Part shown: piece by piece, positions 1-64,000 of the stretch
How positions within the stretch are numbered: position 1 is the stretch's first letter
How the letters are laid out: each line of letters starts with the position of its first letter
NCBI GenBank assembly: GCA_016793465.1
Contig: JAEUJW010000053.1
Coordinates: 124,001 to 188,000 of the forward strand
Length of the DNA: 64,000 bases
Reading direction: 5' to 3'
Source: Myxococcales bacterium
GTDB lineage: Bacteria; Myxococcota; Polyangia; Nannocystales; Nannocystaceae
Position numbers and translations under genes: made by a program
The notes under the pieces: generated by a model
What the model was told of the DNA's origin: nothing
Seen by the model: the letters and a program-made list of their open reading frames with translations, nothing else
Databases searched by the model: none

Positions 1-431
1 CCAGCGGCAAGGTCTCGGGCAGCGCGCACGAGGCCCGCGCGATGGGCTTCCTGCGCCCGGACGACGGCGTCGTGTTCAGCCGGGCCCGCGTGCTCGCCGA
101 GGCCAAGCGCCGCGCGATCGGCCTGGCCGAGGCCGGCCACGTCCCGCCCGATCCGAACGAGCCCATCACGCTGATCGAACCTGGCCGCACGGCCAGCCTC
201 CTCATGGGCGCCCAGATGTTCCAGTGGGGCGGCTACGCCTCCGCGCACGACCAGAAGATCGCCGGCAAGATCGCCCGGGTGCTCGGCGCCGACCTGCCCT
301 CGCGGACAGTCGTGAGCGCCCAGGAGCTCCTCGACCGCGAGCGCGAGGCGTTCTGCAGCCTCGCCGGCGAGCCCCTCACCGTCGCCCGGATCGAGCACAT
401 GCTCGCGACCGGCAAACCCCTGCGCAACTAG
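1..431 (+). CDS. 3-hydroxyacyl-CoA dehydrogenase/enoyl-CoA hydratase, C-terminal fragment (5' end outside window)
   Basis: Only the last about 143 residues are in the window. The reading frame is open from base 3 and ends with TAG at 429-431. The sequence SGKVSGSAHEARAMGFLRP, then a helical segment with LADAK-like spacing (VLAEAKRRA), is what I know from the C-terminal part of FadN/FadB-type multifunctional beta-oxidation proteins, where an enoyl-CoA hydratase-like region follows the NAD-binding 3-hydroxyacyl-CoA dehydrogenase. The protein would hydrate enoyl-CoA and oxidise 3-hydroxyacyl-CoA in the cytoplasm. It sits 51 bp before a thiolase gene, the usual order for such an operon (fadN-fadA). 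The domain order in the missing part cannot be seen, so whether it is FadN-like or FadB-like is inferred. Confidence 0.82.
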   Translation, partial: SGKVSGSAHEARAMGFLRPDDGVVFSRARVLAEAKRRAIGLAEAGHVPPDPNEPITLIEPGRTASLLMGAQMFQWGGYASAHDQKIAGKIARVLGADLPSRTVVSAQELLDREREAFCSLAGEPLTVARIEHMLATGKPLRN

Positions 432-482
432 CTCCACGGACCTTCGGTCCCGATCCCACCACGGTCCAACAGGAGAACCACC

Positions 483-1634
<1,152 letters not shown>

Positions 1635-2275
1635 GTCGTCTGGCTCTTCGAGCAGCCGCGGCGCGAGGGTCCGGACGGGCCCTCGCGCTTCGCACGTCCG
1701 GCGCGCGCCGGACAGCGGTCCCGGTCCGCAGGCGTGCGCCGCGAGGGCGCCGCCGCTTGAACGCGCAGCCGGCCGACCGGGCCCGCCCGAAAGTGACAGT
1801 CGACCGCGCACGCCGATGGCCTTGCGGACATGTCCCAAACGACGAAGAGACAGCGCTCAAACGGCCACAGACCGGCGAATTTCGCCGATCCACGCGGTCG
1901 GTGGGCGACCGCGCCGGACCTGCGCGCATCGGTCTGCACGCCCGCGGGCCGCCGTTCATTCCGCGCCGCGCGGTAGCCTGCTCCCGATCCGCGCCGCTTT
2001 GGCCCGCTCACTGCGCTTTCAGGCGACCGCGGCGGCCGGTCTTTTCGCCCGCTGGCACATCCACTCCACGCACTTTGCGTTTGACATCGAGACGCATCCC
2101 CAGCATAACGGAAGACGAGCCTGGCACGAGTGGACCACACACGGTCCACGCGTCCACCCCCCGGGAGACCGGGGACGGGCGCGTATTCAATTCATGGCCC
2201 AAAGCCATGCGTTTTGTGGTACAGGACAACTGGCCCTCCGAAAACCGAAGGCGGCGAACGGACCCCCCGGCCCGA
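1635..2275. other. Long intergenic region downstream of fadA
   Basis: No convincing gene. It holds an 18-base perfect palindrome at 1696-1713 (GTCCGGCGC and its complement), a hairpin with 7-bp arms GTGGACC/GGTCCAC at 2130-2149, and a small inverted repeat ATGGC/GCCAT around 2194-2208. Base composition becomes less GC-rich after about 2040. Open frames crossing it are long only because stop codons are rare at this composition. Confidence 0.6.
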
Positions 2276-2396
2276 TTGACCGTCCCAGGATTTCACCGCA
2301 ATCATCGCAAGATCGATCGCAGGAGGCCCAGCATCGAGGACGAATCGTTGCTTGAGGCGCAGAGCGGGCACGGAAGAGGACCGTGCCCGCTTTTTT
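2276..2396 (+). ncRNA. Candidate small RNA with promoter and intrinsic terminator
   Basis: A textbook intrinsic terminator stands alone here: arms GCGGGCACGG (2364-2373) and CCGTGCCCGC (2381-2390), 7-base loop, then six T (2391-2396). It is about 730 bp after fadA and faces the 3' end of the convergent protease gene, so it does not obviously end a known gene. A possible sigma70 promoter lies upstream: TTGACC at 2276-2281, 18 bases, AATCAT at 2300-2305, giving a start near 2312 and an RNA of about 85 nt. Promoter assignment is tentative, the terminator is clear. An AGGAGG string at 2323-2328 is not followed by a standard start codon. Confidence 0.5.
2364..2396 (+). terminator. Intrinsic terminator (10-bp stem, T6)
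   Basis: Perfect 10-bp GC-rich stem, 7-base loop AAGAGGA and an uninterrupted run of six T on the plus strand. This is the cleanest plus-strand terminator in the window. Confidence 0.9.
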
Positions 2397-2570
2397 ACGT
2401 CCTGCGTCTCGCCGGCATGACGCGCGCAATCCGGCTACCTCATCGGAAACGCGGGTTGCCGCGCGGCACGTCTGCGCATTGCGGAGGGACCCAGGGCCCT
2501 CACGAATGCGCGCATGATGGCGCGAAGGCCATGCCCCATCGGCCATGGCCTCCGCGCCAGGTGGCGGATC

Positions 2571-4760
2571 CTACTGGACCCCGAGGGTCAGCGAGTACTG
2601 GCCCGAGCCGCTGTACGCGGTCACGTCGTACGAGTAATAGCCCGCCGTGCCGGCGTAGCTGATGGTCTCGCTGCTGGTCTCGCCCTCCGACTTGGCGACC
2701 CGGGCCCACGCGCTGCCGTTCCACTTGTAGAGATACAGGTCGAAGTCGGTGCCCGCCGGGCCGGTCAAGCACGCCTTGTGGGTCTTCGCCGTCGACTGGT
2801 AGTAGTACCCGCTGCCGTTGTTCGGCTGGCTCTGGGTCTGGCCCTGGCTCAGGCTGCCCTGATACTGCGTCCCGCTGCAGCTGCCGCCCCCGCCGCCCCC
2901 GCCGCCCCCGCCGCCCCCGCCGCCGTTGCCCGGGTCGCCGGGCACCCCGACCGCGGTCCACGCCGCGTGCACCGCCGCGACCTCGGCCGAGCCGGCCCCG
3001 TGGAGCGCCGTGGCCGCCGCCGCGGTGGCGTTACGCGCGGCCTGGAACGTCGCGTTCGACGACAGGTTGTTGGCCAGCGCGTCGTAGAAGATCTTGCTCG
3101 CCTTGGTGATGCCGATGCCCGCCACGTTGTTGGTGGTCTTGCCGCGCGGGTGGGTCCCGCCGGTCACCAGCAGCTTGAACGCGAGGTTGGCGATGCCCGA
3201 GTTGAGGTGCACCCCGCCGTTGTCCTGCGCGCCCTGGTAGCGCGACGGCCAGTAGTCGTACGACTGCCCGTCCGCGATCGGGTCGGCCATGTAGCGCATG
3301 GCGTCGCCGGGGGTGCCCGGCGTCCACGAGGCCTCCGCCAGCTTCCACGTGGCGTCCGACACGCCGCCGTTGACGTGGGCCTGCAGCGAGGCGGCCATGA
3401 TGTCCGACCAGCCCTCGTTGAGCGCGCCGGACTCGTTCTGGTAGACGAGGTTGGCCTCGTACTGCGTGACCGCGTGGGTCAGCTCGTGGGCCACGATGTC
3501 GAGGTCGCGCGCCAGCGACGAGAAGTACTGCCCGCTGCCGTCGCCGTAGACCATGCGCTGGCCGTCCCAGAACGCGTTGTCGTAGGCCTGGCCGTAGTGC
3601 ACCGTCGAGTGCAGGGTCGCGCCGGCGCCGTTGAACGAGTCGCGCCCGAAGCGGTCATAGTAGAAGTTGTAGACCGCGCCCGAGTAGTTGAACGCGTCCT
3701 TGGCCGACAGGTCGCTCGAGTTGGCCGGGTCGGCGATCTGCTGGCCCGGCAGCGACTGCCCGTTCTTCGCGGTGTAGACCTTGCGGCTGAGCGCGTGGTG
3801 GATCTGCGGGTGGCGAGCGACCACCGCCCCGGTCCTGGCGTCGGCGAACACGATGTCGCGCTCCGGCCCCGCCTCGCTCTCGTACATGACCTCGGCCTGC
3901 CAGGCGAGGTGCACCGAGTCCTCGGTCACCACGTACACGAGGTCCGGCACCGCCGTGCTGACCGCGTCGGCCGGCAACGTCGCCAGCGCGGCCGCCAGCG
4001 CCGGCTCGCCCTCGATCTCCGGCTCGCTCGCCAGGTCCTCGCCGGCGACGAACCGCCCGGTCACCGCGCTCACCCGCCCGCTGACCCCGTCGGCGTGCAC
4101 GGTCAGCTCGCCGCCGACCACCGGCAGGTCGTGCAGGTACTGCTGGAACTTCACGTGGGTCTGCCCGCTGTCGTCGCTGCGCACCCGCACCGGCTCGAGG
4201 TCGGTCCGCTCGTGCATGCGGAACACCGCGCCGACATCCTGCAGGTAGGTCCGCGCCGCCGCCCGGACGTCGCCCTTCGGCAGGTAGCCGAGGTCGCCCA
4301 TCACGAACGTCGGCACCCCGTCGTCGGCCATCACCACCTGGTCGATGCGCGGCATGGCCTGCAGGGCCGCCTGCTGGGCCCACAGCAGCGTGGTCGGCCG
4401 CTGCTTCAGCGCCTCGGCCACCATGTCGGCGTCGAGCACGAAGCTGTCGTCCAGCCCCGCCTTGCTCGCCAGCCCCCACTTGCCGGCCTGTCCGGCCAGC
4501 AGGTCGTGCAGGACCGCGCGCCGCCCGTCGGCCGCGACCACCACGATCTTGGTGAAGTCGATCGGCCCGGCCTCGAACGAGAACCGCACCGCCTCGTCGG
4601 CCAGTTCGACCTCGAGGGCGGACTCCAGCCCCTCGAGCTCCTCCGCGGTGATCACCCGCTCCCGCGCCGCCAGCGCGTCAGCATCACCTCCCCCCGAATA
4701 ACAGGCCGACAGCAGGACACACGAGACCAGCGACGAGACGACTCCAGCGGTGCGAAGCAT
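2571..4760 (-). CDS. Secreted M4-family (thermolysin-like) metalloprotease with C-terminal PPC domain
   Basis: 729 residues. ATG4760 is chosen because GGAGGAGGAATTCGC lies directly before it; an upstream in-frame ATG at 4796 lacks this. The N-terminus MLRTAGVV...LLSACYSGGG is a lipoprotein-type signal. An FTP/propeptide region (about 30-290) precedes the catalytic domain with zinc motif HELTH (about 421-425) and the third ligand in GALNEGWSD (about 445). A run of 14 glycines (about 611-624, encoded by a GC-only 9-bp repeat near 2884-2926) links to a C-terminal PPC beta-sandwich (about 627-729, FDLYLYKW). It degrades proteins outside the cell, fitting a predatory or scavenging lifestyle. The family autoprocesses its propeptide. 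Either surface lipoprotein or released enzyme is possible. Confidence 0.95.
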   Translation of the reverse strand: MLRTAGVVSSLVSCVLLSACYSGGGDADALAARERVITAEELEGLESALEVELADEAVRFSFEAGPIDFTKIVVVAADGRRAVLHDLLAGQAGKWGLASKAGLDDSFVLDADMVAEALKQRPTTLLWAQQAALQAMPRIDQVVMADDGVPTFVMGDLGYLPKGDVRAAARTYLQDVGAVFRMHERTDLEPVRVRSDDSGQTHVKFQQYLHDLPVVGGELTVHADGVSGRVSAVTGRFVAGEDLASEPEIEGEPALAAALATLPADAVSTAVPDLVYVVTEDSVHLAWQAEVMYESEAGPERDIVFADARTGAVVARHPQIHHALSRKVYTAKNGQSLPGQQIADPANSSDLSAKDAFNYSGAVYNFYYDRFGRDSFNGAGATLHSTVHYGQAYDNAFWDGQRMVYGDGSGQYFSSLARDLDIVAHELTHAVTQYEANLVYQNESGALNEGWSDIMAASLQAHVNGGVSDATWKLAEASWTPGTPGDAMRYMADPIADGQSYDYWPSRYQGAQDNGGVHLNSGIANLAFKLLVTGGTHPRGKTTNNVAGIGITKASKIFYDALANNLSSNATFQAARNATAAAATALHGAGSAEVAAVHAAWTAVGVPGDPGNGGGGGGGGGGGGGGSCSGTQYQGSLSQGQTQSQPNNGSGYYYQSTAKTHKACLTGPAGTDFDLYLYKWNGSAWARVAKSEGETSSETISYAGTAGYYSYDVTAYSGSGQYSLTLGVQ

Positions 4761-4868
4761 GCGAATTCCTCCTCCAGCGGGCACGCAGGTCCACAACAGC
4801 GTGGCCTGGCCCCTGGAACATGTCTGAGCAAATCAGGCCCTTAGGGCCGTGGAGTGGGGATTGTTGTG

Positions 4869-4888
4869 ACCTTGCCTTTCGGCAAGGT
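4869..4888 (-). promoter_or_regulatory. Stem-loop in the leader of the M4 protease gene
   Basis: Perfect 8-bp inverted repeat ACCTTGCC/GGCAAGGT. In the mRNA orientation of the protease (minus strand) the loop reads GAAA, a GNRA tetraloop. It lies 108 bases upstream of the start codon, with no T-run on either side, so it is more likely a leader-RNA structure or protein site than a terminator. Confidence 0.4.
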
Positions 4889-5440
4889 GGGGTCAGCTCA
4901 ACCCCCGAGGTCGATGTCAACATATCCAGAAGTCAACAGCCCCGGCAATCCCCCCACGAAGACAAAGTCACACATTTAATTATTGCGACCCACCACACGG
5001 ATTGAGGTCACTCGAACCCAATGCGCAGACTTTAATGCGACATCGCTTACAAATTTTTCCATTGTCCAACTGTATAAGGTCAGTTACAGCAGCCTTCACG
5101 GACCTACATCGGCGGCCAGAACCGCCTCTATACGACCTTTCTCATACTTCCTAGTTATCTTTGTTAGATTAACAGCAATCCTGGCAAACTACCGAAGCCT
5201 CCGAGACATTGTTGCACCAGGTTTACAGACCGAACCGGGAGATCTCTCCCCTCCAGCGCCTATCGAGTCGCCACATATGGCCGAATGCACGTTTTATCGA
5301 CGGAGTATCGCCGACCCCAGTGGTGCCGATCGCCCCCGTATATAACCAGCCCCCAGACGAGGCCGACGATACCCACCCCTATCGAAGCCTCGATTGTCAG
5401 GCCACAATGACGATTGAAGTGCAGCGATTGCTGCCGGGGT
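4889..5440. other. AT-rich intergenic island without a recognisable gene
   Basis: Between about 4940 and 5420 the sequence is strikingly AT-rich compared with everything around it (for example AATTATT near 4978-4984, ATACTTCCTAG near 5142-5152, TTGTTAGATTAAC near 5162-5174). It could hold upstream regulatory DNA for the protease, or a remnant of foreign DNA. Short open frames here, including one of 120 codons, have no recognisable product. A small hairpin GCAGC/GCTGC at 5423-5436 lies just past the 3' end of the next gene. Confidence 0.5.
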
Positions 5441-5920
5441 CTATTTCAGCAGTCCGTCGTCCGACAGGTCGAACGTGTACGGCATCGGCGAATCGGCGCC
5501 GTTGAGCGTGATGTTGAATTTGAGCGCCTTCAGCTTGCCCTCGATGCAGGCGTTGAGCGCGTCGTTCTTCAGGGTGCTGCGCTGCGGGTCGAACTTCACC
5601 TCCTTGACCCGCCCGTCGCCGTCGACCACCACCGTGGTCTTGACCCGGCCCTTGGCCGGCGGCGCGTCCTTGCCGGCCGTGTCCCGCCAGCAGGCCACGA
5701 TCTGGCCGGCGTCGGCCTCGACCGTGCGGTTGAAGTTCATGGCGTCGAGGTACGGCGACTCCTCCTCCTCGACCTTGTTCTCCGCGTCGGCCTCGCCGTC
5801 GGGGTCGGCCGCCTCGGCCTGCGGCGCGTCCTCGACCGGCGCCTTCGTCTCCCCCTGCTTGTTGCAGGCCAGACCGGCGACCAGGACACCCGTGAGCAGC
5901 GCGACGCGGCGGACGATCAT
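5441..5920 (-). CDS. Lipoprotein with AgmX/PglI (TonB-like) C-terminal domain
   Basis: 159 residues. The N-terminus ends in the lipobox LVAGLAC, so Cys19 should be lipidated. An acidic, Ala-rich linker (about 25-55, with EEEES) leads to a domain with IVACWRD, then GRVKTTVVVDGDGRVKEVKF and LNACIEGKLKALKF. This is the pattern of the AgmX/PglI C-terminal domain, a TonB-C-like fold common in myxobacteria, where a conserved Cys pair is typical. It may take part in envelope complexes related to gliding or TonB-type energy transfer, but no specific partner is seen here. The start ATG overlaps the stop of the upstream gene by 4 bp (ATGA), so the two are translationally coupled, but their products look unrelated. 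Confidence 0.75.
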   Translation of the reverse strand: MIVRRVALLTGVLVAGLACNKQGETKAPVEDAPQAEAADPDGEADAENKVEEEESPYLDAMNFNRTVEADAGQIVACWRDTAGKDAPPAKGRVKTTVVVDGDGRVKEVKFDPQRSTLKNDALNACIEGKLKALKFNITLNGADSPMPYTFDLSDDGLLK

Positions 5921-6486
5921 CCGCCGGTTTTATCACCATCCTTCGCGGCCGGCAGGGCCCGCGTCCGCACCGCCGCGGCCGTGCGCCGGATCGTCGCCAG
6001 CTCCGACCACGGCCGCTCCGCCGCCGCCGGGTCGGGCCCGACCCAGCCCAGCGCTTGCCCGCGGTACGGGTCGAGCGCGCCCGCGGCCTGCATGTGCCCG
6101 TCGGCCTCGGCCAGCGCCGCCCGCAGCGCCTCGCGCTGGCCCGCCTCCGGCAGGAACAGCCGCGGCGCCGCCTGCAGCGTCAGCGCCGTGCGCAACACCA
6201 GCGCCGCCAGCGCCGCCACACCCATCGTCACCGCCATGGCGACGCCCGGCACCGGCACCGAGAACACCGCCACCAGCGCCCCGAACAGCATCCACGCCCA
6301 GCCCGGCAGCCACAGATAGGCGCGGAACGTCTCCGGCTGCGCGTCCTCCTCGGACGGCCGGGCCCCCAGCGCGAACTGCTCGCGCAGCGCCCGGCGCCGC
6401 AGGCCGCGGTGGATCTTCAGCGACAGCTCCTCGGCCCGCTCGAGCGCCGCCAGTGCCCCCCGCGTGTGGTCGTCGCCCGCGCTCAC
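5917..6486 (-). CDS. Hypothetical membrane protein with two central TM segments
   Basis: Not recognised. From a GTG at 6486 it would be 189 residues (MSAGDDHTRGALAALERAEE...). An alternative ATG at 6561 would overlap the upstream gene by 43 bp, so I prefer GTG, with low certainty because no good ribosome site is visible. Two hydrophobic stretches lie back to back (about 65-108: WLPGWAWMLFGALVAVFSV, then VAMAVTMGVAALAALVLRT), flanked by an Arg-rich N-terminal helix and an Ala-rich C-terminal helical segment, so a hairpin in the inner membrane with both soluble parts on one side is likely. The gene is the middle member of a three-gene minus-strand unit (cysteine-cluster protein, this, TonB-like lipoprotein). 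Confidence 0.6.
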   Translation of the reverse strand: MSAGDDHTRGALAALERAEELSLKIHRGLRRRALREQFALGARPSEEDAQPETFRAYLWLPGWAWMLFGALVAVFSVPVPGVAMAVTMGVAALAALVLRTALTLQAAPRLFLPEAGQREALRAALAEADGHMQAAGALDPYRGQALGWVGPDPAAAERPWSELATIRRTAAAVRTRALPAAKDGDKTGG

Positions 6487-6518
6487 CCCTGCGATGTTCG
6501 GAGCCCGCGCCCGCTCCG

Positions 6519-6959
6519 TCAAGCGCGCCCGGCCGCCCGCTCGAAGTGCCGCCCCAGCCACGCCAGCGCGGCGCGCAGCTCGGGCGCCTGCGATCGCCGC
6601 TGCTCAGGATCCGCCGGCGAGGCCCCGGCCGCCCGCGCCGCGGCCAGCCGCGCGTGCGCCTCCTCGACCACCGCCAGCGCCTCCGTCGGCGAGACCTCGC
6701 CCTCGTCGAGCGCCCGCAGCAGCATGCAGCGATAGCGCCGGCAGCAGCCCGGCCGCACCTCGTACACCGCGCACCCCTCGTCCCCACGCAGCGCCGCGCA
6801 GCGCTGGCGCACGCCCGCGGTCCCGTCGCCCCGCGTCACGACCACCAGCCCGTGACGCCGCGCCGGCTCGATCTCGCCGTCCGCCAGCGGCACCGACGTG
6901 AACAGCGCGCCGTCGCAGCACAGCCCGCAGCGCCGGCACAGCATGGCGGCCTCGTCCAC
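6519..6959 (-). CDS. YkgJ-family cysteine-cluster protein
   Basis: 146 residues. The N-terminal motif CRRCGLCCDG (CxxCxxCC) plus later cysteines in RCAALRGDEGCAVYEVRP and GCCRRYRC is the signature of the YkgJ/UPF0153 family of small proteins presumed to bind zinc or an iron-sulphur cluster. The function is unknown, and oxidoreductase or protein-maturation roles have been proposed for the family. The start is GTG6959. A -10 hexamer TAGGGT sits only 6 bases before it (6971-6966) with no Shine-Dalgarno sequence, suggesting a leaderless transcript. It is the first gene of the minus-strand unit that continues with the membrane protein and the TonB-like lipoprotein. Confidence 0.85.
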   Translation of the reverse strand: MDEAAMLCRRCGLCCDGALFTSVPLADGEIEPARRHGLVVVTRGDGTAGVRQRCAALRGDEGCAVYEVRPGCCRRYRCMLLRALDEGEVSPTEALAVVEEAHARLAAARAAGASPADPEQRRSQAPELRAALAWLGRHFERAAGRA

Positions 6960-7134
6960 GCGCGGACCCTAGCACCTGCGCCCGCGCGCGCCCACGGTCG
7001 CGACGGACGCGATCGCACGCCGTGGCCGACGCACGCGCTGACGAACGCCGCCAGCGCCCGCGGCTACGCGTCGGCCTCGCCGCGGGTCCGAGGTGCGCCC
7101 GACCGCTCCCGACGCGCCGACCGCCGCCCACGGA

Positions 7135-8487
7135 TCACCCCGCCTTGCGCGACCAGTACAGGTACACCGGGACGCCCGACAGCACGATCAGCACGTCGAC
7201 GAAGAACACCCCCGGCTGACTGACGGCGTAACTCGCCAGCAGCCCCATCGACGCCAGCAGGAACAGCATCGGCACCAGCGGATAACCCCACGTCCTGTAC
7301 GGCCGCGGATGATCCGGCGCCTTCACGCGCAGGATGAACACCGCCGCCACGCTCAGCGCGTAGAACGGCCAGATCCCGATCACGAAGTGCTCGGCCAATT
7401 CGCCGAACGTGCGCACCGCCACGAAGATCGCCCCAAGCAGCACCGACAGCGAGATGCTGCCGGTCGGCGTGCCGTACTTCGGGTGTACCCGCGCCAGCCG
7501 CTCGAAGAACAGCCCGTCCGCGGCCATCGCGTAGAACACCCGCGGCCCGGTCATCATCGACCCGTTGAGCGTGCCGAACGTGCTCACCATGACGGCCGCC
7601 GAGACCAGCGTGACGCCGATCGCGCCGACCAGCGCCGAGGCCACGTCGGCGGCGATCAGCGGCGAGCCGACCATCTTCTCGATCGGCACCACCCGCAGGT
7701 ACACCCAGTTCAGCGCGAGGTACAGCCCGACCACCAGCCCGGTGCCGAGCACGAACACCTTCGGCAGGTTCCGCTGCGGCTCGCGGATCTCCCCGCTGAC
7801 GAACCCGACGTCGCACCACCCGTCGTACGCCCACAGGATCGCCACGAGCGCCAGCACCAGCGCCGACCCCGTGGTCGCCTCCGGCGCCGCGTGCACCGGC
7901 AGCTCGCCCGGCGTCAACGCGATCCCGATCGCCACCAGCCCGAGCAGCGCCCCCACTTTTAAGATCGTGCTGAGGTTCTGCACGACCGCCCCGAACTCGA
8001 CCCCGCGGCGGTTGATCGCCCCGACCGCCACGATCATAGCGATCGCCAGCGCCTGCGCCTTCGACAGCTCGAGCGGCCCGAGCTGCACCCACGTCGCGTC
8101 GCCGTCGACCCCGAACGTGCGCCACGCGTACTCCGCCGAGGTCAGGCCGATCGCCCCGTACGCCGCCGGCCGCAGGATCGCCAGCTCCGCCCAGCCGAAC
8201 AGGAACGCCGGCAGCCTGCCGAACGCCTCGCGCAGGTACACGTAGATCCCGCCGCTGCGCGGGTACATCGTCGCCAGCTCGGCGACCGTCAACGCCCCCG
8301 CCAGCGCCACCAGCCCGCCGCCGACCCACGCCAGCATGAACAGCGGCACCGTGTCGATGTGGCGGGCGATGTCCGCCGGCGTGCGAAAGATGCCGCTGCC
8401 GATCGTCGACCCGACCAGCACCGCGATCGTGCTCCACAGCCCGAGCTTGCGCGGCAGTCGCTCGCCCCATGGATCCGGCGCGGTCAC
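7135..8487 (-). CDS. APC-family amino-acid permease
   Basis: 450 residues from GTG8487. The first helix LWSTIAVLVGSTIGSGIFRT contains the GSGIF substrate-binding kink typical of the APC superfamily. About 12 hydrophobic helices follow, with conserved SGGIYVYLREAFG in the second and third. It imports or exchanges amino acids across the inner membrane; the substrate cannot be read from the sequence. Start choice: an ATG at 8532 is possible, but a promoter-like pair TTGGGG (8523-8518), 17 bases, TATCGC (8500-8495) ends 7 bases before GTG8487 and would exclude the upstream ATG. The gene is divergent from the dipeptide epimerase gene, and together they could import and process peptide- or murein-derived amino acids (inference). 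Confidence 0.9.
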   Translation of the reverse strand: MTAPDPWGERLPRKLGLWSTIAVLVGSTIGSGIFRTPADIARHIDTVPLFMLAWVGGGLVALAGALTVAELATMYPRSGGIYVYLREAFGRLPAFLFGWAELAILRPAAYGAIGLTSAEYAWRTFGVDGDATWVQLGPLELSKAQALAIAMIVAVGAINRRGVEFGAVVQNLSTILKVGALLGLVAIGIALTPGELPVHAAPEATTGSALVLALVAILWAYDGWCDVGFVSGEIREPQRNLPKVFVLGTGLVVGLYLALNWVYLRVVPIEKMVGSPLIAADVASALVGAIGVTLVSAAVMVSTFGTLNGSMMTGPRVFYAMAADGLFFERLARVHPKYGTPTGSISLSVLLGAIFVAVRTFGELAEHFVIGIWPFYALSVAAVFILRVKAPDHPRPYRTWGYPLVPMLFLLASMGLLASYAVSQPGVFFVDVLIVLSGVPVYLYWSRKAG

Positions 8488-8604
8488 CCCCGCAGCGATA
8501 CCGCAATTCGCGGCGTTCCCCAAATCCCGCATCGGCGCCGCCCCACGATCGCCCCGCACGCCCGCGTGCGCCGGCCGGGCGTTTCGTGGCACACTCGCGC
8601 GCGG

Positions 8605-9684
8605 ATGGACGCGGACCCCCGGATCGTCCCGCTGCGCCTGCGCCACCCGTGGGGCCTGTCCCGCGGGACAGCTCATGAATTGCCGACGGTGCTGCTGCGC
8701 CTCGGCCCCGCCGCCGCCCCGCTCGGCCTCGGCGAGGCCGCCCCGGTCCGCTACCTCCACCAGTCGGCCGACCGCGCCCGCACCCTCATCGCCGAGATCT
8801 GCGCCGGCATCCGCGACGCCGATCGCGAGGACCTCGCCCACCACGCCGCCCGCGCCCGCGACCTCGCGCCCGAGCACAGCAGCGCCCGCGCCGCCGTCGA
8901 CATCGCCCTGTGGGACGCCGCCGCCCGCCGCCGCGGCCGCAGCCTCCGCGACCACCTGCACGCCGAGCGCGGCCCGCCGCTCGCGCCCGGCGCCCGCGAG
9001 ACGTCCTTCACGATCGCCCTCGACAGCCTCGACGAGATGACCGCCCGCGCCCGCGAGGCCGCCCACCTCCCGATCCTGAAGATCAAGCTCGGACGCGACC
9101 CCGCGTTCGACCGCGAGGCCCTGCGACGCGTCGCCTCGGCCGCCCCGAGCGCCCGCCTCCGCGTCGACGCCAACGGCGGCTGGTCGCCCGCGGACGCCCG
9201 CGACATGCTCGTCGCCCTCGCCGATCGCGGCGTCGAGTTCGTCGAGCAGCCGCTCGCCCACGGCCAGCTCGACGCGCTCGCCGAGCTGCGCCGCACCAGC
9301 CCCCTGCCGATCTACGCCGACGAGGACATCCAGGGCCCCGAGTCGCTGCCCGCGCTCCGCGGCCGCGTCGACGGCATCAACATCAAGCTGATGAAGTGCG
9401 GCGGGATCTCCCCGGCCCTCGAGATGATCGCCGCGGCCCGTCGCGAGGGCTGGCGCGTGCTGCTCGGCTGCATGATCGAGTCGCGGATCGGCCTCGCCGC
9501 CGCGGCCAGCCTCGCCGACCGCGTCGACGAGGCCGACCTCGACGCCCACATGCTCACGCAGGACGACCCTGTCCCACCGGGCAGCCAGAGCGAGCGCACC
9601 CCCGCCGTGCCCCTGCTCCCCGGCCCGGGACTCGGCGTCGCGCTGCCCTCCGGCCCCGATCTGTGGGGCCCTTGGCCCCCGTGA
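8605..9684 (+). CDS. Dipeptide epimerase (L-Ala-D/L-Glu epimerase type, enolase superfamily)
   Basis: 359 residues. Enolase-superfamily signatures are all visible: the Lys pair in LKIKLG (about residues 156-161), metal ligands in RVDANGGW, VEFVEQP and YADED, and the second catalytic Lys in INIKLMKCGG. GCMIESRIG in the C-terminal barrel is typical of the L-Ala-D/L-Glu epimerase branch rather than of muconate or OSB enzymes. It interconverts L-Ala-D-Glu and L-Ala-L-Glu so that the dipeptide can be degraded, a step in murein-peptide recycling, and relatives act on other dipeptides. It is divergent from an amino-acid permease. The coding sequence contains the perfect palindrome CTGTCCCGCGGGACAG at 8656-8671 (codes for LSRGTA), a member of the dispersed GGACAG family. 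Confidence 0.9.
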   Translation: MDADPRIVPLRLRHPWGLSRGTAHELPTVLLRLGPAAAPLGLGEAAPVRYLHQSADRARTLIAEICAGIRDADREDLAHHAARARDLAPEHSSARAAVDIALWDAAARRRGRSLRDHLHAERGPPLAPGARETSFTIALDSLDEMTARAREAAHLPILKIKLGRDPAFDREALRRVASAAPSARLRVDANGGWSPADARDMLVALADRGVEFVEQPLAHGQLDALAELRRTSPLPIYADEDIQGPESLPALRGRVDGINIKLMKCGGISPALEMIAAARREGWRVLLGCMIESRIGLAAAASLADRVDEADLDAHMLTQDDPVPPGSQSERTPAVPLLPGPGLGVALPSGPDLWGPWPP

Positions 9685-9824
9685 GTCCTGCCCAGTTCAC
9701 GACCTTGTAATCTTCGGAATAGCCGCGGTCGACCCCGCTGCCGCTACGTCACCGACGATCGGCCAGCATCGTCCCCCCGCCACGTCGCACCGACGCCCCG
9801 GCGTGGCATACTCGCTCCTGCGCC

Positions 9825-13710
<3,886 letters not shown>

Positions 13711-13727
<17 letters not shown>

Positions 13728-13950
13728 ACCCCACCGCGTGAACGACGGCCCAGCGCGACCGACCGCGCAAGGCTCGCCCCCTCGACGCACACCCCCGGCC
13801 GCGAGTGAACCTCACCGCGCGAACGACGACGCATCGCGGCCGACCGCGCGACGATCGCCCCTCGATGCATGCCCCCGACCTCGAGTGAACCTCACCGCGT
13901 GAACGACGGCCCAGCGCGGCCGACCGCATGACGATCGACCCTCGATCGTC
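13711..13950. repeat. Tandem repeat, three units of about 80 bp, between convergent genes
   Basis: Units begin near 13711, 13792 and 13872 and share CGAGTGAAC(C/T)(C)CACCGCG, GAACGACG and CGACCGCG-type blocks. The first unit includes the last four codons and stop of the kinase gene, and the third runs up to the stop codon of the homoserine dehydrogenase gene. It fills the whole space between the two convergent genes. Confidence 0.85.
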
Positions 13951-15001
13951 ACCCTCGGCGCGCCACCTCGATCACGTCGCGCAGCATCGCCGCCACCGTG
14001 CCGATCGGCCCCTCCTCGAGGCTCGTCGCGGCGGTCCGGCCGGCGATGTCGCTGTGGTACACGATGCCGAGCTCGTCGAGCCCGAGCCGCGCCAGCGGGT
14101 GCCCGGCCGCCAGCGTGGTCGGCCGCACCGACAGCTCGTAGCTCCCGTCCTCGCGCCGGTCCGCGAGCGCGACCAGCGACACCCGCCCGCCGCTGGCCGC
14201 CGCCGCCCGCAGCGCCGCGTCCTCGACCTCGCCGATGCCCCGCACGCTCACGTCGGCCAGCCCGACCGGCCGCCGCAGCACCGCGTTGGCGAGGATGACG
14301 AGCTTGCACGCCGCGTCCCAGCCGTCGACGTCGAGCGTGGGATCCGGCTCGGCGATGCCGATGCGCTGCGCCTCCGCGAGCGCCTCGGCCGCGCTCGCCC
14401 CGCGCGCGCGCAGCCCGAGGATCCGCTGGGTGGTCCCGTTGAGCACCGCCTCGATCCGCGTGATCTCCCCGCCCGCCAGATCCCTCCACCCCAGGTTCAC
14501 GCTCGGCAGGGCCCCGCCGACGGCCCCCGAGAAGCGCAGGCAGGGCGCCCGATCACCTGCCCCTTCGGACAGGTCGCTGATCGCCGCCAGCTCCGCGTAC
14601 GCGACCACCAGCGGCCCCTTGCTGGCCAGCACCGCCGAGGTCCCGCGGCGCAGCGCCGCGCGCACCAGGTCGAGCCCGGGCTGTCCGCCCGCCGGATCGG
14701 TCGGCGTCGCCTCGATCAGGAGATCGGCCTCCGTCGTGCGCAGCAGCTCCAGCGCCGTCTGCCCGGGCCGTCCGACGCCGGGCAACGCGGCCACGCTCCG
14801 GCGCTGTCGCTTCAGCGCGACCGCCGCACCGACGTCGAGCCCCGACGGATCGGCGGCGGTCCCCGATGCATCGGCCAGGCCAACTGGCACGAGCGTCAAT
14901 CCGTACCGCGAACGCAGCCGTTCACGTCGAGCCTCGACCACCTCGAGGAACGTCCGTCCGATGTTGCCGACCCCGGTCAGGATGATACGCAGCGACGCCA
15001 C
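13949..15001 (-). CDS. hom: Homoserine dehydrogenase
   Basis: 350 residues. It reduces aspartate semialdehyde to homoserine with NAD(P)H, the branch to threonine and methionine. N-terminal Rossmann motif ILTGVGNIGRTFLEV (about 6-20), NGTTQRIL in the substrate region and the signature AQRIGIAEPDPTLDVDGWDA with KLVILAN are present. There is no C-terminal ACT domain, so the classical threonine feedback site is absent. GTG15001 is chosen because AGAGG lies 7 bases upstream and the protein then starts next to the Rossmann strand; the frame is open further but without support. The segment around residues 143-149 (ISDLSEGAGD) is encoded by a near-perfect ACCTGYCC/GGACAGGT inverted repeat at 14555-14574. 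It is convergent with the kinase gene. Confidence 0.93.
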   Translation of the reverse strand: MASLRIILTGVGNIGRTFLEVVEARRERLRSRYGLTLVPVGLADASGTAADPSGLDVGAAVALKRQRRSVAALPGVGRPGQTALELLRTTEADLLIEATPTDPAGGQPGLDLVRAALRRGTSAVLASKGPLVVAYAELAAISDLSEGAGDRAPCLRFSGAVGGALPSVNLGWRDLAGGEITRIEAVLNGTTQRILGLRARGASAAEALAEAQRIGIAEPDPTLDVDGWDAACKLVILANAVLRRPVGLADVSVRGIGEVEDAALRAAAASGGRVSLVALADRREDGSYELSVRPTTLAAGHPLARLGLDELGIVYHSDIAGRTAATSLEEGPIGTVAAMLRDVIEVARRG

Positions 15002-15392
15002 GGCCAACCTCTTTACCACCGCGGCCCTCGCTCCGCGCCCTCCGTCCGCCCACCCCGCCGCGATCGGACCAGCCGCCTCGCCGCGGCGTGCCTTCGCCCC
15101 CTCGCGCACCTCAGCAAGCCCCGCGAACAGCGTTCATCTTGCGGCTCCGGGCCCCCATTCCGGCGCCCGCGGCGGCGATGAAACGCCGCTCTCGGCCGTC
15201 CACGCCCGGGCGCTTGCCCCGCACGTCCGCGGGCGTCGCCGACCGCATCGGCCCGCGCGCGGTACGCCCTCTGTACGACTTTTTGTCTGGTCGGCCCGAC
15301 CACCATCTGCCATTGTCTTCAGGATGCAGGCGGCTGCGACTCGGCCGTCCGTCTGCGACTCCCCTGCACGACCGAGGATAGGCCACAACGCC
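15002..15392. other. Intergenic region between hom and the next gene (divergent)
   Basis: About 390 bp between divergent genes, presumably with both promoters. I see an inverted GTACG/CGTAC-like pair near 15261-15276 and GGTCGGcccGACC near 15290-15302. No convincing promoter pair or gene. Confidence 0.5.
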
Positions 15393-16355
15393 ATGCTGCG
15401 GAATCGTCTCCTTACCGTAGTCCGACTCGTCACTCCCATGATCGCGGTCACGCTGTGTCTGCCGACGACCGCGCTGGCGCAGGAGGCCCTCGCGCAGCCC
15501 ATCCCCGGTCAGACACCCGCCGTCAAGGTCGAGCCGCAGATCCAGAACCTCGGCCAGACGCAGACGCAGCCGGCCAACGGCGCCGCCGGCCCGCAGTCGC
15601 AGTCGCAGTCGCTGACGCCGACCCCCGGCACCGCCCCCGTCGCGCCCGGCGGCATCAACATGCAGCCGCAGATCCAGGTGCTCGTGCAGCCGCAGATCCA
15701 GGTCTCGGCCCAGCCGCAGGGCAACGCCTCGCCGAAGGCCGACGCCAACATCAACACGAACACCACGCCGACGGTCAACACCACCCAGACCCCGACGATC
15801 ACGACCACCACCCAGCCGCACGTGGTCGCCCAGCCCTACACGCCGCCGATGCAGTACCCGCAGCTGCGCCCCGCTCCGCCGCCGCCGCGGGTCGTCACCC
15901 GCGTCGTCTCGCAGCAGGGTCCGAGCAAGCCGTACAAGATCCAGAAGCCCCTGCCGCGCCGCAAGGGCCTCATGATCACCGGCTGGATCGTGTTCGGCGT
16001 CTCGTACCTGCTCACCGCCAGCAACGCGGCCGACCTCTACGACCGCTGCCCCGGCATGAGCGACCCGAGCCGCTGCCGCGACCTCGCCCGCGAGATGTTC
16101 ATCCCCGTCGCCGGTCCGTTCATGGCCATGGACAAGACCAAGTACGCGACCGACGACTACTCCCTCGCCGTCGCCGGCGCCCTCCAGGGCGGCGGCCTCC
16201 TCATGGCGATCATCGGCACCTCGCAGTTCGTCCGCGACGGCCGCCGCAACCGCATCATCAACGAGTACGGCCTCCGCGTGTCCCGCAACGCCAGCCTCTC
16301 GCCGAGCAGCCCCGCCATCGGCGGCGGCGGCCTGACCCTGCGCGCCCGCTTCTGA
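15393..16355 (+). CDS. Hypothetical exported protein with Gln/Thr/Asn-rich region and C-terminal membrane segments
   Basis: 320 residues, not recognised. A signal peptide (LLTVVRLVTPMIAVTLCLP..ALAQ, cleavage after about residue 30) is followed by a low-complexity Q/P/T/N-rich stretch (about 40-165) with internal repeats such as QPQIQV twice and TTQTPTITTTTQ. The last third has two hydrophobic segments (GLMITGWIVFGVSYLL and LAVAGALQGGGLLMAIIG) separated by a region with two cysteines (DRCPGMSDPSRCRD). This layout recurs in myxobacterial envelope proteins of unknown function. ATG15393 starts right at the signal peptide. A clear hairpin follows the stop codon (16375-16403). Confidence 0.7.
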   Translation: MLRNRLLTVVRLVTPMIAVTLCLPTTALAQEALAQPIPGQTPAVKVEPQIQNLGQTQTQPANGAAGPQSQSQSLTPTPGTAPVAPGGINMQPQIQVLVQPQIQVSAQPQGNASPKADANINTNTTPTVNTTQTPTITTTTQPHVVAQPYTPPMQYPQLRPAPPPPRVVTRVVSQQGPSKPYKIQKPLPRRKGLMITGWIVFGVSYLLTASNAADLYDRCPGMSDPSRCRDLAREMFIPVAGPFMAMDKTKYATDDYSLAVAGALQGGGLLMAIIGTSQFVRDGRRNRIINEYGLRVSRNASLSPSSPAIGGGGLTLRARF

Positions 16356-16374
16356 CAGCGACGCCTCGCACCCC

Positions 16375-16412
16375 GCGGGCGCTGCGACCACCGCAGCGCC
16401 CGCAGTCATTTT
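16375..16412 (+). terminator. Intrinsic terminator-like hairpin (12-bp stem)
   Basis: Arms GCGGGCGCTGCG (16375-16386) and CGCAGCGCCCGC (16392-16403), loop ACCAC, followed by AGTCATTTT. It ends the gene at 15393-16355. Confidence 0.8.
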
Positions 16413-16593
16413 AAAGTTCCGACGCGCCCCGCACCGGCGCCGTGGTCGCCTCGCCGGCCAGCATGCCGGGTGAACCTCGGCCTCCTCGCCGCACAGGGCC
16501 GCCGCCACGCCCCACGACGACGCCCGGGAGGCGCAGGCGTCCACAGGTGTCGCCTCGCACCACCCGCCCCCGGACTGACCTCTCCCGTGCGTG

Positions 16594-16830
16594 CGCCACC
16601 GACGCGAATGGGCGGGCCGACTTCCGTCGCGCCCGCGGATGCGCCACCGACGCGAACGAGCGAGCCGACGTTCGTCCCGCGCGTACGCCACCGACGCGAA
16701 CGGGCGAGCCGACGTTCGTCCCGCGCGTACGCCACCGACGCGAACGGGCGGGCCGACCTCCGTCGCGCCCGCGTGTCCGCCACCGACGCGAACGGGCGGG
16801 CCGACCTTCGTCGCGCCCGCCCGTCCGGCT
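16594..16830. repeat. Tandem repeat array, five units of 44-48 bp
   Basis: Units starting near 16594, 16642, 16686, 16730 and 16778 share CGCCACCGACGCGAA, then a GGGCGGGCCGAC-like block and a CGTCGCGCCCGCG/CGTCCCGCGCGTA-like block. Two unit lengths alternate. The array ends about 15 bp before the stop codon of the following minus-strand gene. There are no unique spacers, so it is not CRISPR. Confidence 0.9.
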
Positions 16831-16846
16831 CACGCCGCGCCTGCGA

Positions 16847-19426
16847 TCAGCCCGGCGTCGGGCACTCGGCGTCGGTCACGACGGCGCCGTTGTTGCTCTC
16901 GTTGCACTCGAGCACGTTGCCGCCGCTCATCCCGCCGTCGACCTCGACGTAGTAGTTGCGGGTCTCGCCCGCCGGCGGCGCCATGACCTGGTAGGTCACG
17001 ATCGTCGAGCCGCCGGTCAGCAGCGGCTCGGAGGTCAGGACCGTGGTCAGCTTGGTGCCGGTGTTGTCGGTGCCCTCGTAGAAGGCCACCTCGACGCCCG
17101 CGGGCACGCCGAGCGCGCCCTCGTTGTAGATCGTCGCCTGCAGGATCAGGAACTCGGCGCACAGGTCGAGGTCGACCGCCAGCGACGCCGTCAGGTCGGC
17201 CGCGTTGAACACGCCCTCGCCCTGCACGTTCTGGCGGAAGTTGTTGAGCCCCGGCACGTCCCAGTTGTCCTGCTCCATCATCGGCACGTTGCCGTCCGAC
17301 TCGGCGTTGGTCACGTGGTACGTGTGCTGCGTCCACAGCTTGCGCGTCGGCACCCAGTTGTCGCCGCCGGCGCCGTAGACGAACACCCCGCGCCGCTGCA
17401 CGTAGTTGGCGTCCTTCATCAGGCACAGGTTGTTGGCCGCGGTGTCGCTGTAGTTGGCCACGACCACGAACTCCGAGTTGCCGTCGCCGTCGACGTCAGC
17501 CACCAGCGGGTACTCGTGGATCGTCGCGCTCGAGTTCAGGATCTGCAGCTTCACCTCGCCGGTCGCGCCGTCGTACACGCGCGCGTAGCACTCGTCCTGG
17601 TAGGCCACCTCGGCGACGCCGTCGCCCTGGAAGTCGAACACCGACGAGCCCGTGGCCGCCGACGACTTGTCCTGCGCCACCTGCACCCAGCGCGTGTAGA
17701 TCGCGCCCGCGGCCGGCATCGGGTCGTTCGGCAGCTTGACGATCACCTCGCCGTCGCGGTTGAGGTCGAACACGCGGTAGTCGGCGCCGGTCGCGATCCC
17801 GATCTCCGGCCGGCCGTCGCCGTCGAAGTCGGCGATGGTCGCCGGACCGCCGAGGTTGCCGCCCGGCACGTCGATCGGCGGCGTGCGGGCCGCGTCGTTG
17901 CCCTGGCAGGCCACGCCGGTCGGGTCGATGCCGCACCACAGCTTGCCGGTCGCGCCGTCGAGGATCTTGATCTCCGGCCACGCGGTCAGCACCACCTCGG
18001 GCGTGCCGTTCATGTCGAGGTCGCCGACCGCGGTGAAGCCGTCGCCCGCGAAGCCCGACATGTCCTTCCACTTCTGCGTCAGCGACACCATCGGCGGGTT
18101 CGCCACCACCCAGTTGATCTCCCACGCCTCGCGCCCGGTCACGAGCTCGAGCTTGGAGTCGTTGTCGAGGTTGGCGAACGTCGCCAGGCCGCCCGGATAG
18201 AGGTAGTCGGTCGGCAGGTTCTTGTTGTGCGGCGTGCCGTACATGCCGCCGTTGTTGCCCTGGTTGACGACCATGAGCCCGTCGTGGTCGAAGATCGCCG
18301 CGCCGAACGCGATCTCCGCCATCGGGTCGGTGTCGAGGTTGGCCAGCGCCGCCGCCCCGTTCTCGATGCGGATGCGCGCCGTCTGGTTCTGCAGGGTCCT
18401 GCTGGTCCACAGCAGCTTGCCGTCGCCGTCGACCGCGTGGACCGGCGAGAGCCGCATGTCCGGCACGTTCGAGATCTGCCGCCCCGCGTAGACGATGTCC
18501 GGCTTGCCGTCGCCGCTGACGTCGCCGATGGCGATGGTCGCCCGCCCGTGCGCCCCGAACTGCTGGTTGTTCGGGTTGTGGGGGATGCGCCACTTCAGCG
18601 TGCCGTCCGCGCCGTTGAGGCAGATGAGCTCGCCGACCGGGTAGTCCGCCGGCATGCCGGTCTGCCGCGTGGTGTTGACCACGACCTCCGGGATGCCGTC
18701 GCCGTCGAGGTCGGCCACCGCCGGCATCGCGATCACCTGGTCGGCCGTGTGCGCCCACTCGAGCTGCACGTCGACGGTGTCGAAGTTCGGCACCACCTCG
18801 CACTGCAGCGGGTCGGGCTGCGGCAGGCAGTTGCCGAGCACCGCCTCGCAGTACTCGCCCGGGTCGCAGTCGTACGAGTCGATGCACGGGCCGCCCGGCG
18901 TGGTGCAGGTGTCGCCCACGCACACGTCGCCCTGGTCGCAGCACATCTCCTGGTTGTCGCCGCAGCGCACGCCGCTCGGGCAGGCCGGCAAGCAGGTGCC
19001 GTCGACGCACTCGTCGCCCTCGGCGCAGCACATCGCCGGGTCGCCGCAGAGGATCGTCATGCAGATCGGGCCGCCGGTGGTCGTGTCCGGCTCGCCGCTC
19101 GACGACGACGCGCTCACGCCCCCGGTGGTCGTCGACTCGCCCGCGGTCGTGTCCGACGTCGAGGGGTCGCTCGGCGAGTTGGTGGTCGACGACGACGACG
19201 ACTCCGCGTCGGTCGTCGGCACGGTGGTCGGGCCCGCGGTGGTGTTGTCGGTGGTCGACGACGAGGTCGGCGTCATCGTCGTCGGGCCCGTCGACTCCGT
19301 CGTACCCTGCGTCTCGCTGTCGCCGGTCCCCGACGGATCCCCCGTCGAGTCACCGCACGCCGCCAGCGCGGGTGCTACCAAAGAGATCCCGTAAACTGCC
19401 CAGTAACGCGCAAGGTAGGTCTTCAT
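16847..19426 (-). CDS. Large lipoprotein with Cys-rich region and FG-GAP/VCBS beta-propeller repeats
   Basis: 859 residues. Signal peptide with lipobox VAPALAAC (Cys about 24), then a Thr/Ser/Asp/Gly-rich stalk (about 25-115). A cysteine-rich region (about 118-200, with two GDNQEMCCDQGD/GDPAMCCAEGD-like repeats) precedes repeated ADLDGDGIPEVVV-type motifs (DxDxDG calcium-binding loops of FG-GAP/VCBS blades; also GDVSGDGKPDIVYA, ADFDGDGRPEIGIA, ADVDGDGNSEFVVV). The last about 100 residues look like an Ig-like CARDB domain (VEVAFYEGTDNTGTKL). Probably an outer-surface adhesion or binding protein; the ligand is unknown. A -10 hexamer TAAACT (19438-19433) lies 6 bases before ATG19426, suggesting a leaderless mRNA, with TTGGAA 19 bases further upstream. 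Confidence 0.9.
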   Translation of the reverse strand: MKTYLARYWAVYGISLVAPALAACGDSTGDPSGTGDSETQGTTESTGPTTMTPTSSSTTDNTTAGPTTVPTTDAESSSSSTTNSPSDPSTSDTTAGESTTTGGVSASSSSGEPDTTTGGPICMTILCGDPAMCCAEGDECVDGTCLPACPSGVRCGDNQEMCCDQGDVCVGDTCTTPGGPCIDSYDCDPGEYCEAVLGNCLPQPDPLQCEVVPNFDTVDVQLEWAHTADQVIAMPAVADLDGDGIPEVVVNTTRQTGMPADYPVGELICLNGADGTLKWRIPHNPNNQQFGAHGRATIAIGDVSGDGKPDIVYAGRQISNVPDMRLSPVHAVDGDGKLLWTSRTLQNQTARIRIENGAAALANLDTDPMAEIAFGAAIFDHDGLMVVNQGNNGGMYGTPHNKNLPTDYLYPGGLATFANLDNDSKLELVTGREAWEINWVVANPPMVSLTQKWKDMSGFAGDGFTAVGDLDMNGTPEVVLTAWPEIKILDGATGKLWCGIDPTGVACQGNDAARTPPIDVPGGNLGGPATIADFDGDGRPEIGIATGADYRVFDLNRDGEVIVKLPNDPMPAAGAIYTRWVQVAQDKSSAATGSSVFDFQGDGVAEVAYQDECYARVYDGATGEVKLQILNSSATIHEYPLVADVDGDGNSEFVVVANYSDTAANNLCLMKDANYVQRRGVFVYGAGGDNWVPTRKLWTQHTYHVTNAESDGNVPMMEQDNWDVPGLNNFRQNVQGEGVFNAADLTASLAVDLDLCAEFLILQATIYNEGALGVPAGVEVAFYEGTDNTGTKLTTVLTSEPLLTGGSTIVTYQVMAPPAGETRNYYVEVDGGMSGGNVLECNESNNGAVVTDAECPTPG

Positions 19427-19696
19427 AGCGATAGTTTAGGCACATGATTCCGGGCTGTTCCAAGCGACCGGAGCATTTTTTTTCACCGCCAATGCGCGGC
19501 CTACGGCCGGACTTTGGGCCGCTGCGCAGCGCAGGTGCCAGCCCCCATGCGAGCCGGCGCGGTCCGATCGCGGTCCGCTGCGACATCACCGAAATATTCA
19601 TCCACACGCGCCGCGTCCTCGCCCGTCAGCGGCCCGCGGGCCGCACGGCGCTCGCAACAAATGCTGATGTTGCCCCAGCCCTCGCGCGCCGGAGAT

Positions 19697-21370
19697 CTAC
19701 CGCACGTCCTCCGCCGACGTCGCCAACGCCCGCCGCGCCTTGCCGCCTGGCGGCAATCCGGCCCCGTGCGCCGCCGACTGCGACGTCTCCAAACTCGCCT
19801 GGCCCATCAGACCGGTCCCAAGCACCATGGCCGCGAGGACAGCGAGCACCACCCGCGGCCAGCGCCCCGCGCTCGTGCCCTCGCCGCCCGGCACCTCGTC
19901 CGCGCCGAGCGCCACCAGCACGCGCAAGCACCCGGCCGCCAGCGCCGCGCTCGCCAGCAGCCCGAGCCCGAGCATCGCCCGCACGAGCAGGTTGCTGTCC
20001 TCGAGCCCGGTCGTCAGCAAGGCCCAGCGCGCGACGAACGCCCCGGTCGGCGGGACCGCGGCCAGCCCGAGCAGGCACACCGCGATCGCTATCGCGCTCA
20101 CCGGGGCGCGCCGGGCCAGCCCGACGAGGTCGACGTGCCCGCGCCCGCGGTCGAACGCGGCGTGGGCCGCCAGCAGCCCGAGGCACGCGAGCGCGTGCAT
20201 CACCAGCGTGAGCACCACCGCCGCGACCGCGTGGTCGCCGAACATCTGCCCCCAGTCGACGTGATCGCTGACTCCGAGCCCGCCGCGCCGCGCCCCCGCG
20301 TGCGCGTAGAAGTCGGCCGCGGCGACCATGCCGAGCAGCGCGAGCCCGCCGTTGGCCACCGTCGACCACGCGAGCAGGCGCCGCAGCTCGGCCTGCCGCG
20401 CCGCCGCGATCGCCCCGACCACCGCCGACGCGCCCGCGAGCACCGCCACCGCCGTGCCCCAGCCGTACGGCGCATAGACCACCCGCGGCGCGTGCACCAC
20501 CGCCACGAACAGCCGCAGCAGCGCCGCCGCGGCGGCCATGCGCACCAGCACCAGCACCGTGCCCGCGCCCGCCGCCCCCGCGCGCCCGACCACGCCCGCC
20601 AGCCCGACCTGCAGCGGCACCGCGCCGAAGCGCGCGAGCAGCCCCGCGAACGCCAGCAGCAGCCCCGGGATCAGCAGCATCGCCGGCGCCGCCCCGGTCA
20701 CCGCGACGTCGCGCGCGTGCGCCTCGAGCCCGCCGCCCAGCGTCGACGGCGACTGCAGCAGGTCGACCGCGCTCTGCACCGTGTTGGCGCCCCAGCGCAG
20801 GAACACCGCGCTGATCCGCCCCGCGAGCTCGGCCAGCCGCGTGGTCCCGGTCGCCCCGTAGACCAGCCCGAGCCCGAGCCACAGCAGCGCCGCCGCCAGC
20901 CCCTGGCCGATCAGCCAGGTGAAGCCCGCGCGCCCCGAACGCTCGGCCTCGCGGGCGAGCAGCGCCGCCGCGGCCAGACAGGCCAGCTCGAGCCCGCCGA
21001 CCAGCAACGTCACGTCACCGGCGTGCACACACAGCATCGCGCCCGCGCCGGCGAGCAGCACCAGCGCGTGGCGATCGGCGTCGGCCCGCGGGTCGCCGGC
21101 GAGCATCGCCGCGAGCGCGAGCAAGATCGTGCCGTCGAGCAGCAGCGCCAGGCGATCCGCCACCACCGCGTCGCCCCACAGCCCGACGCCGACGCCGAGA
21201 TCCGCCCGCCCGATCAGCGTGGCCGCGGCCGCGAGCGCCAGCCCCACGCCGAGCAGGCCCACGCCGCGCACCCACGCCGGCGCCAGCACGCGCCCCGCCA
21301 GCGGCAGCAGCAGCGACCACGCCGCGACGATGATCCACGGCGACAGCGGCGCCACGTCCTCGACGCTCAT
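19697..21370 (-). CDS. NuoN-like (ND2 family) membrane protein, divergent
   Basis: 557 residues and about 14 hydrophobic helices. The broken-helix region and overall layout follow the proton-conducting subunits of respiratory complex I. The Glu of the fifth helix seems kept (VGGLELACLA), but the helix-7 Lys is replaced by Arg (VLVRMAAAAALLRL) and the PFHxWxPD loop is lost (VPLQVGLAGVVGRAG). ATG21370 overlaps the stop of the upstream gene by 4 bp. Last gene of the six-gene unit that starts with Mpl-GNAT. It is intact, without frameshifts, so a changed function seems more likely than decay. It could also belong to an Mrp-like or other complex-I-derived transporter. Assignment to the N position is by gene order and the retained motif. 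Confidence 0.75.
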   Translation of the reverse strand: MSVEDVAPLSPWIIVAAWSLLLPLAGRVLAPAWVRGVGLLGVGLALAAAATLIGRADLGVGVGLWGDAVVADRLALLLDGTILLALAAMLAGDPRADADRHALVLLAGAGAMLCVHAGDVTLLVGGLELACLAAAALLAREAERSGRAGFTWLIGQGLAAALLWLGLGLVYGATGTTRLAELAGRISAVFLRWGANTVQSAVDLLQSPSTLGGGLEAHARDVAVTGAAPAMLLIPGLLLAFAGLLARFGAVPLQVGLAGVVGRAGAAGAGTVLVLVRMAAAAALLRLFVAVVHAPRVVYAPYGWGTAVAVLAGASAVVGAIAAARQAELRRLLAWSTVANGGLALLGMVAAADFYAHAGARRGGLGVSDHVDWGQMFGDHAVAAVVLTLVMHALACLGLLAAHAAFDRGRGHVDLVGLARRAPVSAIAIAVCLLGLAAVPPTGAFVARWALLTTGLEDSNLLVRAMLGLGLLASAALAAGCLRVLVALGADEVPGGEGTSAGRWPRVVLAVLAAMVLGTGLMGQASLETSQSAAHGAGLPPGGKARRALATSAEDVR

Positions 21371-22911
21371 CCCGCCTCCGGCGGCGCCGCGTCGCTCGCC
21401 TCGCCGGCGGCCGCTGTCCGCACGGCCTGCTCGACCACCAGCCGCGCCTGCGTGCAGGCCTCGACCATCTGATCCGGCACCCGCGTCGACGACCGCACCC
21501 CGAGCTCGATCTGCAGGCAGCGCCGCAGCATGGCCGCGTCCGCCAGGCCGCGCCCGACCCCGTCCAGCCGCAGCAGCCACGGCGACGGCCACAGCCCGAG
21601 CACCACCAGCGGCAGCGCCAGCGCCGCCGCGCCCGCCAGGGCCGCGCGCTCACCTGTCCCCGGGGACCTGTCCTCCGGGCCCTGTCCCTGCGGACCTGTC
21701 CGATCGGCCAGGGCCCGGATGCCCGCCACCAGCATCACCCCGGCGGCGAGCGCCAGCGGCCACGCGCGCGCGCCGAAGGTCGGCAGCGAGAACCGCGCCG
21801 TCCCGATCAGCACCAGCGCCGCCGCCACCCCGCCCGCCAGCCCCGGCGCCGGCAGCAGCGCCAGCCCCGCGAGGCGGCGGCCCGCCCCCGCCGACAGCGC
21901 CAGCAGCCCCGCGGACCCGCCGAGCGCCAGCACCACCGCCATGATCGTCGCCCCGACCATGCCCTCGTGGTGCTGCCCCGCGACCCCGAGCACCAGCAGC
22001 CCCGCCGGCACCGACGTCGCCAGCAGCAGCGCCCGCCGGGCGTCTGCCTCGGCCCGCGCACACACCGCGCCGACCAGCCCGCCGAGCACCGCCAGCGTCG
22101 CCACGCCGGTGGCCGCCGTCGCCGCCGAGCCCGCGGCCAGCGGCGCCCACAGCCGCAGCAGCACGTAGGCCCCGACCCAGCGCACTGGCCCCGCGATCAG
22201 CAGCGCCGGCCCCCGCGGCGCCGCCGCCCCGGCCGCGACCAGCCACCCGTGCAGCGGCCACAGCCCCAGCGTCAGCGCCCCGCCCAGCAGCAGCAGCCCC
22301 GCGACCGCCGCCTCGAGCCCCGGCGGCAGCAGCACCTGGGCCAGCGCGGCCAGCGAGAGGTCCCAGGTGCCGCCGCTGGCGTCGTGGTGCGCGACCGCCA
22401 GCAGCCCGATCGCGAGCGCCAGCGCAGCTGTCCCGAGGGCCAGGTACAAGCCCGCCGCCCCGCCGGCCCGCCAGCGCCCGCTCGCCGACCCGCCCGCGAC
22501 CAGCCCGGCGACCAGCGGCGCGAGCAGGGCGTGGCACGCGACCAGCAGCCCGAGGTCACGCGCGAGCACCACCGCGAGCAGCACCGACTGCAGCGCGAGC
22601 CCCCCCGCGAGCGCCGCCCGCGTCCCGCCCAGCAGCGCCGCGACCTGTCCCACGAGACAGATCACCAGCACACCCGGCGCCGCCAGCCCGTCGATGCCCA
22701 GCGCCAGCGACAGCCCGAGGCCCGGCAGCCACGGCGACGCGACCGCCAGCCCCGCCGGATCCGCCGTCGCCGCGGCCAGCCCGCACAGCAGCCCGAGCCC
22801 CGCCGCCGCGCTCGCGACGCCCCGCCCGAACCTCGCCGGCGCCAGCGTCACCGCCAGCGCCCCGACGAGCGGCGCAAACAGCAAGAGTCGCAGGTCCGCC
22901 GGCACGATCAC
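21367..22911 (-). CDS. NuoM-like (ND4 family) membrane protein, divergent
   Basis: 514 residues. GTG22911 is preceded by GGAGGAGGCGCC and overlaps the upstream stop by 4 bp. About 14 helices. The signature PLHGWLVAAGAAAPRGPALLIAG matches the NuoM PLHTWLPDAHxxAPxxxS motif but has lost PDAH. By eye the helix-5 Glu (WEVMLVP in E. coli) is His here (CHALLAPL) and the helix-7 Lys position is Trp with Arg beside it (PVRWVGAYVLLRL). The loop around residues 402-418 (RTGPQGQGPEDRSPGTG) is encoded by 14-bp GGACAGGT repeats at 21651-21702. Part of the overlapping NuoJ-K-L-M-N-like run. No peripheral-arm subunits are nearby. Confidence 0.8.
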   Translation of the reverse strand: MIVPADLRLLLFAPLVGALAVTLAPARFGRGVASAAAGLGLLCGLAAATADPAGLAVASPWLPGLGLSLALGIDGLAAPGVLVICLVGQVAALLGGTRAALAGGLALQSVLLAVVLARDLGLLVACHALLAPLVAGLVAGGSASGRWRAGGAAGLYLALGTAALALAIGLLAVAHHDASGGTWDLSLAALAQVLLPPGLEAAVAGLLLLGGALTLGLWPLHGWLVAAGAAAPRGPALLIAGPVRWVGAYVLLRLWAPLAAGSAATAATGVATLAVLGGLVGAVCARAEADARRALLLATSVPAGLLVLGVAGQHHEGMVGATIMAVVLALGGSAGLLALSAGAGRRLAGLALLPAPGLAGGVAAALVLIGTARFSLPTFGARAWPLALAAGVMLVAGIRALADRTGPQGQGPEDRSPGTGERAALAGAAALALPLVVLGLWPSPWLLRLDGVGRGLADAAMLRRCLQIELGVRSSTRVPDQMVEACTQARLVVEQAVRTAAAGEASDAAPPEAG

Positions 22912-24791
22912 GGCGCCTCCTCCGCCCCCGCGCGCCGCGACCCGAGCAGCGCCGGGTCGATCCCGCCGGCGTCGACCGGGTAAGTGCGCGACGGCCCCAG
23001 CTGCGTCACGTCCGGGTTGCAGTAGACGGCGCCGAGCAGCACCGCCGCGCCCGCCAGCACGCCGATCAGCGCCCGCGCGAGCTCCGGCGGACCGCCCGCG
23101 CGCGCCGCCTGGATCTCGCCCGGCCGCAGCATCACGCCGAGCAGCCGCACCTCGATCAGCTCGTGCAGCCCGCGGCACAGCGACCACCAGCGCCGGCGCA
23201 GCCCGTCGCCCGACCACGCGGGCGCCGGCACGCGCACGCGCAGCCACAGCCACCCGATCCACGCCGCCGCGATCGTCACCAGCGCCCCGCCGCGCGCCAG
23301 CGCGATCGAGTAGCCCGGCCGCGGCCCGAGCGCGAACTCCCCCTCGAGCAGCCAGCTCATGCCGAACGTCGGGCTCACCCACACCCGCAGCCCCGCCGCC
23401 ACGCCCGGCACGTCGATCGCCGCCGCCAGCGCGCCGAGCCCCGCCAGCAGCGCCCCGAGCCCGGCGTACAGCCCGGCCTCCGGGCGGTCCTCCGCGACCT
23501 GTCCCTGCGGACCTGTCCCTTCGAACCTGTCCCGCACGACAGCCCCGACCCCGGCCCCGATGCCCGCGGCCGCGAGCACCACCAGCCCCGCGAGCGCGAA
23601 GTTGATCGCCGGGCTCCACGCGCTCATGAACATGAACGCCGCCCCCGCGACCTCGCCGAGCCACAGCCCGGCCCCGAGCGGCAGCAGCCCGAGCGCCAGC
23701 CCGCCGATCCACCGCGCCGGCCGCCACGCCCCGCCGAGCGCCAGCCCGGCCGCGACCAGCCCGTGCGCCAGCGCCAGCCCGACCGCGGCGACCCACGCCC
23801 CCATGCCGCAGGCCACCAGCATCAGCCCGATCGTCGCCTGCGACACCCGCGCCAGCGCCTCGTCCCGGCCGCCCGCCTGCGCCGCGCGCAGCCCGGCCCA
23901 CGCCGCCAGCAGCCCGCCCGCGAGCGCCAGCCCGGCCATCGCCCGCGGGGCCATGGCGATCACCACGTGCATGCGCAGCAGCAGCAGCACCCCGGCCGCG
24001 CTCGCCAGCCCGAGCAGCGCCGCGCGCGACGCCGGGGCCTCGCCGCGGACCGCCGCCGGCAGCCCGAGCGCCCGCCCGATCACCGCCACCGCCAGCCCGC
24101 AGGTCGCCAGCGTCGCCATGCCGCTGGTCACCAGCGAGGCCCCGGCGCCGAACAGCGCCCCGCGGGTCACCAGCGGCAGCGACAGGTCGCCGGCCCCGAC
24201 CGCGACCGCCAGCACCGCCAGCCACACCCCCGCGTCGGTGAGGCGCGCCCAGCCGCGCGACCTGTCCTCGACGACCTGTCCCGAAGCACCTGTCCGTTCA
24301 GCCAGCCCCGCGGCGCCCGCGACCAGCACGGCGACCTGCCAGGCGATCGCCGCCGCCCACACCGTCGAGCCCATCGCCAGCAGCAGCGTGGTGCCCAGCA
24401 GCGCCGCCGCCCGCCCGAGCGCCACCGCCCCGCCGCGCGCGTCGACCAGCCCCGCCAGCATCGTCACCAGCGCGACGATCACCGCCTGGCCGGCGAGCAC
24501 CAGCGTCATGCCCTCGATCTCGAGGTCGAGCCCGAGCATCGTCGTGAACCCGACGAACGCCCAGGCGACCGGCTGCGTCGGCTCGAGGTCGGGCCGCACC
24601 GACAGCCCGTAGAGCGCGGCCGCCAGCAGGAACATGGCCAGCAGCGTGCCCCCGAGCGCGAAGCGCCCGGCCACCGCCGTCGCCCGCTCCGCCCCGAACC
24701 ACCGCCGCCACGCCGGCCCGAGCAGCAGCACGGTCACCCCCGCCAGCAGCGGCAGCAGTGCGATCCCCAGCAGGCTCACGTGCGCGTGCAT
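22908..24791 (-). CDS. NuoL-like (ND5 family) membrane protein, divergent
   Basis: 627 residues, about 16 hydrophobic helices. A SQATIGLMLVACGMGAW segment followed by ALAHGLVAAGLALGG matches the SQxGYM..ThAffKAlLFL region of NuoL with His kept and Lys replaced by Ala. The fifth-helix Glu is Gln (AIAWQVAVL), and the KSAQxPLHxWLPDAM motif is not recognisable. Two hydrophilic loops (RTGASGQVVEDRSRG near 167-181 and RFEGTGPQGQVAEDRPEAG near 422-440) are encoded by GGACAGGT repeats at 24259-24297 and 23495-23533. A C-terminal segment with helices and ELIEVRLLGVML is followed by a soluble tail. It starts 3 bp after the NuoK-like stop and overlaps the NuoM-like start by 4 bp. Confidence 0.78.
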   Translation of the reverse strand: MHAHVSLLGIALLPLLAGVTVLLLGPAWRRWFGAERATAVAGRFALGGTLLAMFLLAAALYGLSVRPDLEPTQPVAWAFVGFTTMLGLDLEIEGMTLVLAGQAVIVALVTMLAGLVDARGGAVALGRAAALLGTTLLLAMGSTVWAAAIAWQVAVLVAGAAGLAERTGASGQVVEDRSRGWARLTDAGVWLAVLAVAVGAGDLSLPLVTRGALFGAGASLVTSGMATLATCGLAVAVIGRALGLPAAVRGEAPASRAALLGLASAAGVLLLLRMHVVIAMAPRAMAGLALAGGLLAAWAGLRAAQAGGRDEALARVSQATIGLMLVACGMGAWVAAVGLALAHGLVAAGLALGGAWRPARWIGGLALGLLPLGAGLWLGEVAGAAFMFMSAWSPAINFALAGLVVLAAAGIGAGVGAVVRDRFEGTGPQGQVAEDRPEAGLYAGLGALLAGLGALAAAIDVPGVAAGLRVWVSPTFGMSWLLEGEFALGPRPGYSIALARGGALVTIAAAWIGWLWLRVRVPAPAWSGDGLRRRWWSLCRGLHELIEVRLLGVMLRPGEIQAARAGGPPELARALIGVLAGAAVLLGAVYCNPDVTQLGPSRTYPVDAGGIDPALLGSRRAGAEEAP

Positions 24792-24794
24792 CGA

Positions 24795-25052
24795 TCAGTC
24801 CCGCAGCGTCCTCGCCAGCGCCGCCCCGACCAGCGCGTAGGCCCCCGCGATCGTCACCGCCAGCAGCGCGAACACCTGCCCGCCCGCGTGGCCCCACGCG
24901 CGGGCGAACGTCGCCCACACCAGCCCCGCACCGACCAGCGCGAGCACCAGCCCGAGCAGCCGCCGCGTCGGCGCGCGTCGCAGCAGCAGCCCGAGCAGCC
25001 CGAGCAGCACGAGCCCGCTCGCCGCGTACAGCACGTGCGTGATCGGCAGCAT
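24795..25052 (-). CDS. NuoK-like (ND4L family) membrane protein, divergent
   Basis: 85 residues with three hydrophobic helices. GHAGGQVFALLAVTIAGAYALVG matches the NuoK pattern (DGQVFALFVLTVAAAEVAIGL). Both membrane glutamates that are essential for NuoK proton transfer appear replaced: E36 by Val (LLGLVLALVGAGL) and E72 by Tyr (AGAYALVG). It lies 10 bp after the NuoJ-like stop and 3 bp before the NuoL-like start, the normal J-K-L order. In authentic complex I this subunit links NuoJ and NuoN in the proton path. Confidence 0.82.
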   Translation of the reverse strand: MLPITHVLYAASGLVLLGLLGLLLRRAPTRRLLGLVLALVGAGLVWATFARAWGHAGGQVFALLAVTIAGAYALVGAALARTLRD

Positions 25053-25062
25053 GGGGCCGCGG

Positions 25063-25548
25063 TTATAGCCGATGCGCGGCCCGCTGCGACCCGGCGATCG
25101 CCGCTGCCGCCAGCACCATCAGCCCGGCCACCAGCGTCGGCGCGTACGGCCCGGCCAGCGCCGCCCCGACCTCCGCCGCCGTCCCGAAGCCCGAGCCCGG
25201 GGCCAGCTCCCGCCCCGTCCACACGTACTGGCGGGCCCACGTCCCGACCAGCACCAGCGCCAGCCCGGCCAGCAGCGCCAGTCCGGCGATCCGCCAGCCC
25301 CGCGGCTCCGCCGGCAGGCCCTCCGCGCGCGCGGCCGGCCCGACCAGCAAGGGCCCCGCGGCCCCCGCGATCACCACCGCCAGCAGCACCGCCGGCAGCG
25401 TCGCCATGACCTGCGCATACGCACAGGCCGCCGCCAGCACGCACAGCCGCAGCGCCCGGACGGCCGTCACCGTGGTGCGCGCGGCGATCGTCCACACCCC
25501 GGCGGCCAGCGCCGCCGCGGCCGTGACCACGAACAGCGCCGTCGTCAT
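25063..25548 (-). CDS. NuoJ-like (ND6 family) membrane protein, divergent
   Basis: 161 residues with five hydrophobic helices. Similarity to NuoJ is weak: RLCVLAAACAYAQVMATLPAV could correspond to the third helix, but the conserved VYxGAI pi-bulge segment is missing. The assignment rests mainly on position (immediately before the NuoK-like gene), length and helix number. ATG25548 overlaps the Mpl-GNAT stop by 4 bp (ATGA), so the membrane module is translationally coupled to a peptidoglycan-recycling enzyme. Confidence 0.6.
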   Translation of the reverse strand: MTTALFVVTAAAALAAGVWTIAARTTVTAVRALRLCVLAAACAYAQVMATLPAVLLAVVIAGAAGPLLVGPAARAEGLPAEPRGWRIAGLALLAGLALVLVGTWARQYVWTGRELAPGSGFGTAAEVGAALAGPYAPTLVAGLMVLAAAAIAGSQRAAHRL

Positions 25549-27404
25549 GTCGCCTGCCGCGGCTTCCAGGTCGGGTCGTAGACCATGCAGACGCCGCCGG
25601 TGTCGGCCGCCGCGAAGTGCGGGCTGTCGCGCAGCGCCGGGTCGATCGCCTCGCTCGCGGTCGGCACGAAGCCGATCTTGGTGGCGAAGAAGTCGGCGGC
25701 GTCGGTGGTGGTCAGGTAGATCGCCCGCACGCCGAGCACGCGCGCCCGCCGGATCGTGCCGTCGGCGAGGATCCACCCGAGCCCCTCGCCGCGGCGGCTG
25801 CGAGCGACCGCCAGGTTGAACAGCAGCGCCTGCTGCCCCGCCACCTTGAGGCTCACGCAGCCGACGATCTCGCCCTCCGGCTCGCGCATGATCATCGTCT
25901 CGGTGGTGTCGTCGAACTCGGTCGGCATGAGCCCGTAGCTCTGGCACAGCGCGTCGATGGCCGGGCGGTCCTCGTCGGTCGCGAACATCACCGCGTCGCC
26001 GAGCGCCTTCAATAATTTGTTGCCGAGGTCGCCGAACGAGCCCGACGTGAGCAGCAGGATCGTGTCGCCGGGGCTGACCTGGCTGATCACCGCGGTGCCG
26101 AGGTCGTCGACGTTGGCGTAGGCGGTGGCCTCGACGCCGTGGGCCGAGATCCCCCGCGCCAGCGCGACCGGGTCGAGCCGCTGGTCCTCGGGGATCTTCT
26201 CCGGGTGGAACAGCGGGGCCACGAACACCCGCGAGGCCGCCGCGAACGACTCGGCGAACCCGTCGGCGAACACGCTGCGCCGCGACGACGCCGAGCGCGG
26301 CTCGAAGCACACGTACAGCTTGTTGTTGGGGAAGTGCTTGCGCACCGCCGTGACCGTCACGCGCACCGCCGTCGGGTGGTGCGCGAAGTCGGTGACCACG
26401 CGGATGCCCGCGGCGATGCCGAGCAGCTCCTGGCGCCGCTTGACCCCGCGAAACCGCCGCACCCCGTCGCGCAGCGCCTCGACGTCGGCGCCCTCCTTGC
26501 GGGCGATCGCCACCGCCGCGAGGATGTTGCCGAGGTTGTAGGCGCCGACCAGCGTGGTCGACCACTCGCCGAGGCTGTGCCCGCGCTCGAACAGCTCGAA
26601 CAGCGTCTGCCCGCCGCCCCGCTTCGCGCTCGGCCGCGCGGTGTAGTCGGCCGACGCCGGCTCGTCGGTCTCGCCGAGCACGCGGTAGGTCGTCACCGGG
26701 CACGCGGCCGCCCGCGCGACCTCCACGGCGCCAGCGTCGTCGGCGCAGACCACCAGGTCGCCGTCCGCCGGGATCAGCCGCACGAATTTAATGAAGGCCG
26801 CCTTGACCGCCCCGAGGTCCGCGAAGATGTCCGCGTGGTCGAACTCGACGCTGGTGACGATGGCCCGCCTCGGCTGGTAGTGCAGGAACTTCGACTCCTT
26901 GTCGAAGAACGCCGTGTCGTACTCGTCGCCCTCGAGCACGATCGCCTCGCCCGCGCCGAACACCGCCCCGCGCCCGAAGTTCTGCGGCACCCCGCCGACC
27001 AGCGCCGACGGCTTCTTGCCGGCCACCTGCAGCAGCCAGGTCAGCAGCGACGACGTCGTGGTCTTGCCGTGCGTGCCGGCGACCACCAGGCTGCGCCGCC
27101 CTGGCAGCAGCAGCCTGGCCAGCAGCGACGGGAAGCTCTCGAGCGGCAGCCCGCGCGCCTGCGCGGCCACCACCTCGACGTGGTCGCGGCCGCACACGTT
27201 ACCCACGACCACGCAGTCCGGCCCCCAGTCGAGGTTCCCGGCCGCGAACCCCGTCATCACCGGCACCCCGGCCTCGGCCAGCTGCGTCGACATCGGCGGG
27301 TACAACGGCCCGTCCGATCCGCGCACCTCGTGCCCCGCCTGAGCCAGGAGACCCGCGAGCGCGCCCATCCCCGTGCCGCCGATGCCGATCAGGTGGACCT
27401 TCAA
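25545..27404 (-). CDS. mpl: UDP-N-acetylmuramate:L-Ala-gamma-D-Glu-meso-DAP ligase (Mpl) fused to GNAT acetyltransferase
   Basis: 619 residues from TTG27404. Mpl part about 1-465: KVHLIGIGGTGMGALA, YPPMSTQLAEAGV, P-loop GTHGKTTTSS (about 107), EGDEYDTAFFDKESKF and DFAHHPTAV, matching Mpl, which reattaches the murein tripeptide to UDP-MurNAc in recycling (MurC has a different N-terminus). A GNAT domain (about 475-605) follows: MIMREPEGEIVGCVSL, acetyl-CoA loop RRGEGLG, AIYLTTTDAADFFATKIGF. This fusion is unusual to me. The TTG start puts the initiator exactly where Mpl proteins begin; an upstream ATG at 27527 would add an unsupported 41-residue tail crossing the promoter region. First gene of the NuoJKLMN-like unit. 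Rare TTA Leu codon in NKLLK. Confidence 0.92.
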   Translation of the reverse strand: MKVHLIGIGGTGMGALAGLLAQAGHEVRGSDGPLYPPMSTQLAEAGVPVMTGFAAGNLDWGPDCVVVGNVCGRDHVEVVAAQARGLPLESFPSLLARLLLPGRRSLVVAGTHGKTTTSSLLTWLLQVAGKKPSALVGGVPQNFGRGAVFGAGEAIVLEGDEYDTAFFDKESKFLHYQPRRAIVTSVEFDHADIFADLGAVKAAFIKFVRLIPADGDLVVCADDAGAVEVARAAACPVTTYRVLGETDEPASADYTARPSAKRGGGQTLFELFERGHSLGEWSTTLVGAYNLGNILAAVAIARKEGADVEALRDGVRRFRGVKRRQELLGIAAGIRVVTDFAHHPTAVRVTVTAVRKHFPNNKLYVCFEPRSASSRRSVFADGFAESFAAASRVFVAPLFHPEKIPEDQRLDPVALARGISAHGVEATAYANVDDLGTAVISQVSPGDTILLLTSGSFGDLGNKLLKALGDAVMFATDEDRPAIDALCQSYGLMPTEFDDTTETMIMREPEGEIVGCVSLKVAGQQALLFNLAVARSRRGEGLGWILADGTIRRARVLGVRAIYLTTTDAADFFATKIGFVPTASEAIDPALRDSPHFAAADTGGVCMVYDPTWKPRQAT

Positions 27405-27488
27405 AGCGCCGCGAGAATGGACCTGGTTTCGCCGGCCGGTCAAGCCGTGACTCGGGGCCCGCGCGGGCGCGCCCGGGCCATGCGAAAG

Positions 27489-27505
27489 TTGCGAAAAATC
27501 CGCAA
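27489..27505. promoter_or_regulatory. Inverted repeat in the divergent mpl / PilZ promoter region
   Basis: TTGCG-N7-CGCAA within a locally AT-rich stretch (27480-27540) between the divergent mpl unit and the PilZ gene. The position suggests an operator or promoter element shared by both directions. No regulator is identified. Confidence 0.35.
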
Positions 27506-27598
27506 TAAAACGGCGTTCCTGCGACATTCGCCGTGTGTTATGGTCGCGTGCACGCGGCCCCGCGAAACCTCCCCCCACCACCCCCGAGACCAATCTCC

Positions 27599-27943
27599 AT
27601 GACCCGCGAACGATATGCCGGCCCCGAGCGCCGCACCCAGCCGCGGACCCTCGTCACCCTCGACTCCGAGCTGCGCACCGCCGACGGTCCGGTGCTGCAC
27701 GGACGCCTCATGGACCTCTCGAGCGGCGGCGCGTTCGTCCGCACCGCCCGGCCCCTGCCGATCGGCAGCGACGTCCGCCTCGCCCTCGATCGCGGCCGCC
27801 AGCGCAACCCCCTCGTGCTCGAGGCCGAGGTCGTGCGGGTCGGCACCCACGCCGAGGGCCGCGCCCCCGGCGTCGGCCTGCGCTTCCACGGCCTCACCGA
27901 GCTCGACGAGGGCCTCCTCCGCACCCTCATCCAGCAGACCTGA
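27599..27943 (+). CDS. PilZ-domain protein (putative c-di-GMP receptor)
   Basis: 114 residues. The N-terminal RRTQPRTLV (RxxxR-type) and the downstream DLSSGGAFV (DxSxxG) are the two c-di-GMP-binding motifs of PilZ domains, and their spacing and the total length fit a stand-alone PilZ protein. It would respond to cyclic di-GMP in the cytoplasm, typically changing motility or exopolysaccharide. Family relatives in myxobacteria often have the ERR..PR start seen here (GPERRTQPR). Divergent from mpl. No Shine-Dalgarno is evident before ATG27599. A short tandem-repeat region follows the stop. Confidence 0.9.
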   Translation: MTRERYAGPERRTQPRTLVTLDSELRTADGPVLHGRLMDLSSGGAFVRTARPLPIGSDVRLALDRGRQRNPLVLEAEVVRVGTHAEGRAPGVGLRFHGLTELDEGLLRTLIQQT

Positions 27944-28200
27944 GCCGCGCCCACGCGACCGACGCGGGCGCGCCGCGACGCGTGACGTGCACCGCCGCGG
28001 TCGTCGTTCCGCCGCGTCGCGCCGGACCGACGACCGCGACAGACGGGCTCGCTCGGCCGCCCCGCGCCGACCGTCGGCCCACCGCGTGAACCGCCGCGCT
28101 CGCTCGGCCGCCCCGCGCCGACCATCCGCTCACCGCGAGAACCGCCGCGCACGGGCCCGCGCTCGCCGAACCACGCCGGGTCGCGTCACGGCCCGGCGTG
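27944..28200. repeat. Degenerate tandem repeat downstream of the PilZ gene
   Basis: A 51-bp unit starting with GCTCGCTCGGCCGCCCCGCG occurs at 28047 and 28098 with CACCGCG(T/A)GA(A)ACCGCCGCG blocks, and a partial third copy follows. The rest of the interval is GC-rich with CGACCG blocks similar to the 13.8-kb array. No gene is seen. Confidence 0.7.
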
Positions 28201-28221
28201 TCGTGATACACGATCCGTCCC

Positions 28222-28752
28222 ATGCTCGACCTCAAGGCCAAGCTCGCCGCGGCCGGCCTCGTGAGCCAGGCCGACATCGCCGCCAGCGAACGCAAGGCGA
28301 AGCCGAAGCCCGGCGGCGCCTCCAAGCCCGCCCCCAGGCCCCGCGAGCCCGCCCACGGCCTCGACCTCCCGGCCCTGCGCAGCGCCGGCAAGGGCGCCGC
28401 CTACGACGCGATCCGCCGCGCCGTCGATCGCCAGCGCCTCGACGGTCCGGCCCCGACCGCCGCCGCCGGCCCGTTCCACTTCACCACGGCCCGCGGCCAG
28501 CTGTCGCGCCTGGTGGTCGAGCCCGCGGTCCAGGCCGCCGTGACCGACGGCCACGCCGGCATCACCGCGTTCATGTCGCACCACGGCCTGGCCCACGCCG
28601 TGGTCCCCCGCCCGCTCGCCGAGGCGATCGCCGAGCTGTTCCCCCTGTGGCTGCGCACCCTGAAGGACCACCCCGGCGCCGGCCAGCAGGAGCCGAAGCA
28701 GGAGCCCCGGACCGAAGCTCCAGGTCCCGGCGCGGACGACCCCCCTGCGTGA
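28222..28752 (+). CDS. DUF2058 family protein
   Basis: 176 residues. It begins MLDLKAKLAAAGLVSQADI, followed by a basic region ERKAKPKPGG, the typical opening of DUF2058 (YaiL-type) proteins. The later segment FHFTTARGQLSRLVVEPAVQAAVTDGHAGI matches the family's beta-rich part, in which a FxF...kikkl pattern precedes a G-x-hydrophobic strand. The function is unknown; the family is sometimes called nucleoprotein/polynucleotide-associated. The C-terminal 25 residues are low-complexity E/P/Q/G. A small inverted repeat TCGTGataCACGA is at 28201-28213, just upstream. The tRNA-His gene follows 72 bp downstream on the same strand. Confidence 0.8.
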   Translation: MLDLKAKLAAAGLVSQADIAASERKAKPKPGGASKPAPRPREPAHGLDLPALRSAGKGAAYDAIRRAVDRQRLDGPAPTAAAGPFHFTTARGQLSRLVVEPAVQAAVTDGHAGITAFMSHHGLAHAVVPRPLAEAIAELFPLWLRTLKDHPGAGQQEPKQEPRTEAPGPGADDPPA

Positions 28753-28824
28753 GAACCCGCCGGTGCAGGGTCTTCTCAAGCCCGCGAACCCTGTGCTACA
28801 AACCGCCTCCCTTCCGGTCCGTAC

Positions 28825-28899
28825 GGCGAATATAGCTCAGCTGGTTAGAGCGCTCGGTTGTGGTCCGAGAGGTCATGGGTTCGAATCCCATTATTCGCC
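28825..28899 (+). tRNA. tRNA-His (anticodon GTG)
   Basis: Acceptor GCGAATA/TATTCGC, D-arm GCTCAGCTGGTTAGAGC, anticodon stem CTCGG/CCGAG with loop TTGTGGT (anticodon GTG), and T-arm ATGGG-TTCGAAT-CCCAT all fit. The extra G at -1 (28825) paired with C73 (28899) is diagnostic of histidine tRNA. CCA is not encoded (CCG follows). Confidence 0.97.
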
Positions 28900-28905
28900 C
28901 CGCTC

Positions 28906-28950
28906 CCTGCCCCGTGTGGCCCGCAACGGTCCACCCGGGGCAGAAGCCTT
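28906..28950 (+). terminator. Hairpin after tRNA-His
   Basis: CTGCCCCG...CGGGGCAG arms (about 28906-28942) with extra pairing TGG/CCA inside, followed by an AT-rich stretch AAGCCTTTAATAATTTAATC. A reasonable tRNA transcription end. Confidence 0.6.
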
Positions 28951-29111
28951 TAATAATTTAATCTTCTTTGATGAGGGGTAGTTCGACGCCCGGGGCTCGT
29001 TCGCCGCCAGCCCGGCCGCGACGTCGGGACCCCCCGCGACGCGCCGGCTTCACGCCCCCGGCTTTCTGAACTATCGTCACGCCGCGCCGGGTCTGTCCGG
29101 TCCCCTGCACC

Positions 29112-30695
29112 GTGTCCGACGCCCGCGGCCCCGTCTCTGCCCACGCCCTCGCGGCCGCGGGTGCGATCGCCGGCCTCGCCCAGCTGATCGCCAGCGTCGC
29201 CCTCGGCCTCTCGAGCCCCGACGCGATCGGCCGGGCCGCCCGCGAGGGCCCGCGGATCTACATCCTCTGCGTCCTGCTCGTCGCGGCCGGCGGCGGCCTC
29301 GCGTACGCCCTGCGCCGGCGCCCGCTCGTCGCCGTCGCCTGCGCCGGCGGCGGCCTCGGCCTCGCCGTCGCGCTCGCCCGCCTGACCAGGTTCACCCGCC
29401 ACGGCCTCGCCTACCACGGCGAGTTCATCCTGCATCACTTCCTCACCGTCCTGTGCGCCGCCATCTGCGTCGCGGTGCCGCTGCAGTGGCTCCGCGACCG
29501 CAAGCTCGGCCGCCTGCGCGCGGTCCCGCTGGTCCCCGCCGCCCTCGGAGCCGCCGCCCTCGTCGTCGAGCACGTCCGCGCCTCCGAGCTCCCGAGCCCG
29601 CTCGGGCAGGCCGGCGTGGCCGCCCTGCTCGCCAGCTGGCCGCTCGCGCTGATCGCCCTGTGGCCGACGCTCGGCCCGCTGCGCCTGCGCGTGTGGCTGC
29701 TCGCCTGCCTCGCGCCGCTGGCCACCCGCCTGGCGCTCGGCGGCGTCGAGGCCCTCGCCGGCGTCCCGCTCGGCCTGACCGCGGTGCTGCCGATCCTGTC
29801 CGCGGTGCTGCTCGCCAGCCTCGCCTGCATGTTCCTGCTGCGCCCGCAGGTCGAGCCGATCCTCCGCCTGTTCGCGGCGATCGGCGCCGCGGTCATGACG
29901 CTCGGCCTCTACCGCGTGTACCTCCACCGCTTCGGCGACCTCGAGGGCGACCTCGGCGGCCTCGTGCGCACGCTGTTCGGCTTCGACCTGCCCTACCCCG
30001 GCACCGTGCCCGAGTGGCAGCTCACCGCCGTCATGCTCGGCCTGTTCGTGCTGTTCTCGTCGGTGAGCGCCGCCCTCATCTCCCAGCGCGACCACCTGCG
30101 CGGCCTCGGCCTCGCGCTCATGATCACCGCCGGCCTCGGCCTCACCACCCCGCAGCTGACGCTCATGCTCGGCGCCGGCTACCTCCTCCTCCTCGACGCC
30201 ACCGCCGGCGCCCCGCACGACCCCACCGTCACCGCCGAGCCCCCGCCCGAGCCGCTCGAGGCCGTCTTCCAGCGCGCCGCGGCCCGCCTCGGCCTGCCCG
30301 AGCCCGTCGCCCTCGAGCAGGCCTCCGGCCGCGTGCTCTCGCTCCGCGGCGAGCGCGTCGTCACCGCCGAGGGCAGCCCGCCCGCCCGCGTCGCCGTCCA
30401 CCTGCGCGCCCGCGACGGCCGCCGCGGCCCCGCCGTCGAGCTCACCGTCGGCGTGCCCGGCCGCGACAAGCCCGACGTCGAGCTCAGCCTCGACGCTGGC
30501 GGCCCGCGCGTCCGCGGCAACGTCCGCCGCCTCGAGTCGGTCAGCGAGTCGCTGCTCGCGACCCTCACCGACTTCCCCGGCCACCGCCTGCGCCTGTGGC
30601 CCGGCGGCGCCCAGCTCGAGTTCGGCAACCAGCTCGCGCGCCTCGACGCCGCCCGCCTCGGCGACATCATCGACCTCCTCACCCGCGCGGTCTGA
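29112..30695 (+). CDS. Hypothetical polytopic membrane protein with soluble C-terminal domain
   Basis: 527 residues, start GTG29112. Residues 1-365 contain about 11-12 hydrophobic helices (for example ALAAAGAIAGLAQLIASVAL, IYILCVLLVAAGGGLAYAL, VLPILSAVLLASLACMFLL). From about 375 on the protein is soluble and alternates charged beta-like strands (RVAVHLRARDGRRGPAVEL, VELSLDAGGPRVRG). I do not recognise the family. It is flanked by tRNA-His and a toxin-antitoxin pair in the opposite orientation. A GGACAG palindrome lies just after the stop (30729-30748). Confidence 0.75.
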   Translation: MSDARGPVSAHALAAAGAIAGLAQLIASVALGLSSPDAIGRAAREGPRIYILCVLLVAAGGGLAYALRRRPLVAVACAGGGLGLAVALARLTRFTRHGLAYHGEFILHHFLTVLCAAICVAVPLQWLRDRKLGRLRAVPLVPAALGAAALVVEHVRASELPSPLGQAGVAALLASWPLALIALWPTLGPLRLRVWLLACLAPLATRLALGGVEALAGVPLGLTAVLPILSAVLLASLACMFLLRPQVEPILRLFAAIGAAVMTLGLYRVYLHRFGDLEGDLGGLVRTLFGFDLPYPGTVPEWQLTAVMLGLFVLFSSVSAALISQRDHLRGLGLALMITAGLGLTTPQLTLMLGAGYLLLLDATAGAPHDPTVTAEPPPEPLEAVFQRAAARLGLPEPVALEQASGRVLSLRGERVVTAEGSPPARVAVHLRARDGRRGPAVELTVGVPGRDKPDVELSLDAGGPRVRGNVRRLESVSESLLATLTDFPGHRLRLWPGGAQLEFGNQLARLDAARLGDIIDLLTRAV

Positions 30696-30728
30696 CCTGT
30701 CCCGAGGGCCATCTTGGCCCGCCGCCCA

Positions 30729-30748
30729 GGCTGTCCCGCGGGACAGCC
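30729..30748. repeat. Perfect 20-base palindrome of the GGACAG family
   Basis: GGCTGTCCCGCGGGACAGCC. The same CTGTCCCGCGGGACAG core occurs inside the dipeptide epimerase gene (8656-8671). Confidence 0.8.
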
Positions 30749-30781
30749 GGCACCGGCCTCACCGCCCCGTCACCCGGGTCA

Positions 30782-30895
30782 GCCCGCGCCCCCGCCGTCA
30801 CCGACCTCACCGCACCGCCGCCCGCGCCTCGGCCCGCGCCCCCGCCGTCACCGACCTCACCGCGCGGTCGCCCGCGCCTCGGCCCGCGCCCCCGC
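30782..30895. repeat. Tandem repeat, 50-bp period, reaching into higA
   Basis: CCCGCGCCCCCGCCGTCACC plus following GACCTCACCGC recurs at 30782 and 30832 with a partial third copy at 30882. The copies end inside the 3' part of higA and encode its Ala/Arg/Glu-rich tail. Confidence 0.8.
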
Positions 30896-31273
30896 CCGCT
30901 CGCTGGCCGCCTTGACCTTGCGCCTGCGCTTGCGCGGCCGCGGCACGAACTCGATCTTCACCATCAGCCCGAGCGCCCGCGCCAGCTTCTGCAGCACCGG
31001 GATCTTCGGCCACGCCTGCGCATGCTCGAGCCGGGCGATGGCCGGCTGCTTGGTCCCCATGCGCGCCGCCAGCTCCGCCTGGCTGAGCCCCGCGGCCTCC
31101 CGCGAGCTCCGCACCAGACGCGCCAGATCGTAGAGCTGCCCCAAGTCCTCCACGCCCGCCGCGAACTCGGGGTCCGCCTCTTCTTTCCGGCGGAAGTACT
31201 CCATCACGTCCCCGCCGAGGTGAGGGTTGCGCCGCTTCGGCTTGGTGGTCGCCTTAGTCGTCGTGCGAGTCAT
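30857..31273 (-). CDS. higA: HigA-type antitoxin, XRE helix-turn-helix protein
   Basis: 138 residues. The central helix-turn-helix SQAELAARMGTKQPAIARLE (about 64-83) is of the Cro/XRE type usual in HigA antitoxins. The N-terminal part (GGDVMEYFRRKEEADPEF) resembles the toxin-facing region of this family, and the very basic C-terminus (KRRRKVKAASERAGARAEAR) is partly encoded by the 50-bp tandem repeat. It should neutralise the neighbouring toxin and repress the promoter at the 31643-31666 palindrome. ATG31273 lies inside the 3' end of higB, a 20-bp overlap, so the two are translationally coupled with the toxin gene first, as is typical for HigBA. Confidence 0.93.
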   Translation of the reverse strand: MTRTTTKATTKPKRRNPHLGGDVMEYFRRKEEADPEFAAGVEDLGQLYDLARLVRSSREAAGLSQAELAARMGTKQPAIARLEHAQAWPKIPVLQKLARALGLMVKIEFVPRPRKRRRKVKAASERAGARAEARATAR

Positions 31274-31604
31274 CGAACGCCTCCTGTTCTTCGATCTTCC
31301 GCAGGCGCATCAGCGCCGTCTCGATCTCGACCCTGGGCGCCTTCTGTCCCTGCTTGCGGTAGGCATGCAGCAGCACCAGCGCGCTCCGGGTCCTGAGCGC
31401 ATAGAAAATCCGGTGCGGCTGCACCTTGATCTCCCACAATTTTCCTCGAATCTGCCGCAGCGGCACTGAAGACCCCCGCGTACCCAGCGCGGCGAGGTTC
31501 TTCAACGCGGCGTCGATCTGCTTCTGCTCGTGCTCCGGCAGCCCCGCGACGTAATCCTCCACCGGCGAGTCGCCCCGCCCGGTGTAATAGAACAGAATCT
31601 TCAC
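31254..31604 (-). CDS. higB: HigB/RelE-type toxin (phage Gp49-like)
   Basis: 116 residues. The order YYTGRGDSPVEDYVAGLPE, LRQIRGKLWEIKV, HRIFYAL and LLHAYRKQGQKAP is the pattern of the Gp49/HigB branch of RelE-fold ribosome-dependent mRNA interferases, where the conserved Arg, Lys and Tyr/His residues line the active site. Start GTG31604 is supported by GGAGG 8 bases upstream. It comes first in the operon with higA and is driven by a promoter embedded in an operator palindrome. Confidence 0.93.
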   Translation of the reverse strand: MKILFYYTGRGDSPVEDYVAGLPEHEQKQIDAALKNLAALGTRGSSVPLRQIRGKLWEIKVQPHRIFYALRTRSALVLLHAYRKQGQKAPRVEIETALMRLRKIEEQEAFDDSHDD

Positions 31605-31642
31605 GCTGCACGCCTCCCTGGCGACGCACGCAGCGACCCGGC

Positions 31643-31672
31643 CGATATAACACCCGTGTTATATCGCGTCAA
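31643..31672 (-). promoter_or_regulatory. higBA promoter and autoregulatory operator
   Basis: Perfect inverted repeat at 31643-31666: 11-base arms CGATATAACAC and GTGTTATATCG separated by CC. It exactly overlaps a minus-strand promoter: -35 TTGACG (31672-31667), 17-base spacer, -10 TATATC (31649-31644). The arm sequence is AT-rich in a GC-rich genome. HigA is the expected binder. Confidence 0.88.
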
Positions 31673-31774
31673 GCGCCCGCGCCGCTCGCGGACGCAACTG
31701 TGATGCACGCGCGGCCGCCACGCCCGCGGCTTCGCGGCGTCACGCGCGTGCGAAAAACCGGACCGCCGGCGGGC

Positions 31775-32105
31775 CACCCCGGCCAACCCGTGGGCCACCC
31801 GCGTACGTCGCGGCGCACCGCCTCGCACGGCCCGTGGGAGCGCAATCCGCCGCCGCTTCGACCGTCACCCCGGCCAACCCGCGGGCCACCCGCGCTCGTC
31901 ACCCCGCCGCTCCACGCAGTCCGCCGTCGCTTCGACCGTCACCCCGGCCAACCCGTGAGCCACCTGCGCTCGTCACCCCGCCGCTTCACGCAGTCCGCCG
32001 CCGCTCCGCGCGTCACCCCGGCCAACCCGTGGGCCACCCGCGCTCGCCACCCCGCCGCGCTTCACCCCGGCGTCATGGCCCACACCCGCGCTCGTCACCC
32101 CGCCG
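31775..32105. repeat. Tandem repeat array, about 74-bp units, reaching into ftsW
   Basis: CACCCCGGCCAACCCG starts units at 31775, 31866, 31940 and 32014, with a truncated unit near 32063. Units share GGGCCACCCGCGCTCGTCAC and CAGTCCGCCGCCGCTTCGACC-like parts. The last part overlaps the final codons and stop of ftsW. Confidence 0.9.
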
Positions 32106-33318
32106 CGCGACGCACGTTGCGGCGCATCACCGGCGCGGGCTCCTTGGCGAACGGCCACCACTTCTTCTTCACCGGCGCCGCCGCCCCGCGCTGCTGCAGC
32201 CGGGCCACGCGGTCGGGCGCCGGCGCCGGCGCCCGGGCGCTGCGCATGTCGGAGATCCGCCACGGCCGCGGCCGCCGCGAGATCGCCAGCAGGATGCCGA
32301 CCGCGCCCATGCTGACCATCAGCGACGACCCGCCGTACGACAGGAACGGCAGCGTGATGCCCTTGGCCGGGATCAGGTTGAGCACCACCGCCATGTTGAT
32401 GAGCGCCTGGAACCCGAACAACGCCGACAGCGCGACCGCGAGGTAGGTGCCGAAGCGGTCGGGCGCCGTGCGGGCCGCCACCAGCCCGCGCCACACCAGC
32501 AGGCAGAACAGGCCGATGACGGTGCAGATGCCCGCGAGCCCGAGCTCCTCGCCGATGCTGGCGAGGATGAAGTCGGTGTGGTTCTCGGGCAAAAACCCCA
32601 GCTTCTGGCGGCCCGCGCCGAGCCCGAGGCCCCACGTCCCGCCCGAGCCGATCGCGATCAGCGACTGCTGGATCTGGTACGAGTGCTCGCCCGACAGGAA
32701 GTCGAGCAGGCGCCCGCGGCGGAAGCCCACGTCGACGATCTGCTGCCACATCAGCGGCGCGGCCAGCATCGCCGCCGCGAGCACGTAGGCGACGCGGGTG
32801 CCGGCGACGAACAGCATCGTCATGGTCAGCGTGCCGAGCAGGATCGTGGTCCCGAGGTCCTTCTCGAGCAGCACCAGCAGCATCGTCAGCGACGCGATCA
32901 GCAGCGGCGGCAGGAACCCGGTGGTGAACCGACGCACGCGCTCGCCCTGACGGGCGACCATCGCCGAGAGGAACACCGCGAGCGCGACCTTGGCGAGCTC
33001 GCTCGGCTGGAGGTTCATGCCCGGGAAGCGGATCCACCGCCGCGCCCCGTTGACCTCGGTGCCGACCAGCAGCACGGCCACGAGCCCGAGCAGCCCGAGC
33101 ACCATCCCGGTCCCGGCGTAGCGGCGCAGGATCCGGTAGTCGATCCGCGAGACCGCCAGCATGATCCCCGTGCCGAGCGCCAAAAACAGCCCCTGGCGCC
33201 CGAGGAAGTACTCCCAGTCGCCGTAGCGCGCGCGCGCCGTGTAGACCCCCGCGCTGTACACCATCACCATGCCGAGGCAGGCCAGCGCCATCGCCGCGAA
33301 GAACAGCCACGGGTCCAT
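32095..33318 (-). CDS. ftsW: Cell-division peptidoglycan glycosyltransferase FtsW
   Basis: 407 residues with about 10 helices. SEDS-family signatures are visible: NGARRWIRFPGMNLQPSEL (about 105-123), PENHTDFILASIGEELGLAG and GITLPFLSYGGSSL near the C-terminus. It polymerises lipid II at the division septum together with a class B PBP. RodA/SpoVE are alternatives, but the motifs and the separate PBP in a dcw fragment favour FtsW. ATG33318 is chosen (GGAG about 9 bases upstream) and excludes a 47-residue Ala-rich extension. It is separated from the dcw fragment at 55-58.5 kb. The C-terminal codons come from a tandem repeat. Confidence 0.9.
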   Translation of the reverse strand: MDPWLFFAAMALACLGMVMVYSAGVYTARARYGDWEYFLGRQGLFLALGTGIMLAVSRIDYRILRRYAGTGMVLGLLGLVAVLLVGTEVNGARRWIRFPGMNLQPSELAKVALAVFLSAMVARQGERVRRFTTGFLPPLLIASLTMLLVLLEKDLGTTILLGTLTMTMLFVAGTRVAYVLAAAMLAAPLMWQQIVDVGFRRGRLLDFLSGEHSYQIQQSLIAIGSGGTWGLGLGAGRQKLGFLPENHTDFILASIGEELGLAGICTVIGLFCLLVWRGLVAARTAPDRFGTYLAVALSALFGFQALINMAVVLNLIPAKGITLPFLSYGGSSLMVSMGAVGILLAISRRPRPWRISDMRSARAPAPAPDRVARLQQRGAAAPVKKKWWPFAKEPAPVMRRNVRRAAG

Positions 33319-33674
33319 GGCCCGCCGCTCCGCCGCCGCCGCCGGCGCGCACGCCTCCGCCGGCCCGGCCACGGCCGCGGGGTCGCAAGATTCGGGCAGA
33401 GCGGCGTCGGCCTCCGGGCGCACGGCCGCATGCAAGCCACAACCTCGGCCGCCTGCCAAGAATTCGGCAATTTCGGGCCCGGCCGCCCGCCGGGGTGGCG
33501 GCGCCGCGGCGCGTCGACGAAATGTCCCACGCGCACGATCCGCGGGCGCGCTGCGTGTGCCAGCCTGGCAGCGCGTGCCATCCTGACAAATTGTCGTGCG
33601 GGCCCTCGCGCGGTGATTTCGCGGCCCTTGCAGTTCGGGCTGGCCTTGGCGATCCTCGGGACCACGCTTCGAAC
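33319..33674. other. Divergent intergenic region (ftsW / TPR protein)
   Basis: 356 bp with presumably two promoters. A short hairpin TGCCAgccTGGCA lies near 33558-33570, and an AT-richer segment around 33455-33475. No gene is seen. Confidence 0.45.
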
Positions 33675-34781
<1,107 letters not shown>

Positions 34782-34907
34782 CCCCAGCGGCCCCTCCGGG
34801 TCCGCGGCCCTCGCTGCTCGACGAGCCGCTCCGCGTGAAGAACCTTCATTCTCGCCCGACTCTCCACGCGACTCGAGCGCGTGCTCCCTCTACGACGATC
34901 CCACGGC

Positions 34908-35201
34908 CGATCCACGACAAGCACGGACGGCGGGTACCCGTCCAGTCGGGTCGGAGATGTCGCGGCCAGCATGGCCGTGACATCCCGACGAGCGCACGAC
35001 CGCAACCCCCGAACGTCCGACCGCGGAGGAGCCGCCGTCCGGGCGCTTCACGAGGTCCGGCGTACCGCGGACCGGAGAGGGTGACGGCCGGACATGCGCA
35101 GCCGATGGTGCGCCACGAACATGGCGCGCCCTCGGCGAGCACTGGCCGGCCGTCACCCTCTCCGGTCCGCTGTGAGCGGAGTTCGGCCATTCGCAGGGCC
35201 C
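34908..35201 (+). repeat. Dispersed multi-hairpin repeat element, copy A
   Basis: Noncoding element with an inverted second copy at 42500-42786. It contains a hairpin GATGTCGCGGCC/GGCCGTGACATC (34956-34984) and a large hairpin with perfect 25-base arms (35067-35091 and 35146-35170) around a 54-base loop that itself folds (GCCGA/TCGGC, then GGTGCGCCA/TGGCGCGCC). The last conserved block is GCGGAGTTCGG..ATTCGCAGGGCC. It lies between the TPR protein and fghA. Confidence 0.9.
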
Positions 35202-35245
35202 CGTCCTCGACACTCCGTCCGCGTTCACGTTAAGGTGCCCCGACC

Positions 35246-36088
35246 ATGACGCTCACGACCCTCAGCGAGAGCCGCAGCTTCGGCGGTGTCCAGCGGATCT
35301 GCTCCCACCTGTCCTCTGCGACAGGGACCACGATGCGCCTCTCGGTCTACCTCCCGCCGGCCGCCGAGCGCGGCCCGGTGCCCGCGGTCGTGTTCCTCTC
35401 GGGGCTGACCTGCACCGAGGAGAACTTCACCACCAAGGCCGGCGCCCAGCGCGTCGCCAGCGAGCTCGGGCTCATCGTCGTCGCCCCCGACACCAGCCCG
35501 CGCGGCGACGGCGTGGCCGACGACCCCGCCTACGACCTCGGCCAGGGCGCGGGCTTCTACCTCGACGCCACCCGAGCGCCGTGGGCCCCGCACTTTCGCA
35601 TGCGCACCTACGTCGCCGACGAGCTGCCCGCGCTGCTGGCCGCCGAGCTGCCGGTCCGGCCGGGCGCGCTCGGCATCTTCGGCCACTCGATGGGAGGCCA
35701 CGGCGCCCTCGTGCTCGCCCTCCACCACCCCGACCGCTTCCGCAGCGTCTCGGCCTTCGCGCCGATCTGCAACCCGACCGCCGTGCCGTGGGGCCACAAG
35801 GCCTTCGCGAATTACCTCGGCGACGACCGCGAAGCCTGGAACGAGCACGACGCCGCCCTGCTCGTCGGCGCCGGGCGCCGCTTCCCCGGCCACGTGCTCG
35901 TCGACCAGGGCGAGGCCGACAACTTCCTCGCCTCCCAGCTGCGCCCCGAGGCCCTCGAGGCGGCCTGCGCCGCCGCCGGCCAGCAGCTGAAGCTGCGCCG
36001 CCAGCCCGGCTACGACCACAGCTACTACTTCATCGCCAGCTTCCTCGCCGACCACCTCGTGCACCACGCCAAAATCCTCGGCGCCTGA
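35246..36088 (+). CDS. fghA: S-formylglutathione hydrolase
   Basis: 280 residues, esterase-D family. Catalytic Ser in FGHSMGGHGAL (about 147-157), Asp in VDQGEADNFL and His in GYDHSYYFI are visible, and LSGLTCTEENF and APDTSPRG are diagnostic family motifs. It hydrolyses S-formylglutathione to formate and glutathione in formaldehyde detoxification. ATG35246 has TAAGGT 9 bases before it (35231-35236), either a weak ribosome site or a -10 element of a near-leaderless mRNA. The short palindrome CCTGTC..GACAGG (35308-35325) encodes part of the N-terminus (SHLSSATG). No formaldehyde dehydrogenase gene is in the window. Confidence 0.95.
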   Translation: MTLTTLSESRSFGGVQRICSHLSSATGTTMRLSVYLPPAAERGPVPAVVFLSGLTCTEENFTTKAGAQRVASELGLIVVAPDTSPRGDGVADDPAYDLGQGAGFYLDATRAPWAPHFRMRTYVADELPALLAAELPVRPGALGIFGHSMGGHGALVLALHHPDRFRSVSAFAPICNPTAVPWGHKAFANYLGDDREAWNEHDAALLVGAGRRFPGHVLVDQGEADNFLASQLRPEALEAACAAAGQQLKLRRQPGYDHSYYFIASFLADHLVHHAKILGA

Positions 36089-36238
36089 CGCCGCTGCTGC
36101 TACCCACGCTGCGCACCCGCGGCGAGGCGCCCACGCGGCCGCATGCGCGCAGTTCCGCACGAGCCCGCGCGCAGCACTTGCGACGCCCCGCGATCCATGG
36201 GACCACCGAGTCCTTCCCTGACTCCGAGGACCTGACCC

Positions 36239-37372
36239 ATGAGACTGCCCCTGCTCGCGACCCTCTGTGTGATGCCCGCCTGTCTGCTCCCGAGCGGCGG
36301 TGGCACCGACACCAACGCGGACACGAGCAGCAGCGGCGACGAGACCACCGACACGCCGACCACCGCCGAGCCCGAGACCTCGACGAGCACCGGCCCCGAC
36401 GACACCTCGACGAGCACCGGCCCCGACGAGACCTCGACGAGCACCGGCCCCGACGACACCACCGGCCCGGTCAACACCTGCGGCGACGGCGTCCAGGGCG
36501 GCGACGAGGAGTGCGACGACGGCAACGACGACGACACCGACGAGTGCGTCGCCGGCTGCAAGCTCGCCGCCTGCGGCGACGGCTTCGTGTGGGCCGACAA
36601 CGAGGCCTGCGACGACGGCACCAACGACGGCGCCTACAACGGCTGCGAGCCCGGCTGCGCGGCGAGGGCGGCCTACTGCGGCGACGGCGTGCTCGACATG
36701 GAGGAGGGCGAGGCCTGCGACGACCCGGCCGCGCCGTCGTGCCTGCCGTCGTGCCAGGTCAAGAAGAGCTGCGCCGTGGTGCACGAGGCCGACCCCGGCC
36801 TGCCGAGCGGGATCCAGACGATCTTCCCGACCACGCCCGACGCCCCGGTCGACGTCTACTGCGACATGACGAGCGACGGCGGCGGCTACACCTTCCTCAA
36901 GGTCGACATCGACAGCGACCTCAACGACCTGCCGTACCCGGCCAACAAGGCCGAGACCGAGTGCGACAAGTACGGCATGAACCTCTGGATCCCCCGCAGC
37001 GCCGAGCACCTGGTCGCGGGCTACACGATCGCCACCAGCGAGAACCTCTCGCCGGTCGGCGGCGGCAGCAAGCTGACCGGCGCCGACTACCTGCAGATCC
37101 TCGGCATCTACCCGGTCGAGGAGGGCATGAGCTGCGCCGGCATGCCGCTGACCCCCGCCGACTGCCCGCAGTGGGCCGCCTCGGACACCCAGGCCTGGTA
37201 CGTCAGCGACGTCTCGAAGAACATGCTCGAGCCCGACCCCGACTCGACCTGCATGGGCTGCTCGATGATTTACACGTGGAACCTCGACGGCACGGTCAAG
37301 TCCTACAAGACCCTGCCCGGCGGCGGCACCAGCCTGCGCTTCATGTGCGACGTCGGCGACAAGCTGCCCTGA
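36239..37372 (+). CDS. Lipoprotein with Myxococcus Cys repeats (DUF4215) and fibrinogen-like domain
   Basis: 377 residues. Lipobox-like CVMPAC (Cys about 15), Thr/Ser stalk with the repeat STSTGPDDT three times, then CGDGVQGGDEECDDGNDDD-type cysteine repeats (about 80-165). From about 180 it reads as a fibrinogen-related domain (YCDMTSDGGGYTFLKVD; CMGCSMIYTWNLDG; LRFMCDVGD). Probably a surface-exposed binding or adhesion protein; the ligand is unknown. It is convergent with nth, and the stop codons are only 3 bp apart. Confidence 0.88.
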   Translation: MRLPLLATLCVMPACLLPSGGGTDTNADTSSSGDETTDTPTTAEPETSTSTGPDDTSTSTGPDETSTSTGPDDTTGPVNTCGDGVQGGDEECDDGNDDDTDECVAGCKLAACGDGFVWADNEACDDGTNDGAYNGCEPGCAARAAYCGDGVLDMEEGEACDDPAAPSCLPSCQVKKSCAVVHEADPGLPSGIQTIFPTTPDAPVDVYCDMTSDGGGYTFLKVDIDSDLNDLPYPANKAETECDKYGMNLWIPRSAEHLVAGYTIATSENLSPVGGGSKLTGADYLQILGIYPVEEGMSCAGMPLTPADCPQWAASDTQAWYVSDVSKNMLEPDPDSTCMGCSMIYTWNLDGTVKSYKTLPGGGTSLRFMCDVGDKLP

Positions 37373-37375
37373 GCG

Positions 37376-38035
37376 TCAGCTCGCCCGCGCCACCGCCTCC
37401 GCCGCCAGCCGGGTCTTGACCCCGGCCCAGCTGCAGATCGGGCACTTCATCGGCGTGTGCCCCCGCGCCGGGCAGTGCTCGCGGCCGAAGTAGATGATCT
37501 GCAGGTGCCGCGCGCCCCACCGGTGCTCGGGCCAGAGAATTTTCAAGTCTTCCTCGGTGCGCTCGACGCTGCTGCCGTCGGACAGGCCCCACCTGTACGC
37601 CAGGCGGTGGATGTGCGTGTCGACCGGGAACGCCGGCACGCCGAAGGCCTGGATCATGACGACGCTCGCGGTCTTGTGGCCGACGCCGGGCAACGCCTCG
37701 AGCGCCGCGAAGTCCCGCGGCACCTCGCCGCCGTGACGCTCGAGCAGCAGCTGCGACAGCCGGTGGATGTTGGCCGCCTTGGCCGGCGCGAGCCCGCAGG
37801 TGCGAACGATCGCCAGGATCTCCGCGACCGACAGCTTGACCATGTCCGCCGGCGTCGGCCCGCGTCTAAATAATTCGGGCGTCACCAGGTTGACGCGCGC
37901 GTCGGTCGTCTGCGCCGACAGCAGCACCGCCACCAGCAAGGTGAAGGGGTCTTCGTGCCTCAGAGGAATCGGCGGCTGGGGATACAGCTGGTCGAGCTGC
38001 GCCCCGATCCTGATCGCCTTCTCGCTGCGTTTCAT
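37376..38035 (-). CDS. nth: Endonuclease III (DNA glycosylase/AP lyase)
   Basis: 219 residues. The helix-hairpin-helix LPGVGHKTASVV (with the catalytic Lys) and VDTHIHRLAYRWGL (with the catalytic Asp) are clear. It removes oxidised pyrimidines in base-excision repair. The C-terminal iron-sulphur loop is odd: I see CPARGHTPMKCPICSWAG, that is three Cys with spacing C-x9-C-x2-C, whereas the usual set is four (C-x6-C-x2-C-x5-C), so the cluster may be altered or absent. ATG38035 fits the family N-terminus. AT-rich codons GAA-TTA-TTT-AGA (ELFR) stand out in the gene. Confidence 0.95.
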   Translation of the reverse strand: MKRSEKAIRIGAQLDQLYPQPPIPLRHEDPFTLLVAVLLSAQTTDARVNLVTPELFRRGPTPADMVKLSVAEILAIVRTCGLAPAKAANIHRLSQLLLERHGGEVPRDFAALEALPGVGHKTASVVMIQAFGVPAFPVDTHIHRLAYRWGLSDGSSVERTEEDLKILWPEHRWGARHLQIIYFGREHCPARGHTPMKCPICSWAGVKTRLAAEAVARAS

Positions 38036-38125
38036 TACCCGGTAAACCCTACTGCGTTTGCCGCGCGAATTCGACCACCCCCGTGAAAGTCGTCCAGGGT
38101 TTCGCCGGCGGCCGGAGACGTGGGG

Positions 38126-38131
38126 TATAGT
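38126..38131 (+). promoter_or_regulatory. -10 element directly before a start codon (leaderless layout)
   Basis: TATAGT ends 6 bases before ATG38138. With a normal discriminator length transcription would begin at or next to the start codon. A weak TTCGCC lies 19 bases upstream. Confidence 0.55.
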
Positions 38132-38137
38132 CCGGCC

Positions 38138-39007
38138 ATGCTGAAGTCCCCCGCCCTCGCAGCGCTGGCCCTGGCCACGGCATTTGCGTGCAATCCCACC
38201 ACATCGTCGAATCCTCCGGCCGACGGCAAGGCGCCGGCGGGTGACACCGCTGGTGGTGGTGGTGGCGCGCCCGGCACGATCGGCGGGGGGCCGAGCGACG
38301 GCAGCGGCGGCGCCGGCGGCACGACCGACCCCAACGACCCCAACGGCGTCCCGGGCACCAGCACGACGCCCGGACCCGGCCCCGGCGTGGTCGCGGGCGG
38401 CCCCAGCGACGGCCGCTTCCTCGGCCCCGAGATCTCTCATTCGAAGGGTCAGGCCGGCGGCATCGTCGTGCTCTACCCGCGCATCATCCCCGGCACGATC
38501 GCCGAGGAGAACGCCGCGCTCGCTGCCCAGATCCAGCAGAAGGTCAAGGCCGTCGCCGAGAAGGCGCTGCCCGGCAAGCCGATCGACCTGCGCCCCAAGC
38601 CCGAGCGCGTGTGCCCCAAGGCCGGCTGCGACGCCATGTCGATCAACGTGCTTTTTACGAAGCAGAGCAACTCGTGCATGACCGTCGCCATCATCAACGC
38701 GCCGGGCACCTCGCCGACCAAGCTCATCCCCTGGGGCGGCCTCGTCGAGCTGAAGAGCGACACGATCCAGTTCCGCGACATGCCCGAGAACTTCGTGAAA
38801 ATTAAAGACTACGTGCCGTGCGACCAGCTCGTCGCGTCGATGGCGGCGCAGGACCAGTTCATCGAGGCGGCCATCCGCGCGGCGGCCAGCGCCGGCCCCG
38901 GCGGCAGCGCGCCGGCCTCGACGCCCCCCGCGACCGGCACCACCCCGCCCGCGAGCGGCCCCGGCGGCCCCGCCAACGTGTCCTCCAAGCCGACCGGCAA
39001 GAAGTAG
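38138..39007 (+). CDS. Putative lipoprotein, Gly/Pro-rich, unknown function
   Basis: 289 residues, not recognised. Lipobox ALATAFAC (Cys about 17), a long Gly/Asp/Pro/Thr-rich stalk (about 20-100), then a folded domain with [20 protein letters not shown], a Cys pair in [18 protein letters not shown] and VPCDQLV, and a Pro/Gly/Ser-rich tail. ATG38138 directly follows the -10 element TATAGT. It is followed by gloA after 2 bp, so the two are probably co-transcribed. Confidence 0.72.
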
Positions 39008-39009
39008 CG

Positions 39010-39408
<399 letters not shown>

Positions 39409-39469
39409 CTCTTTAATAATTCGGTCGCCCGCGAACGGGGCGCCGGTGGAGACCGACGCCCCGTCGGCG

Positions 39470-39499
39470 TTGTCGCGGCCGCGGACCTCGGGATAAAGT
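39470..39499 (+). promoter_or_regulatory. Candidate pgi promoter (leaderless layout)
   Basis: TTGTCG (39470-39475), 18-base spacer, TAAAGT (39494-39499), then 7 bases to ATG39507. There is no Shine-Dalgarno. Confidence 0.6.
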
Positions 39500-39506
39500 C
39501 CGCGGC

Positions 39507-41045
39507 ATGCCGAGCTTCGCCGACTACCTCGCATGGCGCGTCACCCTCGATGAACCAGCCGTCGAGCTCGACCTCGGCGACGCCGGGCTGACCCGCGACG
39601 GCCTCGACGCCGCCGCGCCGGCCCTGACCGCCGCGCTCGCGGCCATGACGAAGCTCGAGGCCGGCGCGATCGCCAACGCCGACGAGCGGCGCATGGTCGG
39701 CCACTACTGGCTCCGCGACCCGGCGCGCGCGCCCGACGAGGCCATCGCCGCCAGCATCCGCGAGGCCTGGCGGCGCATCGACGAGTTCGCCGCGAAGATC
39801 CGCGACGGCAGCATCACCGCGGCGGACGGTCAACCCTTCCGCGACGTGCTGCTCGCCGGCATCGGCGGCTCGGCCCTCGGCCCGCAGCTGGTGGCCGACG
39901 CGCTCGGAGCCCGGCTGTACACGCTCGACAACACCGACCCCGTCGGCATCGCCGACACGCTGGCCGCCCTGCCCTCGCTCGCGCACACGCTCGTGCTCGT
40001 GGTCAGCAAGTCGGGCGGCACCAGCGAGACGCACAACGCCATGCTCGCGGTCGCCGCGGCCTGCCGCGCGCAGGGCCTCGAGTTCGCCCGCCAGGCCGTC
40101 GCGGTCACCGGCGCCGACTCGAAGCTCGACCGCATCGCCCGCGCCGAGGGCTGGCTGACGACCTTCCCGATGTGGGACTGGGTCGGCGGCCGCACCTCCG
40201 TGCTGAGCGCGGTCGGCCTGCTGCCGGCGGCCCTGCTCGGGCTCGACTGGCGCGGCCTCCTGCGCGGCGCCGCGGCCATGGACGCGGCCACCCGCAGGCC
40301 GTACGCGGACAACCCCGCGGCCCTGCTCGCGCACGCCTGGCACGCGCTGACCGGCGGCCGCGGCGAGCGGGCCATGGTCATGCTGCCGTACGCCGACCGC
40401 CTGGTCCTGCTCTCGCGCTACCTGCAGCAGCTGGTGATGGAGTCGCTGGGCAAGCGCCACGACCGCAGCGGCCGCGAGGTCGACCAGGGCCTGACGGTCT
40501 ACGGCAACAAGGGGTCGACCGACCAGCACGCGTACGTGCAGCAGCTGCGCGACGGCCTCGACAACTTCTTCGCCGCGTTCGTGCGCGTGCTCGGCGGGCC
40601 CTCGGGCGTCGAGGTCGAGCCGGGCGTGACGGTCGCCGACTGCCTCGACGGCTTCTATCTCGGGACCCGCGCCGCGCTGGCCGAGCGGCGCCGGCCGAGC
40701 CTGACGCTCGTGCTCGGCCGCCTCGACGCGCCCGCGCTCGGCGCGGTGATCGCGTTGTTCGAGCGCGCCGTCGGGCTCTACGCCGAGCTCGTCGACATCA
40801 ACGCCTACCACCAGCCGGGCGTCGAGGCCGGCAAGACCGCGGCCCGCGGCGTGCTCGACCTGCAGAAGCGCCTGCTCGCCGCCCTCGGCCGCGAGCCGCG
40901 GACGGTGGCCGAACTGGCCGCCGCGCTCGCGGCCGACGAGTTCGCGGTCTGGCAGGTCGCGCGCCGCCTCGCCGTCGCCGGGAGGATCCAGGGCGACGAC
41001 CCCGGCGATCCGCGGGCCGCCCGCTTCGCGCTCGGCTCCGGGTGA
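39507..41045 (+). CDS. pgi: Glucose-6-phosphate isomerase with C-terminal winged-helix-like extension
   Basis: 512 residues. Sugar-isomerase signatures: [16 protein letters not shown] (about 113-128), [30 protein letters not shown] and [18 protein letters not shown]. It interconverts glucose-6-phosphate and fructose-6-phosphate in the cytoplasm. After the isomerase part, residues about 460-510 ([29 protein letters not shown]) resemble a small winged helix, seen in some long PGI branches. ATG39507 is chosen because a candidate promoter ends 7 bases upstream. MATE exporter gene downstream after 66 bp. Confidence 0.95.
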
Positions 41046-41111
41046 CACCCCGCGGGCGGACGTGTACCCTCCGCGGCTCTTCTTCTCGCCGCCCCGCGGC
41101 CCGGGTCCTCG

Positions 41112-42473
41112 ATGTCCGCCTATCGCCCGTTGTTCGTACTCGCCTGGCCGATCGTGCTGGCGCGCTCGGCCCAGGCCGCGATCGGCTTCGCCGACGCCGC
41201 GATGATCGCGAGCTTCGGCAAGGACGCGCTGGCCGCGACCACCACCGGCGCGCTCAACACCTTCGCCCTGTTCATCCTGCCGATGGGCCTCGTGTTCATC
41301 GTCCAGAGCTTCGCGGCCCAGCTGCTCGGCAAGGGCGACCTCGTGGGCGCCCGCCGCTACGCCTGGTACGGCCTGCTGATCGCGGCGCTCACCCAGGTGT
41401 TCGCGGTCGCGGCCTACCCGTTCATCGGCGACCTCCTCGCGCTCACCGACTTCACGCCCGAGGTCCGCGCGCTGATGACGACGTACATCAGCATCCGCCT
41501 GTTCGGCGCCGGCGCCACGGTCGCTACCGAGGCCCTCGGCGCGTGGTTCGGCGGCCTCGGCGACACCCGCATGTCGCTGCTGGCCAACGTGGTGGCGATG
41601 GTCGTCAACATCTTCCTCAACTGGGTGCTGATCTACGGCCACCTCGGGCTCCCCGCGCTCGGGGTCGAGGGCGCCGCGATCGCCTCGACGATCTCGGTGT
41701 GGGTCGGGTTCGTCGCCATCGCCGTGGTGTTCGCCCGCGGGTGGATGCCGCCCGGCGTCGCCCGCGTGCCCGTGCGCGCGCGCCTGCGCCTCGGCGAGTT
41801 CGTCCGCATGCTGCGCTTCGGCCTGCCGAGCGGGCTCAACTGGTTCCTCGAGTTCTCGGCCTTCCTCGTGTTCATCAACGTGGTGTTCGCCGGCCTCGGC
41901 ACGCTCGCCGTCGCGGCCATCATGTCGGTCTCGCAGGTCAACAGCATCTCGTTCATGCCCGCGTTCGGCCTGACCTCGGCCGGCGCCATCCTCGTCGGCC
42001 AGGCCATCGGCGCCAACGACCGCGACGCCGTGCCCGCCATCGTCCGCCGCACCGGCATCGTCTGCGCCACCTGGCAGGGGGTCGTCGCCCTGTTCTACGT
42101 CGCCATCCCCGCGACGATCATGGCCACCTTCGCCGAGGGCGACGTCGCCGTGTCCGAGCTCGTGCGCCTCGGCACCACCCTGCTCGCCATCTCGGCCGCC
42201 TGGCAGCTGTTCGACGCCCTCGTCATGACCCTCAGCGAGGCCCTGCGCGCCGCCGGCGACACCGCCTGGCCGCTGTGGGCCCGCATCATCGTCGCCTGGG
42301 TGGTCTGGCTGCCGCTCTCGGTCTACGTCGTCCGCTACAACGACGGCGGGCCGGTGGCCGCGACCCTCAGCTTGCTCCTCTACATGGTCGTGCTCGCCGG
42401 CGTGATCCTCTACCGCTTCCGCTCCGGGGCCTGGCGTCACATCGACCTCACCGGCCAGGGTCCTTCGCACTGA
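41112..42473 (+). CDS. MATE-family efflux transporter
   Basis: 453 residues with 12 hydrophobic helices in two homologous halves. MATE features: APxILARSAQAAIGFADAAMIA-like opening (LAWPIVLARSAQAAIGFADA), ALNTFALFILPMG, and in the second half FGLPSGLNWFLEFSAF and MSVSQVNSISFMPAFG. It exports drugs or metabolites coupled to Na+ or H+; the substrate is unknown. It lies 66 bp after pgi on the same strand and may share its transcript. The dispersed hairpin element copy B begins shortly after its stop. Confidence 0.93.
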   Translation: MSAYRPLFVLAWPIVLARSAQAAIGFADAAMIASFGKDALAATTTGALNTFALFILPMGLVFIVQSFAAQLLGKGDLVGARRYAWYGLLIAALTQVFAVAAYPFIGDLLALTDFTPEVRALMTTYISIRLFGAGATVATEALGAWFGGLGDTRMSLLANVVAMVVNIFLNWVLIYGHLGLPALGVEGAAIASTISVWVGFVAIAVVFARGWMPPGVARVPVRARLRLGEFVRMLRFGLPSGLNWFLEFSAFLVFINVVFAGLGTLAVAAIMSVSQVNSISFMPAFGLTSAGAILVGQAIGANDRDAVPAIVRRTGIVCATWQGVVALFYVAIPATIMATFAEGDVAVSELVRLGTTLLAISAAWQLFDALVMTLSEALRAAGDTAWPLWARIIVAWVVWLPLSVYVVRYNDGGPVAATLSLLLYMVVLAGVILYRFRSGAWRHIDLTGQGPSH

Positions 42474-42499
42474 CTCGCGCTCGCGTGTGGGCGTGAGCA

Positions 42500-42786
42500 A
42501 GGCCCTGCGAATTGCCGAACTCCGCTCACTGCGAACCGGGGAGGGTGAACGCCGGCCAGTGCTCGCCGAGGGCACGCCACTACGTGGCGCACCATCGGCT
42601 GCGCATGTCCGGCGTTCACCCTCCCCGGCCCGCCATACGCCAGACTTCGTGAAGCGCCCGGACGGCGGCGCGTCCGCGGTCCGAGGATGTGGGTCGAAGC
42701 GAGGCCCGAGTCGAAATGTCGCGGCCGGCCGCGACATTCTTCGACCCACCTGGAGGTGCATCCGCCGCCCGTGCTCTTCGTGGAGC
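42500..42786 (-). repeat. Dispersed multi-hairpin repeat element, copy B (inverted relative to copy A)
   Basis: Homologous to 34908-35201 in reverse orientation. Large hairpin with perfect 20-base arms at 42536-42555 and 42609-42628 and a 53-base loop. Second hairpin is a perfect 24-base palindrome (42715-42738) enclosed by 10-base outer arms (GTGGGTCGAA at 42689-42698, TTCGACCCAC at 42740-42749). Base changes relative to copy A keep the large stem paired. Confidence 0.9.
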
Positions 42787-42960
42787 GGCTGCGGGGCTGT
42801 CGGTGAGTGCGAGGCGACGATGTCGCGGCCGCGATCGGCCGCGGCATCCTCGCTGCGAGCGTCACGGAGTTTCGAGATGTCTGTGCGTGCAAGCGACGGG
42901 ATGTCGCGGCCCCATCGGCCGCGGCATATCCGTCTTGTCAGCGCTTCGTGAGTCCTTTGC
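42787..42960. repeat. Two further GATGTCGCGGCC hairpins next to copy B
   Basis: Arms GATGTCGCGGCC/GGCCGCGGCATC at 42819-42848 and again at 42900-42928. They repeat the smaller hairpin module of the dispersed element. No gene is seen between 42474 and 43039. Confidence 0.85.
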
Positions 42961-43039
42961 CGCGTGCAGGACAACGATGGAGAGCCCGCGTTGTAGGCGG
43001 GACAACGACGGAGAACTCGTGGCCGGTACGACCGAAGCG

Positions 43040-44149
43040 TCAGACCGCGAGCCGGCTGATGCAGTGTCGCAACGCCGAGCGCAGGTTGCCGAACACGGGG
43101 ATCGCACGCAGGTCGACGTCGAGCCCGACGAGCGTCTGGGCCACGGACGGGTGAATGCCGGTGACGATGCCCTCGGCCCCGAGCAGCCGCAGCGCCCGGA
43201 TGAGCCCGACGAGCGCCCCCGCCGTCGACGTGTCGAGCGCGTCGATGCCGGTCAGGTCGAGCACCGCGAAGCGGGCGCGCTTGCCGGAGACCGCCTGCAG
43301 CAGGTCCTCCATGATGGCGTCGGCGCGGACGGAGTCGACCAGGCCGACCATGGGCACGCAGAGCACGCGGTCCCAGACCTCGATGATGGGCGTCGACAGC
43401 TCGCGGATGACCGCCTGCTGGCGCTCGATGAGGGCCAGGCGCTCTTCCATCTCCTGCTCGCGGTGCTTGGCGGCGGTCACGTCCATGCTGACACCCGCGG
43501 CGCCGACGATGGAGCCCTGCTCGTCGCGGACCGGGAGGTACCAGTGCTCCCAGTACATGCCGTGGGCGGGGGTGATGTTGTGGTCGGACTGGCCGCTCTG
43601 CATCGCGCGGCGGATCGAGTCGTTGCCGTCGAGGCCGGCGTACAGTTCGAACACGTCCTTGCCGATGAACGCGCCCTGGGGGATCCCGGCGGTGTCGAGG
43701 GCCTTGCCCTCGTGGTACGTGAAGATGCCGCGGGGGTCGACGGCCCAGACGACCACGTCGAGGTTGTGCACGATCGTCCGCAGCAGCTGGTCCTGGCGGC
43801 GCAGCTTGAGGTCCTCGTCGAAGCGGGCGCCGGCGTCGTGGGCGAACAGCAGGAAGCCGTCGTCGCGGCGCTGGTGCTGCCAGGCCACGCGCAGCGGCTC
43901 GCCGTCGTCGCGGAGCGCCGCGATCACGCGGGTGACCGCGCCGTCGCCGACGAGGCGGTCGCGCCAGCCGACCTCGCCGCGCGGGTGCCTGGCGAGCTCA
44001 TCGAGGCCGCGGCCGATCGCCGCCTCTGCGGTGGTGCCGAGCAGGCCCGCGGCGACGGCATTGACCCACGTGACGCGCAGCCCCGCGTCGACGGCGATGG
44101 CCCCGAACGGGCTGTCGGCGAGGACTGCGAGGCCGGGATCGTCGGACAT
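43040..44149 (-). CDS. PAS-STAS sensor protein (RsbR-like stressosome component)
   Basis: 369 residues from ATG44149 (an ATG 18 bp upstream is in frame). An N-terminal PAS-like region (about 8-55, VTWVNAVAAGLLG), a second PAS (about 115-225, VVWAVDPRGIFTYHEGKAL ... GAAGVSMDVTA), a coiled-coil linker (EMEERLALIERQQAVIREL) and a C-terminal STAS domain (about 255-365, STPIIEVWDRVLCVPMVGL; LDLTGIDALDTSTAGAL with the Thr residues that RsbT-type kinases phosphorylate). This PAS-STAS order with the ELSTPIIEVW start is that of RsbR proteins. No RsbS/RsbT genes are next to it. It could sense a ligand or redox state. Confidence 0.9.
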   Translation of the reverse strand: MSDDPGLAVLADSPFGAIAVDAGLRVTWVNAVAAGLLGTTAEAAIGRGLDELARHPRGEVGWRDRLVGDGAVTRVIAALRDDGEPLRVAWQHQRRDDGFLLFAHDAGARFDEDLKLRRQDQLLRTIVHNLDVVVWAVDPRGIFTYHEGKALDTAGIPQGAFIGKDVFELYAGLDGNDSIRRAMQSGQSDHNITPAHGMYWEHWYLPVRDEQGSIVGAAGVSMDVTAAKHREQEMEERLALIERQQAVIRELSTPIIEVWDRVLCVPMVGLVDSVRADAIMEDLLQAVSGKRARFAVLDLTGIDALDTSTAGALVGLIRALRLLGAEGIVTGIHPSVAQTLVGLDVDLRAIPVFGNLRSALRHCISRLAV

Positions 44150-44237
44150 GCAGCGGACAGGGTGCACGCAAGCGTGACCGGCTGTCCACCGGCGATGTCG
44201 TCACGGCATCGCGCATCGCGTGGGCCCGCCGCGGGCC

Positions 44238-45314
44238 TCAACCGCCGGCACGATCTGCGAGGTCGGTGAACGTGCCGCGGTGGAACACGCCGCGCTCGGT
44301 GATGATCGCGGTGACCAGCTCGGCCGGCGTGACATCGAATGCGGGATTGCGCGCGCCCACGCCGATCGGCGTCATGCGCGTGCCGCCGTGCAGGTGGATC
44401 TCGTCGGGGTGGCGCGATTCGATGGGGATGTCGGCGCCGGAGACCAGGCTCAGGTCGATGGTCGACCACGGCGCGGCCACATAGAACGGTACGCCGTGGT
44501 GGTGGCAGAGCACGGCCACGGTGTAGGTGCCGATCTTGTTGGCGACGTCGCCGCGGCGGGTGATGCGGTCGGCGCCGACGATCGCGGCCTGGATCTCGCC
44601 GCGGGCCATCAGCGCCCCGGCCATGTTGTCGGCGATGACCTCGACGGGGATGCCGTCGCGCTGCAGCTCCCAGGCGGTCAGGCGGGCGCCCTGGAGGACC
44701 GGGCGGGTCTCGTCGGCGAGCACGCGGATGCGCCGGCCGGCCGCGTGCGCGTCGCGGATCACGCCGAGCGCGGTGCCCCAGCCCGCGGTCGCCAGGGCGC
44801 CGGTGTTGCAGTGGGTGAGGATGGTGCCGTCGGGCAGCAGCGGGCCGCCGTGGGCCGCGAGGTCGAGGCAGGCCTGCAGCTCGCCGGCCACGTAGGCCAG
44901 GGCCGCGGCGCGCAGGGCCTCGCGGCGGGCCGCCGCCTCGCTCGGGGCCGGCGCGGCGCGCATGGCCGCGAGCGCGTGGAACAGGTTGACCGCGGTCGGT
45001 CGGGTGCGGGCCAGGCGCTCGACGGCGGCGGCGAACGCGGCGGCGAAGCCCGCGGCATCGTCGGGGAAGCCGTGGCTGACCGCCGCCAGCCCGAGCGCCG
45101 CGGTGCAGCCGATCGCCGGGGCGCCGCGGACCGCGAGCTCCTCGATCGCCCGCGCGATCGCCTCGACGTCGGCGAGCTCGAGCCACAGCTCGCGACCCGG
45201 CAGGATCCGCTGGTCGAGCAGGTGCAGCGCGCGTCCGTGGTCGGCGAGGCGCACCGGCTGCAGCAGGGCGGCGTCGGAGGGGCGGGTGGGCGAACGAGGG
45301 TCGCGGTCGAGCAC
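44238..45314 (-). CDS. mtnA: Methylthioribose-1-phosphate isomerase
   Basis: 358 residues. [19 protein letters not shown], catalytic Cys in [13 protein letters not shown] (about 160), [29 protein letters not shown] and [19 protein letters not shown] (catalytic Asp) are diagnostic of MtnA, the aldose-ketose isomerase of the methionine salvage pathway. GTG45314 is the likely start, with TACAAC (-10-like) about 11 bases upstream. No other methionine-salvage genes are in the window. Confidence 0.96.
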
Positions 45315-45392
45315 GTGGGCCCCGCGTTGTAGCCCGCCGCGGCCGCGCGGTCGAGGCCCACGCCGGCCCGCTGGACGCGCGACCGCGTGCGA

Positions 45393-45398
45393 TAGAAT
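45393..45398 (+). promoter_or_regulatory. -10 element directly before a start codon (leaderless layout)
   Basis: TAGAAT ends 8 bases before ATG45407, and no Shine-Dalgarno separates them. Confidence 0.5.
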
Positions 45399-45406
45399 GT
45401 CGGGCC

Positions 45407-46579
45407 ATGCGCATCGCAACGCTCGGGCTCGTCGTGCTGGTCGCCGGGTGCCTCGATCGCAACCCCGTGTTCATGCAACCGCCGGCGACCGCGACCGACA
45501 CCGAGGCCGCGACGACCACGACCATGTCGCCGCCGCCGACCACCGGCGCTCCCGACGACACCGGCCCCGGGCCGGGCAGCGACCCGCCGACCGCGACCGA
45601 CGAGGGCGACGAGACCAGCGACACCGACGGGGCCACCACGACCGCGCCGCCGCCCGACACCGACAGCAGCGAGGGCCCGCCGCCGCCGTCCGACTGCGGC
45701 AACGGCGAGGTCGAGCCCGGCGAGCAGTGCGACGACGGCAACCCCGACGACCTCGACGGCTGCACCAACGCGTGCGTCAAGCAGGAGTGCGGCGACGGCG
45801 TCAAGACCGCCAACGAGATGTGCGACGACGGCAACCAGGTCGACGAGGACGACTGCCTCGGCACCTGCGTGCTCGCCAAGTGCGGCGACGGGTTCGTGCA
45901 CGCGCTCAAGGAGGACTGCGAGGACGGCAACATGGACCCCACCGACGCCTGCGTGATGTGCAAGGACGCGGCCTGCGGCGACGGCGTGGTGCAGGCCGGC
46001 AAGGAGGACTGCGACGACGGCAACCTGCTCGACGACGACGGCTGCGACGCCACCTGCTCGCCCTCGCTGCTGATCGTGTTCGTGACCAGCCAGATCTTCC
46101 CCGCCGACCTCGAGGGCCTGTTCGGCGCCGACGCCAAGTGCAATATGGCCGCCGGCATGGGCGGGCTGCCGGGCCAGTACAGGGCGTGGCTGAGCAGCGA
46201 GCTGCCGGCCAACATGTCGGCCGCCGAGCGCATCGCCCACGCCCCGGGCTACCGCTACGTGCTGCCCGACAAGGCCACCGTGGTCGCCGCCGACTGGGAC
46301 GCGCTGGTCTCCGGCAACCTGCAGAACGCGATCGCCATGACCGAGTCGCAAGGCCCGCTGCCGAACGCGACCACCGTGTGCGGCAGCAAGTCGGTGTGGA
46401 CCAACACCACCGCCGACGGCGGCAAGTACCAGCCGCCCGGCGACTGCAACGGCTGGAACATGGCGGGCGGCAGCGCGGTGATGGGCCTGCGCGACCAGAC
46501 CGGCACCAAGTGGAGCGAGGGCTGCGGGCCGACGTCGTGCACCGGCCAGGCGCCGCTCTACTGCGTGCAGGAGCCGTGA
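45407..46579 (+). CDS. Lipoprotein with four DUF4215 cysteine repeats and DUF1554-like domain
   Basis: 390 residues. Lipobox LVVLVAGC (Cys15), Thr/Pro/Asp-rich stalk (about 25-95), then four [23 protein letters not shown] repeats (about 98-220). The C-terminal 170 residues start [20 protein letters not shown] and continue [20 protein letters not shown], the signature of DUF1554, a domain known from Leptospira and myxobacterial surface proteins. Surface exposure is expected; the function is unknown. It is divergent from mtnA and convergent with the PEGA gene (3 bp between stops). Confidence 0.88.
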
Positions 46580-46582
46580 GCG

Positions 46583-47607
46583 TCAGAACCGGCCGACCAC
46601 GCCGAGGCCCGCGGGCAGCACGTGGGCGCGGCGGTTCGGGCGCGGGCGATCGCGGGTGCGCAGCAGCAGCACGGTGCCGGCGGCGATCAGCGCGGCGCCG
46701 GCGGCCAGGCCGATCGCGCCGCCCCAGTCGGTGTCGAAGACGAACGCGCAGTTGCCCATGGCGTCGCGGTCGCGGCCCTCGCAGCGGCCGCGGTAGGGCT
46801 TGCCGTCGATCGCCAGCAGGCCGACGCCGGCGGCGAGCAGCGGCGCCCCGATCGCCAGGCCCGCGGTGCCGACCTGGCGATAGCGCGTCAGCCGCGGCTC
46901 GCGGCGCAGCGGGATCGCCAGCGTCTCCTGCACCCCGGCCTCGAGCTCGACCTTGCGCTCGTCGCCGACGTAGCCGTCGAGCAGCACGCGCACGCGGTGC
47001 TCGCCCTCGAGGAGCGTGCGGTCGACCGGCGTGCGCCCGACCAGCGCGTCGTCGACGAGCACCAGCGCGCCCGGCGGATCGGTGGTCACGCGCAGGCGCG
47101 GCGGGCCCTGGATCAGGTTCTCGAGCTTGCGCCGCAGCAGCGCGCCCTGGGCCTCGACCAGCGCGCCGACCTCGGCGAAGCCGCACAGGTCGCAGCGCTC
47201 CTCGCTCTCGGCCAGCAGCGCTCCGTCGGCGCCGGCGTACAGCTCGAGCCGCACCACGTAGTCGCGGTCGTCGACGCGCACGCTCGGGCGCAGCACGAAG
47301 CCCGCGCGCGTCGCCGCGTGGACGCGGGCGATGCACGCGCGGTCGCAGGGCGCGCCGGCGTGGCGCGCGACCTCGGCGGGGTCGATCATGCTGAACGCCC
47401 CGCGCGCGAGGCCCTGCTGCAGGTGGCCGACGAGCGGCTGGCGTAGCGTCTCGTCGGCCGCGCCGGTCAGGGCGATCGGCAGCACGGCCAGCGACTTGCC
47501 GGGGTCGCCCGCGGGGGCCGGCGGGGCGGGCTCGCTCGTCGCCGCGGCCGCGCCGGACGGCGGCGGGGCGGCGAGCGCGAGCGCGAGGATCGTACGGACG
47601 ACGAGCA

Positions 47608-47608
<1 letters not shown>
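46583..47608 (-). CDS. Exported PEGA-domain protein
   Basis: 341 residues. N-terminal signal-like segment, then an N-terminal domain resembling periplasmic FlgO/TolB-like regions (SLAVLPIALTGAADETLRQPL) with a Cys-rich spot (CDRACIAR, CDLCGF). A PEGA domain (about 174-230: LRVTTDPPGALVLVDDALVGRTP) follows, and two C-terminal hydrophobic helices (VGTAGLAIGAPLLAAGVGLL; GAIGLAAGAALIAAGTVLLL). PEGA domains bind surface or carbohydrate-like ligands. Its ATG shares one base with the upstream kinase stop (TGATG), so it is co-translated with the kinase and may be its accessory protein. Confidence 0.85.
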
Positions 47609-50079
<2,471 letters not shown>

Positions 50080-50449
50080 GGGTGAGGTCGCGGCCCCTCG
50101 CCGCGGAGAGCTCGAGGGTCTCAAAGCGCGGCCGTCCCGTGCAAGGGCCGTGCACGCGGGCTGGTTCGCGCGTTCACGGGCCCCTGCCCGCTCGCCGCGC
50201 GCCGCCTCGCGTGCCCCGCGGGCGGGCGTGCTGATTCTGCCGGCGGTCGCCGCCACCCGCGGTCGATCGACCGCGCAGTCGATCGCTCACCGGCCGCCGC
50301 GAAGACGGACGCGGCGGCTTCGCGCGCGAGGTCCGCTGCGGCGGTCCCTGGGCCCTCGCCGGGCCTTCCGCGCCGCCGAAGCGACCGGTCCGCGGCGGTC
50401 TCGGCCGCTCCCGTGACACCCGCCGCGGGCCGCGGTACACCAAGGGTTC
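50080..50449. other. Intergenic region between kinase and lipoprotein genes (divergent)
   Basis: 370 bp, GC-rich. A palindrome CGGTCGATCGACCG near 50260-50273 is the only ordered element I see. No gene. Confidence 0.45.
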
Positions 50450-51412
50450 ATGCGCCTCGGACCCCCCCGCCGCGCCGTGGTCGGTGCGCTCGCGCTCGCG
50501 GGCCTCGCCGTGTGGACCGCGTGCTCCGGCGTCGACGAGGGCAACGCGCCCGCGACCGGGCTCAGCGAGCCGGCGCCGGTCGGGCGCCTCGGGCGGATCT
50601 TCATCGCCGTGCAGGCCCCGAGCGACGGCCTCAGCGACGTCCCGGCCCTCGAGATCTCCGCCCGCTTCGTGCAGTACCGCGGGCTCGACGAGGCCGCCGT
50701 GCGCCACCGCGTCGACCTCCCGCCGCTCGTCGTCGATCGCCTGCGCGTCGGCGAGTGCACCGCGAGCGACGCGGTGTGGGCCGACGAACCGCCGCCGACC
50801 CCGCGCGGCGCCGGGCCCGACAGCCGTGAGATCGCCCTGTTCGACGTCGGCAACATCGCCGTGACGATCGGCGAGGCCAGCGTCGACGTGCCGCTCTCGC
50901 TGGTGCCCGACATCCTCCCGTACATGTCCGGCGTCGTCTACGACCACGCCAGCGAGGCCCTGCCGACCCGCGCCTGGCCGCCCGGCGAGCCCGCCCCGAC
51001 CGCGCTGACGATCACCGTCGAGGGCGCCGGCGACGACGAGCTGCCCGGCTTCGCCGCCCGCGTCGTGCTGCCCGAGCCCGTGGCCCTGCAGACCACCCCT
51101 ACCGCCGATCGCGGCTCGCTGCTGCTCGAGTGGGACCCCGACGGACGCGGCCTGCCGATCGCGCTGCGCCTGGCCTCGTACATCGGCAGCGAGTCGGCCG
51201 ACGACGAGGTCACCTGTCTGGTGTCCGACGCCGGCAGCCACCGCATCGACCTCGACGCCCTGCGGGCCGCCGGCTTCGGCCTGACCGGTGACACCCTGCA
51301 CGTCGGCGCCAGCCGCTTCGCGCGCGCCCGCCTCGACCCCGGCGAGGCCGCCTACGGCGACGCCGAGGCCGTCGTCGAGGTCCGCAGCGAGACGCTCGTC
51401 ACCTGGCCCTGA
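50450..51412 (+). CDS. Putative lipoprotein, unknown function
   Basis: 320 residues, not recognised. The signal peptide ends in LAVWTAC (Cys about 25) and is followed by SGVDEGN, so lipidation is likely. The rest is a beta-rich soluble region without repeats (for example LGRIFIAVQAPSDGL, FARARLDPGEAAYGDAEAVV). The C-terminal codons lie in the hairpin ACCTGGCC-CTGA-GGCCAGGT, with the stop TGA in the loop. It is convergent with lysA. Confidence 0.7.
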   Translation: MRLGPPRRAVVGALALAGLAVWTACSGVDEGNAPATGLSEPAPVGRLGRIFIAVQAPSDGLSDVPALEISARFVQYRGLDEAAVRHRVDLPPLVVDRLRVGECTASDAVWADEPPPTPRGAGPDSREIALFDVGNIAVTIGEASVDVPLSLVPDILPYMSGVVYDHASEALPTRAWPPGEPAPTALTITVEGAGDDELPGFAARVVLPEPVALQTTPTADRGSLLLEWDPDGRGLPIALRLASYIGSESADDEVTCLVSDAGSHRIDLDALRAAGFGLTGDTLHVGASRFARARLDPGEAAYGDAEAVVEVRSETLVTWP

Positions 51413-51420
51413 GGCCAGGT
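51401..51420. terminator. Hairpin over the stop codon between convergent genes
   Basis: ACCTGGCC/GGCCAGGT (8 bp) with loop CTGA. It lacks a T-run, so terminator function is tentative. Confidence 0.4.
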
Positions 51421-51427
51421 TCATCGC

Positions 51428-52756
51428 TCACCCGAGCCACGCGGGCAGCCGCTCGGCCGCGATCATCGCCTCGACGGATTGCCGCGGCCGCGTGAGCGCG
51501 AACTCGCGGCCGCGGACCAGCACCTCGGCGGCCAGCGGCCGCGTGTTGTAGTTCGAGGCCATGGCCATGCCGTAGGCCCCGGCGCCGAGCACCGCCAGCA
51601 GCTCGCCGGGCTCGGGCCAGGGCACCAGGCGGTCCTGGGCCAGGAAGTCGCCGCACTCGCACACCGGCCCGACCACGTCGGCCCGCACCGGCGCGCGCCG
51701 GGCCGCGGCCGCGTCGACCGGCACCACCGGGTGGAACGCCCCGTACAGCGCCGGACGGATGAGGTCGTTCATCGCCGCGTCGACGATCACGAAGCTGCGG
51801 TCCTGCCCTGTCTTCCTGCCGATGACCCGCGTGAGCAGCACGCCCGCGTTGCCGACGAGGAACCGACCTGGCTCCAAGACCAGGTCCATCTCGAGCGAGC
51901 GCGCCGCGTCGGTGACGGCCCGGCCGAACGCCGCCACGTCGAGCCCCACGTCGCGCCCGCCGTAGGCGATCCCGAGGCCGCCGCCGAGGTCGAGCGTCCG
52001 CGGGTGGACCCCGCGCGCGCGCAGGCGGAGGACCAGCGCGCGCACGCGCTGGGCGCTGGCGAGGAACGGCCCGGCCTCGGAGATCTGCGAGCCGATGTGG
52101 CAGGCCAGGCCGACCACCGTGAGCCCGGGCAGCGAGGCCGCGTGGACCGCGAGCTCCTCGGCCTCGGCCATCGCCACCCCGAACTTGCTCTCGCGCAGGC
52201 CGGTCGCCAGGTACGGGTGGGTGACCGGGTCGATGTCGGGGTTCACGCGCAGGGCCACCCGGGCGACCTGCCCGAGCGCGCGGGCGCGGCCCGCCACGCG
52301 GTCCAGCTCCTCGGCGGACTCGACGTTGATCGAGCGCACACCGGCGGCGATCGCGGCGTCGATCTCGAAGTCCTGCTTGCCGACCCCGCTGAAGACGATC
52401 TTCGCCGCCGGGATCCCGGCCGCCAGCGCCCGCGCCAGCTCGCCGCCCGAGACGATGTCCGCCCCGGCCCCGCGCGACCCCAGCGTGCGCAGCAGGGCCT
52501 GGCTGCTGTTGGCCTTGACCGCGTAGCACAGCAGCGTCGGGTGGCCGGCGCAGGCCTCGGCCAGCTCGTCGTAGCGCGCGCACACGTGCGCACTGCTGTA
52601 GACGTAGGTGGGCGTGCCGACCTCGGCGGCGATCGCCGGTAACGCGACGTCCTCGACGTGCAGGACCCCGTCGGCGAGGCGCACGCCGTGGCGTTCGGGC
52701 GCCGCGAACACGGCGGTGTGATCGGGCTCGGTCGGCGACTCGACGGCTGCGGCCAT
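51428..52756 (-). CDS. lysA: Diaminopimelate decarboxylase
   Basis: 442 residues. PLP Lys in YAVKANSSQALL (about 69), HIGSQISEAGPF, LDLGGGLGIAYGG, EPGRFLVGNAGVLLT, CECGDFLAQDR and GAYGMAMASNYN are the full set of LysA motifs. It makes L-lysine from meso-DAP, the last step of the DAP pathway, whose intermediate also feeds peptidoglycan. The frame stays open to 53116, but ATG52756 is chosen because the upstream part would run across the putative structured RNA region and lacks homology. The 3' end is 15 bp from the convergent lipoprotein gene. Confidence 0.96.
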   Translation of the reverse strand: MAAAVESPTEPDHTAVFAAPERHGVRLADGVLHVEDVALPAIAAEVGTPTYVYSSAHVCARYDELAEACAGHPTLLCYAVKANSSQALLRTLGSRGAGADIVSGGELARALAAGIPAAKIVFSGVGKQDFEIDAAIAAGVRSINVESAEELDRVAGRARALGQVARVALRVNPDIDPVTHPYLATGLRESKFGVAMAEAEELAVHAASLPGLTVVGLACHIGSQISEAGPFLASAQRVRALVLRLRARGVHPRTLDLGGGLGIAYGGRDVGLDVAAFGRAVTDAARSLEMDLVLEPGRFLVGNAGVLLTRVIGRKTGQDRSFVIVDAAMNDLIRPALYGAFHPVVPVDAAAARRAPVRADVVGPVCECGDFLAQDRLVPWPEPGELLAVLGAGAYGMAMASNYNTRPLAAEVLVRGREFALTRPRQSVEAMIAAERLPAWLG

Positions 52757-52841
52757 GCGACGGTGCTGCCACGCGGGTGACGTGCCTGTCAAACGAAGCC
52801 GCGCCCGCGTCGCGGGTCCGATCGGACGGCCGCGCCGGCTT

Positions 52842-52870
52842 TTGCCGGCCAGATCGGGCTCTGCTAGGAT
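52842..52870 (+). promoter_or_regulatory. Sigma70-type promoter of the structured RNA
   Basis: -35 TTGCCG (52842-52847), exactly 17 bases, -10 TAGGAT (52865-52870). The predicted start near 52876-52877 coincides with the first base of the closing helix of the RNA. Confidence 0.7.
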
Positions 52871-52909
52871 CGCCGGGTCACTTCGGGCCACCGGCTCAAG
52901 GAGGTAAGG

Positions 52910-52990
52910 ATGAAACAAGCAGACGATCGTGCGTGCACTGTCAGCTTTCAACCTCGCTGGTCCCCCGATCCCGGAGGTATCCAGCCCTAG
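52910..52990 (+). CDS. 26-residue open reading frame inside the structured RNA
   Basis: ATG52910 is preceded by AAGGAGGT (52898-52905), an exact anti-16S match at ideal spacing, and the frame ends with TAG at 52988. The peptide begins MKQADDRACTVS and ends FQPRWSPDPGGIQP. A proline as last residue, a Trp and a GI pair at Trp+6 resemble features of ribosome-arrest peptides (TnaC, SecM), but that is only an analogy. It could be a short regulatory or signalling peptide, or the Shine-Dalgarno could serve RNA folding instead. No homologue is known to me. Confidence 0.5.
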   Translation: MKQADDRACTVSFQPRWSPDPGGIQP

Positions 52991-53280
52991 CCGGGGGCCT
53001 TCGGGGTCGACGCACCGTCGGTCCCGCGGGTCGCAAGGTTCGCTGTTTCGGGTGACGTCGGCCTGCCGGGCCGCGCACCGCTCCACCGGCCCGCTCCGCG
53101 GGCACCCCCGAGGCAACTGCAGCCAGGTTGCCTTTCGCTCGAGAGGTCAGGCTGGCTCCTGACCACCGGCCCGAACGGGCCGCGGCCACATGTCGTGGCA
53201 GGGTCGCTCCCGCGACCTCATGGACCACCTGTCGGGCCAAAAAGCCCGCAACAGAAACCGGCGAAGCGCTCGAAGTGACC

Positions 53281-53320
53281 GCGGCGGAGCACGATGTTGT
53301 GCTCCGCCGCTTGCGTCTCT
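53281..53320 (+). terminator. Terminator hairpin of the structured RNA (12-bp stem)
   Basis: GCGGCGGAGCAC (53281-53292), loop GATGTT, GTGCTCCGCCGC (53299-53310), then TTGCGTCTCT. A second hairpin CCGCGGGCG/CGCCCGCGG lies at 53325-53351, near the 3' end of ribA on the other strand. Confidence 0.75.
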
Positions 53321-53381
53321 CGCGCCGCGGGCGTGCGGGCCGCGCCCGCGGGACGTCGACGCCCGACCGCCGCTCAGCGCG

Positions 53382-54014
53382 TCACAGCAGGTGCCCGGAC
53401 TTGTCGCGTTTGGTCGCGAGGTACCCGCGGTTCTCCTCGCGGGCCGGGGCGATGATCGCGGCCCGGCTGTGCACCTCGACGCCGCCGGCGCGCAGGCCCT
53501 CGATCTTGCGGGTGTTGTTGGTGTGCAGCTCGACCGAGCCCACGCCGAGCGCGCGCAGCATCGCCGCCGCGGCCGAGTAGTCGCGCAGGTCGTCGTCGAA
53601 GCCGAGGTGGTGGTTGGCCTCGACGGTGTCGAGCCCGTCCTGCTGCAGCTCGTAGGCGCGGACCTTCTGGGCGATGCCGATGCCGCGCCCCTCCTGCCGC
53701 AGGTACAGGATGATGCCCCGCTCGAGCTTGCGGAAGCGATCGAGCGCCAGCTCGAGCTGGTCGCGGCAGTCGCAGCGGAACGAGCCGAACACGTCGCCGG
53801 TCAGGCACTCCGAGTGCACGCGGGTCGGCACGTCGTCGGCGCCGGCGACGTCGCCGCGGACGATCGCCACGTCGTCGAGCGTGCGCCCGGCCTCGTCGAT
53901 GAACGACACGATCTCGAACTCGCCGTGGCGCGACGGCAGGCGCGCCCGCGCGAACACGCGGACCTGCCGCAGCACCCGCGGCGGTCGTCCGGTCAGCGCG
54001 TGCGGGATCGGCAC
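53382..54014 (-). CDS. ribA: GTP cyclohydrolase II
   Basis: 210 residues. The zinc ligands lie in ECLTGDVFGSFRCDCR (Cys about 69, 80, 82), followed by YLRQEGRGIGIAQKVRAYELQ-type motif, GLDTVEANHHLGF and LHTNNTRKIEGLRAGG. It opens GTP to 2,5-diamino-6-ribosylamino-pyrimidinone phosphate, the first committed step to riboflavin. It is a stand-alone RibA without a DHBP-synthase domain. GTG54014 has AGGAG 9 bases upstream; the longer open frame is a shadow of the fic gene. It follows the Fic-like gene after 20 bp, so both may be in one transcript. Confidence 0.96.
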   Translation of the reverse strand: MPIPHALTGRPPRVLRQVRVFARARLPSRHGEFEIVSFIDEAGRTLDDVAIVRGDVAGADDVPTRVHSECLTGDVFGSFRCDCRDQLELALDRFRKLERGIILYLRQEGRGIGIAQKVRAYELQQDGLDTVEANHHLGFDDDLRDYSAAAAMLRALGVGSVELHTNNTRKIEGLRAGGVEVHSRAAIIAPAREENRGYLATKRDKSGHLL

Positions 54015-54034
54015 CGGGGTCGTCTCCTGTCCGG

Positions 54035-54799
54035 CTAGCCGCGCGAGGCGTCGACGATGCTCTGGTAGAGCTTGCTCGCCGACTGGATGCCTTCTTCCAT
54101 CCCGTCGACGACCAGGTTGAGCAGCTGGTCCTGGTCGAGGCGCAGCACGTCGTAGTAGGTCTGGCGGTCGATCGCGTGGATGATCGACGGCCAGTAGTTC
54201 TCGCCGATGAGGATCGCGTTCATCGCCATGCGCGCGACCCGGCCGCTGATGTCCGGCCAGGGGAAGATGCGGATGAGCTCGCGGTGGACCTCGACCGCCA
54301 GCTCGATCGGGTGGGCCTTGCGGCACTCCTCCGTGCGAAACCAGTCGGTCAGCTTGCGCATGCGGTAGCTGATCTTGTCCGCCGGCGCGAGGTCGTGGAA
54401 GTACATGCGGTGGATGGGGTTGTCCTTGCGGTACTGGACCGCGTCCTTTTTGCCCTGGGGCAGCAGGATCTGGTGGATCTTCTTCAACCACTCCAGCGAC
54501 AGCTGCAGCCGCTTGCCGCGCGACTCGAGCAGGAACGCGATCGCGTCGCGCACGGCCATGATGTGGAAGTAGGCGGGGATCAGGCTCGGCGTCGAGATGA
54601 TCTCGTCGTCGATCGCCGCCTTGATCTCGGCCACCGACAGCACCGTGCCCTCGAGCGCGAAGTCGTGATAAATCCACGACATCATGAAGCGCTCGTCGAA
54701 GTTGCGCCGCTGAGCCGCCGACAGCATCCCGAGCTTCTCCCACAGCAGCTCGGATGACTCGTAAATCTGGCGGTAATTCCTGGTCCGCGCTGGCGTCAC
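54035..54799 (-). CDS. Fic-family protein with degenerate active site
   Basis: 254 residues from GTG54799 (GGAG with 6-base spacing). The fold is clear: YHDFALEGTVLS near residue 45-56 corresponds to the Fic inhibitory helix (S/T-xxxE-G/N), and LDPADKISYRMRKLTDWF-like text precedes the core. The Fic core HRELIRIFPWPDISGRVARM (about 171-190) should read H..L..IHPFxDGNGRxxR: the catalytic His is Phe and Gly-Asn is Ile-Ser, while the Arg pair remains. AMPylation in the normal way is therefore doubtful; it may be an inactive or repurposed Fic protein. It is upstream of ribA by 20 bp. An ATG at 54907 is possible but unsupported. Confidence 0.85.
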   Translation of the reverse strand: MTPARTRNYRQIYESSELLWEKLGMLSAAQRRNFDERFMMSWIYHDFALEGTVLSVAEIKAAIDDEIISTPSLIPAYFHIMAVRDAIAFLLESRGKRLQLSLEWLKKIHQILLPQGKKDAVQYRKDNPIHRMYFHDLAPADKISYRMRKLTDWFRTEECRKAHPIELAVEVHRELIRIFPWPDISGRVARMAMNAILIGENYWPSIIHAIDRQTYYDVLRLDQDQLLNLVVDGMEEGIQSASKLYQSIVDASRG

Positions 54800-55043
54800 G
54801 CTCGCTCCTTCACTGGCACTCGCATCGGGGCTGACCCGATTTGTACGGTCAATGACCGGCGAGTACAGGACCGCCGGACCGCATGCACCCCGCCAGCCTT
54901 TGTGCATCCAAGGCCGTCCGGACCTGACAGGGCACGCGAAACTACGGCCTTCCCCCTTTACCGGTCAATAAGAAAGCACCTAACCCCTTGTTTTCACCAC
55001 AAAATTGACGGGCGCTCCGGACTCGGGCTAGCCCGGTTCCCCG

Positions 55044-56084
55044 GTGACGTTCCACCACCAGCCCGTGCTCGTCCAGGAGGTCGTCTCGGCCCTCCTGCCC
55101 GCGCTGACCGCCCCAGGCGCCCTGCTGGTCGACTGTACGGCCGGCGGCGGCGGCCACCTCGCCGCCCTGTGGGCCGCCGCCTCGCCGGCCAACCCGACCC
55201 TCCGCGCCCTCGCCCTCGACCGCGATCCCGCCGCCCTCGCCGCCGCCCGCGCGCGCCTGGACTCGCTCCACGGCCCTGCGGGCCCGGACCTGCTCCACGG
55301 CCCTGCCGGCCCGGACCTGCTCCACGGCCCCGCGGGCCTGCCGGGGGGCGCCTGCCGCTTCGTGCACGCCGGCTTCGCCGGGCTGGCCGAGGTCCTGCGC
55401 GCGACCGAGTCGCCGGCGCCGGCGGCGATCCTCGCCGATCTGGGAGTGAGCTCACACCAGCTCGACACCCCGGCCCGCGGCTTCTCCTTCCAGGCCGACG
55501 CCCCGCTCGACATGCGCATGGACCCAAGCCGCGGCCCGACCCTCGCCGAGGCCCTGACCGGCCTGTCCGAGCCCGAGCTCACCCGCATCCTCCGCGACTA
55601 CGGCGAGGAGCCCGACGCCCACCGCATCGCCCGGGCGATCCTCGCCGCCAGGCCCCAGACCACCGGCCAGCTCGGCGAGGTCGTGCGCGCCGCCATGAGC
55701 GCCCCGCGCCTGCGCCAGATCGGCCTGCGCATCCACCCGGCGACCCGCACCTTCCAGGCCCTGCGGATCTTCCTCAACGACGAGCTCGGCCAGCTCGACG
55801 CCCTCCTCGCCGACGCCCCGGCGCTGCTGGCCCGCGGCGGCCGCCTGGCGATCATCACCTTCCACTCGCTCGAGGACCGCCGGGTCAAGCAGGCCTTCGC
55901 CGCCCGCGCACGCGCGGCCCAGCCGCCCGCCGGCGTGCCGATGGCCGCCGCCGACCTGCCGCGCCCCGACTACGCCGTGCCCCACGACCTGCGCCACGGC
56001 GCCACCCCCGGCGACGCCGAGCTCGCCCACAACCCCCGCAGCCGCAGCAGCCGCCTGCGCGTCCTGGAGCGCCTCTCGCCATGA
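55044..56084 (+). CDS. rsmH: 16S rRNA (cytosine-1402-N4)-methyltransferase RsmH
   Basis: 346 residues, GTG55044. HHQPVLVQEVVSALLP opens the protein. SAM motif LVDCTAGGGGHLAAL (about 28-42), LADLGVSSHQLD, GFSFQADAPLDMRMDP and the C-terminal LRIFLNDELGQLDALL, TFHSLEDRRVKQAF and NPRSRSSRLRVLER are all RsmH signatures. Residues about 74-98 are a threefold repeat of the unit LHGPAGPDL (27-bp DNA repeat at 55266-55345) inserted in the N-terminal domain. First gene of a partial division/cell-wall cluster without a preceding mraZ. TTGACG (54998-55003) with TAGCCC 18 bases downstream is a possible promoter. Confidence 0.95.
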   Translation: MTFHHQPVLVQEVVSALLPALTAPGALLVDCTAGGGGHLAALWAAASPANPTLRALALDRDPAALAAARARLDSLHGPAGPDLLHGPAGPDLLHGPAGLPGGACRFVHAGFAGLAEVLRATESPAPAAILADLGVSSHQLDTPARGFSFQADAPLDMRMDPSRGPTLAEALTGLSEPELTRILRDYGEEPDAHRIARAILAARPQTTGQLGEVVRAAMSAPRLRQIGLRIHPATRTFQALRIFLNDELGQLDALLADAPALLARGGRLAIITFHSLEDRRVKQAFAARARAAQPPAGVPMAAADLPRPDYAVPHDLRHGATPGDAELAHNPRSRSSRLRVLERLSP

Positions 56085-56485
56085 CACCCGCCCGCCCGCA
56101 GCACAACCGCCGCGCCGCCGCCCCGTCCTTCGAGCACGGCCAGACCCGCAGCCCCGCCCCGCCGAGCGAGCCCGACGTGCCCGCGCGCCGCCCGACCGGC
56201 CTGCCGCTGCTGCTGCTCGTCGGCCTCGGGCTCGCGACCGCCGCCGGGGTCGTGCAGGTGCGGGCCCGGGCCCGCGTGCTCGAGCTCGGCGCCGAGATCA
56301 CCGAGATGACCGGCGAGCACCAGACCCTGCTCGGCGAGCGCCGCCGCCTCGAGGCCGAGCGGGCCTACCTCCGCCACCCCGACTACATCGGGTCGATCGC
56401 CGCCGACAAGCTGCAGATGGTCCCGGCCACGCCCGACCGCATCCAGCAGATCCACCTCGCCGCCGGCGCCGGAGGTGCCCCGTGA
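56081..56485 (+). CDS. ftsL: Cell-division protein FtsL (FtsL/DivIC-like)
   Basis: 134 residues. A Pro/Arg-rich cytoplasmic N-terminus (about 1-38), one TM helix (LPLLLLVGLGLATAAGVVQV, about 41-60) and a periplasmic coiled coil (RARVLELGAEITEMTGEHQT onwards), then a segment RHPDYIGSIAADKLQMVPAT typical of FtsL. Length, topology and position between rsmH and the class B PBP gene identify it. Its start and stop both overlap neighbours by 4 bp (ATGA and GTGA), so the three genes are translationally coupled. It bridges FtsB and the FtsW-FtsI synthase at the septum. Confidence 0.88.
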   Translation: MTPARPQHNRRAAAPSFEHGQTRSPAPPSEPDVPARRPTGLPLLLLVGLGLATAAGVVQVRARARVLELGAEITEMTGEHQTLLGERRRLEAERAYLRHPDYIGSIAADKLQMVPATPDRIQQIHLAAGAGGAP

Positions 56486-58509
56486 GCGTGCTGCCCGCCC
56501 CCATGGCCAGCGACATGCAGGCCGTCCACCGCCGCGCCGCGCTCGTCGGCGCGACCATCGTGCTCGCGCTCGTCGGCGTCGGCGCCCGGGCCAAGCGCAT
56601 CGCCGTCGACGAGCACGAGGCCTACGCCGAGCAGGGCAACCGCCAGCAGCTGCGCAGCTACAAGCTGCCGGCGACCCGCGGCGAGATCGTCGACCGCGAC
56701 TTCATGACCCTGGCGATCAACGACCGCGTGCACAAGGTCGTCTTGAACCCCCGCTTCATCCGCGCCCAGGGCGACGACGTGGTCAACGCCGTGACGACCG
56801 CGCTCGGCGCCCTCATGCCCGCCGAGGACCCCGAGTACATCGCGGCCGAGCTGGCCAAGGACAAGGCCTACCGCCAGCTGCGCGGCACCCTCGACGACAG
56901 CGCCGCCGAGCAGTTGCTAAAGCTCGGGCTGCCGGGCGTCGGCCTCGAGCCGGCCAGCGCGCGCGTGTACCCGCGGGGCCTGCTGGCGGCCCACGTGCTC
57001 GGCCGCCTCGGCGGCCAGGGCGGCGGCACCGCCGGGGTCGAGCTCGGCATGGACGAGGCCCTGCGCGGCCGCGACGCGCTCTCGCCGGCCTACTGGGCGG
57101 CCGGCAAGAAGCTGCTGATCGACGGCGTGCCCGACCCGGGGGTCGCGCGCGGCGACACGGTGGTGCTGACCATCGACTCGGCGATCCAGGCCATGGTCGA
57201 GGACGAGATCAACCTCCTCATCAGCCACTGGAACCCGGTCGGCGCCAGCATCATCGTGCTCGACCCGCGCAGCGGGGAGATCCTCGCGCTCGCCAACCGC
57301 CCGACCTTCGACCCCAACCACCCGGTCGAGACCGCCGCGCAGACCACCAACCTCGCGGTCCAGGCCGCCTACGAGCCCGGCTCGACCCTGAAGGCGATCA
57401 CCGTGGCCGCCGCCCTCGAGATGGGCGTGGTCCGCGAGAACGAGACGCTCTACTGCGAGAAGGGCCGCTGGCAGTACACCCCGCGCAACGTCATCCACGA
57501 CGCCCACGCCGCCGAGTGGCTCGACGTCAGCGAGATCCTCGCCGCCTCGTCGAACATCTGCACCACCAAGATCGCCGACCGCCTCGGCAAGGCCACGCTG
57601 CACAAGTTCGTCAGCAAGTTCCACTTCGGCGAGCGCCCCGCGGTCGAGCTCCCGGGCGCGACCACCGGCCTCTTGGCCCCGCCCGAGAGGTGGTCCGACA
57701 TCCAGGCCGCCAACATCTCGTTCGGCCAGGGCATGAGCGCCTCGCCGCTGCAGGTCGCCGCCGCCTTCGCCGCGCTCGCCGACGAGGGCATGTACCACCC
57801 GCCGACCATCGTCCAGCGCGTGATCGACAGCGAGGGCCGCGCCCTCCCGCGCAAGGCCACCAGCGAGCGGGTCGTGCGCGCCTCGACCGCCCGCACCGTG
57901 ATGCGCATGCTCGAGGACGTGGTCCACACCGACCTCGGCACCGGCAAGAACGCCCGCGTCGACGGCTACCGCGTGGCCGGCAAGACGTCGACGGCGCAGA
58001 AGTCCGGCAAGTCGGGCTACGACGACGGCCAGTACTACTCGAGCTTCGTCGGCGCGCTGCCGGCCCGGGCCCCGCGGGCGGTCATCCTCGTGTCGGTCGA
58101 CAGCCCCGAGGGCGCCCACTACGGCAACGACGTCGCCGCCCCCAGCTTCGCCCGCCTCGGCGCGCAGATCATGGTCCACCTCGGCGTGCCCCGCGACGAC
58201 GGCTCGGCCCCGCCGCCGCCGAAGCCGGTCAAGCTGGCCGCCGCCGACCCGAAGATCGTCGACGGCTTCATCCCCGACGTCGACGTCGAGCCCGACCTGC
58301 CCGGCCACCGCCGCACCCCGGTCGTCACCACCCGCACCGGCCTGCCCGACTTCACCGGCCTGACCCTCGCCCAGGCCCTCGACCTCGCGCAGTCGGCCGA
58401 CGTCGACCTCCGCGCCGTCGGCACCGGCATCGCCGTGCTGCAGGACATCCAGCCCGGCCAGGTCGACAGCGGCCAGTCGGTGCAGGTGTGGTTCGAGCCG
58501 CCGACCTGA
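56482..58509 (+). CDS. ftsI: Class B penicillin-binding protein (FtsI-like transpeptidase) with PASTA domain
   Basis: 675 residues, GTG56482. One N-terminal TM helix (about 20-36), dimerisation domain with PATRGEIVDRDF, then the transpeptidase: EPGSTLKA (catalytic Ser about 300), SSN (about 355) and GKTSTAQK (about 500). The third motif reads KTS instead of the usual KTG. A PASTA domain (about 617-672, LPDFTGLTLAQALDLAQ) closes the protein. It crosslinks septal peptidoglycan together with FtsW, whose gene is 23 kb away. It overlaps ftsL by 4 bp. The usual downstream genes murE, murF, mraY are missing here; a lipoprotein gene is convergent instead. Confidence 0.94.
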   Translation: MSVLPAPMASDMQAVHRRAALVGATIVLALVGVGARAKRIAVDEHEAYAEQGNRQQLRSYKLPATRGEIVDRDFMTLAINDRVHKVVLNPRFIRAQGDDVVNAVTTALGALMPAEDPEYIAAELAKDKAYRQLRGTLDDSAAEQLLKLGLPGVGLEPASARVYPRGLLAAHVLGRLGGQGGGTAGVELGMDEALRGRDALSPAYWAAGKKLLIDGVPDPGVARGDTVVLTIDSAIQAMVEDEINLLISHWNPVGASIIVLDPRSGEILALANRPTFDPNHPVETAAQTTNLAVQAAYEPGSTLKAITVAAALEMGVVRENETLYCEKGRWQYTPRNVIHDAHAAEWLDVSEILAASSNICTTKIADRLGKATLHKFVSKFHFGERPAVELPGATTGLLAPPERWSDIQAANISFGQGMSASPLQVAAAFAALADEGMYHPPTIVQRVIDSEGRALPRKATSERVVRASTARTVMRMLEDVVHTDLGTGKNARVDGYRVAGKTSTAQKSGKSGYDDGQYYSSFVGALPARAPRAVILVSVDSPEGAHYGNDVAAPSFARLGAQIMVHLGVPRDDGSAPPPPKPVKLAAADPKIVDGFIPDVDVEPDLPGHRRTPVVTTRTGLPDFTGLTLAQALDLAQSADVDLRAVGTGIAVLQDIQPGQVDSGQSVQVWFEPPT

Positions 58510-58536
58510 GCGCGGCGGCCGGTTCGAAACGGCGAC

Positions 58537-58568
58537 GGCCGCCCTCCCTCGCGGGAGCGGCGGCCGCC
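58537..58568. terminator. Bidirectional hairpin between ftsI and the lipoprotein gene
   Basis: GGCCGCCCTCCC / GGGAGCGGCGGCC with loop TCGC and one bulged base. A near copy is at 59808-59838. Only short T-runs follow (GTTTCG on the minus strand). Confidence 0.6.
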
Positions 58569-58584
58569 TTCGCGTCGATCGAGC

Positions 58585-59595
58585 TCACGCCGGGAGGGCG
58601 CAGTAGCCGATGTTCTCCTGCCCGGGAGGGGCGGTGCCCTCCTCGTAGTAGGGGTTGCACACGCCGCCGGCGATCATGCAGTCGGCGTCGGCGGTCGGGC
58701 TGGTGAGGTCGCAGAACGGCTCGCAGCAGCCCGACGAGGCCGGGTCGCACTCGTTGGCGGCGGTCGAGTTGAGGCAGATGAGGCCCGGGTCGCACGAGTT
58801 GGCGTACTCGCACGGGTCGTGCTGCTGGCCCTCTTCACCCGAGGCGTCGAGCACGCACAGGAAGCCGTCGCTCGAGGGGTTGCCGATGCACACGTCGTCG
58901 GCCATCGCGCAGTCCTGCTGCAGCGGGTCGCACGAGTCGAGGCAGAGGTTGAGCACGCCGTCGTTGTAGATGGCGCAGGTCTTGCCCGCGTCGTCGCAGC
59001 TCGCCGCCTCCGGGGTGCCCTTGCACAGGGCCACGCACGAGCCGATGTTCTCGGCGTTGGTGTCCCAGCAGTACGAGCCGAGGTCGCAGTCGTCGATGCC
59101 GCTGACGCCGTTGCCCTCGACGGTGCACTCGTCGCCGGGCTGCTTGGGGTTCTCGGCGACCGGCACGCACTTCAGCGAGTCCCACGAGTTGCCGCCGTTG
59201 GCCGCGTAGGCCGAGCACTTCTGGCCCGGGGGGCAGTCCTGCGCCCAGTTGTCGCACTCGATCATGCCGCCCGGCATGTCGCTCTCGACGATGAAGGTGC
59301 CGCCGGCGGTGGTGCCGGACGGGTCGCCGGACGGGTCGCCCGAGGGGTCGCCCGAGGGGTCGCCCGAGGTCATCGGCATGCTCGACACGTTGGTGGTCGG
59401 GCTGCTGGTACCGGACTCCTCGCCCTCGCTGGTCGGCGTGCCGCTCTCCGAGTTGCTGTCGCTGCTCGGGTCGCTCGAAGGACCGTTGTTGGTGTTATTC
59501 GTGTTGTTGGTGCCCTCGCCAGAGGACTTGTCGTCGCCGCAGCCGAAGACCAGCGCGCTACAGACCAGGCTCGAAACTAAAAATGACCGCATCAT
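58585..59595 (-). CDS. Cys-rich lipoprotein, tandem paralogue 1
   Basis: 336 residues, family not recognised. Lipobox SALVFGC (Cys about 19) followed by a stalk with TNNTNNTNN and the repeat SGDP four to five times (12-bp DNA repeat near 59329-59370). The folded part has about 25 cysteines in a regular pattern (DCPPGQKCSAYA, DCDLGSYCWDTNAENIGSC, CDPLQQDCAMADDVC, GCCEPFCD). AAGGA lies 8 bases before ATG59595. It is clearly homologous to the next gene over its whole length, with the most similar part in the Cys-rich region. Probably surface-exposed; the function is unknown. Confidence 0.82.
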   Translation of the reverse strand: MMRSFLVSSLVCSALVFGCGDDKSSGEGTNNTNNTNNGPSSDPSSDSNSESGTPTSEGEESGTSSPTTNVSSMPMTSGDPSGDPSGDPSGDPSGTTAGGTFIVESDMPGGMIECDNWAQDCPPGQKCSAYAANGGNSWDSLKCVPVAENPKQPGDECTVEGNGVSGIDDCDLGSYCWDTNAENIGSCVALCKGTPEAASCDDAGKTCAIYNDGVLNLCLDSCDPLQQDCAMADDVCIGNPSSDGFLCVLDASGEEGQQHDPCEYANSCDPGLICLNSTAANECDPASSGCCEPFCDLTSPTADADCMIAGGVCNPYYEEGTAPPGQENIGYCALPA

Positions 59596-59807
59596 GGGTG
59601 TCCTTGGGTGCCGATCCGGCGGGTTGTTTGAAATGGCGGAGCCGCCAGGTGTTTTTGAGACTTACAAATCTTCCCTCGCGATCGCAAACACTTTTTACCG
59701 CGCGCCTGAAACTTTCCCCCAGGTAGGCCCCACGCCCGGCGCCGGGGGCCCCACACCGCAGCACCCCCGGAGCCGCACGGGCAGGCCCTCGGGGCCTGAA
59801 TTGGCGG

Positions 59808-59838
59808 CGGCCGCCCTCCCCTGCGGAAGCGGCGGCCG
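59808..59838. terminator. Second copy of the GGCCGCC hairpin
   Basis: CGGCCGCC (59808-59815) and GGCGGCCG (59831-59838) around CTCCCCTGCGGAAGC. It lies at the 3' end of the second paralogue exactly as 58537-58568 lies at the 3' end of the first, so it was probably duplicated with the gene. Confidence 0.6.
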
Positions 59839-59874
59839 TCGGCTCGCACGAGGTGGCTGCAGCCACAGCGAGCG

Positions 59875-60864
59875 TCACATGGGGATCGCGCACACGCCGA
59901 CGTTGATGTAGTCCGGCGGGGCCATGCCCTCCTCGAACCACGGCACGCAGCCCTGGCCCATGCCGGTGCACTGCGAGTCGGGGTCCGGCGCGCTCAGGTC
60001 GCAGAACGGCTCGCAGCAGCCCGACGAGGCCGGGTCGCACTCCGAGGCCGCGGTCGAGTTGACGCACGCGAGGCCGCTGTCGCACGCGTTGGCGAACTCG
60101 CACGGGTCGTGCTGCTGGCCCTCTTCGCCCGAGGCGTCGAGCACGCACAGGAACGCGTCGTTGGTCGGGATGCACAGGTCGTCCGCCATCGAGCAGTCCT
60201 GCTGCAGCGGGTCGCACGCCTCGAGGCACAGGTTCAAGACGCCCTGGTTGACGACCGCGCACACGAAGCCCGACTCGCAGGTCGGCGCCTCCGGCGTGCC
60301 GGTGCACAGCGCCACGCAGTACCCGACGTTCTCCGCGTTGGTGTCCCAGCAGTACGAGCCGAGGTCGCAGTCGTCGAGGCCGCTCACGCCGTTGCCCTCG
60401 ACCGTGCACGCGTCGCCCGGCTGCTTGGGGTTCTCGGCGACCGGCACGCACTTGGTGGCGTTCCACGAGTTGCCGCCGCCCTCGGCGTAGGCCGAACACT
60501 TCTGGCCGTCGGGGCAGTCCTGGGCGAACACGTCGCACTCCGTCGAGGGGCCGCCGCCGTCGGTCGGCACGATGAACGTCGTCCCGGGGCCATCATCGGT
60601 GGTCGCCGGCGTGCTCGGGTTGCTGCCGTTGCTGGTCGCGTCGTTGGTCGTGTCGGTGCCCGGGTCCGAGCCGCCGACGCCGGTCGTCGGGTTGGCGCCG
60701 CCGGTCTCCGACTGGCCCGCGCCGGTCTCCTCCGCGGAGTTGCCGGACGGGTTGTTGGTCGGGTTGTTGGTCGCGTTCCCCGTCGGGTCGCCCTTGCCGT
60801 CGTCTCCACAGCCCAGGACCAGCGCACCGCATACCAGGCTCGTACAAAACAGTGTTCTCAGCAT
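59875..60864 (-). CDS. Cys-rich lipoprotein, tandem paralogue 2
   Basis: 329 residues from ATG60864, chosen because the signal peptide LRTLFCTSLVCGALVLGC starts there (lipobox Cys about 19); the open frame extends 36 codons upstream without support. Stalk rich in N/T/G/P with TNNPTNNPSGN, then the same cysteine pattern as the neighbour (DCPDGQKCSAYA, DCDLGSYCWDTNAENVGYC, CDPLQQDCSMADDLC, GCCEPFCDLS). Identical stretches such as CVPVAENPKQPGD and VLDASGEEGQQHDPCE show recent tandem duplication. Function unknown; probably surface-located. Confidence 0.82.
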   Translation of the reverse strand: MLRTLFCTSLVCGALVLGCGDDGKGDPTGNATNNPTNNPSGNSAEETGAGQSETGGANPTTGVGGSDPGTDTTNDATSNGSNPSTPATTDDGPGTTFIVPTDGGGPSTECDVFAQDCPDGQKCSAYAEGGGNSWNATKCVPVAENPKQPGDACTVEGNGVSGLDDCDLGSYCWDTNAENVGYCVALCTGTPEAPTCESGFVCAVVNQGVLNLCLEACDPLQQDCSMADDLCIPTNDAFLCVLDASGEEGQQHDPCEFANACDSGLACVNSTAASECDPASSGCCEPFCDLSAPDPDSQCTGMGQGCVPWFEEGMAPPDYINVGVCAIPM

Positions 60865-61003
60865 CTCGTGTCCCCCGTAGTAAATGCTCGCCCAGGCCCC
60901 TCGGGCCGCTTCGTTCGCTTCGGTGGTCTTTGAGTTGCGAAAGACCCGGCGCGAACCCGGGCAGAATTGCATAACGCGTGTTTCGTACGCAACTACTTAA
61001 ATG

Positions 61004-61043
61004 AAAAAAGCGGGAATAGTCGGCCGAGGCCGACCACTCCCGC
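61004..61043 (-). terminator. Intrinsic terminator of the glutamate dehydrogenase gene
   Basis: On the minus strand GCGGGAGTGGTCGGCC, loop TC, GGCCGACTATTCCCGC (two mismatched positions in a 16-base stem), then six T (61009-61004). A strong factor-independent terminator 19 bases after the stop codon. Confidence 0.92.
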
Positions 61044-61061
61044 CTCACACCTCCGGGGCGC

Positions 61062-64000
61062 TCACGCGCCGAGCAAGAGCCCGCGCAGGTGCTGGTCGAG
61101 CATGACGATGCCCGGGATCGTGACGCCGCTCTCCAGGTTCGCGGTCGCCTGCTGGCGCACGAACTCGAGGCCGTAGCGCTGCAGCATGCCCGGGACGTCG
61201 TCGCCCTCGACCAGCCGCACCATCTTGCTGAGGTGCACGTCGAGCTGGCGCGACAGCGCCTTGGCCGCCGGCCCGTCCCACGGCGAGGTCGAGACCGTCT
61301 TGCCGAGCGCCTCCTGCAGCGCCGGGATGTGCATCTCGGCCGAGATCTGCAGGCGGATGCGCAGCAGGTCGAGCGGCTCGCGCCCGGTCTCGTGGGCCAT
61401 GCGCAGCGACTCCAGCACGTCCGTGAAGTACATGAGCCCGGCCACCCGCGTGGCCAGCGGCTTGGGGAACCCGCCGGCCTCGAACTCCAGCACCTGGGCC
61501 GCGAGCTGGGTGACCTGGCTCGGCCGCAGCGCCTCGGAGATGCGCCCGAGCAGGTCGCGCGCCCGCTCGACGGTCTTCTGGTCGTACGGCAGCGCGGTCT
61601 TGCGGTCGAGCAGGTCGTAGGTCGCCTCCTCGAGCGCGCCCTCGATGATGCTCATGGCCCGGTAGACCGACTCCTGGCGCTGCTTGTCCTCGCAGGCGTA
61701 GAGGTCGCGGCGGATCGACTCGACGTCGCCGGCCTGGGCCGCGCTCATGTAGCCCTCGGCGATGTCCCGCGCGCTGCGCCGGGTGCTCGCCAGCAGCTCG
61801 GGGAAGAACGTCGCGCCGGCGTTGTCGATGATGCGGTTGACGACCATCGTCGTGGCGATCTCCCGGCGCAGCAGGTGGGTCTGCACCGCCTCGCCCGCCG
61901 ACTCGACGATCACCGCCGGGAAGTACTCGCGGACCATGCGCTCGGTCAGGCCGTCGGACAGCGGCTCCTGCTCGAGCAGCGCGCGGTAGACGTACATCTT
62001 CGAGTAGGCGCACAGCGCCGAGGCGTCGCACTTGTGCAGGCCCCCGCCCTTGCGCGAGCGGATGGCCAGCTCGTCCTCGGTCGGCAAGCCGAAGGTGTCG
62101 GGGTTGAACGGCACCTTCTGCACGAGGTACGTCAGCGTCCGGCTGTAGCGGTACACGTCCTTGCGGCTGCGCCGCACGTCGAAGCTGACCATCCGGCTCT
62201 GCGAGCGGTTGTTGGCCAGCACCGCCTCGCACACGTCGTTCTCCGCCTCGCGCAGCAGCGCGTTGCGGACCTCGCGGGTGCACGCCCCCGAGGCCAGCAG
62301 CGGCGCGAACAGGATCTTGATGTTGACCTCGTGGTCCGAGGTGTCGACGCCGCCCGAGTTGTCGAGGAACGAGGTGTAGTTCTGCCCGCCGAGCTTGGCG
62401 AAGCCGACGCGCCCGCGGTCGGTGATCGAGAGGTTGGCGCCCTCGCTGAGCACGCGGCAGCGCAGCTGGTTCGAGTTGACCCGCACCGCGTCGTTGGCCT
62501 TGTCGCCGACGTCGGCGTGGGTCTCGTCCTTGCTCTTCACGTAGGTGCCGATGCCGCCCATCCAGCACAGGTCGACCTTCAGGGTCAGGATGGCCCGGAT
62601 CGCGTCCTCGCCGCTGACCGTCTGGTCGGGCCCGAAGCCGAGCAGCACCCGCGCCTCGGGCGCCAGCTCGAGCGACTTGGCGTTGCGCATGAACACCCCG
62701 CCGCCCCTCGACAGCGCCTCGGCCTTGTAGTCGGTCCACTGCGAGCGCGGCAGGTTGAACAGCCGCTCGCGCTCGACGAACGACGTCTCCGGGTCCGGAT
62801 CCGGGTCGACGAACACGTGCACGTGGTTGAAGGCCGCCAGCAGCTTGACCGTGCGGCTGCGCAGGAGGCCGTTGCCGAACACGTCGCCGCTCATGTCGCC
62901 GACGCCGACCGCGGTGATCGTGTCGGTCTCGGGGTCGATGCCGAGCTCGCGGAAGCAGCGCTTGGTCGTCTCCCACGCGCCGCGGGCGGTGATGCCGGTC
63001 TCCTTGTGGTCGAACCCGTTGGAGCCGCCCGAGGCGAACGCGTCGTCGAGCCAGAAGTGGTGACGCATGCTGATCGCGTTGGCGGCGTCCGACAGGTGGG
63101 CGGTGCCCTTGTCGGCCGCGACCACCAGGTACGGGTCGGGGCCCTCGGTGTGGAGGATGCCCTCCGGGGTGACCGGCTTGCCGTCGACCACGTTGTCGGT
63201 GACCGAGCCGAGCGCCTCGATGAACACCTCGTAGTAGCGGTCGCCGGCGGCCCGCAGCTCGTTGCGGTCCTGCGGCGGCTGGCGCAGCACGAACCCGCCC
63301 TTGGCCCCGACCGGCACGATCAGCACGTTCTTGACCATCTGCGTGGCCATGAGCCCGTGGATCTCGGTGCGGAAGTCGTCGAGGCGGTCGCTGAAGCGGA
63401 TGCCGCCGCGGGCGACCTTGCCGCCGCGCAGGTGCACGCCCTCGAGGTCGGGGTGGTAGACCCAGATCTCGCGCAGCGGCTTGGGCTCGGGCCCGAACGG
63501 GATCTTCTGGGCGTCGAACTTGAACGCCATCGCCGGCGTCTCGCTGCGCTTGCTGCCCGGGGCCGCGGCCTTGAGGATGAACGCGTTGGTCCGCACGGTC
63601 GCGCGGACCACGTCCGCGACCGCCTTGAACACCCGGTCGGCGGTGTAGTCGACCACGTCGCGCAGCTCCTGCTCGAGCTGCTTGTCGGCGACCTCGGCGA
63701 GCTGCTCGTTGGCGACGCTCGGGTCGAACCGCGAGCCCAGCCAGGCGACCAGCGACTGCGTGACCGTCGGGTGGGCGACCAGCACCGAGCGCAGCAGGTC
63801 GGTCTGGTAGGGCGCGCGCACCTGGTGGAGGTAGGCCACGTAGGCCCGCAGGATCTCGACCTCGGTGGCCGTCATCGTCGTCGAGACGATCAGCTGGTTG
63901 AGCCCGTCGCGGCCCATGGTGCCGGCGAACACCGAGCGCAGCGCGTTGCGGATCTCGTCCTTGCGCGCGATGATCGCGGGGATCCGCTCGGGCCGCACGT
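61062..64000 (-). CDS. gdhB: NAD-dependent glutamate dehydrogenase, large (GDH180-type), C-terminal part
   Basis: About 979 residues are in the window and the frame runs off the right edge, so the N-terminal ACT/regulatory region is missing. GGKVARGGIRFSDRLDDFRT, EIHGLMATQMVKNV and LIVPVGAKGGFVL (catalytic Lys) are the signatures of the large tetrameric NAD-GDH family (about 1500-1650 residues). GVGDMSGDVFGNGLL, SEGANLSITDRGRVGFA and the long C-terminal helical domain also fit. It oxidatively deaminates glutamate to 2-oxoglutarate and ammonia, suiting growth on amino acids. The stop TGA at 61064-61062 is followed by a strong terminator. Antisense open frames within it are shadows. Confidence 0.94.
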   Translation of the reverse strand, partial: VRPERIPAIIARKDEIRNALRSVFAGTMGRDGLNQLIVSTTMTATEVEILRAYVAYLHQVRAPYQTDLLRSVLVAHPTVTQSLVAWLGSRFDPSVANEQLAEVADKQLEQELRDVVDYTADRVFKAVADVVRATVRTNAFILKAAAPGSKRSETPAMAFKFDAQKIPFGPEPKPLREIWVYHPDLEGVHLRGGKVARGGIRFSDRLDDFRTEIHGLMATQMVKNVLIVPVGAKGGFVLRQPPQDRNELRAAGDRYYEVFIEALGSVTDNVVDGKPVTPEGILHTEGPDPYLVVAADKGTAHLSDAANAISMRHHFWLDDAFASGGSNGFDHKETGITARGAWETTKRCFRELGIDPETDTITAVGVGDMSGDVFGNGLLRSRTVKLLAAFNHVHVFVDPDPDPETSFVERERLFNLPRSQWTDYKAEALSRGGGVFMRNAKSLELAPEARVLLGFGPDQTVSGEDAIRAILTLKVDLCWMGGIGTYVKSKDETHADVGDKANDAVRVNSNQLRCRVLSEGANLSITDRGRVGFAKLGGQNYTSFLDNSGGVDTSDHEVNIKILFAPLLASGACTREVRNALLREAENDVCEAVLANNRSQSRMVSFDVRRSRKDVYRYSRTLTYLVQKVPFNPDTFGLPTEDELAIRSRKGGGLHKCDASALCAYSKMYVYRALLEQEPLSDGLTERMVREYFPAVIVESAGEAVQTHLLRREIATTMVVNRIIDNAGATFFPELLASTRRSARDIAEGYMSAAQAGDVESIRRDLYACEDKQRQESVYRAMSIIEGALEEATYDLLDRKTALPYDQKTVERARDLLGRISEALRPSQVTQLAAQVLEFEAGGFPKPLATRVAGLMYFTDVLESLRMAHETGREPLDLLRIRLQISAEMHIPALQEALGKTVSTSPWDGPAAKALSRQLDVHLSKMVRLVEGDDVPGMLQRYGLEFVRQQATANLESGVTIPGIVMLDQHLRGLLLGA

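Follow-up and report, generated by a model that had tools for sequence, protein, structure and literature searches.

RNAIII of Staphylococcus aureus is 514 nt in length and contains 14 stem-loops, three of them C-rich, with an ORF of 26 residues lying in H3-H5 and with H14 as the terminator, according to the passages of the two papers on which we draw (PMC8383071; PMC2837412). VcdRP is an sRNA that also contains a short ORF, in this case of 29 aa (excerpt of PMC8672173). ROOL, GOLLD and OLE are large, highly structured RNA species with kissing loops; in the extract of PMC12286853 used here the ROOL example is 659 nt long and many GOLLD RNAs exceed 800 nt, and both are encoded by phages or prophages. 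In myxobacteria there is the regulatory RNA Pxr, which arose within the suborder Cystobacterineae (extract of PMC11928866); one paper on Pxr was among the matches listed for myxobacterial regulatory RNA in the open-licence literature. In the icaR mRNA the two ends of the transcript pair, with the 3′ UTR binding the Shine-Dalgarno region (passages cited from PMC3868564).

We have analyzed a stretch of 64,000 nucleotides from a Myxococcales bacterium of the family Nannocystaceae, which we call the window and which has a GC content of 73%; this value, the kinases and the gene content suggest a myxobacterium-like organism. The gap of 625 nt between lysA and ribA, with a Fic-domain gene adjoining ribA, shows the following features together with its two flanking genes.

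51428-52756, − strand: lysA (diaminopimelate decarboxylase; PF02784 and PF00278), the divergent neighbor
52842-52870, + strand: promoter-like TTGCCG-N17-TAGGAT, with TTGCCG at 52842, TAGGAT at 52865 and TGC before the −10 (extended −10)
52876-52888, + strand: 5′ strand of the closing helix P1, GGTCACTTCGGGC, at the predicted transcription start; pair probability 1.0
52891-52994, + strand: predicted domain I, closed by CCGGCT/AGCCGG (52891-52896/52989-52994); mean pair probability 0.89, with the same helix in the MFE fold
52898-52905, + strand: Shine-Dalgarno sequence AAGGAGGT, followed by AAGG-ATG (whole element 52898-52912) with a spacing of 4 nt
52910-52990, + strand: ORF MKQADDRACTVSFQPRWSPDPGGIQP, 26 codons and 81 nt, with the stop codon TAG at 52988-52990
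52996-53032, + strand: predicted hairpin domain II, with 11 bp (53002-53012/53016-53026) atop a 5-bp stem
53039-53265, + strand: domain III, with TTCGCTGTTTC/GAAACCGGCGAA as its tentative closing helix (pair probability 0.75-0.84) and about eight hairpins inside
53111-53164, + strand: two neighboring hairpins of the predicted fold with complementary loops, AGCCAG (53121-53126) and CTGGCT (53152-53157)
53268-53280, + strand: 3′ strand of P1, pairing with 52876-52888
53281-53310, + strand: end hairpin of 13 bp (12 perfect pairs and one G-T), the probable 3′ end, with a poor T tract
53382-54020, − strand: ribA (GTP cyclohydrolase II domain; PF00925), the convergent neighbor, start approximate

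The region would best be explained as an RNA gene of its own, lying between lysA and ribA and read from the + strand. RNA polymerase would start at about 52876, just past TAGGAT, and the transcript of approximately 435 nt would end in or just past the hairpin at 53281-53310. Pairing of its ends in P1 should protect the RNA from nucleases and make it stable, and would enclose three domains: the 5′ domain holds the ribosome-binding site and ORF, the second is a lone hairpin, and the third groups about eight hairpins and includes two loops that could pair with each other. The RNA would most likely be regulatory, with other mRNAs or a protein as the targets of its exposed loops, and the 26-residue peptide would probably also be made, giving a dual-function RNA. 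For this full account, a free-standing regulatory RNA that is closed at its ends, acts through its loops and is probably also translated, we infer transcription, the ends, translation and action in trans, and we hold it tentatively, at somewhat less than an even chance. Leaving translation aside, we regard it as likely that the region is transcribed into a structured RNA.

The first-pass annotation had proposed an undescribed structured RNA at this place. This is partly supported and is the best-supported reading, given the promoter-like site at P1, the dense hairpins and the lack of a match with Rfam or ARAGORN, but its purely non-coding view missed the ribosome-binding site. Both the Shine-Dalgarno sequence with its start codon and the complementary loop pair had been overlooked.

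RNAIII has the nearest published layout that we found, and we note a likeness of layout with no claim of kinship. As far as the cited passages describe it, RNAIII has in common with the putative RNA its many stem-loops, a 26-residue ORF, a 3′ hairpin and C-rich loops. The C-rich loops here are UCCC at 53208-53211 and UCC at 53095-53097; such loops are expected in GC-rich sequence. In contrast to that of RNAIII, the peptide does not by eye resemble a membrane-active helix. VcdRP, likened by description only from the excerpt, has the same combination of sRNA and short ORF, whereas the feature stressed here is the closed 5′/3′ helix. Kissing loops in a large, highly structured RNA, as described for ROOL, GOLLD and OLE, are also proposed for the present RNA, but this is shorter, at approximately 435 nt, and has no Rfam match. 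Pxr is likewise a regulatory RNA from myxobacteria, again likened by description only. As in the passages cited for icaR, pairing between the two transcript ends is proposed, but here P1 lies upstream of the Shine-Dalgarno sequence.

A significant closing helix and a unique ribosome-binding site

P1 comprises 13 bp including one G-U, and is predicted with a mean pair probability of 1.0. The first and last 15 nt form a duplex of −24.1 kcal/mol. When the 405-nt body was shuffled 2000 times with its dinucleotide composition kept, no duplex as stable was obtained (mean −8.3 kcal/mol, minimum −23.7 kcal/mol), and the 13-bp helix pairing the two ends that had been noted from the sequence is thus borne out.

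The 5′ strand of P1 begins 6 nt past the −10 element, so that the predicted start does fall on the first base of the helix, as the first-pass annotation had stated. Counting both strands, the window has four TTGNNN-N16-18-TANNNT sites including that at 52842-52870, and this alone has TGN before the −10. The promoter had been given correctly as to its sequence, positions and 17-nt spacer, but the site is absent from the list produced by a stricter sigma-70 promoter scan. At the other end of the region, the end hairpin starts at the base right after the 3′ strand of P1. It had been called a 12-bp terminator hairpin. The hairpin is indeed present, but TTGCGTCTCTC directly 3′ of it contains only two T, making a poor terminator tail, and a terminator scan did not list it. 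A long-range 10-bp helix followed directly by a 10-bp hairpin is found once on the two window strands compared with seven times in 80 shuffled strands; by itself this layout is uncommon and not decisive. The chance of the whole layout, with a promoter-like site aligned with helix and hairpin, should be much lower.

Both the ribosome-binding site and the ORF lie within domain I. Nowhere else in the window, on either strand, is an 8-base Shine-Dalgarno sequence followed by a start codon as AAGGAGGT is. The duplex of AAGGAGGT with the tail of the rRNA has a predicted energy of −12.6 kcal/mol. On shuffling the RNA, an 8-base Shine-Dalgarno sequence with a start was obtained in 15 of 20000 cases and some 6-base version with a start in 266 of 5000; these counts, like those for loop pairing and hairpin density below, are descriptive, the tests having been picked after the feature was seen. 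A short ORF and a ribosome-binding site within a structured RNA, the combination by which a dual-function RNA is recognized, are thus both found in the sequence and predicted fold.

The first codons of the ORF are A-rich, as is common at translation starts. GC3 in the ORF is 54%, compared with 92-98% in lysA, ribA and fic, and so codon usage provides no argument for a long-established protein. In the predicted fold the T and G of the ATG (two of its three bases) and part of the Shine-Dalgarno sequence are paired. A 19-mer at this site recurs in two viral contigs. In L095 it stands immediately ahead of the ATG that opens an ORF of 51 aa, itself a short distance past another ORF, and this speaks for the dual-function account; in L094 it falls within a longer ORF, which speaks against it. 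On direct reading the peptide is polar and has no membrane segment. Its last residue before the stop is Pro, with Trp nine residues earlier (52958-52990), a layout that we take to resemble that of arrest peptides such as TnaC.

Alternatively, this free-standing structured RNA might be purely non-coding, regulatory or protein-binding, with the Shine-Dalgarno sequence and ATG either fortuitous or a structural motif. P1, the hairpins and the promoter-like site would be equally well explained. The low GC3, unlike that of the neighboring genes, the mostly paired ATG and the frequency of the looser Shine-Dalgarno with start in shuffled RNA are all consistent with such an RNA, whereas the full 8-base site with good spacing, rare in shuffled RNA and unique in the window, argues against it. 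We consider a purely non-coding RNA to be rather unlikely.

Predicted domains, folding controls and strand

Nine local hairpins with perfect stems of 5 or more and loops of 3-9 occur between 53008 and 53248, in keeping with the earlier count of at least eight strong ones. When stems of 6 or more are required, no other 150 nt of the window hold as many hairpins as this region, which has five; the maxima in 10 shuffled windows were three to four. Counted per 450 nt there are eight, a number equalled by one of 10 shuffles. The closing helix of domain III can be regarded only as tentative because it is no better than its control, a helix as good being found in 50 of 60 shuffles.

The hairpins at 53111-53133 and 53145-53164 are predicted with probabilities of 0.64 and 0.67 respectively. 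Their loops are perfectly complementary over 6 nt, which was reached in 36 of 20000 loop shuffles for any pair of loops, and in 19 of 20000 for neighbors. In the MFE fold the same six bases pair inside one nested longer hairpin, and with this alternative AGCCAG and CTGGCT might form either kissing loops or a two-state switch.

Folding of the whole region gave z = −4.48 for the + strand and −3.84 for the − strand. In 150-nt segments (30 shuffles) the folding signal is located at 53120-53390, with best z values of −4.94 (+) and −3.82 (−) at 53180, while those that start at 52940, 53000 or 53060 do not stand out on either strand (z of −0.71 to 0.04). When 435-nt segments were used (25 shuffles each), the region gave z = −5.15 (+) and −5.51 (−), against a mean of −0.88 and a standard deviation of 1.37 for 98 other segment strands of the window. 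The lowest values in that set were −6.74 and −5.24 at 42341, where the segment overlaps a palindromic inverted-repeat region. Two of six other intergenic gaps score as low or lower (z = −8.02 and −6.20), and both contain the palindromic inverted repeat. The z-scores are therefore not strand-specific, and a low z is no proof of an RNA in this window because palindromic intergenic gaps score as low. What sets the region apart is not z but P1, together with its promoter-like and ribosome-binding sites.

These values bear on the possibility that there is no RNA gene on the + strand, and that the region is a palindrome-rich intergenic DNA element or a leader of lysA on the − strand, folding by virtue of its composition. 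The z-scores of the − strand, −3.84 overall and in the second test −5.51 compared with −5.15 for the + strand, are consistent with this, as are the two other gaps with palindromic repeats that fold equally well or better. The first-pass annotation had argued that the region is opposite in strand to both neighbors and so is not their leader; this holds for the + strand, but on the − strand the region lies upstream of lysA. Four observations point the other way. The region has no other copy in the window, the longest match being 22 nt. The G-U pair of P1 on the + strand would be a mismatch on the − strand. Rfam revealed no leader or lysine riboswitch on either strand. Finally, a terminator-like site on the − strand (52815-52799) separates the region from lysA, where 0.4 such sites would be expected by chance. 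An element of DNA or a lysA leader is an unlikely explanation.

The terminator-like site (52799-52815, − strand) is the only one listed in 52700-53450. Close to it there is a perfect TTGACA at 52787-52792 on the − strand, approximately 30 bases upstream of the lysA start, with no good −10 seen by eye. Judged from this hexamer, lysA may have its own promoter there.

The transcript could alternatively be a small mRNA for the 26-residue peptide, with the structured 3′ part and the 5′/3′ helix controlling its translation and stability. An ORF with its ribosome-binding site toward the 5′ end, a long structured 3′ part and pairing of the ends would all suit such an mRNA, and icaR provides a precedent for control by 5′/3′ UTR pairing in the passages cited (PMC3868564). 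However, approximately 290 nt of RNA beyond an ORF of 81 nt is a great deal, and in the predicted fold P1 leaves the Shine-Dalgarno sequence itself uncovered. Type I toxins usually have a membrane segment, and the peptide is polar and lacks one. We regard a simple mRNA as distinctly improbable, and return to the free-standing regulatory RNA, probably also translated.

No known RNA family matches the region

A search of the whole window with the 4227 families of Rfam 15 at gathering scores returned only tRNA-His, at 28826-28899. With E values of up to 10 the region itself gave five weak matches (E = 0.17-5.7), sbcD, Xoo2 twice and two miRNA families, all far below the cut-off; the best was sbcD with 19.4 bits (cut-off 40), and Xoo2 scored 17.7 (cut-off 45). 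This search had been proposed beforehand, and the lack of a family at threshold is consistent with an undescribed RNA. Both strands were scanned with Rfam for a lysine riboswitch or other lysA leader, with no match.

Using permissive filters over 52780-53400, RNase P RNA gave no family match up to E = 10. The 6S RNA covariance model was without a match up to the same value, and RF00023 was absent at E up to 10; ARAGORN found one tRNA-His in the window and no tmRNA. The covariance models and ARAGORN thus agree with the earlier statement that the conserved blocks of RNase P, tmRNA and 6S are absent. A very divergent member of one of these housekeeping families would have an end-closing helix, a size and hairpins such as we find, and ACAGAAACCGGC, which immediately precedes the 3′ strand of P1, resembles the RNase P 3′ conserved block as judged by eye. 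Against this stand the failure of all the family searches and, for RNase P, the pairing of most of ACAGAAACCGGC with 53039-53049 in the predicted fold, a pairing that did not itself beat the control. Such an RNA is very improbable.

An ordinary protein gene was sought in three overlapping frames, the third of which includes the 26-aa ORF. A search of limited sensitivity through approximately 5.8 billion proteins gave no homologue at E up to 1, and the region is therefore probably no ordinary gene. A decayed or amber-interrupted gene, whose frame continues past the TAG through 95 sense codons until it meets a TGA at 53276-53278 inside the 3′ strand of P1, is also very unlikely, since GC3 after the TAG is only 72% against 92-98% in the neighboring genes, the read-through frame has no homologue at E up to 1, and by a rough estimate an open frame of such length is not rare at this GC content.

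Other candidates were also rejected. A tandem-repeat element was discarded, as was a dispersed repeat within the window (longest other match 22 nt); for a retron, a Pfam scan of 27 window ORFs revealed no reverse transcriptase.

Relatives were sought through the neighboring genes and by direct comparison. Among the best 80 of 589 confirmed loci found with LysA, none was titled Myxococcota; the titles were of Proteobacteria, Nitrospira, Desulfo- groups and others of this sort, and a few loci had only a broad name (delta proteobacterium, Proteobacteria, bacterium). The window's FtsW was matched in 45 of the 47 genomes searched from those 80 loci with an identity of 47% at best, and so probably none of the 47 is a near relative. 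The Fic neighbor reached an identity of 32% at best in the phylum of G002 (5 of 20 genomes) and 31% in one of 12 further genomes. When the region was compared with 59 genomes of the phylum of G001, matches of 24-45 nt only were obtained, in six of the 59. Nothing related to the region was found in viral contigs, plasmids or phages, and the best stretches shared with the pattern matches L094-L096 were of 19-21 nt only. Among the matches listed in the open-licence literature, none described an RNA of this kind from myxobacteria.

We conclude that the RNA is probably new, which does not imply membership in a new class. More ambitiously, it may be the first example, from a GC-rich, myxobacterium-like lineage, of a new class of large structured RNA: its hairpins would form a closed cluster with internal kissing loops, the same molecule would serve as mRNA for a 26-residue peptide, and the ORF would have its own domain, so that ribosomes and structure control each other. 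This larger proposal we think doubtful. If transcribed and conserved, a large structured RNA, possibly coding in part, would be added to the myxobacteria.

Other repeats in the window

The palindromic inverted repeat present in the gaps with strong folding scores is unrelated to the RNA region between lysA and ribA. Its copies at 34900-35200 and 42501-42795 align over 302 nt with 81% identity and flank a segment of approximately 7.3 kb. At the core is a palindrome of approximately 110 nt in which the copies differ at paired positions, with TGACGGCCGG/CCGGCCGTCA in one and TGAACGCCGG/CCGGCGTTCA in the other. This suggests that the hairpin itself has been kept. A plasmid search with 35030-35200 gave no match. 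Four short palindromes starting ATGTCGCGGCC (for example GATGTCGCGGCCGCGATCGGCCGCGGCATC) are found at 34957, 42716, 42820 and 42901, inside or beside the inverted repeat, and by their sequence form a REP-like family.
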